Assembly (NCBI RefSeq): GCF_045679555.1
Contig: NC_092090.1
Coordinates: 25,382,038-25,446,037, forward strand
Source of the DNA: Salvelinus alpinus
Lineage: Eukaryota > Chordata > Actinopteri > Salmoniformes > Salmonidae
Length of the DNA: 64,000 nucleotides
Direction: 5' to 3'
The notes beneath the pieces were generated by a model that ran no database searches, had not been told where the DNA came from, and saw only the letters and a list, made by a program, of their open reading frames with translations. A program made the position numbers and the translations under genes. Shown one piece after another: positions 1-64,000 of the stretch (within the stretch, counting starts at the first letter, position 1; every line of letters begins with the position of its first letter).

Positions 1-132
1 TTCTTAAAATAAAGTGGTGATCCTAACTGACCTAAGACAGGGACTTTTTACTAGAATTAAATGTCAGGAATTGTGAAAAACTGAGTTTAAATGTATTTGG
101 CTAAGGTGTATGTAAACGTCTGACTTCAACTG
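1..132. mobile_element. Tc1-like transposon end (terminal repeat fragment)
   Basis: The window opens inside a Tc1/mariner-type element. The right end reads gtctgacttcaactg and is followed by the target TA at 133-134, the hallmark of Tc1 insertion. The rest of the element lies outside the window, so coding capacity cannot be judged. This terminal repeat differs from the other Tc1 families seen further along. Confidence 0.8.
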
Positions 133-1444
133 TAGTTACACATAATCCTCCTACTTATGATTCTTCTCAAGCCTCGTCACTGCAGCTGCTAGCTGGAATG
201 GGAACACACAGGACACATTCCAGTTTCAAACTCCAGTTCCTAAAGGCTTCGGCTCCAGAAGACATCTCTCTGCTTGGCCTGCTTCCCAGTCCTGACAGGT
301 GCAGGTACAGGCCACTGGGTTTCTGCCCAGGCTATACAAGTTGACTGTGATGCCCTGTGGAATGCACAATGGCCCTGATGGCATGGGAGTGCCTGGAAGG
401 TGACAAACAACTGTTCCAGTGCCAGCCAGCTGCAGCAAGGGCATTGGCCTAGTGGCCTCTAACCCAGACCCAGCCAACAGCCATACCAGTGAATTGAAAA
501 CCACTAGCAAGAAGACAGATGTGTGTGAGTGTGAGAGAGTGAGAGCATGACGGTGTGACCATGACCGTGTGAGGCAGAGGCCTGCAGCTACGCCCCCCCC
601 CCCCCCCCCCCCAGAGTTCTCATCAGGCATAAAGCTCATGGTTTCACTTCAGAGCAATACTCAGACTGAACCTTCTGATAGTTAAAGCCACATGAATACA
701 TAACTACATTCCCTTGTAAAATGTATAGAGCTATTGACTTTTGCTTACTGATTTGAACAGTTGATTCATTTGATTAATACTAGAGAAGAATAATGAAAGA
801 TGGAACATTCTGGCAAACACTTCAGTTCCTTGCACCCCTCTGAAAAATGTGAAACCTGTCAACAGCACGACATCACTTATTTACCGAGCATGTAATTTAT
901 CTATTTTAGGAAACACTTAATAGCCTAACCACATCATGTAAACCTCAACACACAACAGCTCACAGCCGTTAGCTACAGTCCCACAACAACATGTGACCTG
1001 GTCTCTAACCATTTTCCAACAACTGGTATTTTATGAATTGAGGGAGGCTTAGACAGGCAATTAAATGACGCCATGTTGTTCACTAAATATTTTCACATCA
1101 ACAGTCCATGGGAATTGAATGTGATGTCTGCCCTGAAACGTGTTGGTTTCTCAGCCATTGAATAAAGCTATTGCAACACTGTTCATAGTAGAAGAGAGCT
1201 TTGAAGACGGATAAACAAAGCATTTTTGTAGGTAGTTAAATGACATCAAATAAGCAACCACCAACTAACAGTCTGCTTCAGTCCAACACTGTTGGATATA
1301 TTAATTGTTATTACATTTAGTAGGTTTTTATGTTGTTTCATGTTGTTGGTAGTGTCATAAATTCTCACTAAAAATAAACATCTGCGTTCAAAAAAAGAGT
1401 GAAGATCCTGTCTTACTTCCAGAGAGGATAGTCTAGGCAGTAGC
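133..1444. other. Intergenic stretch, no gene seen
   Basis: About 1.3 kb without a supported gene. It holds a run of 20 C at 593-612 and a short GT/GA-rich patch near 520-545. The minus-strand open frame across 226-639 owes its poly-glycine to the C run and has no recognisable domain. Nothing else stands out. Confidence 0.5.
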
Positions 1445-2030
1445 TTAACCTCTCCACTTCACATCATACTGCTCACTCTTCTGTCAGGTCAGCCTTGAAA
1501 TGACCTTCCTTAACCTCTCCACTTCACATCATACTGCTCACTCTTCTGTCAGGTCAGCCTTGAAATGACCTTCCTTAACCTCTCCACTTCACATCATACT
1601 GCTCACTCTTCTGTCAGGTCAGCCTTGAAATGACCTTCCTTAACCTCTCCACTTCACATCATACTGCTCACTCTTCTGTCAGGTCAGCCTTGAAATGACC
1701 TTCCTTAACCTCTCCACTTCACATCATACTGCTCACTCTTCTGTCAGGTCAGCCTTGAAATGACCTTCCTTAACCTCTCCACTTCACATCATACTGCTCA
1801 CTCTTCTGTCAGGTCAGCCTTGAAATGACCTTCCTTAACCTCTCCACTTCACATCATACTGCTCACTCTTCTGTCAGGTCAGCCTTGAAATGACCTTCCT
1901 TAACCTCTCCACTTCACATCATACTGCTCACTCTTCTGTCAGGTCAGCCTTGAATTACCTTCCTTAACCTCTCCACATCATACTGCTCACTCTTCTGTCA
2001 GGTCAGCCTTGAATTACCTTCCTTAACCTT
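1445..2030. repeat. 65-bp minisatellite, about 9 copies
   Basis: A tandem array with an exact 65-base period: copies start at 1445, 1510, 1575, 1640, 1705, 1770, 1835, 1900 and 1965. Units begin ttaacctctccacttcacat and are almost identical. The last one or two copies are degenerate, carrying gaattacc instead of gaaatgacc and a short deletion. High identity suggests recent expansion or ongoing homogenisation. Confidence 0.95.
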
Positions 2031-2255
2031 CCTGATCGATTTCAGTCTGGCATGGTTCTCACTACAAAATACCATTAAGGGCGCTTAATTAACAAGTGCT
2101 TAAAGGGCTCTACACTGCAACACTCAATTGATCTTCTTGGCAAGAGAACACCATCAAAAGGATAGGTTCTACCCTGGCAAGGTTGACGATAAAGGTTAGG
2201 AGAACGAAAAATACACCACATGACCAAAGGTATGTGGACACCACAAGTGCATTGA

Positions 2256-5200
2256 ATCCAAGATGGCGTAGCAGTCGGACGTGTGTTTGTCTTGTCTTGT
2301 CCCGTGTAAATAGTCCTCGTATTTTTCGTATACATTTCGTATATATTTTAATTTCACTTTCCATCTAGGAACTGAATATACATTCCTACATTCCGCCTCA
2401 CCCAATGTGGTACGGACCTGCTATTTTTTATACTTTAGAACCGTAACCCCAATCAGAAGCTAGCCAGATAACTAGCTACTAGCTAGTAGTCAGTTAGCCA
2501 CTGCTGCGGTCTTCACCCTTAACTCGGACACAGCCAGCTTCAGCTCGGGCCAATACCTGCCAGTCTGCAAGCGCGATATCAACCCAGAGCATATAGGACT
2601 GCTTTTTCTCTACCACATCACTGGATTCCTGACGCAAGCTCTGGACAATTACACCGTATCATCACAGCTAGCTAGCTGCAACCGAGTGGCTACTACTGGC
2701 TAACACCTCTGTCCCGAAGCAAGCACCAGTTAGCCTTGAGCTAGCCTCGAGCTAGGCCCATCTGCCGGCTAGCCGAAGAGGTCTACCAGCGAATTCTTGG
2801 GCTACAATACCTCTTTTGCCAATTGGACTGGACCTTTTTTTGCCGACACAGAGCCCTGCCAATCCATCACAACTGGTCTAAATCAGCTACAAGCTAATTT
2901 AGCCATTTTTTGCCGCTGCTAGCAGCTTTTACCTTCTGCACAGACACCAGCCCTGTTATTAGCCTGGATATTACTCACCAATTTACCAGCATCGGACTGT
3001 CTCTCGACAACAACGCCAGATTCCTGCCGTAATCCCTGAGCCACTACTTCTGATCCTCACAGCTAGCTTGCAGCTAGCGCAGCTAGCGCCACTGCCACGA
3101 AGCTAGCACCAGTTAGCAAACACAATTCTACAATTCACAACCTCTCTTTCGCCATCGCCATCCGGCTTGGATTCTCTGTCGACACGACCACGTCTGAGCA
3201 GACCCAAAATGGGTGGTCTGAGCAGACCACCCCCCGGGCTACTAACTTTAAACGCCGCGTGCTAGCTTAGTGGAGGCCTCCCTGCTCCATCTACGGCTGC
3301 CCCCTGGACACTATGATCACTTGGCTACATAGCTGATGCCTGCTTGACTGTCCATTAATTCACGGTACTCCATTCTGTTTATTTGTGTTTTATCTGTCGG
3401 CTCTGTGCTTTAACTCAGGATCTGTGTGTAGTTAATCCGACCCTCTCTGCCTAGTCGTCGCCATTTTTACCTGTTGTTGCTGTGTTAGACTAGCACCCTG
3501 TTATTGCTGCTGTTATCTTACCTGTTGTTTTAGCTAGCTCTCCCAATCAAGACCTGCAATCACTTTATGCCTTATTGTATGTCTCTCTCAAATATCAATA
3601 TGCCTTGCATACTGTTGTTCAGGCTAGTTATCATTATCATTGTTTTGGTTTGCAATGGACCCCGTAGTTCCACTCTCCGTACCTCTGATACCTCCTTTGT
3701 CCCACCCCCCACACATGCGGTGACCTCACCCATTGAGACCAGCATGTCCAGAGATACAACCTCTCTTATCATCACCCAGTGCCTGGGCTTGCCTCCGCTG
3801 TACCCGTGCCCCACCATACCCGTCTGCACATTATGCCCAGAATCTATTCTACCACGCCCATAAATCTGCTCCTTTTATTCTTTGTCCCCAACGCTCTAGG
3901 CGACCAGTTTTGATAGCCTTTAGCCGCACCCTCATCCTACTACTCCTCTGTTCCTCGGGTGATGTGGAGGTAAACCCAGGCCCTGCATGTCCCCAGTCAC
4001 CCTCATTTGTTGACTTCTGTGATCGAAAAAGCCTTGGCCTCATGCATGTCAACATCAGAAGCCTCCTCCCTAAGTTTGCCTTACTCACCGCTTTAGCACA
4101 CTCTGCCAACCCTGATGTCCTTGCCGTGTCCGAATCCTGGCTTAGGAAGGCCACCAAAAATTCTGGGATTTCCATACCCAACTATAACACTTTCCGTCAA
4201 GATAGAACTGCCAAAGGGGGAGGAGTTGCAATCTACTGCAGAGATAGCCTGCAAAGTTCTGTCATACTTTCCAGGTCTATGCCCAAACAGTTCGAACTTC
4301 TAATTTTAAAAATTAATCTCTCCAGAAATAAGTCTCTCACTGTTGCCGCCTGCTACCGACCCCCCTCAGCTCCCAGCTGTGCCCTGGACACCATCTGTGA
4401 ATTGATCGCTCCCCATCTAGCTTCAGAGTTTGTTCTGTTAGGTGACCTAAACTGGGATATGCTTAACACCCCGGCAGTCCTACAATCCAAGCTTGATGCC
4501 CTCAATCTCACACAAATCATCAAGGAACCCACCAGGTACAACCCTAAATCCGTAAACATGGGCACCCTAATAGACATTATCCTGACCAACCTGCCCTCCA
4601 AATACACCTCTGCTGTCTTCAATCAAGATCTCAGCGATCACTGCCTCATTGCCTGTATCCGCCACGGGTCCGCGGTCAAACGACCACCCCTCATCACTGT
4701 CAAACGCTCCCTAAAACACTTCTGCGAGCAGGCCTTTCTAATCGACCTGGCCCGGGTACCCTGGAAGGATATTGACCTCATCCCGTCAGTTGAGGATGCC
4801 TGGTCATTCTTTAAAAGTTACTTCCTCACCATATTAGACAAGCATGCTCCGTTCAAAAAATGCAGAACCAAGAACAGATATAGCCCTTGGTTCACTCCAG
4901 ACCTGACTGCCCTCGACCAGCACAAAAACATCCTGTGGCGAACTGCAATAGCATCGAAGAGCCCCCGCGATATGCAACTGTTCAGGGAAGTCAGGAACCA
5001 ATACACGCAGTCAGTCAGGAAAGCAAAGGCCAGCTTTTTCAAGCAGAAATTTGCATCCTGTAGCTCTAACTCCAAAAAGTTCTGGGATACTGTAAAGTCC
5101 ATGGAAAACAAGAGCACCTCCTCCCAGCTGCCCACTGCACTGAGGCTAGGTAACACGGTCACCACTGATAAGTCCGTGATAATCGAAAACTTCAACAAAC

Positions 5201-6047
5201 ATTTCTCAATGGCTGGCCATGCCTTCCTCCTGGCGACTCCAACCTTGGCCAATAGCCCCGCCCCCCCCGCTGCTACTCGCCCAAGCCTCCCCAGCTTCTC
5301 CTTTACCCATATCCAGATAGCAGATGTTCTGAAAGAGCTGGAAAACCTGGACCCATACAAATCAGCTGGGCTTGACAATCTGGACCCCCTATTTCTGAAA
5401 CTGTCCGCCGCCATTGTCGCACCCCCTATTACCAGCCTGTTCAACCTCTCCTTTGTATCATCTGAGATCCCCAAGGATTGGAAAGCTGCCGCGGTCATCC
5501 CCCTCTTCAAAGGGGGAGACACCCTGGACCCAAACTGTTACAGACCTATATCCATCCTGCCCTGCCTATCTAAGGTCTTCGAAAGCCAAGTCAACAAACA
5601 GATCACTGACCATCTCGAATCCCACCGTACCTTCTCCGCTGTGCAATCCGGTTTCCGAGCCGGTCACGGGTGCACCTCAGCCACGCTCAAGGTACTAAAC
5701 GATATCATAACCGCCATCGATAAAAGACATTACTGTGCAGCCGTCTTCATCGACCTGGCCAAGGCTTTCGACTCTGTCAATCACCATATTCTTATCGGCA
5801 GACTCAGTAGCCTCGGTTTTTCTAATGACTGCCTTGCCTGGTTCACCAACTACTTTGCAGACAGAGTTCAGTGTGTCAAATCGGAGGGCATGTTGTCCGG
5901 TCCTCTGGCAGTCTCTATGGGGGTACCACAGGGTTCAATTCTCGGGCCGACTCTTTTCTCTGTATACATCAATGATGTTGCTCTTGCTGCGGGCGATTCC
6001 CTGATCCACCTCTACGCAGACGACACCATTCTATATACTTCCGGCCC
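2256..6047 (+). mobile_element. CR1/L2-like LINE, 5' end present, 3' end missing
   Basis: Starts with the LINE-type leader ccaagatggcgtagcagtcg, then about 1.4 kb of non-coding leader rich in gctagc motifs, then the endonuclease/reverse transcriptase frame. The same protein is found at 25.7-30.1 kb and, as a 3' piece, at 43.45-44.1 kb. This copy stops immediately after the YADD box and lacks the C-terminal part and 3' tail that the other copies have. That is unusual, because LINE copies are normally truncated at the 5' end. Confidence 0.85.
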
Positions 6048-6060
6048 GGATGTTTGGTGA
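3733..6060 (+). CDS. LINE ORF: 2A-like peptide, AP endonuclease and reverse transcriptase
   Basis: An open frame of 775 codons, the largest in the window. Residues 65-75 are hydrophobic, followed by GDVEVNPGP at 76-84, which fits the 2A consensus D-[VI]-E-x-N-P-G-P. Next comes an apurinic-type endonuclease: HVNIRSLLPKF, a catalytic ESWL, GDLNWDM and the SDH triad element at 301-303. The reverse transcriptase follows, with KSAGLDNL, YRPISILPCLSKVFE, QSGFRAGHGC, FIDLAKAFDSVNH, GVPQGSILGP and the catalytic YADD at 761-764. The final few residues and the stop come from the adjoining Tc1 sequence, so the thumb and C-terminus are missing. The true start is uncertain: an overlapping frame at 3567-3863 could be the original N-terminus after a frame change. 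The RT palm is complete up to YADD, but a functional enzyme is unlikely. Confidence 0.85.
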   Translation: MRPACPEIQPLLSSPSAWACLRCTRAPPYPSAHYAQNLFYHAHKSAPFILCPQRSRRPVLIAFSRTLILLLLCSSGDVEVNPGPACPQSPSFVDFCDRKSLGLMHVNIRSLLPKFALLTALAHSANPDVLAVSESWLRKATKNSGISIPNYNTFRQDRTAKGGGVAIYCRDSLQSSVILSRSMPKQFELLILKINLSRNKSLTVAACYRPPSAPSCALDTICELIAPHLASEFVLLGDLNWDMLNTPAVLQSKLDALNLTQIIKEPTRYNPKSVNMGTLIDIILTNLPSKYTSAVFNQDLSDHCLIACIRHGSAVKRPPLITVKRSLKHFCEQAFLIDLARVPWKDIDLIPSVEDAWSFFKSYFLTILDKHAPFKKCRTKNRYSPWFTPDLTALDQHKNILWRTAIASKSPRDMQLFREVRNQYTQSVRKAKASFFKQKFASCSSNSKKFWDTVKSMENKSTSSQLPTALRLGNTVTTDKSVIIENFNKHFSMAGHAFLLATPTLANSPAPPAATRPSLPSFSFTHIQIADVLKELENLDPYKSAGLDNLDPLFLKLSAAIVAPPITSLFNLSFVSSEIPKDWKAAAVIPLFKGGDTLDPNCYRPISILPCLSKVFESQVNKQITDHLESHRTFSAVQSGFRAGHGCTSATLKVLNDIITAIDKRHYCAAVFIDLAKAFDSVNHHILIGRLSSLGFSNDCLAWFTNYFADRVQCVKSEGMLSGPLAVSMGVPQGSILGPTLFSVYINDVALAAGDSLIHLYADDTILYTSGPDVW

Positions 6061-6769
6061 TTAGGCCTGGCTCGCAGTAAGCGTTCCAATTCATCCCTAA
6101 GGTGTTCGATGGGGTTGAAGTCAGAGCTCTGTACAGGCCAGAAAAGTTCTTCCACACCGATCGACAAACCATTTCTGTGTGGACCTTGCTTTGTGCACTG
6201 GGCATTGTCATGCTTAAACGTTAAAGGGACTCCCCAAATGGTTTCCACAAAATTGTGAGCACAGAATCGTCTAGAATGTCATTGTACGCTGTAGCATGAA
6301 GATCTCCCTTCACTGGAACTAAGGGGCCTATGGCCGAACCATGAAAAACAGCCCCAGACCATTATTCCTCCTCCACCAAACTTCACAGTTGGCACTATGC
6401 ATTCCGGGCAGTAGTGAATGTTGCAACAGAGGACAGACTATTTTCAGATCCTACGCGCTTCAGCACTCGGCGGTCCCGTTCTGTGAGCTTGTGTGGACTA
6501 CCACTTTGCGGCTGAGCCGATGTTGCTCCTAGACGTTTCCACTTCACTATGACAGCACTTACAGTTGCCTGGGGCAGCTTTAGCAGGGCAGAAATTTGAT
6601 GAAATTACTTGCTGGAAATGTAGAATCCTATGACGGTGCCATGTTTAAAGTCACTGAGCTCTTCAGTAAGGCCATTCTACTGCCAATACACCTGTAAGCA
6701 ACCTGTGTGGCTGAACTAGCCGAGTCCACTCATTTGAAGGGGTGTCCACATACTTTTGTATATATAGTG

Positions 6770-7726
6770 TAAATTAATTAATTGGACCAGCGGCGGAAGA
6801 AAACGTACGTAGTGAATGGTAGCAGTAAAGAAAGTCTGCCATAAAAAAACAACTGTTTTCCTGTAATATAATTAATTTAAACATTTTTCAAATGATCTAC
6901 AACCACTTTATTACACGTTTTTGCGACCGGTAGTCGTGTTTTCAATGTTAATCCTGTAAAATCAGCAACAGCGCTGGCCCAATTAATGTGTTGATTTGCA
7001 GATGTGTCACATGGATTTATTACATGGTCTTAACCTGTATTTTTTCTAAAATCAAATCAATGTTTATTGGTCGGGTACACAGATTTGCCGATGTTATCGC
7101 AGGTGCCACGAAATGCTTGTGTTTCTAGCTCTCAACAGTGCAGTAATGTCTAGCAACACAAAACAAACAATCCAAAAAGTGAAATTAAAGAATTTAAAGT
7201 AATGTCTGAAAAAAGTCAATTAACAACCCAAATAGCACTATAAAATCCAAATGCAATCTACACTGGATAATCTACACGAGCTGCGCTTTCGATCTAGCAT
7301 CCTGGAAAACTTATGGAAACCACTACTTGATTGAGTAGGAAACCACTGCCTTCCCTCAGGAGAGGTTAGAGCTCTAAATAGGAAAATTACAACTAATTTC
7401 GCTTGTTCAACTAATGCCCCATATTTAGGCAATTATCCATATGTAAGTAATTATAATATATGGATCTGTTTTTACAAATTGAATGCAACAAACAGTGTAA
7501 CACAAACCAGCTGTAAAAAGCTATTAGGATATCAATTTCTCCTGGCTGTGGAAATAAGCCAGAACATATGCTTCCAACATTGAATATCCCCATGAAAGTA
7601 AATGACTTCTGCCTAATTGAGAAGTAATGAAACGATCCCAAAGCACCGTACAAACTAGGCTTTTTATTCATCGCAAGGGGACCAAGTGCACAAAAGAGGT
7701 ACAACGGGATTCTTAGTAGTGTAACA
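6770..7726. other. Non-genic, contains a dispersed repeat
   Basis: No gene seen. The stretch from about 7050 to 7200 (atcaaatcaatgtttattgg onward) resembles a common salmonid dispersed repeat by memory of its motif; its class is not certain. The remainder is AT-rich unique-looking sequence. Confidence 0.35.
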
Positions 7727-7885
7727 GTCCCGTGTGGCTCAGTTGGTAGAGCATGGTGCTTGCAACGCCAGGGTTGTTGGTTCGATTCCCACGGGGGACC
7801 AGTACAGAAAAAAGTATGAAAAATGTATGCGCTCATTACTGTAAGTCCCTCTGGATAAGAGTGTCTGATAAATGACAAATGATTA
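7727..7885 (+). mobile_element. tRNA-derived SINE
   Basis: The head has a pol III A box (tggctcagttggtagagc) and B box (ggttcgattccc) at tRNA-like spacing. It is followed by a non-tRNA body ending in ctggataagagtgtctgataaatgac, the tail typical of salmonid SINEs. It is not a functional tRNA gene: the fold is incomplete and the sequence runs on into the SINE body. Confidence 0.85.
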
Positions 7886-7962
7886 AAAATGTGAAAGCTA
7901 GGGCAAGCACAACCCAAGCAACAGTGCAGTCTTCATCGAGATTGAAAACAACCTTCAACAAA

Positions 7963-8262
7963 TCACCCAGTCAGATATTTGCCGTAGTGATTATGCTGTA
8001 GCTGAGCACCAATAAACATCTCACCCAGTCAGATATTTGCCGTAGTGATTATGCTGTAGCTGAGCACCAATAAACATCTCACACAGTCAGATATTTGCCG
8101 TAGTGATTATGCTGTAGCTGAGCACCAATAAACATCTCACACAGTCAGATATTTGCCGTAGTGATTATGCTGTAGCTGAGCACCAATAAACATCTCACAC
8201 AGTCAGATATTTGCCGTAGTGATTATGCTGTAGCTGAGCACCAATAAACATCTCACACAGCC
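7963..8262. repeat. 58-bp minisatellite, about 5 copies
   Basis: Units start at 7963, 8021, 8079, 8137 and 8195, exactly 58 bases apart, with a partial sixth at 8253. The unit includes gtcagatatttgccgtagtg and gagcaccaataaacatc. The first two copies share a cacccag variant and later ones cacacag, which suggests directional duplication. Confidence 0.95.
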
Positions 8263-9305
8263 AGACTTGGCAGATATCCAAGGCACAACTTGGATTACTT
8301 ATCTACGAACTCAGGCAAAACCAAACAGGAAAGACGGCCAACTCATCTGAGTCCAATCTCACCACACAATTGGCTCGTCTCTCAAGAGTTTTTTTTTAAT
8401 TTACTGAGCATTCCTTCTCAAGATGATAAACTAATCTTCCAGATCTATAAACTGTGGAAATGAGGCAACTGAACGTGTGTGTGTGTGTGCATGTGTAAAG
8501 TAATGCATAAATGAAGAAGCTACCTTCACTATTATGGTGCTAGTTCAATCAGAGATCCATTAGCCCTGAGAGCTGGTGGCCTTGGTGCTGCACTGATTGA
8601 CCATGACTGGAGTGGACACCACAGAGAGCTACGACAGAACATCAGCAGGACTTTAGTACATAGAGATGAGAAGGTCATTGAGATCCATTAGTGAACATTT
8701 CCTTTATTGGTACCCAGAGGATAAGACACTCAGCAGAGTTCTGATGACAGCATACATATTTATACTTCCCTAGTTTCCCCTCTCTTTCCCTTTCTCCCTC
8801 AGACCACCAGCCACAATGCTAATGACCCACACAATACTGCTGTGGAGATGGTATTAATGACACACCGTGGGGAAAACTGAGGTGTAATATAGATCATTTG
8901 GCTATACATGTCTAGAACCATTTTATCCTCGCACTACTCCTAAACTAAGCTTATATCTCCGTAAAAATACCATGTAGCTCGCCAGCAAAGCAAAGCCTTG
9001 AACAGGGTTCCAAATTAAATCCGTCATCGAACCCTAGGACTTCATTCATCTCAGAAAAACTCAGATGCTCCTCCAACTCATTTCAGAATCAAGTCGCACC
9101 GAGTAGCCAAGCACTGTGAGCACCATACATCCAGAGAGAGTTAATTGCTCTGTGAAACCAGTTGCAGAGTCAGCATTGAAGTATAGCACCCACAGCCATG
9201 GAGAAACAAGTACCAACAAGCAGGGCTGTGGTCTACAGCCCCAGCTACACAGCTCTCCTCTCCTCCTAGTGTGTGTGGAGGCATCTGGAGTGGAGGCTAG
9301 CTGCT
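8263..9305. other. Non-genic stretch
   Basis: No supported gene. Contains a short (gt)n tract near 8476-8490. The sequence next to the following minisatellite is free of recognisable coding exons. Confidence 0.4.
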
Positions 9306-9722
9306 GACTATTACCACAGTCAGCTAGCAGGACCAAACTATTACCACAGTCAGCTAGCAGGACCAAACTATTACCACAGTCAGCTAGCAGGACCACACTA
9401 TTACCACAGTCAGCTAGCAGGACCACACTATTACCACAGTCAGCTAGCAGGACCACACTATTACCACAGTCAGCTAGCAGACACAAACTACTACCACAGT
9501 CAGCTAGCAGGACCAAACTATTACCACAGTCAGCTAGCAGGACCAAACTATTACCACAGTCAGCTAGCAGGACCACATTATTACCACAGTCAGCTAGCAG
9601 GACCACACTATTACCACAGTCAGCTAGCATGACCACACTATTACCACAGTCAGCTAGCAGGACCACACTATTACCACAGTCAGCTAGCAGGACCAAACTA
9701 TTATCACAGTCAGCTAGCAGGA
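9306..9722. repeat. 30-bp minisatellite, about 14 copies
   Basis: Period 30, unit cactattaccacagtcagct plus agcaggac and variants. Because 30 is a multiple of 3 the array stays open in both directions, giving a 10-residue repeat (YYHSQLAGP type on plus, LLADCGNSV type on minus). Nothing suggests either frame is translated. Variants aaacta, acacta and acatta are scattered. Confidence 0.95.
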
Positions 9723-10530
9723 CTGACAGGATGTCCCGCACATCACAGAGAGGAACTCTGCAGCTACACAGCTAATATCACCGAGCACAAGTCGAGAACA
9801 TGGGTGAGTGTGGGTGGGTGTGTGCAGAGAAAGATACAGAACAAGTGTATGTATGAAATAGTCAGCCATGGGGGGGGGAGATAAACATACAGAGAGAGAG
9901 AGAGGGATGGAGAGAGCAGTAGAGAGAGAGAGAGAGATATCTGGACTGTCTTCCTGCTATGCTCTGTTAACTCTTTCCACTACTCTTTTACGGTCCACTT
10001 CCACAGGTTTCCTCGGCAACCAGGCAACGTTTGGGGCATTCGTTACCTAACTACCCTCTGACTATGCAAACGTGACACTCCTGGGGCCACCAACGGTGAC
10101 GGGATTAAAGGTACGGATGTCATGTGGTGTTTAAACAACACTCACGAACACCACTATGATATGAACAAGAATATATGCCACTTTGTGACTTTACAAGTCT
10201 GGAAACATAAGAAAACTATCCTTCTAAGTAGATTCTTTGCAAATGTGTGGAGTTGGAGACGGCATTTAATGAAAGGTGTTGGCCGAAGCCATATAAAAAG
10301 GTATGAACCATGTTTCTGAAGCTTTGGTTAACAGTAGGAGCAGTGGACTTCAAAACAATCTCCATAATCTCTAGCACATTCAGAGTCTTATCTTATCGCT
10401 GCAGGTAATGCAGCCTAGGATATCTGCAGATATTCACAACTGAAAAAACAAGAGAATTCATGAGCTAATGTGAACAGAGATAAAATAAGAGGTTAAGAAC
10501 AATACATAACAGATGAATGTATCCCACATA
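9723..10530. other. Non-genic stretch with purine tracts
   Basis: Holds GA-rich tracts around 9886-9940 (agagagagag). No gene that I can support. A bare ATGG followed by gtgagt near 9799 looks like a splice donor, but no coding context accompanies it. Confidence 0.4.
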
Positions 10531-12070
10531 CAGTGCATTTGGAAAGTATTCAGACCCCTTGGCTCTCCCACATTTTGGTTTGTTAAACTTTTAAAGGGAT
10601 GAAATTGTTTCCCCCCCTCAATCTACACACAACACCCCCTTAATGACAAAGCAAAAACAGGTTTATACATCTCTGCAAAAAAATAAAAACTTACATATCA
10701 CATTTACATAAGTATTCAGACCCTTTAGTCAGTACTGTATTACAACCTTGAGTCATCCTGGGTATGACTCTACCATCTTGGCACAACTGTATTTGGGGAG
10801 TTTCTACCATTCTTCTCTGCAGATCCTCTCAAGCTCTGTCAGGTTGGATGGGGAGCGTCGCTGCACAGCTATTTTCAGGTCTCTCCAGAGATGTTCGATC
10901 AGGTTCAAATCCGCGTTCTGGCTGGGCCACTCAAGGATATTGAGACTTGTCCCGATACCACTCCTGCGTTGCCTTGACTGTGTGCTTAGGGTCGTTGTCC
11001 TGTTGGAAGGTGAAGCTTCGTCCCAGTCGGAGGTCCTGATCGCTCTGGAGCAGGTTTTCATCAAGGATCTCTGCACTTTGCTGCATTCATCTTTCCCTCG
11101 ATCCTGACTAGTCTCCCAGTCCCTGCTGCTGAAAAACATTCCCACAGCATGATGCTGCCACCACCATGCTTCACCCTAGGGATGGTGCCAGGTTTCCTCC
11201 AGACGTGACGTTTGGCATTCAGGCCAAAGAGTTCAATCAGACTAGAGAATCTTCTTTCTCATGGTCTGAGAGTCATTTAGGTGTTTTTTGGAAAAATCCT
11301 AGCAGGCTGTCATGTGCCTTTTACTGAGGAGTGGCTTCCGTCTGGCCACTCGACCATAAAGGCCTGATTTGTGGAGTGCTGCAGAGATGGTTGTCCTTCT
11401 GGAAGGTTCTCCCATCTCCACAGAGGAATGCTTGAGCTCTGTCAGAGTGACCATCGGGATCTTGGTCACCTTCCTGACCCCCGATTGCTCAGTTTGGCCG
11501 GGTGGCCAGCTCTAGGAAGAGTCTTGGTGATTCCAAACTTCCTCCATTTAAAAATTATGGAGGCCACTGTGTTCTTGAGGACATTCAATGCTGGAGATAT
11601 TTTTTTTGTACCCTTCCCCAGATCTGTGCCTTGACACAATCCTGTCTCGGAGCTCTACGGACAATTCCTTCGACCTCATGGCTTGGTTTTTGCTCTGACA
11701 TGCACTGTCAACTGTTGGACCTTATATAGACAGGTGTGTGCCTTTCCAAATCATGTCCAATCAATTGAATTTACAACAGGTGGACTACAATCAAGTTGCA
11801 GAAACATCTCATAGATGATCAATGGAAACAGGATGCATCTGAGCTCAATTTCGAGTCTCATAGCAAAGGGTCTGAATGCTTAAGTAAATAAGGTATGTTT
11901 TTTTATTTAATAAATTGGCAAACATTTCAAAAAAGCTGTTTTTGCTTTGTCGTTATAGGGTATTGTGTGTAAATTGATGAGGATTTTATTTGATCAATTT
12001 TAGAATAAGGCTGTAACGTAACAAAATGTGGGAAAAGTCAAGGGGTCTGAATATTTTCCGAATGCACTGT
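10531..12070 (-). mobile_element. Full-length Tc1-like transposon, decayed
   Basis: Terminal repeats are inverted: cagtgcatttggaaagtatt at the left and the complementary ccgaatgcactg at the right, 1540 bases apart. The target TA is visible on the left (10529-10530) and mutated on the right. The minus strand between 11145 and 10804 encodes a transposase C-terminal piece with SQNADLNLIEHLW, i.e. the DDE region. Frameshifts and stops break the rest, so the element cannot make a working transposase. A 32-bp minisatellite begins 24 bases beyond its right end. Confidence 0.9.
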
Positions 12071-12093
12071 GTCAGCAGCTTCACTAAACTAGA

Positions 12094-12258
12094 GCAGTAT
12101 TATCCCATAGAGATGCTACTACGAAGCAGTATTATCCCATAGAGATGCTACTACGAAGCAGTATTATCCCATAGAGATGCTACTACGAAGCAGTATTATC
12201 CCATAGAGATGCTACTACGAAGCAGTATTATCCCATAGAGATGCTACTACGAAGCAGT
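12094..12258. repeat. 32-bp minisatellite, 5 copies
   Basis: Copies of gcagtattatcccatagaga plus tgctactacgaa start at 12094, 12126, 12158, 12190 and 12222, near-perfectly identical. A sixth start at 12254 is a stub. Confidence 0.95.
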
Positions 12259-14429
12259 GGGCCATATGCCATTCTTTAATAGGCAGTGCTTGAGAATGAA
12301 CACACTGTTCAACATGTCGGATAATTATCCATCAGCTAACCATCAGGGCATTATGACTGGTTAAATAAATGAGTATTACTTAATAGGAATCAAGCCTCAG
12401 TCACCACAACACATAAGAGTATGACAGTGATTTCATATAACACAAGATCATACTCAAATGTCAGTTTTCAAGGATAGCACGAGGACCAAAGAAACTAATT
12501 CAGGAGGAAGTGTATGAGGAGGTCAAATCAAACTGCTGCATTCAGCTGAACGATAACAAGGGGCACTGGACAGTAACTGATATCTGTTGTGAATTTGATC
12601 ACCTACCTACTCATCATTCCTTCTATTGTACACCTCGGCTTTTAACCCTTTGGGGGTTAACCACCACAACCTGAATCACTGCTGATGTGTGGATTTTAAT
12701 ACTAGCACCAACAACCTTACATTTTAGCACCAACAACCCCATTTTGAAAGTCAAATGTGCTCAATTCAAACATAACTGCCAGAGAGGCGGCCGGTGGGTC
12801 GGTTTTAGGTTTCTTCTGGTAACGGATCTACTGCACATCTGTCATTTCTGAAACTCCTCTGAGACGCAGTAAAAGACAGTCAGGCGACAAGAAGCCCAGT
12901 CACAGCAGGTGAGGACAGAAACGGTGGGAAAGAGCACCAACGTCAATATAGTGAGGAGGACATGAAATGGTCCTGCTTATCAGATGGGGGTGAGATGGAA
13001 TGTACTGTACTCCAGCAACCTAGGCCTAATCAGACCCCTCCACATACTGTACAACTAACCATGGCTGCTTATGGCACCACATTTTACTTTATAGTACACT
13101 ACTTCTTCTGGCTAATAAAGTAGTGTACTATAGACTATAGGGAATAGGGTTCCATTTGTGAAAATCAGCAAGCGCCATCACAGCCAGCATGTTATTCTCA
13201 CTTACTAAAGGCTATGAATACCTGGAAAAGGAGAGAATGAGGTAATAATGAACTGATCAGCACAGATGTCAGCCTCCAACTAAATAAATGTTGAGAATAA
13301 GACTTAGAGAGAGAGAGTAGAACAGTACAGATGTGGGATGTTCATTTAATTTGAATTTGCTGTTGCTGGAAATTCAAACTTGTAGAGTATTTAAGGTTTA
13401 AAAAGGTTTCTAAAGTTTGTAATTTACACTTTAAAATGTCAGACGTGATTTGCCCTAACTAAAAATGTATCAACCCCCACAAAAATGTCCATTAATTATA
13501 ATCCACATTTCCTGTTGCTGCAGGATTATTTTCAAACGGTGAGAAAATGGTTAAATGATATCCTGCATCTGGACTACATGAAAGACACCTGCATTACTGT
13601 CATTCTGTATTCTAAAGCCCCAGAGCTTTTGACATGAAAACTAAATTGTGCTTGATACAGCGTTCAAAAGTCCACCCTGATGAAGCCTACAGAAATGTCT
13701 CTACCTTGGTACAGCTTACAGTACAAGCTGATTTTACTACATGGAACCAAATCCTGCTTTCAGAACGTGTAAGGTAATCTTTGGTGGAAACACACCATCT
13801 CATTCCCTGGAGGGGTGTAGAGGTGGGGCACACAGGGCCATATCACCAATGCAATCTGTGGAGTAACAATGCACAACATGTGACTCCATTGTTGGGCTAC
13901 ATGTATCAACTATTTCCACAGTTTTTCATACAGCAAGGTGGACAGACTGAGGGCCCTGCAGACAATGTGGTGACAGGGGAAACATCCCGGCCAGCGGTGA
14001 AAATTGCTTTTTAATAAAGCTGCACTCGATGGTATCCCAATTGAACACTATCCCCTGACCACTCCCATTCATTTCAACAACAGTCTGATTAACACCAGAC
14101 CGCTGGGCCTCGAGGGACCAGCTCCTTTTTATAAGAAAATGCATTGTTCACATTACCTCGCTCATCAACTCACCCCCTTCTCCCCATCATACTTCACTTC
14201 ATTTATTTCATCGGTTGTTATACATGTGAAATTCTTGTTGGTATAGTTTAGGTTCATTTGAAGCAATTATCGTGGTGCTCAAGTGGGCACGACACCTTCA
14301 ACTGTTGTGAGAAGGAGGGGAGCAGGCCCTAGTGTTGGGAGGAGGAATGGGGAAAATGTTATTCCAAACTTTATCCGCAATGTTCAATTCTATTTTGTTG
14401 CAACTCAAGCGATACCTCGGTCCATTCTA
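12259..14429. other. Non-genic stretch with one palindromic MITE
   Basis: About 2.2 kb without a supported gene. A decayed member of the palindromic 'ccctattccctatatag' family lies at about 13071-13159. Short open frames at 13781-14246 on both strands show no family features. Confidence 0.4.
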
Positions 14430-14635
14430 CATGTAACTGCCAAAATAAAGGAAAAACTTTAGTAAATAAGGGATACAAAGTATATTGAAAGCATGGGGGG
14501 GTGCTTCCACACAGGAAGTTCCAGACAATTGTAGAATCTATGCCAAGGCACATTGAAGCTTGTCTGGCGGCTCGTGGTGGGCCAATGCCCAAATAGACAC
14601 TATTTTGGTGTTTCCTTTATTATGGCAGTTACCTG
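14430..14635. mobile_element. Short Tc1-type MITE (206 bp)
   Basis: Both ends carry the inverted repeat around gtaactgccaaaataaagg (right end reads cctttattatggcagttac). Target TAs lie at 14428-14429 and 14636-14637. The interior is only about 150 bases and has a transposase remnant at best, so this is a non-autonomous deletion derivative. Confidence 0.8.
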
Positions 14636-14788
14636 TAGCAGCAGGCTACACAGAGAATGGATACGGGAAACGGCTCAAGTCACGCAAAAGGGAAAGTAAC
14701 TTAGCAGATAAAGTTAGGCTTGACACAATTTAGTGTGAACAACATCTAAAGAATTGCATCACTATACTGAGAGCTTTGCCATTTCTAA

Positions 14789-14870
14789 ATGGACGTATTC
14801 GGTTGTTTTGGGAACCTTGGATTTTTCACGGCCCCCAAACTACACAACGAGGATGAGGAAGTGATTTGCG
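14789..14870 (+). CDS. Orphan first-exon candidate, product unknown
   Basis: ATG at 14789 opens a frame of 27 codons plus one base that ends exactly at a strong splice donor (G|gtaagt at 14871). The peptide starts MDVFGCFGNLGFFTAPKLHN and continues with an acidic DEEV stretch. I do not recognise it. It could be the first coding exon of an unnamed gene, an exon piece carried by a repeat, or chance. No following exon is evident nearby. A Tc1 end and a dispersed repeat follow within 130 bases, which lowers confidence. Confidence 0.2.
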
Positions 14871-14993
14871 GTAAGTTTCTCAAAAACATGAAATCACAAA
14901 AGGTGTCATTTACATCAAAAAGAGATTTGGTTTTAAAAAATAACATCCTTTAAGATTCTAACAACGACTGTTATATAGACTTACAGTGCCTTC

Positions 14994-15025
14994 AGAAAGT
15001 ATTCACACTCCTTTGTGAATACATT
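14994..15025. mobile_element. Tc1-like terminal repeat fragment
   Basis: An isolated Tc1 end, cagtgccttcagaaagtatt, preceded by TA at 14992-14993. The same end occurs on the complete element at 37059-38507. Other sequence follows within about 30 bases, so only the tip survives. Confidence 0.7.
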
Positions 15026-15026
15026 T

Positions 15027-15106
15027 GGTAAGCAATATGTTTGGAACATCGAATCGCAATACATACAGAATCGTGAGAATCGCAATACATATCGATTCGG
15101 GCACCT
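15027..15106. repeat. Dispersed repeat, related to 19188-19296
   Basis: Contains gtttggaacatcgaatcgca and a second cgcaatacatatcgattcg. It matches the reverse complement of the block at 19188-19296. Repeat class not identified. Confidence 0.6.
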
Positions 15107-15188
15107 AAGTATTTTCAGGTCCCTGGTATTTCCCTGCCCTAGAGTGCTGCTACTCAGTGCTCACTGAGGCCCGCTAATTGTCTGGGAT

Positions 15189-15300
15189 GCGTCCCAAATG
15201 GTAGCCTATTCCCTATATGGTGCACTGCTTTTGACCAGAGCCCAATGAGCCCTGGTCAAAAGCAGTGCACTATATGGGAACCGAGTGCTATTTGAGACGC
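15189..15300. mobile_element. Palindromic MITE (112 bp)
   Basis: Left arm gcgtcccaaatggtagccta ... tgcactgcttttgaccagag pairs with right arm ccctggtcaaaagcagtgca ... tttgagacgc. It is the best preserved member of a foldback family seen at least six times in this window. Confidence 0.85.
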
Positions 15301-15567
15301 ATTCCTGGTGTCTTCGGCCACCCTCCTCCATGCATCACAACAGGCCCAGCTATGTAATTAGCTAAGTGGGGCCAATGGAATGTGGGTCTTAGTAAATCAG
15401 GGAGAGATTCACATGTGGCCAAAAGACTCTGTCTGGGCCTACCTTCTCTCATTACTTACCCACCTGCGTAATATCAACTATAAGCTTGCTTTGCCAAACT
15501 CATGTGGGGTGAAGAGACGAGAATATATTAACAATATAACTCAGACAAGTCTTTAAGAAAAAACATT

Positions 15568-15765
15568 GTATTTTTTATTAGACCTTTATTTAACTAGGCA
15601 AGTCAGTTAAGAACAAATTCTTATTTTCAATGACGGCCTCGGAACAGTGGGTTAACTGCCTGTTCAAGGGCAGAACGACAGATTTGTAGCTCAGGGATTC
15701 GAACTTGCAACCTTTCGGTTACTAGTCCAACGCTCTAACCACTAGGCTACCCTGCCGCCCTGCCG
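15568..15765 (-). mobile_element. tRNA-derived SINE (minus strand)
   Basis: Read on the minus strand, the head has an A-box-like tagcctagtggttagagcg and B box gttcgaatccc. The body ends in cttaactgacttgcctagtt plus aaataaagg, a tail shared with other copies here (23050-23196, 31196-31430). Confidence 0.85.
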
Positions 15766-16519
15766 TATCCTTCAAACAAAACCAGAAATTATCCAAAAGT
15801 GAACAGATAAGTCTGTTTCTCGACCATGCATCCTTGTGAGTAATGGCAGTTGAGGAAACTGCAAGTTCTGTACAAGGGGTATGGTTAGAAAGGTTAATTT
15901 CCTCTATTACAGTGAAATAATGTCTCAATGTATTTCTGTGTCCATAGGAAGAAGTAATTTCTCATCTTTGTTGTTGGTAGTGGCAGGGGGGGGGGGGGGC
16001 TTGGGGTGTGTGTGTGTGTTTGTAAACAGAGAAGTAGGAGGCGAAGGGAGTGGTTTCACGCTTGCCAAAATCTGTCCAAAATACGCCCAATGCATTTCTT
16101 TGGGATTATTTTGGATCTAAGTGTCGACTGCCTTCCCACCTTTGGGACAACAACTCCCATTGCGGAGACATGAGCATCTCTGGTGTAAATAGGAAGGCGT
16201 ACAGCACAGAAGGAGTGAAGAACACAATACCAAAAAGATGACAGAACAAGCGGACATAAAACACAAGAAAATAAACGGGATTCTTGACATAGGAATATCG
16301 CGCAAAAACAATAATTCAAATGAATTCAATATATCGCCTAACCCTACACCAGCTACCCATACACCTCTCAGCAGCAGGAGAAACAAGCTCTTCATAGCTC
16401 AGTACTTCAGAGAATTCAGCAGTAGGAGAGATCAATGAACAGAACCCACAGAGACCAACACACAGAAAACATTCTGAGAATTCCAGCATAATATTCCTTT
16501 CCTTTTGAGAAAGGATGCT
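15766..16519. other. Non-genic stretch
   Basis: Contains a G run at about 15987-15999 and a GT tract after it. Short overlapping open frames on both strands (15881-16522) lack any recognised domain or splice context. Confidence 0.4.
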
Positions 16520-17037
16520 CATCTACAGTAAGCCTAGATAACCATCAATCTGAAACTAAAACCAGCTTACAAAATCTGTGGTTGTGAGGCCAGTTGGACG
16601 TACTGCCAAATGATCTAAAACAACGGCGGTGGCTTATGGTAGAGAAATGAATATTCAATTCTCCGGCAACAGCTCTGGTGGACATTCTGCGAGACAGCAT
16701 GCCAACTGCACACTCCCTCAAAACGTGAGACATCTGTGGCATTGTGCTGTGTGACAAAAAACGCACATTTTAGAGTGGCCTTTTATGGTCCCCAGCACAT
16801 GGTGCACCTGTGTAATGATCATGCTGTTTAATCAGCTTCTTGATATGCCACACCTATCAGGTGGATGGATTATCTTGGCAAAGGAGAAATGCTCACTAAC
16901 AAGGATGTAAACAAATTGTGCACAAAATGAGAGAAATAAGCTTTTTGTGCATATGGAACATTTCGGGGATATTTTATTTCAGCTCATGAAACATGGGACC
17001 AACACTTTATATGTTGTGTTTATATTTTTGTTCAGTG
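16520..17037 (-). mobile_element. Tc1-like element, truncated at its left
   Basis: The right end atatttttgttcagtg with TA at 17038-17039 is intact. Minus-strand 16766-16545 encodes the N-terminal DNA-binding part of a transposase (VLRECAVGML ... MSTRAVAGELNIHFSTIS, a helix-turn-helix region). The catalytic part and the other end are absent. Same family as 48599-49235. Confidence 0.8.
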
Positions 17038-17388
17038 TAGTAGGTTTCACCTAGGTAGCCATTTCTATTTCATGCACGTGATTTAATCCACTATATCACA
17101 GAGGCTTCTCTCAGGACAGCGCTAAATCTGGTGATAGAACAGTGTACCCAAAAACACAATGAAGTCATTTTATTGGTGCATTCCTGAACCCCGTATAGGA
17201 TTTCCTATACCCTTTTTAGTCTCACAGATCAGAGTGACTGTGGATGACACACAGCATTGACCCTCTCAGTAAAACAGACATTATCCCCCAAGGTGACGGA
17301 GGGGCATGCAAATGCCTCCAGCATGAGTCAAGGCCCATGGTATTGCTCTCTTTTTCTTGTGGTTGGGTCAGCTCCTCTTTCATAATCA

Positions 17389-17491
17389 CATGGCTCCCTA
17401 TTCCCTATATAGGGCACTACCTTTGACCAGAGCCCTATGGGCCCTGGGCAACAGTAGCGCACTATGTAGGGAATAGGGAGCCATTTGGGCC
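17389..17491. mobile_element. Palindromic MITE
   Basis: Arms atggctccctattccctata and tgtagggaatagggagccat face each other with gaccagagccctatgggccc at the centre. Same family as 15189-15300. Confidence 0.8.
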
Positions 17492-17892
17492 ACATTCAGT
17501 TGTTTTTAGAGTGTTCCAGGACATCTGTGGAGCAGCTGTTGCTATTGCTCCTCTTAGGGCTTCAGCAGGGCCCTGTGTAGAGACCATATTTAATCATGGC
17601 TATGCAGTGTTTCCCCCTACATATGTTTTTAGCAGCGGTGGCAAAGGTCGCGGAATGCCGCCCAATATTTTTTGAAGAAGGACTGAAAAGGTAATTTCTG
17701 GTGACTTTTAGAAAGGATGTTCTACTCCAAGATGAATGAAAATCAGATGACACTACCACCATCTATAATCCCCCCAGAAACCAGCCCAATAACAGACTCT
17801 TTTACTGCAGTCTATACATGGTACTAGACCGGTGATCAGGCAGGTGCTATTAGCAATAAACATTTTCTGGACCAAAAAGGGGTTACTTTCTT

Positions 17893-18045
17893 GTAATTCT
17901 ACACATTTTTCCATGGACCTGAGAGACTTCTGCAATTGTAAAGCAACATTTTCTGTAATTCTACACATTTTTCCATGAACCTGAGAGACTTCTGCAATTG
18001 TAAAGCAACATTTTCTGTAATTCTACACATTTTTCCATGGAGTAG
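17893..18045. repeat. 62-bp tandem repeat, 2.5 copies
   Basis: Copies of gtaattctacacatttttcc start at 17893, 17955 and 18017. The third copy is partial. Confidence 0.9.
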
Positions 18046-18524
18046 ACCGAAAACGTTGCAGTGTGACAGCTAATTTCCATTGGGGCCCCTGGGCATGTGC
18101 CCTGCGTGCCCGGTCGGTAATCCAGCCATGCCAAAAGTACTCCTAAATTTCAAATGTAATGGTTTCATCGTCTTAGCTTTTATTATAAAATATTATATTA
18201 TTTAAAACATATATTGGTCAATTGTCTTTAATACAACATTTCTGTGTGGTTTTATTCATTGAAGCTCATGGAAAGCGTTTTTCCATCCCGAAAATTATTT
18301 TAACAAAACGAATCAATACATGTCTTTTTGGGGTGTGGCAGCAACAATTTAGCTATGGCCAATTGTTGGAAATCAAACAGTGTCCACACACACCTCTCTG
18401 CTATATAAGGCACTGAAAGCAGCCATCCCATACCTCCCCCGACATCCAAGTGAGAGATCCTAAATGATTAGTCCTGCCCTCCCAGTGAGGAGGGCCACAG
18501 ACCATAATTAAATTAGTCTCTCAG

Positions 18525-19095
18525 CCTCGCTTCCTCAGCCCCTCTCAGCCTCGCTTCCTCAGCCCCTCTCAGCCTCGCTTCCTCAGCCCCTCTCTGCCTC
18601 GCTTCCTCAGCCCCTCTCTGCCTCGCTTCCTCAGCCCCTCTCTGCCTCGCTTCCCTCAGCCCCTCTCTGCCTCGCTTCCCTCAGCCCCTCTCTGCCTCGC
18701 TTCCCTCAGCCCCTCTCTGCCTCGCTTCCTCAGCCCCTCTCTGCCTCGCTTCCTCAGACCCTCTCTGCCTCGCTTCCTCAGCCCCTCTCTGCCTCGCTTC
18801 CTCAGCCCCTCTCTGCCTCGCTTCCTCAGCCCCTCTCTGCCTCGCTTCCTCAGCCCCTCTCTGCCTCGCTTCCTCAGCCCCTCTCTGCCTCGCTTCCTCA
18901 GCCCCTCTCTGCCTCGCTTCCTCAGCCCCTCTCTGCCTCGCTTCCTCAGCCCCTCTCTGCCTCGCTTCCTCAGCCCCTCTCTGCCTCGCTTCCTCAGCCC
19001 CTCTCTGCCTCGCTTCCTCAGCCCCTCTCAGCCTTGCTTCCTCAGCACCTCTCAACCTTGCTTCCTCAGCACCTCTCAACCTTGCTTCCTCAGTA
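18525..19095. repeat. 24-bp minisatellite, about 23 copies
   Basis: Unit cccctctctgcctcgcttcc plus tcag. The 24-base period keeps a minus-strand frame open (132 codons at 18681-19079) encoding a strictly repeated charged octad RGAEEARQ. Three adjacent units near 18645-18720 have an extra C (25 bases), which breaks that frame. Outer copies at both ends diverge (cagcctcgc, caaccttgc), so the middle was homogenised most recently. No start context or splice site supports translation. Confidence 0.95.
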
Positions 19096-19187
19096 CCTCA
19101 GATCTGCTCTCAATGCCGTAAATGGAAACAAACCTCCGTTGAACTAGAGGGGACTTGCCAGAGACCTCACGATGCAATACCATGATA

Positions 19188-19296
19188 CTTTGGTGCCGAT
19201 ATGATATGTATTGAGATTTAAACGATTCTACATGTATTGCGATTCGATACAGTAATTTCATTGCGATTCGATGTTCCAAACATATTGCTCACCATA
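19188..19296. repeat. Dispersed repeat, related to 15027-15106
   Basis: Has tgtattgcgattcgatacag and cgattcgatgttccaaacat. It is the reverse complement of the earlier block. Class not known. Confidence 0.6.
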
Positions 19297-19867
19297 TGTC
19301 TGCTGCAGAGGGACAAGAGAGGGTCATGAGAAAACACATATTGTTTAGTCATGCAAATAAAAGTTCCCTGTGTGCTTTGGACTCTGACATGCCATAAAGG
19401 AAAACTGACAAGAGTTTGAGACACCTGACAGAGTTTATTGAGCAGCATCTCAGGCCTGTCATCAACACAACCATCAGCACTAGGGCCACAACAGCATCAG
19501 AGAGCAGATACAACACAGAACTGCCGTCCAGAACAAAAACATCACAATGATTTAGGGAGAGCAAATAGGAGACACTGCCTTTCATTCTGCACACTTGGGA
19601 TCAACTAATTCCATATCATTTGAGCTGCTTCAAGACTTGAGGTGTGAGGTTGCATGCTACGCCACTGCTTATAAGTATAACTAAATACATCTAAGATGTG
19701 TCAAATAAATGATATCCAACTCAGGGCTCCAGCTATGCATTTGGTTTGCTAACTTCCTAGCTTTGATGTCAAGTTCAAGCTTCTTGGTTACAACAGAGAC
19801 ATTCAGTCTCCTCCTGGATCAAGATCCCCGTTGCCAAAAAATTTGTGCGTCTAAATTATTTCAATTT

Positions 19868-20266
19868 CATTTTTACCCCTTTTTCGTGGTATCGAATTGG
19901 TAGTTAATCTTGTCCCATCGCTGCAACTCCCGTACGGACTCAGGAGAGGCGAAGGTCGAGTGCCGTGCGTAATCCAGAACACAACCCAGCCCAGCCGCAC
20001 TGCTTCTTGACAATGCCCTCTTAACCCGGAAGCCAGCCACACCAATGTGTCGGAGGAAACACCGTGCACCTGGCGCCCCGGCCAGCCACAGGAGTCGCTA
20101 GAGCGCGATGGGACAAGAACATCCCTGCCAGCCAAACCCTCCCCTAACCTGGACGACGCTGGGCCAAATGTGTCTCCCATTCACGGCCTGGACTCGAACC
20201 AGGATCTCTAGTTGCACAGTTAGCACTGCGGTGCAGTGCCTAAGAACACTGCGCCACTCAGGAGGC
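19868..20266 (-). mobile_element. Long tRNA-derived SINE (minus strand)
   Basis: Read on the minus strand it starts cctcctgagtggcgcagtgt with an A box, then B box ggttcgagtcc. A body of about 300 bases (gacacatttggcccagcgtc ...) follows and ends in an AT-rich stretch. The head matches the tRNA-like head of the SINE at 31196-31430, but the bodies differ after about 150 bases. Confidence 0.8.
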
Positions 20267-20349
20267 TTCTGAATTATTATTATTTTACTTTTTTTCATAG
20301 CACTCATCTTCCGCCTATCATTCCCTATACCTCCTCTCTCTCCCTATAT

Positions 20350-20722
20350 CCGTCAGATTCTGGGGGCCTCAGAAGGATTACAGTAGTGTTCAGGGCTGCT
20401 GTAACTCAGTCAGATGCTGGGGGCCCCAGAAGGATTACAGTAGTGTTTAGAGCTGCTGTAACTCAGTCAGATGCTGGGGCTCCCCAGAAGGATTACAGTC
20501 GTGTTTAGAGCTGCTGTAACTCAGTCAGATGCTGGGGCTCCCCAGAAGGATTACAGTAGTGTTTAGAGCTGCTGTAACTCAGTCAGATGCTGGGGCTCCC
20601 CAGAAGGATTACAGTAGTGTTCAGAGCTGCTGTAACTCAGTCAGATGCTGGGGGCCCCAGAAGGATTACAGTAGTATTCAGAGCTGCTGTAACTCAGTCA
20701 GATGCTGGGGCCCCCAGTGGTG
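20350..20722. repeat. 57/58-bp minisatellite, about 7 copies
   Basis: Starts of gtcagatgctggggc lie at 20352, 20409, 20466, 20524, 20582, 20640 and 20697. Two length classes alternate: 57-base units and 58-base units with ggggctcccc. Confidence 0.95.
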
Positions 20723-21169
20723 GAGGTACCAGCTGCCAGGCATTCATGACATAGCAGAGCAGCTTGAGTTCAGCAGTCAAACCTCTGGAATTCCACTTTC
20801 TTATTGCTGGATGGCTGACCAGAGTATGATAGACACGCCTCATTCATACTCATCATAGCTGCTATGGGAAACAATATCAAGTAACAAAGTAGTGGTCTCT
20901 CTCCGGTAAAGACCTTTATGAACTTTCAGCACCGTGCTCAACATATAGCAGGTGGTATTATTACTAACAGAGGCTGTATTGCTCATTTGCCCTCTAGGCT
21001 TTGTCTAGAATGAGCACAATCTTCTGTTTTCCTCTGATGAGTGAAAACAGACTAGTCAGAAAACTGCATGAATACTTTATCATGGAGACCACCATGTACT
21101 TAACAGAACAAACGGTTACAAGCAAAACCAATATGAGGTTGTGAAGTTTTTTTGTTTTATGCCTCCAAG

Positions 21170-21345
21170 GCTGCGTTTACACAGGCAGCCCAACTCTGAT
21201 CTTTTTTTAACCACTAATTGGTCTTTTGACTAATCACATCAGATCTTTTCACATCAGAACTTTTTCAGAGGTGATCTGATTGGTCAAAAGACTAATTAGT
21301 GGAGAGAGGGGAAAAAATCTGAATTGGGCTGGCTGTCTAAACGCG
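21170..21345. mobile_element. Palindromic MITE, second family
   Basis: Left arm ctgcgtttacacaggcagcc, centre with cacatcagatcttttcacat, right arm aaaaagttc-type inverse ending ggctgtctaaacgcg. A shorter member lies at 39666-39749. Confidence 0.8.
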
Positions 21346-21798
21346 TATGAAGAAGTATAGTAGGATGACATCCTATTGGGTCTTTTGGCAAACAAGAACT
21401 CTTGGTGAGACTGTTAAATTCTGCATTGATGGGACCCAAAGCCACGATGTAAACAACAACTGCTCCTCATCAATGATAAATCTAATCTCTTTTATAACGC
21501 AGCTGTGGAGAGATAAGGGTGCTCTCTAATCCTCATGAGCTTCAGGCCAGACCCTAGTTAAAGGGTGCTCTCTAATCCTCTCTATGGGTGTAAAAGCTGA
21601 GTGCAGGACTGCTGGTGTTAACAGTCTGTTGCATAGCCTACTACTACTGACAACAAAATAAACCTTAGTTGGCCGAGAGTCGTCTGCTCGATTGGTCAAC
21701 TTTTTTAAACGTGTATTTTTTACCTATATAGACACACCCTATGAGTATTAATAAAATCAACTATATGTAGGCTAATGAGCTTGTCAGACGCTTTATGC

Positions 21799-22132
21799 CA
21801 GGGTACCCCAACAGGCGGCCCACGGGCCGAATTCTTCTTAGGCACCCAACGTTTTCAAAAAATAAATACAAAAAGGAAATCAGCTCCAAGTGATTTTAAT
21901 TTGGGAAATCTGTTCAAGTATTTCCACGCATAATAGAGAGATACGTGATCATATACAAATGTAAGCTAAGTTTGAAATGTTTATGTTTTAGTAAAATATT
22001 ATATCTGTTTGGGCTTCTTGCGATCCATTTGCAGTCTACAAATTATTTGTAATTATGTTCTAGCCCCCCGACCATCCGCTTTAGAAAACAATAATAAATC
22101 AGCCCGAGGCTGAATCTAGTTGATCATCCCTG
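21799..22132. mobile_element. hAT-type MITE with 8-bp target duplication
   Basis: Begins caggg and ends ccctg. It is flanked by ctttatgc (21791-21798) and ctttaagc (22133-22140), a 7/8 match as expected for hAT target duplications. It shares most of its sequence with 56628-56932, including ctgtttgggcttcttgcg. Confidence 0.8.
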
Positions 22133-22140
22133 CTTTAAGC

Positions 22141-23049
22141 ACACTGTGATTAAATAATTAAGACAAATGACGAGGTATCAGGATAGCTTAACCAGAGGAA
22201 GAAAAACTGTTCCTGACCCTCTTCCTCCTGCTGGCCTTTGCAGATTCTGCTGTGACGCTACACCAGAGGTTGGCAACCTTTTCCATTTGTAGTGCCAATT
22301 TATCTACCGATCTGCGTGCCAGTTATGACTTTTATATGCACATTTACGTGGAACAGTTTAATTTAATTTATAATAAAGTTTTCGCATCTCAAAATCATTA
22401 TCATGTGGTTAATCAAAATTCTAAAAGTAACTTATATTGCCAACTACGTACAAATTGCCTACACAAAGCCAACAAATAAACACATTGCAGCCCGCAGGTA
22501 GAAAACATCCTGATCAAAATAAATATCCTATAAATCACATTGGCTGTGCATGGCCTGTCTGCAAGGAACTAGAAACATTGTATCAACTATTAACTAGGGT
22601 CTGGCCTGAAGCTCATGCTAGCAAACTTGCAACTATGTATGAAATATTCTGGGCCCTGGACAGACATCGCTATAGGCTATTTGCGCCAGGGATAAGAAGT
22701 AAATCAGGTAAGCCTATTTTATGACATTTCCACCGGATCAGATCATGACATTTCTTTCCTCTTTCACACTATGTGGTTATCGAAAGAGCTGGAATGATTT
22801 TTCAAATAGGCAACATTTGCGCGCAGGCCAGGTAGTCTAGGACTATGTATAATCAGGTGCGTGTCCTTACTCAACATTGACGGGAGCGATACAAATAATA
22901 AATTGACAACTCCTAAATGCAAACATAATGACTCCGACAATGAGAACGGTAAAAGACTGTATAAATATATTGAATGCATTAACGGAAATTACCGTAACCA
23001 AACATTTTAGATTCTAAATTATGGGAATTAACTGTAAATGTGATACTGA
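22141..23049. other. Non-genic; possible second hAT-like element
   Basis: From about 22264, agaggttggcaacctttt resembles the head of another hAT-type element, but I could not place its other end. No gene is supported in this stretch. Confidence 0.35.
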
Positions 23050-23196
23050 TTTGGTGATTTGGGGCGGCAGGTGATTAGAGCGTTGGGCCAGTAACCGAAA
23101 GGTTGCTGGATCGAATCCCAGAGTTAACAAGGCAGTTAAGCCACTGTTCCCCGGTAGGCCGTCGTAAATTGTAAATAATAATTTGTTCTTAAAGAA
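23050..23196 (+). mobile_element. tRNA-derived SINE, shortened
   Basis: The head includes gattagagcgttgggccagt and B-box-like ggatcgaatccc. It ends at attgtaaataataatttgtt plus cttaa. Its body has deletions relative to the copy at 15568-15765. Confidence 0.75.
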
Positions 23197-24421
23197 AATG
23201 TACTGGTGGTGTGCCTCCGCAATGGATTAGTCCACAGACGGGCGTGAATCAGACAGGTGTCTCATGTGCCATAAATAAATATATTTTAGACTGCTCGACT
23301 AAAATAAAAATTACAAATAAATCTTGATAGACTGTTGGTCTATCGACCAAACAATCGACTAAATGGGGTCATCCCTAAACAGCCTAAACCTTGGACAAAA
23401 GGTCAAAGCCAAAAGGTAAATAAGGCCATCGGAGGTAATACACAGACTGAATATATCACGGGTAGGTGCTGAGGAGAATGAGAGGGTGACTACCCAGCAC
23501 TTAGCCGATTTACTGAAACACAAAAACACTTTACATCTTAAAAAGGCTGTGGCTTTGCTAATCCTGTGAATTTCCCCTGCGATAATGATCATTCCGGACA
23601 GGTAAGCTGACCTGCTGGAACCAAATTAAAAGGCCTCAGGCGCTGGGCTGGCTGGGGAGAGATTAAGGAGGGATGCTGAAAGAGGAGAACAACATGACAA
23701 GAATGGCAAGCCGATGAACTCTGAGGACTGTGGCTAGCTATTGTTGAGGTAACAATATAAGCCTAGTGGCTCAGAGCGCCGCTGCGCAATCGTATCTGCT
23801 GTGTCGAGGCTAGTTCTGCTCTCTCAGAAGGCTGGCAGGTTCTATTGTCCTGGGCAGGGAGCACAGTCCTTTCCATTCAATCACACTAAATACCCTGCCT
23901 CGTCCATGTGCACAATTGCTGTGGTACACACACACACACACAGTTCTAGGCATTCAACATGATCACAAACCAGTTTCTCAAAGACGGACAGCTTGAACAG
24001 CCGACTTGACAGTAGCAACGCTATTCTGTCTGTGACGGTTAGTCTTGTAACTAAGTAGAGCGGTAGTAAAACGCAACGCAGTCACCAATTAGTGCCTATG
24101 TATCCCAGGGAATGGTTTGGAAATGAGAACATGACACAAGGTTGGTGTACAACATGTGTAAGAGATCACAGAGGACGCAAAGCACTTACATCATGTTCCT
24201 GCTAAAAGATTAATTTACAGTATGCAACTTATAATGCTGAGGTTTCATTTGATAAGAGAACTACAAGTTTAGTACAAAACTCTAGAAAGAGCCACCTATC
24301 AAATCCATTGAGACCCACACAGCAGCCCATCTAGGTCTCAATCTCTCTGACTTCAGGTTAGACTTCCCGACACAGTACAACCCTGAGTCTAGGAGGTCAC
24401 AGTGGGATGGGGAAATGTCTC
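23197..24421. other. Non-genic stretch
   Basis: No gene seen. Includes a short (ca)n tract near 23928-23941. Confidence 0.4.
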
Positions 24422-24729
24422 ATCATCCAGACACACAGTGAGACGCACAGTGAGACGCACACAGTGAGACGCACAGTGAGACGCACACAGTGAGACGCAC
24501 AGTGAGACGCACACAGTGAGACGCACACAGTGAGACGCACAGTGAGACGCACACAGTGAGACGCACAGTGAGACGCACACAGTGAGACACACAGTGAGAC
24601 ACACAGTGAGACACGCACAGTGAGACGCACAGTGAGACGCACAGTGAGACGCACAGTGACACGCACAGTGACACGCACAGTGACACACACAGTGACACAC
24701 ACAGTGACACACACAGTGACACACACGAT
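24422..24729. repeat. 12/14-bp tandem array
   Basis: Mixed units of gagacgcacagt (12) and gagacgcacacagt (14), then gacacgcacagt and gacacacacagt. Long open frames on both strands through it are low-complexity artefacts of the repeat. Confidence 0.95.
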
Positions 24730-25686
24730 AGGGGCAGTGGAGCACAGCACCAGGGTGGTATTCATTAGGTTAGACCAAAGCGTTTGTCAGTTTTCCTACT
24801 ATTGGTTCCTAATGTCTCTAATTGTTTATCCAGAAGGCAACATCAGCTGTCAGCTGCTCACCAACTGCCATGTCATTACCATCCAGACCCAGTACATTAT
24901 CCTCCATAAGTATGATCTGCCTAAAACATGGAAGCAATCATGCTTTTCTGATCGTCGACCAGAAGGTTTTTTCAAGCAACTGTTTCCTCCACTCTTGTTG
25001 ACAACGGTTTAGCAAAGCTTTACATCACAGGGTCTCCTCAAATAGATGGTTCACACATAAATCAAGGCTTGTGATGTGAGAGGTTTTCAAAGACATCCCA
25101 CGTCATCTCCTCTGATGTGTAGATCAGAGATACAGCTGTAAACATCATCAAATCTTCAGCAGACCTCAAAAGAATAGAATTGATTGTAACGTAATTCTAT
25201 AGACACCTGCAGATCTCTCCAAATGCAAGTGACAGGATCTAGTGGAAAGATGTGGCATGTGGCCTCAGTCAGCTTGACTTTACACCACATTTGATTTATG
25301 AAAAAACGCTGAAACATGTCATTTAGTACTTGAACTATTTCTATAACGTGTTTGCTAGTGATGTATGATTGACTTCTCTGAAAGACACAGACTGGACGAA
25401 CCGGTTAAGTTAGCGGATGGCAGTCACATGTAAGTGATACATGAACAGATATTGTACTGTATGTAATGGAGAAGGCATCAGTCACTGCTATGTAAGTGAT
25501 ATGTATACCATGGGGCCTCTGTTGCATAGGAAATACAATGCACAGGCTGGAGGCTTGATTTCATATACATTGTTATGTCATCTTATATTATACCATATTA
25601 TGTAGGTCATTAGGATCACACAGTTCAAGCTTTTTATGTTCATCCTAGGCAATGCTTATGAGTGTGGTGAGCAGAGTTCAAAGTCC
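24730..25686. other. Non-genic stretch
   Basis: No supported gene, repeat array or palindrome between the minisatellite and the LINE. Confidence 0.4.
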
Positions 25687-26580
25687 ACCTTTCCAGAAAT
25701 AAGTCTCTCACCGTTGCCACTTGCTATAGACCACCCTCTGCCCCCAGCTGTGCCCTGGACACCATATGTGAATTGATTGCCCCCCATCTATCTTCAGAGC
25801 TTGTGCTGTTAGGTGACCTAAACTGTGACATGCTTAACACTCCGGCCATCCTACAATCTAAGCTTGATGCCCTCAATCTCACACAAATTATCAATGAATG
25901 TACCAGGTACAACCCCAAATCCATAAACATGGGCACCCTCATAGATATCATCCTAACCAACTTGCCCTCCAAATACACCTCAGCTGTTTTCAACCAAGAT
26001 CTCAGTGATCACTGCCTCATTGCCTGCATCCGTAATGGGTCTGCGGTCAAACGACCACCCCTCATCACTGTCAAACGCTCCCTAAAACACTTCAGCGAGC
26101 AGGCCTTTCTAATCGACCTGGCCCGGGTATCCTGGAAGGATATGGGCCTCATCCCGTCAGTAGAGGATGCCTGGTTATTCTTTAAAAGCACCTTCCTCAC
26201 CATCTTAAATAAGCATGTCCCATTCAACAGATATAGCCCTTGGTTCTCTCCAGACCTGACTGCCCTTAACCAGCACAAAAACATCCTGTGGCGTTCTGCA
26301 TTAGCATCGAATAGCCCCCGTGATATGCAACTTTTCAGGGAAGTTAGGAACAAATATACATTGGCAGTTAGGAAAGCTAAGGCTAGCTTTTTCAAGCAGA
26401 AATTTGCTTCCTGCAACACACTCAAAAAAGTTCTGGGACACTAAATCCATGGAGAATAAGAGCACCTCCCAGCTGCCCACTGCACTGAGGCTAGGAAACA
26501 CCGTCACCACCGATAAATCCACTATAATTTAGATTTTCAATAAGCATTTTTCAACGGCTGGCCATGCTTTCCACCTGGCT

Positions 26581-27677
26581 AACTGTGGATGGAATTTATA
26601 TGTTTAAATGAATGATTAGAATATTCCACCCCGAAACTATATAATTGTATGAAATTGATTAGAATCTTCGGTGAAATATATTAGAATCATCAACCGCTAA
26701 ACTGCAGAGCGCCAAATAAAAAATAAAAAAATATTTATAATCATGAAATCACAAGTGAAATATACCAAAACACAGCTTAGCTTGTTGTTAATCCACCTAT
26801 CGTGTCATATTTTGAAAATATGCTTTACAGCGAAAGCAATCCAAGCGTTTGTGAGTTTATCAATCACTAGACAAAACACTAAGAACAGCTAGCCTTAAAT
26901 TAGCTTGGTCACGAAAGTCAGAAAAGCAATCAAATTAATCGCTTACCTTTGATAATCTTCGGATGTTTGTACTCATGAGACTCCCAGTTACACAATAAAT
27001 GTTATTTTTGTTCGATAAAGATTAGTTTTATAACCAAAAACCGCCATTTGGTTTGCGCGTTATGTTCAGAAAACCACAGGCTCGTTCCGGTCCTGAAGGG
27101 CAGACGAAAATTCCAAAAAGTATCCGTAATGTTCGTAGAAACATGTCAAAGGTTTTTTTATAATCAATCCTCAGGTTGTTTTTAACATACATAATCGATA
27201 ATATTTCAACCGGACGGTAACCTATTCAATACTACAGAGAAAGAAAATGTCGAGCTACATCTGTCGCGCGCAGGAACTAATCAAAGGACACCCGACAGGT
27301 TTTGAAGAAACTCGCTCATTTTTCAAAATAAAAGCTTGAAACTATGTCTAAAGCCTGGTCACAGCCTGAGGAAGCCATTGGAAAATGAATCTGGTTGATA
27401 CCCCTTTAAATGGAGGAGGGGCAGGCAACAGAACAGGGATTTTTCCAAATAAAAGGCACTTCCGGGTTGGATTTCCTCAGGTTTTCGCCTGCAAAATCAG
27501 TTCTGTTATACTCACAGACAATATTTTGAAAGTTTTGGAAACTTTAGAGTGTTTTCTATCCTAATCTGTCAATTATATGCATATTCTAGCATCTGCACCT
27601 GAGAAATAGTCCATTTACCTTGGGAACGTTATTTTTCCAAACATAAAAATTCTGCCCCCTAGCTGAAAGAGGTTTAA
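26581..27677. mobile_element. Unclassified repeat inserted in the LINE
   Basis: About 1.1 kb between the two halves of LINE copy 2, with no coding capacity. It ends cccctagctgaaagagg. I recall segments such as ttttcgcctgcaaaatcagt as common in salmonid DNA but cannot name the family. Confidence 0.5.
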
Positions 27678-28062
27678 TGATGTGTGTAGTCTTAGTCAGT
27701 AAAATTATAATAAATGATGTGTGTAGTTTTAGTCAGAATTAGGGTAAAACAATATATCTGTAAAATATGTCTCTAAAGTATCTTAAACACAGACTGTCTG
27801 AGCAAGATTCGGTGCCGACCTTGGCTAGGGGCCACAGAGATTTGGGAAAGGACAGGGAGTGCTTCTCACAGTCCCTAATCTTTGTCAGCTGGGTAGTGGG
27901 ACGGTGTGTGCGTAGGATACCTTCTGTTTGTGTGCAAAAGTATGTGCGTAAGGAGCTAGTATAAAATGAATGGTTTTGTACAACGAAGGAGCGCGCCCGT
28001 GAATAAACATTTTGACTATCATAGCTAGGCCTCAGTCTGTTTCATTCAACCAGTATCTTACA
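27678..28062 (+). mobile_element. LTR-like block (possible solo LTR)
   Basis: A block of 385 bases starting TG and ending CA. It has a TATA box (tataaaat at about 27960) and, 40 bases later, a poly(A) signal aataaa at 28002-28007, the order expected of U3-R-U5. No clear target duplication and no internal retroelement genes are visible beside it. The start contains a short tandem duplication of gatgtgtgtag. Alternative: part of the unclassified repeat before it. Confidence 0.35.
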
Positions 28063-30136
28063 AATTATGGGGTGCAGACTGAGTAGTTAATTGAATTAGG
28101 TTATGAACATTGAGAACATAATTCTAGTGACACTAACCCTACCCCGGTCAACAGCCCACCACCCCCCACAGCAACTCGCCCAAGCCTCCCCCATTTCTCC
28201 TTCACCCAAATCGAGATAGCTGATGTTCTGAAAGAGCTGAAAAATCTGGACCCCTACAAATCAGCCGGGCTAGACAATCTGGACCCTCTCTTTCTAAAAT
28301 TAGCTACCGAAATTGTTGCAACCCCTATTACTAGCCTGTTCAACCTCTCTTTCGTATCGTCTGAGGTTCCCATAGATTGGAAAGCTGCTGCGGTCATCCT
28401 CCTCTTCAAAAGGGGGAGACACTCTAGACCCAAACTGCTACAGACCTATATCTATCCTACCCTGCCTTTCTAAGGTCTTCGAAAGCCACGTTAACAAATA
28501 GATTACCGACCATTTCGAATCCCACCGTACCTTCTCCGCTATGCAATCTGGTTTCAGAGCTGGTCATGGGTGCACCTCAGCCACCCTCAAGGTCCTAAAC
28601 ATATCATAACCTCCATCGATAAGAGACATTACTGTGCAGCCGTATTCATCGACTCTGTCAATCACAACATTCTTACTAGCAGACTCAACAGCCTTGGTTT
28701 CTCAAATGACTGCCTCACCTGGTTCACCAACTTCTTCTCAGACAGAGTTCGGTGTGTTAAATCGGAGGGCCTGTTGTCCGGACCTATGGCAGTCTCTATG
28801 GGGGTGCCACAGGGTTCAATTCTCGGGCCAACTCTCTTCTCTGTATACATCAATGATGTCGCTCTTGCTGCTGGTGATTCTCTGATCCACCTCTACGCAG
28901 ACGACACCATTCTGTATACATCTGGCCCTTCTTTGGACACTGTTAACTAACCTCCAGACGAGCTTCAATGCCATACAACTCTCTTTCCGTGGCCTCCAAC
29001 TGCTCTTAAATGCAAGTAAAACTAAATGCATGCTCTTCAACCGATCGCTGCCCGAACCCACCCGCCCGTCCAGCATCACTACTCTGGACGGTTCTGACTT
29101 AGAATATGTGGACAACTACAAATACCTAGCTGTCTGGTCAGACTGTAAACTCTCCTTCCAGACTCACATTAAACATCTACAATCCAAAATTTAATCTAGA
29201 ATTGGCTTCCTATTTCGCAACAAAGCATCCTTCACTCATGCTGCCAAACGTACCCTCGTAAAACTGACCATCCTACCGATCCTCAACTTCGGCGATGTCA
29301 TTTACAAAATAGCCTGCATCCAATTTGCTGAGTAGAGTGTTGGAGGCTATCACAGTGCCATCCATTTTGTCACCAAAGCCCCATATACTACCTACCACTG
29401 CGACCTGTACGCTCTCGTTGGCTGGCCCTCACTTTTTACACGTCGCCAAACCCACTGGCTCCAGGTCATCTACAAGTCTCTGCTAGGTAAAGCCCCGCCT
29501 TATCTCAGCTCACTGGTCACCATAGCAGCACCCACCCGTAGCACGCGCTCCAGCTGGTATATCTCACTGGTCACCCCCAAAGCCAATTCTTCCTTTGGCC
29601 GCCTCTCCTTACAGTTCTCTGCTGCCAATGACTGGAACGAACTGCAAAAATCATTAAAGCTACAGACTCTTATCTCCCTCACTAGCTTTAAGCACCAGCT
29701 GTCAGAGCAACTCACAGATCTCTGCACCTGTACATAGCTCATCTGTAAATAGCCCATCTAATCTACCTCATCCCAATACTGTATTTATCTTGCTCCTTTG
29801 CACCCCAGTATCTCTACTTGCACATTCATCTTCTGCACATCTACCATTCCAGTGTTTAATTGCTATATTGTAATTACTTCGCCACCATGACCTATTTATT
29901 GCCTTAACTCCCTTATCTTACCTCATTTGCACATGCTGTATATAGACTTTTTCTACTGTATTATTGACTGTATGTTTGTTTATTCCATGTGTAACTCTGT
30001 GTTGTTGTATGTGTCGAACTGCTTTGCTTTATCTTGGCCAGGTCGCAGTTGCAAATGAGAACTTGTTCTCAACTAGCATACCTGGTTAAATAAATTTTAA
30101 ATAAAATGAAAATAAAAAAGTTGTATCAATCGCAGT

Positions 30137-30512
30137 ATCCAAGTAACAGAGATAGGACAGCATGCAGGTAAATAGACTTAAATGTACATGTTTTTATTGC
30201 CGCATGAATCTGTCGGGCAGGAACCCTTCCTCAGCGTGCAAGGCAATGGCAATCAATGTCACAACAACAAGACTTCACAGGTGGGCATAATTATAACTTC
30301 AGTCAGTATTGGCCCAATCAAGAGAACCCAGTCAATACTGACTGTTAATTGATAATTATGCCCACCTGTGAAGTCTTGTTGTTGTGACATTGATTGCCAT
30401 TGCCTTGCACGCTGAGGAAGGGTTCCTACCCGACATATTCATGCGGCAATAAAAACATGTATATTTAAGTGAATTTACCTGAGTGCTGTCCCATCTCTTT
30501 GGATCATATACA
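30137..30512. mobile_element. Large foldback element, arms about 150 bp
   Basis: Left arm from about 30148 (gataggacagcatgcaggta ...) through acaacaacaagacttcacag is matched in reverse from cctgtgaagtcttgttgttg to gctgtcccatctc near 30500. The spacer between the arms is short (about 60 bases around 30300-30350). No coding content. It starts 20-30 bases after the end of LINE copy 2. Confidence 0.85.
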
Positions 30513-31195
30513 CCAGGATCCAGCAACCGATTTCAATTCATATAAAAAGGTGGAGTCGAGCACATTGTGTATCTTTTCATCAATCTCAGCATCCCCAATC
30601 CCAAATTAGGAAAGACCAAGCAAGAGAGAATCAATTTCACTTAAATAAGAAAATAACGGAGTCACAGCAGGCAGGCTACCACCGATGCAGCTTCCATCAG
30701 TACCAGACAGCTATCACACACACAACAAACACTGAGCTCCACATAAAGGTGCATCATAGGGTTTTGTAAGTCAAGAGTGGTTATGTACAGAAAGAGTGAC
30801 ATGAAATGTAGGACCAGTACCACTAGCTGGGATGCCAGTGGGCGGTGTATCGACTCCTTCTTCCCACTCTTTGAACCATGATGACAAAGAAGGAAATGAC
30901 TCTGTATGCACCATTGAGCCAGAGGGACCACAGAGAGAGGCTGTAGTACAGTTGGCTGAGCAGAGAGGGGCAGAATTAGCAGCCATTGAGTGCAATGAGA
31001 GGAACAGCTATCTGACAAGGATCACAGCAGGTGGTTAATAGACAATAGAGCCATCAGAGTCCACAGATGTCAAAATGGCACATAAAATCCAAATCCTATT
31101 AAGTGAGTTGTGGCCGTTACAAACATCGGACTTTTACATGACATGAGTGATGTTTGAGGTGCCTCCCACAAGAGGAGCGCCATAGAGGTTATATC
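30513..31195. other. Non-genic or unassigned stretch
   Basis: Minus-strand open frames of 118 and 74 codons overlap at 30662-31018. One contains SSWFKEWEEGVDTPP. No domain is recognised and no splice sites define an exon. It may be a decayed retroelement piece. Confidence 0.3.
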
Positions 31196-31430
31196 TGATT
31201 TGATTTATTTAACTAGGCAAGTCAGTTAACAACAAATTCTTATTTACAATGACGGCCTACACCGGCCAAACCCGGACAACGCTGGGCCAATTGTGCGCCG
31301 CCCTATGGGACTCCCAATCACGGCCGGTTGTGATACAGCCTGAATTCGAACTACTGTTGTGACACCGCTTGCACTGAGATGCAGTGCCTTAGACCGCTGC
31401 GCCACAGACCGCTGCGCCACTCGGGAGCCC
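31196..31430 (-). mobile_element. tRNA-derived SINE (minus strand)
   Basis: On the minus strand the head ctcccgagtggcgcagcggt carries the A box. A 15-base piece with gtggcgcagcggt is duplicated in tandem. The B box is mutated (gttcgaattc). The body includes gtgattgggagtcccatagg, and the tail is the shared gacttgcctagttaaataaa. Confidence 0.85.
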
Positions 31431-32411
31431 CATTCTGCCACATCCCCTAAACATCTCAACCCCTCCAACCCCAGCTATTTGTCTCCAACCCCTCTGGCCA
31501 CTAACACCTCCAGATCGAACTAGATGTGAGAATTTACAGTCTGCCAAAGCAACCTGTGACTTCCCTGTGACTGTAGCTGGAGGTGTTGACACTGTAGCTG
31601 GGGGAGGCTAAGGAGAGGGGGGGGGGTCCATGGTATACCCCCCTGGAAAGAGAGAGTTTGGAGAAGAGAGGCGGGTAGGGGGGTAGTTAGTGTTTCCCTC
31701 TAGGTCAGCAGACTGGGGCTAATTCCAGGAGTAGGCTACAGTTTATCTTTCAACAGTTACCACCTCCACTCACACCATGGGATTAAATGCATACTGGATA
31801 ATAATGCTGCTGGGATTAGATTAGGAACTGATGAACAGACAACAATAGAGATGTCTGGGGATTGGGAGAGAAACTATTTTTACAACAGCCAGATATCCAC
31901 CCTCCTGCTGAGATTTGCCATTTAGGTTTCCTCAGTCTCCCAGTCCTTGTCATTTGTATTGGGAATATGGCAGTTTTCTGTAAACAAATCACCAGGGATG
32001 ATACAGTGAGTTTGAGTACACCGACCTCACTGGGTTGCCAGGTTGTGTTGTGGTAATGTTTACCTAGAGTGTACACTCCCCCCCATTGACTGTTTGTAGT
32101 ATTTACCTTCCTACTCCCCCTCATTGGAGTGAGTTTAAATACTCTGGGTTGCCAGATTGTGTTGTGGTGTTTACACACTTCCCTGCATTGGGATGAGTGA
32201 AATCCTGTGGCAGGCAGTTGCAACATAAGCACTGGTCCACCCAGGGAGGGTTAAGGCATGGTCACGGGTAGCATTTGCCCGGCCGAGAGCACTTAGAGTA
32301 CCATCGCTAATTTGCAAGCCGATTCTACATATAGAATTGCGTGCACAGTAAATGTCAGCAGTCAGACGTCCACCAGCGGGTTGTCCCTAAAACACACAGC
32401 ATCGGAAAAAC
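31431..32411. other. Non-genic stretch
   Basis: Includes a G run at about 31616-31627 and several diverged tandem pieces near 32020-32190 (actgggttgccaggttgtgt repeated with changes). No gene supported. Confidence 0.4.
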
Positions 32412-32850
32412 GGTGTTTCTGTTGCATCTCTTCAGTGTATTTGGGTCTAAAGTGTTTCTGCTGCATCTCTTCAGTGTATTTGGGACTACAGTGTTTCTGC
32501 TGCATCTCTTCAGTGTATTTGGGACTACAGTGTTTCTGCTGCATCTCTTCAGTGTATTTGGGACTACAGTGTTTCTGCTGCATCTCTTCAGTGTATTTGG
32601 GTCTAAAGTGTTTCTGCTGCATCTCTTCAGTGTATTTGGGACTACAGTGTTTCTGCTGCATCTCTTCAGTGTATTTGGGACTACAGTGTTTCTGCTGCAT
32701 CTCTTCAGTGTATTTGGGTCTAAAGTGTTTCTGCTGCATCTCTTCAGTGTATTTGGGACTACAGTGTTTCTGCTGCATCTCTTCAGTGTATTTGGGTCTA
32801 AAGTGTTTCTGCTGCCTCTCTTCAGTGTATTTGGGTCTAAAGTGTTTCTG
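32412..32850. repeat. 39-bp minisatellite, 11 copies, two unit types
   Basis: Unit gtgtttctgctgcatctctt plus cagtgtatttggg and a variable end: gtctaaa (type A) or gactaca (type B). The order is A B B B A B B A B A A. The period is a multiple of 3, so frames stay open on both strands (up to 197 codons). No evidence of translation. Confidence 0.95.
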
Positions 32851-35800
32851 CTTTGAAAACTGTACTGCAAGAAAAGTGTCAAATAAATCCTTAGAGCCCC
32901 ATTGAGAATGAGACATCATCATGAGACATGTTACAAGCAATGAAGAGCTGCCCCGAGGAGGGGCGGCCCGAGGAGGGGCCCTGAGAATTTACCTCTAGTT
33001 AATTACAAGATTTGATATGGACATGGGTTGCACCACCTCACCCGGATCAGGAGTTTGAGGTGTGTGCGCACGTATAACCCGAGTTGGGGACAAGGACAGC
33101 ATTCTTCCCCATTCCCTAATAGTCCTAACAACAACTGCCTGAGGAGGGCTTCAATGTACCCTTTATCTTTCTGACCGATCTCAAAACACACTTCCCACAG
33201 ACTCATGTCGTCAATATGAAACTGTGTGCTCAAACGTAAGACTATTGAAGAATGGCATTCCAATTAGACAAAGTAGAAAACAGCAAACATTGTATTGGCT
33301 TATCTCAATTAAATTCAAACTGGGGATTAGAGTGATTAGGCCATTTGCAAGTCAGGGCCAGGGAACATAAGCACTGTTGTTGCAGCATAGAAATCACAAG
33401 CTTTGCATTAGTCCCACAGAAAGTATTACGCAGGTAGCCATAATCAAATACTTACAATTGGGTGGGTAAGACTGACAGTTAGAGTTTCTCAACTCCCCTA
33501 ACAGAGTACTGAATGTTCAAGAACTATACGATAGTTCCTCACTAAAAACTGTCCATATATAGCAGTTTGTCACTCAGTGCATCCCGCACCACTGCTAATA
33601 AAGATGTGTTACTGTCAAGCCACTCCCACCACTGACTACCGCAAATTCCACCAAATTGAACCACCACCCAAATGAACAACCATGCATCCAACAAAACACA
33701 GGGCTTGTTAATGACTGTACAAACTGTTACTGTACAGTACTTCCAGTCAGCTGTTCTCACTAAGTTTTTAACTGGACTCCGTGATGGGGTTAAATGTCCA
33801 AACTAGCTATTCCAATGAAAAAGGAGTTCCCTCTCTGCAGGCAGCCTTCTCTTCTCTCAGTTCCCATCCGAGACAGATGAGTTAAGTTGTCAAGTGTCCA
33901 CTGAACCACAGACCAGGGTACATAACACATAATCACAAGTACCCAGAATATGTAACCAAGACTTAATTTCCTAGCAAACAATTCATAAACAAAACAAATG
34001 CTGTTTATGATCAGAATGGTATGGAGTTAGGTATTTTTTTATTACTGTTGAATTCTACTGTATTTCCAGGAGATAATCCACTGAAGACCTCTGAGCCCAA
34101 GTCCAAAATAATTACAGGGTACTAATTTCTGCTTGGTGAGTGTCACTAAGACAGTATAAAAGTGCTTTAATAGACATGCCCAATCATATCCAAGCAAACA
34201 ATATTCTCAGTCCGCAAGTAGTTTGCAGATAATTCAATCACTGCAATCAGTTTGCACTGTAAATTGGTTGTTACCAGCAAAAATATTGTAATCAGATTAA
34301 AAGGTACTTTTGAAAAACTAGATGATTACTTCTTGGATTACTTTTCAATTTAGAAAGGACGTTTGCGCAAAAAAATTATTGCTAACTTTTTTCAATGACA
34401 TTCAATTCAGCATTGAAAAAATTCGCAAGTTTAAATTTGTTCCACCTGAGCGAGTCTGACCACAAGTCAGAGACCACTATGATGACACCAAATGCATTTG
34501 ATGGATACTTTGTCTTATTCTAATGTGTCTTAATGGGAAAGTAATCCAAAAGTAACTGAAAGTAATCAGATAATGCTACCGAGTTTGGGTAATCCAAAAG
34601 ATGCATTACAGATTACAATTTTGAACAGGTAACTAGTAACTAATTGATTATATATAGAAATTTACCCAACCCTGCTACTCACACTAAATGATTCCGCTGC
34701 TCTGTCATTCGCTACATACTTTAATCTGCAATCATTGAAGTTGTTTGGTGTTGAGTGGCACGAGGGGTGTTGTACAAAACAAAGTGATCAGCAATTGGAT
34801 CGTCTCTAACCAATCAGTGTGTCAAAGCCAACGACACATTTTCAAACTGCAGTGTGTTCTAACTCTGGCCCAACCCATCGATTTCTGGACCGATCAGACG
34901 GCCCCGAATGTGTTCACATTCGGTGAAGGGTCGGGGAGGTACTCCGATCCACACTCATTGCGGAGAAGAAACGAATGTCCGTGGGCGTTTGGCCGGAGCA
35001 AGGAGTCTGGGTAGCCAGGCAACAGGCTAGACGAGCCAACCAGCTAGCTAGCTCCTCATACCACACGGAGACCGGGATCATGTTCATTTGGGCACAATGT
35101 AGCAAAACGTTTTGCAACGGGAAACAAAAACAAGGGTTAAGGTAGTCCCCTCCCTGTTTCAGTTGAGTTTATTGCGTTTGCTGCCAAATAAACATGACAA
35201 AGACCACACCAGGGCAGCGTGCTAGCTACTGACCTGCCCCTAAGTAGGTGTTGGATTGTCTGGCCTCTCTCCAAGGTCTCCCTCTTCTCATCACTCAACT
35301 GCCTCCTCATCCTCTGGACTTGTTGGTTCATCAGATGTTGAGGAGGCAGTCTAATGTTAGCTGTTGTATCTATTTAGTTGCCTTAGCCGAGCTGAACTCT
35401 CCCCCCTTTGCATGCCGCGACAAATAAAAGGTTATTTTCAGTTATTTGAATATCGTTGGCCTGTCCACATGTAATAGAATCCGGATGCCTCCCTGCCACA
35501 CATGATGCTGCTGCAAAACCTTTTTAAGCCGGAGAGGAGACTACAGAAATGCAGAGATAGTGGGTTTAAAGTAAAGGCTCTCTCCAGTCTCACTTAGCCT
35601 TTTTCTGTCTCAGTCACTGTTCCCATCTTGAAATCTGGAAGGGAGGACTGGCTGCAGTCCCATTTTCTCTCCCCTCCGCTAATAAACAAAGAATGGATTC
35701 CCTTATATAGGTCTATTGAGTATCCATACAGGCAGGCAGCAGGCGACATCAGAAAATGCTCATACAAGATACTGTCAGAAAGATACCTCTGCGTCTCAAA

Positions 35801-37058
35801 TGGCACTATTCCCTACATAGATATTTTTTGTTTACAAGCAAACATCACATTGGAGTGATGTGCACGCATCTTCGCACCAAAAAGCTCTGAAACAGGATAG
35901 CTAACGTTGATGTTGGGACCTTGACAAACTTAAGTCTGAGTGATGACCATGAAAACACACAAGGCTGGTGGCTATTGCTAATTAGCTATGTTCAACAAGT
36001 ATAGTATTCTTCTGGCTTTATCTAGCTCTACTTGTGATATTTTACCTTGCTAGGTAATCAATACTCCGATGACATCTGTGATGTCGTAGACAAAAACAAT
36101 CTAAATGAGGTTTTGTTAACTTGTACGAGCTGCATCTCAAGTTGGAGGATTCTATATTGACTCCTACGTAAACAAAGCCCTTTCTGGTGCGAACCTGCAC
36201 GCGCTACTTTTCATGATGCAGCCAGGAAATGGGTCTATCCTACACTACTGTTGAGCAGGGCCCATGTACAGGGGTATATTAAAAAGGCACTTAAAGAGCT
36301 ATTTTCTGGTCACAGTGGATGCATTTACTGTTGTTGCATAGGGCAGTCACAGTGTCAGATAGGTCATGTTTGAAAGGACTTGAGAAGCAAAGCAGCACTA
36401 AACATTTCAACACAAGTATGTGTCAAATGGGGCCATTAAAAGAAGTTTGTCTTGGAACATCATGATGCAGAAGCCCGAAGGCACTTTAGGCCTAGTCATT
36501 AGAGCCAAGCAGAAATAAAGTATGTTACAGTCTCAAGTCAAGATCAAAATGCAACAAAAGCAAATAAGCAAAGTAGAAGGGGCTTCCATTTCTAACTAGA
36601 TTATAAATGAGAAAACATGGGCAAAATCTTGCCCAACCAAATTCAAATTATTGGTAGGTTTATCAATGGACATTCCATTCTCTGTTCAGTGTTTTTAAAA
36701 TAATTTTCTAAGACGCCACGTGGTCCTCTTTGAAAAATAAATTCCATTCGAAAGACACCAACATGAAAATGTGTCAATACTATTCCCAGGACAGGAAAAG
36801 GTAACAGTAATACTTGTTAACGGTATGTTGCCAGGTCAGACTTCAAACATTGACACTTGTCTGCAAAGTGCAAATTCCTGCACCATAGGATGAATACACC
36901 ATCTACTCAGGTTTCCAGAGGCTCACTGGGGCTGTACAGTGACAGTCAAAAACGACCAACTATATAACTGGCCCCTGATCGCTCCACATATAGCTTGAAA
37001 CACTTTTGCATTAGGGGCGGGGTGAAGTGGAGCAAGTGTCTATAAGAAATGGAAAGTA
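32851..37058. other. Non-genic, dispersed repeats
   Basis: About 4.2 kb with no supported gene. A half MITE of the ccctattccct family lies near 35791-35823. The stretches 34380-34680 and 34890-35220 have the look of dispersed repeats (low coding content, motif such as aaagtaatccaaaagtaact), but I could not classify them. Short open frames show no family match. Confidence 0.4.
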
Positions 37059-38507
37059 CAGAGCCTTCAGAAAGTATTCACACCCCTATACTTTTTCCAC
37101 ATTTTGCTGTGTTCCAAAGTGGGATTAAATGTTTGTCATTTTTTGTAAACGTTCTACACAAAATACTCTAATTAATAGAAACAAAGAATGTATCTTGGTT
37201 AGATAAATATTAAACCCATGTTAGAATCACCCTTGGCAGCGATTACAGCTGTGAGTCTTTCTGGGTAAGTCTAAGAGCTTTGCACACCTGGATCGTACAA
37301 TATTTGCACATTCTTTTTACAATTCTTCAATTCTGGCAAGTTGGTTTTTGATCATTGCTAGACAGCCATTTAAGTCTTGCCATAGATTTTCAAGCCGATT
37401 TAAGTCAAAACTGTAACTACGCTACTCAGGAAAATTCTATGTGTTTTAGGTTATTGTCCTGCTGAAACGGTGAATTTGTCTCCCGGCGTCTGTTGGAAAG
37501 CAGACTGACCCAGGATTTTGACTGTGCTTAGCTTTATTCTGTTTCTTTTGATCCTAAAAAAACTCCCTAGTCCTTGTCGATGACAAGCATACCCATAACA
37601 TGAAGCAGCCATCATTATGCTTGAAAATACAGAGAGTGTTACTCAATAATGTGTTGTATTGGATTTGCCCCAAACATAACGCTTTGCATTCAGGACAAAA
37701 AGTTAATTTCTTAGCCAATTTTTTTGCAGTTTTACTTTAGTGCCTTATTGCAAACAGGATGCATTTTTGGGAATATTTTTATTCTGTACAGGCTTCCTTT
37801 TCACTCTGTGAATTAGGTTACTATTGTGGAGTAACTACAATGTTGTTGATTCATCCTCAGTTTTCTCCCATCACAGCCATTAAACTAACTGTTTTAAAGT
37901 CACCATTGGCCTCATGGTCAAATCCCTGAGCGGTTTCCTTCCTCTCCGGCAACTGACGCCTGTATATTTGTAGTGACTGGGTGTATTGATACACCATCCA
38001 AAGTGTAATTAATAACTTCAGCATGCTCAAAGGGATATTTAATGTCTGCTTTTTTTTACCTATTTACCAATAGGTGCCCTTCTTTGCGAGGCATTGGACA
38101 ACCTCCCTGGTCTTTGAGGATGAATCTGTGTTCGAAATTCACGGCTTGACTGAGGGACCTTACAGATAATTGCATGTGTGGGATACAGAGATGACGTAGT
38201 CATTCAAAAATAATGTTGAAAACTATTATTGCACACAGTGAGTGCATGCAACTTACGTGACTTGTCAAGCACATTTTTACTCGTGAACTTATTTAGGCTT
38301 GTCATAACAAAGTGGTTGAATACTTGACTCAATACATTTTAGCATTGTATTTTTAATTAAATTTGTTGAAATTGAAAAACATAATTCCACTTTGACATTA
38401 CGGGGTATTGGGTGTAGGCCATTGACAAAAAAATCTCAATTGAATCCATTTTTAAATTCAGGCTGTAACACAATTTGGGGGAGTGTGAATACTTTCTGAA
38501 GGCACTG
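37059..38507. mobile_element. Full-length Tc1-like transposon, decayed
   Basis: Left end cagagccttcagaaagtatt and right end aatactttctgaaggcactg are inverted repeats 1449 bases apart, flanked by TA at 37057-37058 and 38508-38509. The interior contains transposase-derived stretches with many stops and frameshifts; no long frame survives. Same family as the tip at 14994. Confidence 0.9.
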
Positions 38508-41500
38508 TACAAACATTGAACATAATAGGCACTATTTATCCGACACACAGAGTTAGGCTAAGTAACCTCAGGTTGTGATTCAACAAACAAAGTCCTCTGA
38601 ACAGAACGAGATGCAGAATTGCTAATTAGAGTATTTATTTGGGAGAATCAGTGATTCTGTGCAGTCCGACTGCAATGTACGTAGTCAATCTTAAACATGC
38701 ACATACTGTCCTCTGTCTCTAGCCTCTCAGGATGAGTAACCAACCAACCTGTGGAGTGGGTGGAACAACTTGAAACCATGACCCTCCCTCAACTACCAAG
38801 GCAGGCAGGAAAGCTAGCTCGTAAACATTTGCAGCAAGAAGAGAATCTATCCTTATAGGAAAACCAAAAATAGAAGCCCTTGCCTGAAGCCAGGCTAGGG
38901 AAGAGGCAGAGCAGGGGCGTGGGTTCCACCCACATGATCTCAACAATACAACCAGGGCCAGAAACACTTTCTGGGGTTTTCCAACCAGGACTGCCATTTT
39001 CAGCATGGTTACCACCTCAGTGGCATCAGAACAGGAATACATTTCTGATGAGTGATATAAATGGTAGAATTGTGTCAACAAATAATGCACAATCATCAGA
39101 AGTCCATTTGTTTATGAGCATATGGGGATAAACAAGGTGACTTAGCAATAATTGGTTTGAACAACCAACTGTTGAGGGAATGTCCAATGTGTATCAAAGC
39201 TAGTAGCAATACCAGAATGAAAGCACACCCAAAAGCGCTTCAACCCAGCTTGAACAACAAAGAGAATCAGGTGCTGGACTAAAGTATTATTTACCCCACG
39301 ACACTTCAACCGGTGGCTATCCAGGAAAATAAAGGAGCAATATAAGACTGTTCCACTCACATCAGCCAGGTTGGACTTTCTCTCATGAAAAAGGAACATT
39401 TCACATTTTTACAAAAAGTAGTTCCACTGTTCGTTTGTATCAGTCTTGCAAATCAGAACAACGCAACCAAAGTTTGAAACCTGTTCACTCAGATTGGATA
39501 GAGGCTACTCAAAGGGCTCGCTAAACTGAAATCGAATTCTGGATTGCTCCCTGGGCTAAATAAGGTCACGAGGATCAAGGTCAAACAGGCAGACTACATA
39601 GTGTGTCAGGCAGTGACATTGCCAATCATCGCAGCATCTGAGCTCATAGCAGTATCACTATCATGACTGCGTTTACACAGGCAGCCAAATTCTTTTGCCC
39701 AATTATTGGCAAAAGATCAGAATAGGTTTGCCTGTGTAAACACAGCCTGAGTAGTCAGAGTTTTACACACCTTAGGCAAGTAGCCACACGATCAGACATT
39801 GCAATGCTGTGGTCATTTACAGTTAGGAGACTACACGGTGTGTCAGGTGTCAGGTAATGACATGGCTAATCATCAAAGACTGCAAGCTAATAGTCTGTGT
39901 GTGGTTTTACATACGATAGCCAAGCAGTCATTGCAATCCAATGCTGTGGTCATTTACTGTTAGCAGACACCTGATTATTACAAATCAGACATTTCTGTCC
40001 AGGTGACTAAGAGGCATGAGCCCCGGACCCCGAGGAGCCTGGTGACCATGCCAACCATGGAGATCTGCCAATACCAAAGTCCAGCAATAGCAGAGGCTCT
40101 CAGCTGCAACCTCAAACAGATTTCAGAGCAGAACTGCTTTCAGCTGCAGTGATCCAGTATGACAGTTAGTTCCCTAGCACTGGCCTGGGCCAAAGGAGGG
40201 TGGGTTCAGGGGCTGTCTCCCAAATGGCACCCTATTCCCTAAATAGTGCATAACTTTTGACCCGGGCTCTTTAGGGAATGCAGCCAGTGACACGACACCT
40301 TGAATTTGGCCCAAAGGCCAGTAAAGTGCACCCTCTTAAGGACACGTAATAATGTGTAATGGGAAAGTATGATATCCTGTGTCCGATTTGGCCATATAAA
40401 CATGTTCAGTACAAGCTGTAGTTCCGTGGTGTGGGGTTCTCACTTCACAGGCTCTGTCCCTTTCATTAAATAAAAACAAGAAAATAAAAACTTGTCTTTT
40501 TAAATTACATTTTTATAATGTAAATGTAAGTTGTTAGAAACCCCAATCGCTTTCAATTACAGAATGCAGTTAATTTGAAATTCATTTTCCAATGGTAACG
40601 GATCACTGTAGGAGGAAAGGACAAAGTCAATACAAATGAATTAAATATAACAACTATTTTAATTAATCATTGAGAAAAGCCAAACCACATCCAAGTCAAT
40701 TAAAGCAATATAGTGAACAGTGTAAGTGGATAATTAGCTGATTCTAGCACAGAAGCTAATGTAACAGGTTGCCTGTTACATGTTCAATCTTTTTTTTGTG
40801 GGATGTAACATAACATATTATACGAAATGGATGACTCGTTTTGGCTCGTTATCACTATTTTTAAAACTACTGACAAATTATACAAAACCTTTATAAAATA
40901 CATCTTTAAGCACTAGTTAAATCTAGAACCAGTCATAATTGAAGTCATTTTGGTCTAGCAGGAGGAAGAACAGCAACACCATATAAGATATGAGGACCAG
41001 TTGCTGAGTTAGTAACACATCTCTTTAGGCTATGGGCCCACGTTTGGGGTGCTGCATGGGTCCGGATATGAATCTGTAACTTTGCTTTTTGCAAAGCTTC
41101 AGACTTTAATTTTTCACAAAGACACCATAGGCTACAGCCAAATGAAAGATCTTATCAGAACAGACCGCATTTTTAAAACATAATTCTCACAAATGTTCCT
41201 TGCCGTTTGAACTAATTGCAGCTTGTCCTGTCAGTTTACACAGGCTGCAGATGAAGGGCCATTGTCTCACATTACATAACAGTGAGGACTCTCCTGCATG
41301 GCAAACACTGCAGGCCAGAGAAGCTGTATTCAAGAGGCAATTACAGAGAAATAGCATCACCGAATCATCTTAAAAAGGTACAGTCTTGGATCTGTTCAAT
41401 GGTCATTTCAGTTCTATTTAGTCCTACTCATTGACTGCATTTAGAACTCCATCTATGAATCTGAGAGGGGTTACATTTCCGCAGCCCCGTCCCTCAGCTG

Positions 41501-42916
41501 TATACCAAAACAAATGGCCGGGCTGCAGCTGCTTTCTCTAATCTCAGAATGTAGCTTTAAGCCTGGCATCTCTTTTCAATTATAGGACTTCTTGCATCAG
41601 AACTGCTAAGAATGATCAGCCCTCACCACAAGCATGGACTACCCTTGTGTAATGTACAGTACTTAAACAAACAATTTACAAAGGCCAACCAATTAGAAAT
41701 AGCTTTGAGACATGCCTGGCAAGCAGCCATATTTGATTTGCAATCCAAATCAAATGCATGGAGGCGGATGAGTGGAAGTGGAAGGGACACAGTATGGGAA
41801 ATGTTGACTGGAATATGAATACCCAATTTCAACCTCCAACCTTTTGGATCCTGTGCATGTCAGAGGTGTAGTATTTTATCAGTTGCTGTTGGCAGGACCG
41901 TAGTCCAGCGAGCTGCAGCTGTGAGCCTGTGATACTTGAATGGCGTGTGTTGCCTGTTGCTAATTATAACTGAACATATGAGAATGTGACAGGGTGGGAG
42001 AGCACAGGAGTGCACCCACTGAACCGTGGGTTTGGGTCACACGCTCTTAACAGTCTGGGTCCAAACTAAGGCAGAGTTACAATTCTCTATACTTCTCCCA
42101 GAGTGTGCATTAGCACACTTTCTCAGATGGATTTTACAATGGTGGAAACTGCCTTCAGCCAACGATTAAACCAGTCCCATGCTTTTTAATCAATACACTT
42201 CTGGAAAAGGGTGGAGAATCAGATTGTATCCTAACTCAGCATTAAGCACAGGCAGGCACAGAAAAGCCCTGGTCTTCAAAGTTCAAAAGGATTCCTGCCG
42301 AAGTATTGTAATCTCATGATTTGGCTCTTTTGTATAAGGTTATAGCTGGGCTGGATCACACTGAGGTGTGAAATTCAGATATATTGTTGTTAATGTGCAC
42401 GAAGACAGCCCTGGGGCTGCATTCCAGACCGTGGCTGCTACTATGGACTGCATTCATATAGTAGCTTACCTTTCATAATCACACCTAAAATGGTTCTTAA
42501 GAGTATTAGAGGTTACCTCACCTTTATACCCAAGTGTGTTACCCAGTGGGGTGATACACAACGCATTAATCAAGAGATTGGCTACAACTCAAGTGATCAA
42601 ATTAAATGATGTAGTCAAATAAAATCAATAGGAGACTAAGGATACACAGTAGTTATCGTTAGGAATAGTTCTCTGCCCCAGCCACTTCCTCTGCTCTGCA
42701 GTCTGCACACATCAGCCAAGCCCACAGAGAGCTAGTTATCTTCCCCTGCGTCTCACCTCCATCCCAGTAGGCCTGGGTCTCTCCTCTCCCCCCAGAACGA
42801 AGGCACCTGACTGCTGGCCTTAGCAGCAAAGCCCCCTCCTCTCCCCTGGTCCTCCAGACCACCAAGTTGACACTGCACATCCTGCTGTCAGTATGCTGCC
42901 TGTCGACAGACTGGTT
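38508..42916. other. Non-genic, diverged local repeats and MITE pieces
   Basis: Holds a short foldback MITE at 39666-39749 and a half MITE at about 40214-40279. Three diverged tandem copies of a roughly 150-base segment around 39590-39975 share gtgtgtcaggcagtgac-like and aatgctgtggtcatttac. An open stretch at 40012-40152, behind an acceptor-like ttctgtccag, would encode 48 codons to a stop; it is unrecognised and probably chance. Confidence 0.4.
39666..39749. mobile_element. Short palindromic MITE
   Basis: ctgcgtttacacaggcagcc at the left pairs with gcctgtgtaaacacag at the right. Internally deleted relative of 21170-21345. Confidence 0.8.
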
Positions 42917-42997
42917 GACTCCCAAATAGCACTCTATTCCCTACAAAGCCCATCAAAAGTAGTGCACTATATAAGGAATAGGGTGCTATTTGGGACT
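42917..42997. mobile_element. Palindromic MITE
   Basis: gactcccaaatagcactcta ... gggtgctatttgggac with atcaaaagtagtgcactat in the middle. Same family as 15189-15300, with the centre shortened. Confidence 0.8.
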
Positions 42998-43454
42998 TGG
43001 GCAGCCTCCAGCCCTGCTCATTACTTCCTCTCCCTGGGTTGTGATGACAGGCAGCAGAGGCCACTCTGAACACAACACAGGCTGGATCAATAAATTAGCC
43101 ATAACACTCGTGATGAACTCCTCCACAACCGGATGCTATTGGCCTTAGAGGTCTTTATAAGCCATAAACACATTGGCCTGTGGCTTTGAGAGGCTCTTAT
43201 TATCGCCTATAGTTGTAATGTGGCACTATCAGGTTTAGTATGTAAAATACAGAACAATGCATGAACCAGCGGTCAGCACCATGTGGGAAATGACATGGAT
43301 GCCAATCAAACTGACAGACTGTAGCCTATAATCGTAACAGAATGTGTATTAACGCTTACAATCATATTGCCATTAATGCCGTAGAACAGACCCACATACA
43401 AATGCTGTCATGCATCCCACCATCACATAGATTCATATTAAACTTCTGCTGCTA

Positions 43455-44125
43455 AAGTGATGTTTTTATTTTTATTTGACCTTTATTTAACCAGGTAGGC
43501 CAGTTGAGAACAAGTTCTAATTTGCAACTGCGACCTGGCCAAGATAAAGCAAAGCAGTGTGACACAGACAACAACACAGAGTTACACATGGAGTAAACAA
43601 TAAACAAGCCAATAACACAATAAACAAGTCAATGACACAGTAGAAAAAATAAAGTCTATATACAGTGTGTGCAAAAGGCATGAGGTAGGCAATAAATAGG
43701 CCATAGGAGCGAATAATTACAATTTACCAGTTTAACACTGGAGGGATAAATGAGCAGATGATGATGTGCAAGTAGAGATACTGGTGTGCAAAAGAGCAGA
43801 AAAGTAAATAAAATAAAAACAATATGGGGATGAGGTAGGTAGATTGGGTGGGCTATTTACAGATGGACTATGTACAGCTGCAGCGATCGGTTAGCTGCTC
43901 AGATAGTTGATGTTTAAAGTTGGTGAGGGAAATAAAAGTCTCCAACTTCAGCGATTTTTGCAATTCGTTCCAGTCACTGTCAGCAGAGAACTGGAAGGAA
44001 AGGCGGCCAAACAAGGTGTTGGGATTGGGGATGATCAGTGAGATATACCTGCTGGAACGTGTGCTACGGGTGGGTGTTGTTATCGTGACCAGTGAACTGA
44101 GATAAGGCGGATCTTTACCTAGCAT
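43455..44125 (-). mobile_element. CR1/L2-like LINE copy 3, 5'-truncated
   Basis: Read on the minus strand, this is the last part of the LINE: C-terminal residues at 44125-43868 (LSSLVTI ... FGRLSFQFSADSDWNELQKS ... to a stop), then the 3' untranslated region and the tail ending in ggttaaataaagg. It matches copy 2 from about 29480 to 30090. An ordinary 5'-truncated insertion. Confidence 0.9.
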
Positions 44126-46358
44126 AGACTTATAGATTTAACAATGTATTCATTGTTCATATAAATACTGGATTCACGACTCCATTCACAGGAAAATAAG
44201 GCAGCTATACTGGTTAGCGTCAAACAGCAGTTTCATAAAGGACTTGATTGTTATTCTAAATACTGTCACTTCATGCCAGTCATCTCAGTGCTGGGAATTG
44301 GACAAACAGGCCCATTGAAACAGTAAGAATATTTGTCAATCACTGCTGCTGTGACAGAATATAGCTCAAACTGCTAATAATGTAATGGTTGAATACACAC
44401 GTTTAAAAAGGTCAGAGCAGTTTCTAATACAAGGAGGAAAAGGCTTTTGATTGATGTTTTGTGAATGTCAGATGTGTGTAAGCATGAAAATGATAGAAGT
44501 TAATGCTGGTGATAACTGACCTGCATTGCATACTAAGCATCAATAAGAACAGTAAAATAGTTCTTATGGAGGAATATTTTACAAATGGTCAAGTGGAAAA
44601 TGAACCAGGGTTGCATTCAGTAAGACAAAACGGTGGGCAACAGCTGAATTCAACAGAAACGGTACTTTACGACCAGTTGAAAATCATTGTGGTTATAATG
44701 CTGTACGAGTTGTGATTTCAGATGGTCACACCCATATTGATCAGGCCACACATATCAAATCTGAGCAAACATACCTCAGACTGTTGATGAACGGTACGCA
44801 ATGTTTTAGGGAAACGTGTCGTTCAGTACAAACCGCCACACAACCTAGCAAACGTTGATGCGACCTGAACGCCCATGTGTATTAAAATACTTCATTGCTT
44901 TTCTATGACAGCGTGGAAGATGACTCCTCTGGGAAAAGCCATGCAGCCCCTCCATCGGCTTCAACAACTAGACCAGGGCCCAGTTTCCCAAAAGCATATT
45001 AAGGCTAAGTTAATCATTAGAACCACTGAGCTCAATGGTTCTAACGATGAACTTAGCCTTACGATGCTTTTGGGAAACCGAGCCCAGAGCTGTTAAATTC
45101 CGGTCCTGGAGAGCCCTAACGCTACTGCTTTTAGTTTCTACCTGGCAGTTAATAGTTTCTACCTGGCAGTTAATTGCACTTTCCTGGTGTCCTCAGTCTT
45201 ATTAGAAGATGAGCATGAAAGCCATAAGTGTTTTGGCCCTACAGGATTGGCATTGACCAGCCCTGAACTAGATGAAGAGAAGGGAAGGTGCCAACCCCAT
45301 GTAGAGTGACATTACCTTACCCTGGCCGATCAATAGGATCAATGACTCATTTCAGACATAACAAACCAATCCCAGTATGGTAGGTGTCCCAACAGAGCTA
45401 GCGGTCAGTCTTCTCAGACATTATGTACCCAGAACATCCTCACTAGAAGGCCATGTCTTTTACTGGCACGCCAAGGACTAAACCAGGGAGTCTTCTGAAC
45501 CATGTACTTTTTGTCCATAAAACTGCCCCAAAAAACCTAGCTTGCTCAGCAAACATTTCAAACATCCCCGTTTTTCTGCCACTCATAACAGTGTCAACCT
45601 TCTGCTTCCCAGCTGAAACCAACAAGTCTACCTCTAGCCGTACTCCAAGATTCTTATAGGCTAAATGACAAGTTTCCCCATCTTTACTAGTGGTCATTTA
45701 CAAACAGCAATAAAATAAGAATGTAACAACACTGCACATGCAGTCATTTGAATAATCATTCACCACATGAAAAAAATAACATTATTTTGTAGTATTCTCA
45801 AAAGGATCGAATTGTAGTTATAACAAGCAATGGTGGGCTATACTGTGCAAAACGAATGGTCAATTGATGATATTCTGCATTTAATAGGATACATGATCAC
45901 AGTGGTACGTCAATGCAAGTCAAGGGGTGTGGCACTACCATGCGCTGCAAGAAGGCACACAGCATCTTTAAATCACAAAGTAAATAGAGTAATTCGTGGA
46001 AATTCCACAGCCAACAATTATCCGGACCGTTGCACATTCCTGGATACAATGTTGCCGTTCTTATGAAGAGCGACACATTGATATATTGTAGCGACCAGCA
46101 CCCACGCCGGTGCAAAGCTCACCGACGTGGAGAACTGCTGCTGAAATACTGGACGAGTGTGGTTGGATTTAAAAATCATTCGCGTGCTTATTCGGCCAGA
46201 TTCACTATGCAATGAGTGCCTCTGAAATGGGGAAACACAGCTTGGCACACTGTGTTGTTTCATATAAAACACATCAAGTATAGATTCTTCAATGGCGTAT
46301 CATGTATAAACGGAGATAATGCAAAGTTTTAAAAGGTGTATCTAGTCGTGGTACTCAC
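44126..46358. other. Non-genic stretch with a foldback element
   Basis: Apart from the hairpin at 44975-45087 no structured feature is seen. A tandem duplication of agtttctacctggcagttaa occurs at 45131-45173. No gene supported. Confidence 0.4.
44975..45087. mobile_element. Foldback MITE, 113 bp
   Basis: Arms gggcccagtttcccaaaagc ... ggctaagtt and aacttagccttacgatgctt ... gggaaaccgagccc surround a tight palindromic centre with attgagctcaat-like symmetry. A decayed relative lies near 47471-47580. Confidence 0.85.
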
Positions 46359-46413
46359 TGATGGTAGCCGCTATCAGGTTATAATATGGCGGCTTCAAAT
46401 CGCACCCCTCCAT
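46359..46413 (-). CDS. Orphan first-exon candidate, product unknown
   Basis: On the minus strand an ATG at 46413 (followed by G) starts MEGCDLKPPYYNLIAATI and runs into a good splice donor (A|gtgagt, GT at 46358-46357) after 18 codons plus one base. I do not recognise the protein. The location, 4 kb beyond the 3' end of DDX28 and pointing away from it, fits a separate gene whose later exons would lie at lower coordinates. I could not find one convincingly. Chance is possible for so short a frame. Confidence 0.25.
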
Positions 46414-47697
46414 GCAGTTACAATTTAATTGCAATAACCCCTACGCATGCACAGCCTATATTTCTAACAATAATGTAGGCTATTTGTTACATTGGATATA
46501 CTCAGTAATGTTGATTAAGTTTACAAACGTGGTGTTATTATAAAGGGCTCAATTCGACACTCATTTCACAAACAGAGCGACCCCAAAACACATGGACTTC
46601 GACTCCTGTTTCTCTTCTTACCAAATGCAATTTATGTGGTCATTTAGCCGAAAGGGTACATTTGGGTCTAAACTACTTAATTTAACGTTGCAGTATGAAA
46701 ATGTAATGACGTTAATGTGAAATTCCTCAACAGCCAACATCCTCTGCAGCCTAATCTCACACCATGAAATGTGATTTTGACCATAAATTCCCGAAAAGTA
46801 GGGGGCACGCTCACGAATTGAAATAAGAAACTGTATGTACAACAGTTCCGAGTTTACATCCCAGTAAAAACTATGCAGTAAGGATAACTCTGAAACAAGA
46901 CATACAATCCCATTCATTCGATAGTCAAGCAAGGTTTCTACATCGCCTTGCTCGCTGTTCCGCAACGCACTCCCATCAAATCCCTAATTAAATCAAGCAT
47001 GGACAGAGAGAATGTCTCATTTCGACGTCTATTCAAGAAACGGACTGGACATACATAATAAGCCGGCAGAAAATGCTATCCTACCTGCTAATGTTCTACT
47101 GTTTCATTGCCTGCAGTCAGCCCTTCGGATGCACATATAACCAGAAGTCCTGCTCTATTGAGTAAAAACCCCTCCTCGCTGAGGAAATCTCAAAGTGGCC
47201 AAATAGTGAACAGTAGTGGTGGTTGGTGTTGAAGGGAGTGGAGGTAGCGGGGTGTAGGGAGAGCGCTGGGAGAGCGGAAACACGTCATAAAAGAGGGACC
47301 CTAAGGGGCTTTGTAGTCACTTCTGCATTGTAGACTATTATGTCCGTAGCTGTGTTCCATCTACTGTAGTAAAATGCGCTTTGAAGTCCATTAGAGGATA
47401 GGGTCTGAGAGAGACGTCGCCATGGTACCACAAGCAGGGGCATAATAGTGAAACATAATAGAAGTAGATCAGGGCCCAGTTTACGATAGATGGAATTTAG
47501 GCTTACGAGTGTTTTAACCATGCATCTTTCCTACAACGGCCCGAAGATGTAACATGCGTTTCCCAAAACACCACACAGACTTACCACATCATTGCGCACA
47601 TGTTAGGCTACACGTCATGAAATATATTGAGACAAATTACAGACAGTAGCCTACAAGTAGCAAAATATAACTCAATTGATTGAACTTGAAATGTACA
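46414..47697. other. Non-genic stretch
   Basis: If the minus-strand exon at 46359-46413 is real, its promoter would be here. No clear TATA box or CpG cluster was found. A decayed foldback piece lies near 47471-47580. Confidence 0.35.
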
Positions 47698-47985
47698 GCA
47701 CTAGTCAAAAGTTTGGATACACTTACTCATTCAAGGGTTTTTCTTCTACATTGTAGAATAACAGTGAAGACATCAAAACTATGATATAACACATATGGAA
47801 TCATGTAGTAAAAAAAAGTTCTAAACAAATATATTTTAGATTCTTCAAAGAAGCCACCCTTTGCATTGATGACAACTTTGCACACTCTTTGCATTCTCTC
47901 AACCAGCTTTATGAGGTAGTCACCTGGAATGCATTTCAACTAACAGGTGTCCCTTGTTAAAAGTTAATGTGTGGAATTTATTTTT
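47698..47985. mobile_element. Tc1-like fragment with one end
   Basis: TA at 47696-47697, then cagcactagtcaaaagtttg, a distinct Tc1 terminal repeat, followed by about 290 bases of element sequence. The opposite end is missing. The minus-strand frame 47939-47727 probably derives from the C-terminal end of the transposase. Confidence 0.75.
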
Positions 47986-48598
47986 ATTTGAAGCATCATT
48001 TTATACGTCGCTTGTTTGTATCAATTGCAAAGACATTGGCAAGTTTGTATTTGTAGTCAACTTTGTTCTAAAGTTATCAGCAGAGAGATAGGGATGAACC
48101 ATGTGATTCTATGTTTAGTGGAGATATTCTGTGTATAAAGTGACGCAGTAGGCCAAAAAAGCATCTAACGACGCACTTAGCCCCCCCAGTCTACTATAGA
48201 GGAGGAACGCTGTGGAGCCAAACTTGGCCCTTGTTTTCAGGGCAGCGTGTAGTAAAGAACTTGGCACTCGTTGTCAGGGCAGAGGAATTTGAAATTAAGA
48301 CAAACCCGTAAGGTGGTGTTAACCCACAGAGTGAGCTGCAGACAGAAGTATAAGCACAACAACATTCCAGGGATTCTGATGTGAACACCCTGGAACACCT
48401 ACACTCAGTTCAGACCGCCTGCTGCTAATCTTTACCCTTAGTTCTCATGTTAGGCTTTGCTTTGTCCAAATGTTTTATTTTATTTACTATACTAAATGAT
48501 CTTTCAGTATATGGAAGTGCATTGATAAGCACATTGTAATTACTAATGGAGTACAAGACTGCTCCTAATATAGTAATAAAATAACATATGCTGAACAA

Positions 48599-49235
48599 AA
48601 ATATACATGCAACATGCAACAATTTCAATGATTTTACTGAGTTACAGTTGAAATAAAGTCAATTTAAATAAATAAATTAGGCCATAATCTATGTATTTCA
48701 CATGACTGGGCAGGGGCGCATAGGCCCAACCACCCACTGGGGAGCCAGGACCAGCCAATCAGAATGATTTTTTCTCCACAAAAGGCCTTTATACAGACAG
48801 AAATACTCCTGTTTCACCAGCTGTCCGGGTGGCTGGTCTCAGACGATCCCGCAGATGAAGCTGGATGTGGAGGTCCTGGGCTGGCGTGATTACATGTGGT
48901 CTGCGGTTGTGAGGCCGGTTGGACGTACAGCCAAATTCTCTAAAATGACGTTGGAGGCGGCTTATGGTAAAGAAATTAACATTCAACTTTCTGTCAATAG
49001 CTCTGGTGGACATTCCTGCAGTCAGCATGCCAATTGCATGCTCCCTCAACACTTCTGGCATTGTGTTGTGTGAAAAAACAGCACATTTTAGAGTGGCCTT
49101 TTACTGTCCCCAGCAAACAAATTTGTGCACAAAATCTGAGAGAAATACGCTTTTTGTGTATATGGAACATTTAATTTCAGATCATGAAACATGGGACAAA
49201 CACTTTACATGTTGCATTCATATTTTTGTTCAGTG
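48599..49235 (-). mobile_element. Internally deleted Tc1-like element keeping the DNA-binding domain
   Basis: Left end tgctgaacaaaaatatacat and right end catatttttgttcagtg are inverted repeats, flanked by TA (48597-48598 and 49236-49237). At 637 bases it is less than half of a typical Tc1 element. The minus strand 49061-48789 keeps an open 90-codon frame for the transposase N-terminus (LREHAIGMLTAGMSTRAIDR, then a helix-turn-helix and RRPHVITPAQD). The catalytic DDE region has been deleted. Confidence 0.85.
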
Positions 49236-50327
49236 TAATAATACTGTAAGAACTCCTAAAAAGCTCAAGTCTCAGTCTGGATGTGTACAGCACAAGGATG
49301 TCTACAGGTATATGTTTATGGTACAGCAACCTAGTGATGTTATATTTGGTGCAATTAAAGCAAACTCAATAAGTGAGAAAATATAGAGGCATATTTAGAA
49401 ACCAGATTTCACAAAGATTTATTTTCACTCCGACACATTTTCAGGTACAAACATCTTGCTTCCTCTAAAACAAGTAACCGCAGGCATCAATGGGATAGAC
49501 TTCAAGGCTAGGGCCTGAATTCAACTTGACTGTAGATTAATGGAAATTTCTACATATGGAGGTTTTAATGCCGTGCTTCTGTATTACACACAAAAAAGCA
49601 GAAACAGAGTGAAGACCACTTTCCAAAACGTAATATGCTAATGTGGGTCTACCTGTGGTTAGTGAGAAGAGATTAGCACCATTGTCTCAGTGGCACCCTA
49701 CCAGATACATGAAGGGTTATATGACTTACTCTTTCTTTTAAGGAAATTCTTTTCATTTCTGGAAGGAAAAGTAAAATCAGTATTCCATACTTGTTCTAAA
49801 TGTTTTTTAGATTCTTTAACCTATGTTTTACCAAAACAAGTTAGTATGGCTGAGTTAAATTCCATGAACGAAGGGAGAAATTAAAGCAAACTTCATGTGG
49901 ATGAACATTAAAATAAGGCTATATTCGGCCATAGCCCTTCTCTGGTTATTGTATGACTGCTGTATGACAGGTCAAATAAAGTAAATACTGCCACCCCGTG
50001 GTTACCCGTGAGATGTGCAAACATGTGCCGCACACCTGCTGCTTGTAAGAGGGCATGATTTTTGTACATTACCAAAGACACTTCCTCTTTGGAATGACAT
50101 GCGGTAACCATCTGGGTTAAAAAGAGAAGTCAGATCATAGTTCCAGTCTCAAACATGATATGGCATCTAAAAAGGTCAAATTCAAAAACGACCATGCCTG
50201 TGTTGGAGACAAAGGATTCAGTCTCACACAGCTGGTTTGGGCTATCATGGATACAATCGTTTTACTGAACAAATTAATCAAGCAAGTTAGTTCTGCTGTT
50301 GTAATATCCTTATTTGTGGCAGACCCA
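49236..50327. other. Region 3' of DDX28
   Basis: Lies downstream of the DDX28 stop and may include its 3' untranslated region. On the minus strand the hexamer AATAAA occurs at 49423-49418, about 900 bases past the stop, and could be the poly(A) signal. No other gene seen. Confidence 0.35.
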
Positions 50328-53099
50328 CTAGTAGAGCAACCCCTCTTCCTCCTCCTCTTCGGCTGCTTTGGGCTCAGGCTTCCTGATGGAGGACTCCATC
50401 CCAGGCAGACTTGTTCTCCTCCGGGCAGCCGTCTCAATCTTCTGCACCAGCTCCACGTCCCAGGGGTGGGTGACGAAGCTGAGCACCTCCCCATCCTCCA
50501 CACTCCCTGCCCGGCCCACCCGCCCCGCCCGGTGGATGTAGTCCGTGTGGGATTCTGGGAAGTCGTAGTTGACCACCAGACAGACCCTCTGGGTGTCCAG
50601 TCCTCGGGAAGCGATGTCGGTACAGATCAGCACGTCCACCTATAGGGACAGAATGTGAAACGTAGCCTATAACGTGTCTGTTATTAATTACATGTTAGCT
50701 ATGTGTTTTGTTATGATCTGTGGTCAATGTGTTATTTTTACTGGGTATCTTTTTAAAGTGTGACATGGAGCTTGTCATAGAATATGGACATAGATATTGT
50801 CACATGGAGTTTGATAAGGAATTTGAAACTGCATAAGCAGACAAAGTATTTTCTCATCTCATATCACCTGTCCCTTCTGGAAGGAGTGGAAGATTCCAGC
50901 CCGGAGGGAGGCAGGCATCTCCCCCTGCAGTCGGACGTGTCTCAGCCCCATGTCCTCCAGGGAGTAGCCCAGCCAGTTGACTGTAGAAGCCCGGTTACAG
51001 AACACCAACACCCCAGCCTTGTCCTGCTCTGCTGCCTTCAGGGCCTGGTGGAGCTCCAGAAGCTTGTCAGCTCCCCTCATCTTAACATTTAATAATATAT
51101 ATTTCTTATATATAGTATACTATAAATTATATTCTATCGTTTATACTTTAATAAATGAATACTATAAATTACTATATAATTTATAGTATACTAATGTAAT
51201 TCATAGTATTCTGTCAAACTATTTTCTTTTTAAAGTTAAATCGCAGGATTTGCTATGATGAATAGCGATTGATCGCAAATTAAGAATTTGCTCAATTTGA
51301 GCTGTAATAGATTTTTTGACAAAAAGCATTATGGAATATTGACGTCTTGATTTTGTCCATAGTAACGGTAAGCAAAATCTGATAAATTGATTAACTCTTT
51401 CTTTAACCTCAATGACAACTTGATTTGACATCACATTGTTGTTTTTAGCTGTAGAGATTATGTATTTTTAATGCCTTCAGACAATGTGAATAATCACGAT
51501 TAAAAAAAGTGTGCACTAAAATTACAAAAAGTTAACTCCAGTTAACTGATTAACTTTGACAGCTCTACTATAAATACCTAAGTACTAGTACATGGTTTTT
51601 ATACATAGCTTTTTATATAGGTCCCATAGACACTTTAAAATATTGAAGAACACCAAAGAAACAAAACACTAATACCAAACCAATGAAAACAAGAAAAAGA
51701 AGTGGGGAATACCTTCAGGAAGGTCTGTTTTACATGTGGCATGAGGAAGTGAAGATTCTTGCTCTTGATGGTCACCATGCTGCCCAGGTCCGTCACCTAT
51801 AAGAACAAGTCAGTCTCATTTTAATGTGCATTTTCCATGGGTCTCAACATATTTTACATAATGCAGCAGGAATATGCACTACTTTTGACCAGAGTCCTAT
51901 GTGTTAGTGCACTATAGTATAGGGAGTAGGGTGTATAGGGAGTTTGGGACGCAGCCAATGTAGGAAAACGTTATGATAATGACCTGACTGAGAACCTCTC
52001 CGACCCCACCGGGGAACGTGGCCCCCACCACCACCAGCTGGGCCTTGCGGGTGGGGCCGGGGCCCCGGGTCTCTGAGGGGTCACAGGCCACGCGGGTATG
52101 GGCCAGGATGCTCTCCAGCATGCCAGAGAAGCTGGGATCAAACATGGTGTCTGCCTCGTCCACCACCATGAACCTCAGCTCCCCCAGGTCTAGGTAGCGT
52201 CTCCGCAGGGCCTTGACGAGGGCACCAGGTGTGGCCACCAACACATCCGGGGGACCCTTGGTGAAGGCCAGCTTGATGTTGCCCACACCTCTCCCACCTC
52301 CCACTGTCTTCACCATCAGCCTGAATGGGCCACACAGGCTCCTGGCCACAGCTGAGACCTGGTCAGCAAGTTCTCTAGAGGGGACAATGATAACAGAGCG
52401 AATCCTGGGTGTGGTCTCTATAGACTCGGAATCTGCTGCTTTCTCAGCCTGTAGTTTGTGAATGACAGGCAACAGGTAGCTCAGGGTTTTGCCGCTACCC
52501 GTCTCAGCTGCGCACAGGATGTTGTAGCCTTTCAGGAGCTTGGGGATGGTTTGTAGTTGAACGGTTGTAGGGCGAGTTATGTTGTCCTTGCCCAAAGCCT
52601 CCACTAAGTCTGGGCAGAGGTGAAGGTTGTGAAATGTAATAGGTTTACTCTTCTCTTTGAGTTTGTCACCCTCCTCATCCTGGATTTCAGTGACAAAGGG
52701 TGGAGTGCGCTGAGTGTTGTTAACTGTGAAGTAGTCACCAAATGATTTGTTTTGTTTCCATCCTTTGGAGGAGAGATGGGGCTGCTCAAATTTCCCAAGT
52801 GTGTAGCCTGCGGACTGATTCAGTTCTGGGTTCTTGCTTTTGATTAGGAGCTTGCCAGCCTTGATGATGTTGACTTTGTTCTTGCCTCTCACCTGCTTCA
52901 CATTTTCTACCTGCTCCTGCATGTGTCTGGGAATACGAATGACCACAGGCTGTGCTGTGGTTGACATGGGATGGACACCACAGGCTGAACTGATTGTACC
53001 ATGAATACATGCTAGTGCTCTGAAATGACCCGAGGACGAGTAGTTGTGTTTTGATATCAACGTAAACAACACTGAGTAGCCGACCTTCACAGACTGCAT
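50328..53099 (-). CDS. ddx28: DDX28, mitochondrial DEAD-box RNA helicase, four exons
   Basis: Exons on the minus strand: 53099-51984, 51796-51713, 51080-50868 and 50639-50328. All junctions are GT/AG and phase 0, giving 574 codons to a TAG stop. The basic, serine-rich N-terminus fits a mitochondrial presequence. Helicase motifs in order: [10 protein letters not shown] near 177-186, Walker A AETGSGKT 198-205, PSRELADQ 240-247, ATPGAL 289-294, DEAD 314-317, GAT 359-361 (SAT in most DEAD-box proteins), VLVFCN 424-429, [10 protein letters not shown] 477-486 and HRAGRVGR 507-514. The C-terminus is acidic (EEEEEE). Family knowledge: DDX28 acts in mitochondrial RNA granules in assembly of the large mitoribosomal subunit. 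Human DDX28 has no introns; this gene has three. Intron 1 is very short and carries a MITE. The start was chosen as the first ATG giving a plausible presequence; an internal ATG at codon 45 is possible but less likely. Confidence 0.95.
51109..51192. repeat. AT-rich inverted repeat in DDX28 intron 2
   Basis: atagtatactataaattata and, about 50 bases on, tataatttatagtatacta can pair. It lies within the intron between exons 2 and 3. Confidence 0.7.
51872..51951. mobile_element. Palindromic MITE in DDX28 intron 1
   Basis: Contains gcactacttttgaccagagt and agtgcactatagtataggga, ending in gtttgggacgc: a diverged member of the 15189-15300 family. It occupies much of the 187-base intron (51797-51983). 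Confidence 0.75.
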
Positions 53100-56000
53100 T
53101 CTGATGGTAAGTTAGATAGCTTACTAGCTAGCTAACGTTAGGTAGGAGGAATCAGCTGGTGCACGTCTTCACAAATAGACAATACCGTTTCTGTTGTATT
53201 TCATTATAGTGTATAATTTATCAAATGCTTCCGAGAACAAGATACATTTGATTATATACGTTTTTACAGGACTGTATTTTTCGTTCAATTTCAAACATTT
53301 AATTGTACATGCGTCGGTGGCGAATAATGATGACGTCGATCTGTCGCAAGAGATGACGCCTTCCTTATTGAATAGAACGGGTAGCCCAGATAGAAATCTA
53401 ATATATATAATGGACATTTCAACAACAACAAAAATGCTCTCCAGTTGTTGTTTTTATGACATTTTCCTGTTTAGAAAGTATGTTAGATGTAATATACATT
53501 ATGGAACGTTTTTAATAGTACGTGTCGGCTACCTGTGTAGTATTCGAATGGAACAGGGTAACATTTGTGGGCCACCTTCCATCCACAGTGGAATCAGTCT
53601 TATATTTCTGTGTTGTGTTAATGTATTATTGTACTTGAGTACAACTTGAGTTTGGCTGTGTGGATTGGAGACAGCCAGCCAAGTCATTATTGTGTTTCAA
53701 TACTGGGTTAATTGTTAAATTAAATTATGCATGTATCTGTCTTAAGACCATTTTGATATTGATCCTTACTAGTATTGTTAAACTTTGCTGTGTATGTATG
53801 TGTGGTAGACTAGTTTGATGTGCTTCTATGATACATGTTACATGCTACATACATGTCTATGATACATGTACTAAATCATTATTGTAGACTATTGTACTGA
53901 AGAGCCACTGACAACCTGTGGACCTTTTTTGACATTCTAAATCCCCAGCCCATACCTGTTTGAACTATTTTATAATAATTTATATTAAAATCGATATTTT
54001 GCGATAACCTCATGGTGTCTTCCAGGACCAGTGCCCATTCAGGTCTTCTTTGACACTGCTGACCTAAAATAACAGACTTCATCAAATAAAATAGACTTGT
54101 ACATTTATACACACACACAAACAAAAAAAAAGTCATACATTTATTGAACTTCTCTCCACCCTAGATCAAAGCCAATGTGATGGTACAACCCACATGATGA
54201 GCTCATAGCTCTATTCACCCTGGACCTGATGATGAGGATTGCCTCTGATGATCTCTGTGGTTCAGTAATTACTGATCTGTCACCAGTATTGATCCCTCAC
54301 CAGGCACAGTTCCCATGCTCTGAATGAACCGGTTGTCTGATTGATTTTCTGAAGCGTCAGAACATCACACATACGCTGCCAGTAATAGGGTGTCTGACTG
54401 TGTCACGTGTTGACTGTTGTTTCAAGCATTGGGCAACACCCTGACATTGCTATCCAGAACAGTACTGGTGGCAAAAAGAGGAAAAATAGAAGAGCTTTGA
54501 CAGTATTAGAGAGAACTACGGGAAAGAAGTGAGCAGTGAGGAGAGGCGAATAATGCTGGGTCTTGATTGATTTTGTTGTTGTTCTTTCAGTAAACAGTGG
54601 AGGGCAGCCTACATCAATGATGAAAACCAGTAAGTCAAACCTGTAAGCCACAAAACCTGTCTTATGCTCCACTCGATGACTATCCTGTGTATGCATTTTA
54701 CACTCTTCTTCATAATTTTTGTGCCAATTTCTCAGCCAATTTTTCCAGTACACTTTTGCATTTTTTCATAGTTAAATAAAGGTTCAATTTAAAAAAAAAT
54801 ATGAATAGGCTACATGGTGTCTACATGTAGCTATTTTCACTATTTTCAGGTGTTCAGTCAAAATGCTTTTCACTGCATTTTATAGCTGCAATATTGATAT
54901 TATGGGAAAATGATTGGATTTATATAGGACAAGGGTGTTATGTGGCCAAAATAGAGAAATAACATAATTTACTAACCTTGAAGTTCCCTGATGTTATTTC
55001 ACAAAAGTTATTTTGAAAGTTCAGTTTTAATAAACCATATTCAAAAAATATTCTAATAAGATTTAAAAAGTGAATAACAGATTTAGCTCTTACCTGCCTC
55101 ACAACCTGTCCAACACTGTAAACACTGACTCAGTAGGATTTGTGTGCATTCTCTTTTGTATAGTAGGTTATTATTTGTTTTATTGACATCTGTATGAGTA
55201 CAATGCAGAATGCATGGTATGTAATGTATATGATCGTCATGACCCCAAGGCATTATAACACTACTGCTGTAAGAGCATGTCTCCAGACCCACTACTGGTT
55301 GCTGCTTAATTCAGGTTACCTGTGTGCCTCTTATCTTCTCAGATGACCTTTAAAGGGAGAAGATAAAGAACACAGTGTACACAAATTGTGTGGGAGGGTG
55401 TGGATGTGGTTAACGATATTAAGTTCTCGTAAAGAAAGTTGTGAGGGAAAAAATAAACCCTCTACCCCCTCACTTGTCCTGTGTGTGAGAGAGGTATGTG
55501 ACGCTCTCTTTCAAGGATTGAGGCGTGTGCTTCTGCAGAGCATAGTACACAGACTGCACAACTTCAATGCATCACCTTGACTGACATGAGCCATAATATG
55601 GGTTAAATATTGACTGTTATTATTATATTGCACAAGAATCTGTCTGAATTCCTCACTTGATGAGGAATGAGGCCTATTTCTAACTTTCTAAATATGGAGA
55701 AGACAGGATTATTTCAGATGTATTTTAACTGAATTCTAAAGGATTTTCTTTAGGCCTACTTGTTTGTATTAAAATACAGAACCACAAGAAAGCAAATGGC
55801 AGGAATGTATCTATTTCATATTGGTACATAACTGAACTGAGTATAACAGTGATTAGTTTGTTGCCTAATGTACCAAAAGAGAGGGTTATGCTTCAACACT
55901 GAATTGTCTTTTGAATTAAACTGTAATTTCTAAATTAACTCAACCATGCACTGTCAAAGTAACATACCTTTAGCAGTTTTATCAGTATGATCTCAAACTA

Positions 56001-57476
56001 GTATATTTTGTAATCGATTTCACTTTCGCCAGCTGATGGCATACAGTGAATGTCAATGCGGTTTACATGTAGTGAGTGCTTTTGCTTGGAAATTTAGACC
56101 ACAGGAAATGTGATATTTTTTCCGCATTGCTTTTGTGAACTTCAGCGTCTGTACGCCCACATGTGTCAAACAAAAACATTCTCTTGTTTTTTTCTTATCT
56201 TCGCTGTATCAGTTATCTTTCACGAATATTCGATAAGAGGATTCTGTTTATGCAAGTGTTCTGTCTCAATGCACCTCAGACAGCTGCAGAAAAATTCAGG
56301 TAGGCATAGTAACAAGGACAGAGATCATTAGAACGGCACTGTAACTTGTTGGTGACTGAGGGATCTAGAGTTCAAGTGTGCATCGTGTTATTACGGCCCA
56401 ATCAGTGATGGACTGTCGCCACGAAAATATAGTTACAATATACTGTAGTTAAGAGAGAAGGGTTGAAGGTTGGCTATAATTTGGTTGAATCTACTGATGC
56501 ACAGAATGGTTGGCAGTGATACAATTAAAGTGATTGTGAAATCTGCTCAACACGAAAGGGTCAAAAGTTTTACTTGATCTACCCAGGCCAGAAAAACTAT
56601 CTGTGTGGTCTATAGGACAGGGTTCCGCGACTGGCGGCCCATTTTTATAAATGTTGGACATAAAAGACTAAAAACACTAGCAAATCAGCTCCACGTGATT
56701 TTGATTTTGGAAATCTGTTTCAAAGTATTCCCAAGCATAATAGAGATATACTGTATATGTGATCATATAAAAATGTAAGCAAGGTTTGAAATGTTTTAGT
56801 CAAATGGTATATCTGTTTGGGCTTCTTGCGGTCAATTTGCAGTCTACAAATGATTTGTAATTATGTTCCGGCCCCCTGACCATCTGCTCAAGAAAAAATC
56901 GTCCCGCGGCTGAATCTAGTTGATGATCCCTGCTTTAGGGTATAGGATATACTGAACTAATCACATAAGCAATGCATTCCAGGAAAGTGTGATGGCCTAC
57001 TTAGTATAAGGACAGATTTACAGTCTAATGCATATGTCACAGACTTTATCATCGACATGCAGAACTATTGCATAGACCTTGGGGCAGGCCGTCTGTTGAA
57101 TTCCTATAGCCCAAAAGGCAACGTGAACACAGAACATTTAGTTAATTGGAGTCAGCATGGTCCGTTTAAACTGTAATTGTGTCTGGCACGGATGTAGGCC
57201 AATAGTATATGAGAGCCTGCATACATTCAAAATAGGGATTGAGACATTATAAATGAAAAGTCAAAAGGAAAATTACATACAATGTGTGATGATCTCAGAT
57301 AAAGTGTAATTTCATTCTGATTAAAACAGCGCTGTACATCTGGATAACTTTATTATACGCTATAATAAGGTCCATGTTGAGGCAATGAGCTTCAACATGA
57401 TATTTAACTACATATCCCAGGAGCTCTTGCCAGCCTTATCCGTGTTTGTGCGTGTGTGAGATAAATGTTTAATGTT
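53100..57476. other. Intergenic region between DDX28 and NFATC3
   Basis: The two genes diverge from here, so both promoters are expected at its ends. The middle holds AT-rich sequence and a hAT-type MITE (56628-56932). Short open frames (53194-53649, 56110-56331 and others) show no family features and no splice support. Confidence 0.45.
56628..56932. mobile_element. hAT-type MITE, second copy
   Basis: Begins caggg and ends ccctg, with flanks ctatagga (56620-56627) and ctttaggg (56933-56940) matching at 6 of 8 bases. It shares long stretches with 21799-22132 (ggaaatctgttt, tttgggcttcttgcg, ggctgaatctagttgat). Confidence 0.8.
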
Positions 57477-57590
57477 AATTTTTGATTGTTTATTTAACTT
57501 TTGTTTATTATATATTTCACTTGCTTTGGCAATGTAAACATACTGTATGTTTCCCATGCCAATAAAGCCCTCTGAATTGAATTGAGAGAC
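57477..57590 (+). mobile_element. LINE 3' tail fragment upstream of NFATC3
   Basis: cacttgctttggcaatgtaa ... cccatgccaataaagccctc followed by a gaattgaattga tail. It is the 3' end of the LINE family present, in reverse, at 61576-62390. It ends some 35 bases before the presumed NFATC3 promoter. Confidence 0.65.
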
Positions 57591-57599
57591 AGAGTGCGT

Positions 57600-58049
57600 G
57601 CGCTCTGTTGTGTACCCGGGTTTGCTGACGTCACTACTGGAACTGCCCTGTCACGCGCAGTTAGTAAAAGTTGGGATAGAAGGCGCTCCAGTGAGAGGAG
57701 TCAGTTTCACCGACAACCTTGTCTGTCTTGTTGACACCAAACAGCGATAAATCAATTTAACGTTCGCAAGGACAATAGAGTAGACTCGCTTTAGGACAAT
57801 CAAAAGTTTAACCAGCATTTTATTACCAAACGTCGCCGGGAGGAAGAATACTTTTTGGATTTCTAATCAAGGAAGAAAAGCTAGTTCACGCCGATCGCGG
57901 GTCGATTGCTCGCTACAATTTTGATTTACTAAATTAAACAAGTTTTGTTGTTTCAGTTAACGTTAGTTCTGTAAATGTTGTGACATTTAAAATAGTATTT
58001 TGCATTAGTCGTCGTTCGTGTGACGGGTGAACCCGAGCTGTCAACCCCG
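57600..58049 (+). promoter_or_regulatory. Putative NFATC3 promoter and 5' leader
   Basis: CG dinucleotides become frequent from about 57600 in otherwise CG-poor DNA. A perfect palindromic cAMP response element, tgacgtca, lies at 57626-57633. The leader before the start codon contains a minimal upstream open frame, ATG TTG TGA, at 57975-57983. The transcription start cannot be fixed from sequence. Confidence 0.5.
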
Positions 58050-58140
58050 ATGACTACTGCAAATTGCACTGGTAATGAGGAGCTGGACTTCAGGCTGATC
58101 TTCGGAGAGGACGGCCAACAGCAGTCGCTAGGCCCCGCAG
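58050..58140 (+). CDS. nfatc3: NFATC3, first coding exon (partial gene)
   Basis: ATG at 58050 opens 30 codons plus one base, ending at the donor CAG|gttaga. The peptide begins MTTANCTGNEELDFRLIFGE and matches the N-terminus of vertebrate NFATC3 (MTTANC... followed by ELDFKLVFGED in mammals), where the first coding exon is likewise very short. NFATC3 is a calcineurin-activated transcription factor that moves from cytoplasm to nucleus on calcium signalling. The calcineurin-docking, serine-rich and Rel-homology regions are encoded by later exons outside this window. The reading frame and neighbour DDX28 support the call. Confidence 0.88.
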
Positions 58141-60335
58141 GTTAGAACTTTATCTTTGCCGCGAATACCCAGTAAACTTCTCTTGACGTAGAAGAGTGCA
58201 CAGATGCGATTACATTGCAAACAACAAGAACATTGCAGAAGGGGCATTGGTTGCAACAGATTAGCTAAATTGAACAAGCTAGGGAATGTTTTGGCAGCAG
58301 AAAGTAGAATAAGTAGGCTAAACATCAACATTAGTCTTTTCTATTTTTGTATGTGCAGTTACACACGGACTTTTCCACAGTTAAAATATGGGGTTTTAGG
58401 AATATGAGCCTAAACAGCAAACAAGCGCGCGACAGCAGCTGTCAAATAGCGGTGTCCTCATGCTAACTAGCTAATTCCCACCAAAAGTTGCAAAACTGTA
58501 CTAAATAATCTATAAATAATATATTTAAATACTGCAGCACATGCTGAAATGTGTATGTGGCTCCTAGCATAAATAATAATGCTAGAAATGTATTTCAAAA
58601 GACTAGCTTGGCAGCTGAGTAGGTAAGATAGCTAACTCACGAGAGGACACAGCTGTCAGTTATTCAGAAACCTATAGCTTAACAAGAATGCAGTATGCCT
58701 TGCCTATCAGCTCTACTTGTTTCAAACATTCGCTCCAATCAATCCATTTTATTATCGATTATGCTTCAGAAAACGAATTGAATAGGTTTGAAACCGCAAT
58801 GCCATGAACTTGGCAGCATGCATGCATTCACAACTCTTCCATTTGTAATCTAACTTGTTCGTAACGTTAGTGGTCATGCAATCGATGTTGTTGATCATAA
58901 TACTGAATAGAACTTAAAAAGTACAACAATTAGACATAAATAGCAATATAGTGAATGTAATAACATAGTTATTAGTATTACAAGCAAGCAAATATTCTCT
59001 ATTTTTCTGCTTAGTTATTCTAAATGACCTCAGAAATTAAGAGGTTATTACATCAAGTAATATGACTCCCTTTAACTATTAATTTGTCATGCAGATAAAT
59101 GTGTAAGGTGTATGTTTAAATTAGAGTATTTGGTACGTTGACTATGCAGTTTGACAAAACACCATTACAACAATAAACAACACAATAAATTAAACTGAAT
59201 TAATAAACTGAAACGACATATTTCCCAGTATACAAGACACCTCACAACCTAGTTTAAACAGTTTTTTTTTTGCATAATTTCTTTGGCCAATAAGTCCAAA
59301 CGCATCCAATAACCGTATGTCACCCTGCTGCCATTTCAATCATCTCTGCAGTTTGTGCCCAGTTTGCCGGCCACAGTGGCCCAATACAGGATTTGACTCT
59401 CACAGATAGAGGTGTGTGTGTGTGAGAAGGTGGGGGTTCATATCAGATCTGTGTGACCAGGTGTGCAGAGAAAGAACCAGATCTGTGGAAGTCTGGTGAT
59501 GCATCATGCCACAATATTCTATTTGTGTTTGGTTTGTGTATTTTGGATGGTTGTTTTGGAAACAAGACTAGACAAGGGGCTTAACTATTCTGAGACAAGA
59601 GAAGACAAGCAAGCTGCCATTCATTCATTCATAACCACAGATCTAGGAGTTCCCTGCTATTTCAAAAGCATCTGTCTTTCACGTAGCTAGAATGCATGCT
59701 TGGATTCTGTGGAACTAAAAGAAGCACAACTGTTTTAATTCAAACCCTAAATTCAGTGTAGGGCGACTGCAACTTACATTTTATCTTGAAAGCTTGATTA
59801 CCGGTTTTGATTAAATAAGGCCAATATCTGCAGAGTTAGACAGAGTTAAGCCTAGCTCGGCCCTTTTCATGAAGCTCTGGCAAAACGATGAATCCAAGGC
59901 TTGGCTAGTCCTTTCTCCTCCGCAATCAATTTTTCCCTAGATTATAAAGAAGTCTAATTTGGAGACGAGGAGGGAAAAGTGACAAAAGTGCTTTTGGAAT
60001 AAGTCAAGGAATCAAAACGCCACTGTGCAAGTGGTTTTAATCTGGTTGGACTGTGTGCCTTGGCCCATATGGCTAGTGCCTGTTCACATTAATAACTGGA
60101 GTGTAACGCAGAGACACAGAACCAGAGTAACGGTGAGTTGAACGGTATGGCTCCAAGTTGAATTGCTCTTTCTCCTTCCTCCTCAGCCCTAGCCTCACTC
60201 ACACAAGTCAGGGTTCGCTAGAACAACCTGGAACACTGCTAGCATTTTTCAGTCTGACCTACTCTACCGCAGTAGGACTTACCTCTGTGTATAAACGTGT
60301 GATTAAGAAGACTGCACTGTGCCAAGCTTGGCCTC

Positions 60336-61100
60336 TTTCTCTCACTCACTTACTCATTCACTTACTCATTCACTCACTCACTCACTCACTCACTCACTCA
60401 CTCACTCACTCACTCACTCACTCACTCCTTCCTTCCTCTTCAGCCCTAGCCTCTCTCTCCCTCTCTTTCCTTCCTCCTCAGCCCTAGCCTCTCTCTACCT
60501 ATCTTTCCTTCCTCCTCAGCCCTAGCCTCTCTCTACCTATCTTTCCTTCCTCCTCAGCCCTAGCCTCTCTCTACCTATCTTTCCTTCCTCCTCAGCCCTA
60601 GCCTCTCTCTCTCCTTCCTCCTCAGCCCTAGTCTCTCTCTCTCTCTCCTTCCTCCTCAGCCCTAGTCTCTCTCTCTCTCCTTCCTCCTCAGCCCTAGTCT
60701 CTCTCTCTCTCTCCTTCCTCCTCAGCCCTAGTCTCTCTCTCTCTTTCTCTCCCTCTCTTTCTCTCTTTCTCTCTCCTTCCTCCTCAGCCCTAGCCTCTCT
60801 CTCTCTCTCCTTCCTCCTCACCCCTAGCCTCTCTCTGTCTTTCTCTCTCGCTCTCTCTCTCCTTCCTTTTCAGCCCTAGCTTCTCTCTCTTTCTCCTTCC
60901 TCCTCAGCCCTAGCCTTTCTCTCTCTCGCTCTCTCTCTCTCTCCCTCTTTCTCTCTCGCTCTCTCTCGCTCTCTCTCTCTCCTTCCTCTTCAGCCCTAGC
61001 CTCTCTCTCTTTCTCCTTCCTCCTCAGCCCTAGCCTTTCTCTCTCTCGCTCTCTCTCTCTCCCTCTTTCTCTCTCTCTCTCCTTCCTCCTCAGCCCTAGC
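60336..61100. repeat. Polypyrimidine tract with repeated ccttcctcctcagccctagc
   Basis: Starts with a (ctca)n run at about 60365-60426. Then come at least fifteen irregular units of ccttcctcctcagccctagc separated by (tc)n of varying length. The plus strand is almost pure pyrimidine, interrupted by short cagccctag pieces. Minus-strand frames rich in R and E here are artefacts. Confidence 0.95.
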
Positions 61101-61575
61101 CTCACTCACACAAGTCAGGGCTCTCTAGAACAACCTGGAGCACCTCTATTTCCTTCATTTGTATTTATTTAGTTTCTTGAACTGTGCTGTTATGACTGTT
61201 CATCACAGAGGATCGTAATGTTAACAGCAATTATGTGGTTATTAATAAAGTAACTATGAACCCAGAGAAATAGCCCAGCAGATTTCCATCCTCTCAAATA
61301 GAACAGTACCTTAGTTACAGGTAGTGACAGACATGTTATTCTCAGTCACACTCTGAATCCCGTCAGTAAGGTATGTAGTACCCAGCTGTTTGTTTACATA
61401 GCCTAATTGAATAGTGAAGGGTTAGTGTAAGAACCATTGAGAAAAAACACATGAGCCTATGTAGTCTAGACCCACCCCATTTCTTAACTTTTCAGTCTGA
61501 CCTACTCTACCGCAGTAGGTCTTACCACTGTGTATAAACGTGTGATTAAGAAGACTGCACTATGCCAAGCTTGGA

Positions 61576-62390
61576 CATTCTCTTCAAAGGCTTTATTTGC
61601 ATCGGAAACGTGTTTACATTGCCAAAGCACGTGAAATAAACAAACCTGAGAAGACACAAAACAACATCAACAAAAAACTATTCGAATTTAACAGTAAATA
61701 TTGCATTCAAAAAGGTTTAAAAAGATAACATTTGTTTTATTATCAGCTATGTACCGTGTTTTAGCAATGTGCCAATAGTTGTAGTACGAATAGTAGGGAA
61801 AGATAAATAAAGAGATAAATATTAGTGTTATATCCACTGGCTGTCCTTTGATCAATGGCAATGGGCTACGCATCTTGCTGATGAGATTGCAAACTGAGGT
61901 ATTTTGTCTAACAGATATGGGAGTTTATCAATGTTTGATTTGTTTTGAAATTCTTTGTCAGTGTGATCTGAGGGAAATATGTATCTCTAATGTGGTCATA
62001 CATTTATCAGGAGGTTAGGAAGTGCAGCTCAGTTTCTACCTCATTTTGTGGGCAGTGTGCACATAGCCTGTCTTCTCTTGAGAGCCAGGTCTGCTTATGG
62101 CAGCCTCTCTCAATAGCAAGGCTATGCTCACTGAGTCTGTACATAGTCAAGGATGTTCTTAATTTGGGGTCAGTCAAAGTCAGTCTGTATAGGGCCAGAT
62201 AGTATTCCAATTTGCTCTGTTTTTTGGTTAAGTCTTTCCAGTGTGTCAAATGGTTATCTTTTTGCTTTCTCATAATTTTGTTGGGTCTAATTATGTTGCT
62301 GTCCTAGAGAAAAGACCCCTCAGCCAGCAGACTCCACAGAGCCCCAGAACCAGCTGGCTGAGGGGACTCTTCTCTAGGTTAATCTCTCTG
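61576..62390 (-). mobile_element. LINE 3' fragment (second LINE family)
   Basis: Read on the minus strand: an 88-codon frame at 62273-62007 with RLCAHCPQNEVETELHFLTS, a cysteine/histidine motif typical of the C-terminus of fish LINE reverse transcriptases. A 3' region follows, ending tttggcaatgtaaacacgtt ... caaataaagcctttg at about 61580. The tail matches 57477-57590. A 5'-truncated, inactive copy. Confidence 0.65.
62303..62378. repeat. Inverted repeat (25-bp arms)
   Basis: cctagagaaaagacccctca plus gccag at the left pairs, with about three mismatches, with ctggctgaggggactcttct plus ctagg at the right, around a 25-base loop. Lies inside the LINE fragment. Confidence 0.75.
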
Positions 62391-62996
62391 TAGGTGAGGG
62401 CTTTGTCTTTCTCTCTCTCTCTCTCGATTTGTTGTTCAGGAAATGCAGTTCCCTTTGAAGTGATGCATTCCAGTGAGTGCTGTAGTAAAAGGCATTAGCC
62501 TAACTCAGTCAATGCTGAAGGGTTTTCCCCCACTACTGTAGGCCTACAACGGTGTTGAATGGAAGAGGGAAAAACATGGACTAATAAGTCCTTCAAATGG
62601 AATAACAATTTGACAGAATGTTCAACTCTACTGCCAGGATTAGGCCTAGGATGTAGTCTAAAGTAGCCTGTCATTTTGACAAGGTTATTCATTTAAAGGG
62701 AAAGGGTGTATTCACTTCTCACTGAAACTCCAGAGTAGTTGGGATAAACTATAGATATACTGTAATATGGTCCTTTTTTCCCTTGTGATATTTAAGAAAC
62801 AAACTGTAACTCTTTTTCTACCCCTACATGGTAGCTCGTGTGCTATTGAGCGAGGCTGTGTACAGTGAAAAGTGAAGATGTAACACCAAACCTTTTAGGA
62901 GCCTTTTGACCCTGTCTGCCTTCTCATCCTTCCCAACTGTCATGGCCGTATGACACAAAAGGTGTCATAGAGAAGGTGGCTGGAGGTAAGTAAGTA

Positions 62997-63165
62997 AGGG
63001 CCCCGTTGAGTGGCAGTCTAGAGGTGGTGGGAGTGGGGCCCTATTGAGTGGCAGTCTAGAGGTGGTGGGAGTGGGGCCCTATTTAGTGGCAGTCTAGAGG
63101 TGGTGGGAGTCTAGAGGTGGTGGGAGTGGGGCCCTATTGAGTGGCAGTCTAGAGGTGGTAATAGT
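62997..63165. repeat. 38-bp minisatellite, about 4 copies
   Basis: Unit ttgagtggcagtctagaggt plus ggtgggagtggggcccta, with starts at 63006, 63044, 63082 and 63137. The 55-base step to the last start contains an internal 17-base duplication (gtctagaggtggtggga). Confidence 0.9.
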
Positions 63166-64000
63166 GGGTTGAACAGTAAGAGAGTGGTAGAGGTGTCAGT
63201 GAGGGGGAAAGTGTCTCTCTGAGTTGTAGAGGAGTAGAGCCTAGTATATACAGTAAAGGTGTCTGGCACAGTGCCCAGACATGCCATGTGGGCTTTAGAT
63301 GGCAGTGCAATGACAGAGGAGGAGTGGGCAGCTCCTCCCCCCTGTTAAGGGGAACAGGGAAAGGTTCTGTCTCGCTCTCTTTCTCTTACCCTTTTTTGTC
63401 TTCTTTCTTTCTCTTTCTTCTGGTCCTTTTTCTCTCACATCCGGTGGCCTGTCTGGCAGCTCTGGGTCTGTCATCATCGTACCACCTCAGAGCTGTGCAA
63501 GCCTCAACAAGGACCATGCATGCTTCCTCTCTTTTTTCTTTTCTCTTCTTCTCCTCCCTCCCTCCTCACCCACAAAGGATATGGGAGACCACCAGTTGTT
63601 TCCATCTAAGAAAGAGCCTGATCCAGACTAATGAAATCTCCAGATGCTGGCAATCTTGGCGTAAACTAACTGTAATCAGGTTTGATTTGGCTTTGGCGTA
63701 AAATAGTATATCGGTTGACATGTTGGTATGTTGTAGAGTGGAATTTGTACCGAGTTTGATGTTGTAATGTAGTAGTACTGCGTCATAGCTGAAACCCAGT
63801 GAAGAAATCAACTAAGTGACAGTCTGTAAATTTTTTGGAGGAGATCTGTTGCTCTTGACTTGTAGTTTGTTCTTGTGCTTGCCCCAGCTTCATCTGTCTG
63901 GACTTGACTCCTGGCTCTGTCTGTCTCAGTCGTGGGAAAGACTGAAATTACATCGCTCTCATGGTGGACTATTTTGGGCTCTCAGAGAGAGTGATAGGGG

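Follow-up and report, generated by a model that had tools for sequence, protein, structure and literature searches.

In the Rex1, Crack, L2, L2A, CR1, and Ingi clades of LINEs, 2A sequences are said to have been found by Odon et al. in 2013, who reportedly tie 2A to elements with a single open reading frame (ORF). As in the LINE described here, a single ORF of their elements is said to encode both an apurinic/apyrimidinic-type (APE) endonuclease and a reverse transcriptase (RT), the former preceded on its N-terminal side by D(V/I)ExNPGP. In L1Tc of Trypanosoma cruzi, reportedly, a 2A lies in frame with the LINE proteins (going by the title of Heras et al., of 2006); that element belongs to another clade and another host than the salmonid LINE.

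In print, 2A-like sequences in LINEs are treated as established (PMC4981915, PMC12846837), with Odon et al. 2013 cited for 2A in animal LINEs (PMC4981915, PMC11512398, PMC12846837), and 2A recoding is described as a rarity in cellular genomes (PMC12846837). The occurrence of 2A-like peptides in APE-type LINEs of other animals, invoked in a preliminary description of this DNA, is thus stated in print (PMC4981915, PMC12846837). In StopGo peptides, D12, E14, and N16 contact 28S rRNA while the upstream Leu-rich helix lies in the tunnel; the mutants L7A and L9A bring activity down to 34% and 82%, respectively; Leu-rich motifs ending in (A/S/C)G go with D at position 12 (p12); and the upstream context is essential, chimeras being often inactive (PMC12846837). 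The published 2A model has three outcomes, one of which is termination without resumption, and in sea urchin NLR proteins the 2A doubles as a signal sequence (PMC4981915). The ribosome tunnel holds 30–40 residues (PMC2978324). Among constructs with an N-terminal signal, some retain 2A activity and have the downstream protein in the cytosol or nucleus; in others, the 2A is inhibited, the outcome being set by the residues just upstream (PMC2978324).

That 2A occurs in APE-type animal LINEs is already published, and the salmonid LINE is a well-supported further example; the layout of its leader is the less certain and the more interesting part. No report of 2A in a salmonid LINE stands among the literature matches listed, which covered titles and abstract openings (the contents of Odon 2013 and Rao 2025 lie outside that search).

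The motif and its upstream context

The window is the whole stretch of DNA analyzed, 64,000 nucleotides of Salvelinus alpinus (NC_092090.1, positions 25,382,038 to 25,446,037). On its forward strand, 3958-3984 encode GDVEVNPGP, preceded by the residues RTLILLLLCSS and with an endonuclease domain downstream.

3910..3960, forward strand: Leu-rich hydrophobic run LIAFSRTLILLLLCSSG, directly upstream of the core and forming the upstream part of the 2A unit
3961..3984, forward strand: 2A/StopGo core DVEVNPGP (translation, pattern match, and selection data), with the skip predicted between Gly (3979-3981) and Pro (3982-3984)
4048..4641, forward strand: APE-type endonuclease domain (Pfam PF03372, E 4.1e-9, residues 106-303 of the 3733 frame)

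The observation of the motif is confirmed: GDVEVNPGP is found where it had been read as residues 76-84 of the frame from 3733, and both translation and Pfam agree with its placement after a Leu-rich stretch and ahead of the endonuclease. DVEVNPGP matches exactly the consensus D-[VI]-E-x-N-P-G-P with which it had been compared, with, in addition, G at p11 and L at p7. It likewise matches the core (D/G/C/N)(V/I)ExNPGP and is in frame in intact copies. NPGP occurs once across the six frames of the window, and a degenerate DNA pattern for D[V/I/M]ExNPGP gives one match there versus none in 100 dinucleotide-preserving shuffles.

Upstream, the LINE reads LLLLCSSG. Comparison by eye with PMC12846837 gives L at p7, S at p10, G at p11, and D at p12, whereas p8-p9 are C and S. 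Like the viral StopGo motifs 2/6 (LLLLSG-like), the LINE has a Leu-rich run ending in (A/S/C)G, D at p12, and L at p7; unlike them, it has LLCSSG at p6-p11 and V at p15 (PMC12846837). This departure of the hexapeptide LLCSSG from the LLLLSG type counts against a working 2A. Since p7 (L), p10-p11 (S-G), and p12 (D) fit and p8-p9 (C/S) do not, skipping is expected, possibly at a submaximal level.

With the ribosome at Gly-Pro, the Leu-rich run and DVExN would lie inside the exit tunnel; since the tunnel holds 30–40 residues (PMC2978324), the run beside the motif would still be in the ribosome at skipping. The Gly-Pro bond would be skipped, with release of a leader of about 139 residues, and translation would resume to yield a separate endonuclease/RT of about 958 residues with Pro as its first residue. 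Direct observation covers the motif, where it lies in the ORF of intact copies, how many copies of it exist, and its preservation by selection (see below); the sequence comparisons support the 2A interpretation proposed at the outset. We consider it highly probable that the LINE copy in the window is a dead one, belonging to a very abundant APE-type family that was probably active in recent times and whose single ORF carries a putatively working 2A/StopGo.

The motif could also act mainly as a device for release or attenuation, with ribosomes often stopping without resuming, which would leave the leader in excess over the endonuclease/RT. Termination without resumption is indeed among the published outcomes (PMC4981915), and a low enzyme-to-leader ratio would, we infer, suit a retroelement. 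Sequence cannot tell attenuation from ordinary skipping, the question being one of ratio; as the main function, attenuation appears unlikely.

The window copy and its surroundings

In the window copy, the frame of the motif is not that of the N-terminal part of the leader.

3567..3821, forward strand: N-terminal part of the leader, in a frame different from that of the motif (ORF 3567-3863; the same residues are in the motif frame in copies L012 and L042)
3821..3822, forward strand: bases flanking the frame break (pairwise alignment to L012: 2 bases absent from the window copy)
5533..6048, forward strand: RT domain, its 3′ end missing in the window copy (Pfam PF00078, E 2.1e-27, residues 601-772)

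Between 3533 and 4074, all 542 aligned bases are identical to L012, and the window is 2 bases short at 3821/3822; the frame of L012 is open through the leader/motif region. The ORF start at 3733 given in the preliminary description is an artefact, because the window copy is without these two bases: before about 3823, that frame is wrong. The N-terminus of the family starts in the window at ATG 3567, in a frame other than the motif's (further in-frame ATGs of that ORF are at 3579 and 3600). Codon-usage scoring of the upstream region was ambiguous, and the intact copies then settled the frame. A leader bounded by the in-frame TGA 3721 and ATG 3655 was ruled out by the other frame of the intact copies together with the missing 2 bases. 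The alignment of the window copy to the LINE ends at about 6050, within the RT domain, and the copy is therefore dead.

A second copy of the family lies further downstream:

25677..30110, forward strand: second copy of the LINE family, 5′-truncated and without the motif region, 3′ part present (tblastn 85%, 83%, and 67% identity; blastn 86%; 3′ end set by eye)

It is interrupted at 26580-28137 by about 1.56 kb of other sequence between its two aligned halves.

Inverted arms of 31 bases (2212-2242 and 6741-6771), 81% complementary and 4.5 kb apart, flank the 3′-deficient LINE copy. We take these arms to resemble Tc1-like ends, and LINE copy and arms together suggest transposons that are nested or rearranged. 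In the region 7727-7860, ARAGORN reports a tRNA-Ala (7727-7800) that, by eye, is the tRNA-like head of a salmonid-type SINE. Tandem arrays occur at 1314-2019 (65-base spacing), 7899-8323 (58 bases), and 9247-9813 (30 bases), the last being open in one listed ORF per strand.

Copy number and selection on the motif

GDVEVNPGP has 4,947 exact DNA matches (2,449 + 2,498) in the 2.37 Gb genome to which the window belongs, and the reversed pattern has none. A protein search with the endonuclease segment gives 28,232 first-look candidates, of which 150 were scored, a choice that favors the youngest copies; all 150 are 100% identical over 217 residues. On account of this identity, the LINE family would be young and probably recently active.

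Copies were sampled through a downstream pattern, NIRSLLPK, because selecting by the motif itself had to be avoided. The pattern has 5,625 matches (2,812 + 2,813; reversed control 3), and the sample consists of 60 of the first 100, all on one contig (C1). Eight were dropped as being without the motif region: L041, L049, L052, L059, L065, and L071 are truncated, rearranged, or another element, and in L095 and L097 a leader-like sequence remains with the motif deleted, which speaks against a working 2A. The motif region is held by the other 52, and DVEVNPGP is kept in 42 of them; it is absent from L040, L064, L066, L070, L077, L090, L091, L094, L096, and L098, with Ala at the free position x in L077. 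The core is kept in L051 and L092 with the Leu-rich run absent, again a point against the 2A reading, and in L076 with the run partly missing. Among 30 endonuclease-identical copies, 28 retain DVEVNPGP. The neighbors L094, L096, and L098 (C1, 53.4-53.8 Mb), entered once in the selection table, have DVEVYPGP (Asn16 to Tyr) in common, perhaps through local duplication of a dead copy.

Changes in at least three copies (shared) were set against private ones, each split into synonymous:nonsynonymous, in a plain nucleotide alignment read in the frame of L042. The table excludes changes in exactly two copies (core 0:1), gapped codons, columns populated by fewer than 15 sequences, and any codon separated by more than one step from all codons present in at least three copies. 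The counts that follow are of variant types from few subfamilies and not of independent events, a limit that weighs against the preferred reading:

Core, 8 codons: shared 5:0, private 2:8, Fisher p=0.007
2A unit, 19 codons: shared 9:1, private 4:14, p=0.001
Leader upstream of the 2A unit: shared 52:72, private 39:120, p=0.002
Linker downstream of the core: shared 6:6, private 5:20, p=0.12
Endonuclease, 153 codons: shared 70:29, private 55:165, p=2e-14

Constraint is stronger on the 2A unit than on the remainder of the leader (p=0.005), where it is weak, and cannot be distinguished between the 2A unit and the endonuclease (p=0.28). Among the sampled copies, a single shared amino-acid change, L to F, falls in the final 11 residues of the Leu-rich run. 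Because the core has 5:0 shared and 2:8 private changes, the motif is, as far as these alignments tell, under purifying selection in active lineages and in decay in dead ones; this was the outcome to be checked, according to the preliminary description, by aligning copies over DxExNPGP.

Genome-wide, another residue at x is found at 89 places (reversed control 0) and, with Ala, Asp, Glu, or Gly at x and the Gly before Asp optional, at 98 places (reversed control 6). Other LINE families using 2A with a different x were considered and rejected: going by the matched letters (89/89 and 48/98), these places resemble, by eye, point variants within the one family. In the 48 rows shown of the 98, Ala is at x in 32 and one identical 23-mer occurs in 22. 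This recurrent Val-to-Ala 23-mer, on many contigs and including L077, may be a propagated variant, perhaps a sub-lineage. At the fixed positions, Pro17 to Leu occurs at 45 places and Gly18 to Ser at 31 (reversed controls 0). The argument that the Val-to-Ala recurrence is a sign of a freer x was dropped because these two counts do not clearly bear it out.

Distant relatives

In tblastn protein scans of viral contigs and prokaryote assemblies, no relatives were found. A pattern of three Leu/Phe codons, three free codons, and G-D-[V/I/M]-E-x-N-P-G-P has no match in the viral contigs and two in the prokaryote assemblies:

L099, JANQNF010000073.1 (an 'archaeon' MAG), 355-3609, reverse strand: LINE sequence with a 2A motif
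L100, JAAXHI010000280.1 (a Poribacteria MAG), 2986-4458, reverse strand: 2A motif ahead of a Cys-rich protein

Both contigs are probably eukaryotic and mis-binned into prokaryote MAGs. L099 has an open frame of 1,085 codons with endonuclease and RT, an 89-residue leader that is hydrophobic at its N-terminus, and the sequence FFLLLSGDVEFNPGP. Starting at the motif, 699 residues align with the window protein at 28% identity (E 6e-65), with DVEFNPGP at the homologous position and a layout like that of the window's LINE. In L100, where the frame is open to the contig end, LLLLLLCGDVEVNPGP lies upstream of a Cys-rich protein that has no Pfam match at E up to 0.001 and, by eye, appears ORF1-like, in the endonuclease's place after the 2A.

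These sequences also bear on the possibility that the motif is kept as an ordinary peptide, without skipping, as a turn or linker before the endonuclease or as part of a membrane anchor. The adjoining hydrophobic run could serve as such an anchor, and changes at x (98; control 6) are not clearly commoner than Pro17 to Leu (45) or Gly18 to Ser (31). An ordinary peptide is nevertheless quite improbable, given that, in the sample, shared amino-acid changes are absent from all 8 core positions, whereas the downstream linker is freer (6:6) and varies in length between subfamilies, and that the octapeptide pattern recurs in L099, which is 28% identical, differs in its flanks, and has another residue at x. 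Still less probable is an effect of chance or copy number, with thousands of young near-identical copies merely sharing the motif. Since all 150 scored copies are identical in the endonuclease segment, conservation among them is by itself uninformative; in several diverged subfamilies, however, the peptide is kept despite synonymous codon differences in the motif and many residue differences on either side of it.

Open frame and leader of the intact copies

Upstream of the anchor NIRSLLPK, 173 codons are open in 26 of the 30 endonuclease-identical copies (the others being L013, L024, L025, and L030). In this open stretch of L012, ATGs occur at codons 12, 16, and 23, and also at 71, the first corresponding to window 3567. 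The product from the first ATG to the 2A Gly has 139 residues in L012 and L042, instead of the approximately 84 expected from the window frame; in a second subfamily (L044, with its own ATG), it has 132. Of the 150 scored copies, 68 have an open frame of 1,108 codons, the most frequent length, and, downstream of the 2A, Pfam finds an APE-type endonuclease and an RT in one ORF, as in other 2A-bearing APE-type LINEs. By subtraction, the frame counts about 1,097 codons when begun at the first ATG, about 958 of them past the skip site. Intact copies would start at the ATG matching 3567 and release a leader of ∼139 residues and an endonuclease/RT of ∼958 residues.

The motif, the position of which outside the true ORF had been named as grounds for refutation, thus lies inside that ORF. 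Translation from ATG 4039, where the first endonuclease strand lies, is hardly credible: 4039 is the first in-frame ATG past the upstream stop in the window copy, but those 173 codons are open in 26/30 copies, with the early ATGs in L012, and constraint is weak but significant on the leader and strong on the motif. Five of five copies lack any further sense-strand ATG ORF of at least 50 codons over the 1,521 bases preceding the anchor; in the window copy, no forward ORF of at least 80 codons is listed from 2261 to 3566 (the 5′ end of the element, at about 2261, is placed by eye).

A separate hydrophobic segment is found near the start of the leader:

3609..3653, forward strand: N-terminal hydrophobic segment ILLFRLVIIIIVLVC, candidate signal sequence or signal anchor (coordinates counted from ATG 3567)

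In L042, where its residues are identical to those of the window, this segment has a Kyte-Doolittle mean of 3.41 (shuffle p=0.0002). With the start Met picked by hand and hydrophobicity compared with leader shuffles, a hydrophobic N-terminal stretch stands above the shuffles in five of seven leaders (L042, p=0.0002; L077, 0.0016; L044, 0.03; L086, 0.019; L099, 0.016) and not in L089 (p=0.25) or L100 (p=0.16). Neither the L042 leader nor that of L044 matches any Pfam entry at E up to 10, and we count this against the preferred explanation. The run beside the motif, suggested earlier as a targeting signal, is more likely a part of the 2A unit, the segment at the true N-terminus being the better candidate.

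That N-terminal segment, about 100 residues earlier, would already be outside the tunnel at skipping and could engage SRP. A leader with such a signal-like N-terminus may be drawn to membranes, and skipping would free the endonuclease/RT from it. As in sea urchin NLR proteins, a hydrophobic run and a 2A core would lie near the N-terminus with skipping linked to targeting; unlike there, where a 26-residue 2A is itself the N-terminal signal (PMC4981915), the LINE 2A ends at residue 132-139, behind a separate N-terminal hydrophobic segment, which places it outside the sea urchin NLR type. The 2A inhibition that accompanies upstream signal sequences in some constructs (PMC2978324) counts against a working 2A in this position. 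Tentatively, then, and with more doubt than confidence, the leader with its two hydrophobic segments may be targeted to the ER or another membrane and cut from the endonuclease/RT by the 2A, in a leader-2A-enzyme layout that would be old and general for one-ORF LINEs and common to fish and the host of L099.

Implications

Set against the rarity of 2A recoding in cellular genomes (as stated in PMC12846837), a vertebrate genome here contains a LINE family with thousands of motif-bearing copies, many of them full-length and open. The evidence that the peptide matters to the element is population-genetic. The private variants of decaying copies constitute a natural mutant series, and the family makes it possible to ask, in a vertebrate, why LINEs use 2A and what part the released leader plays.
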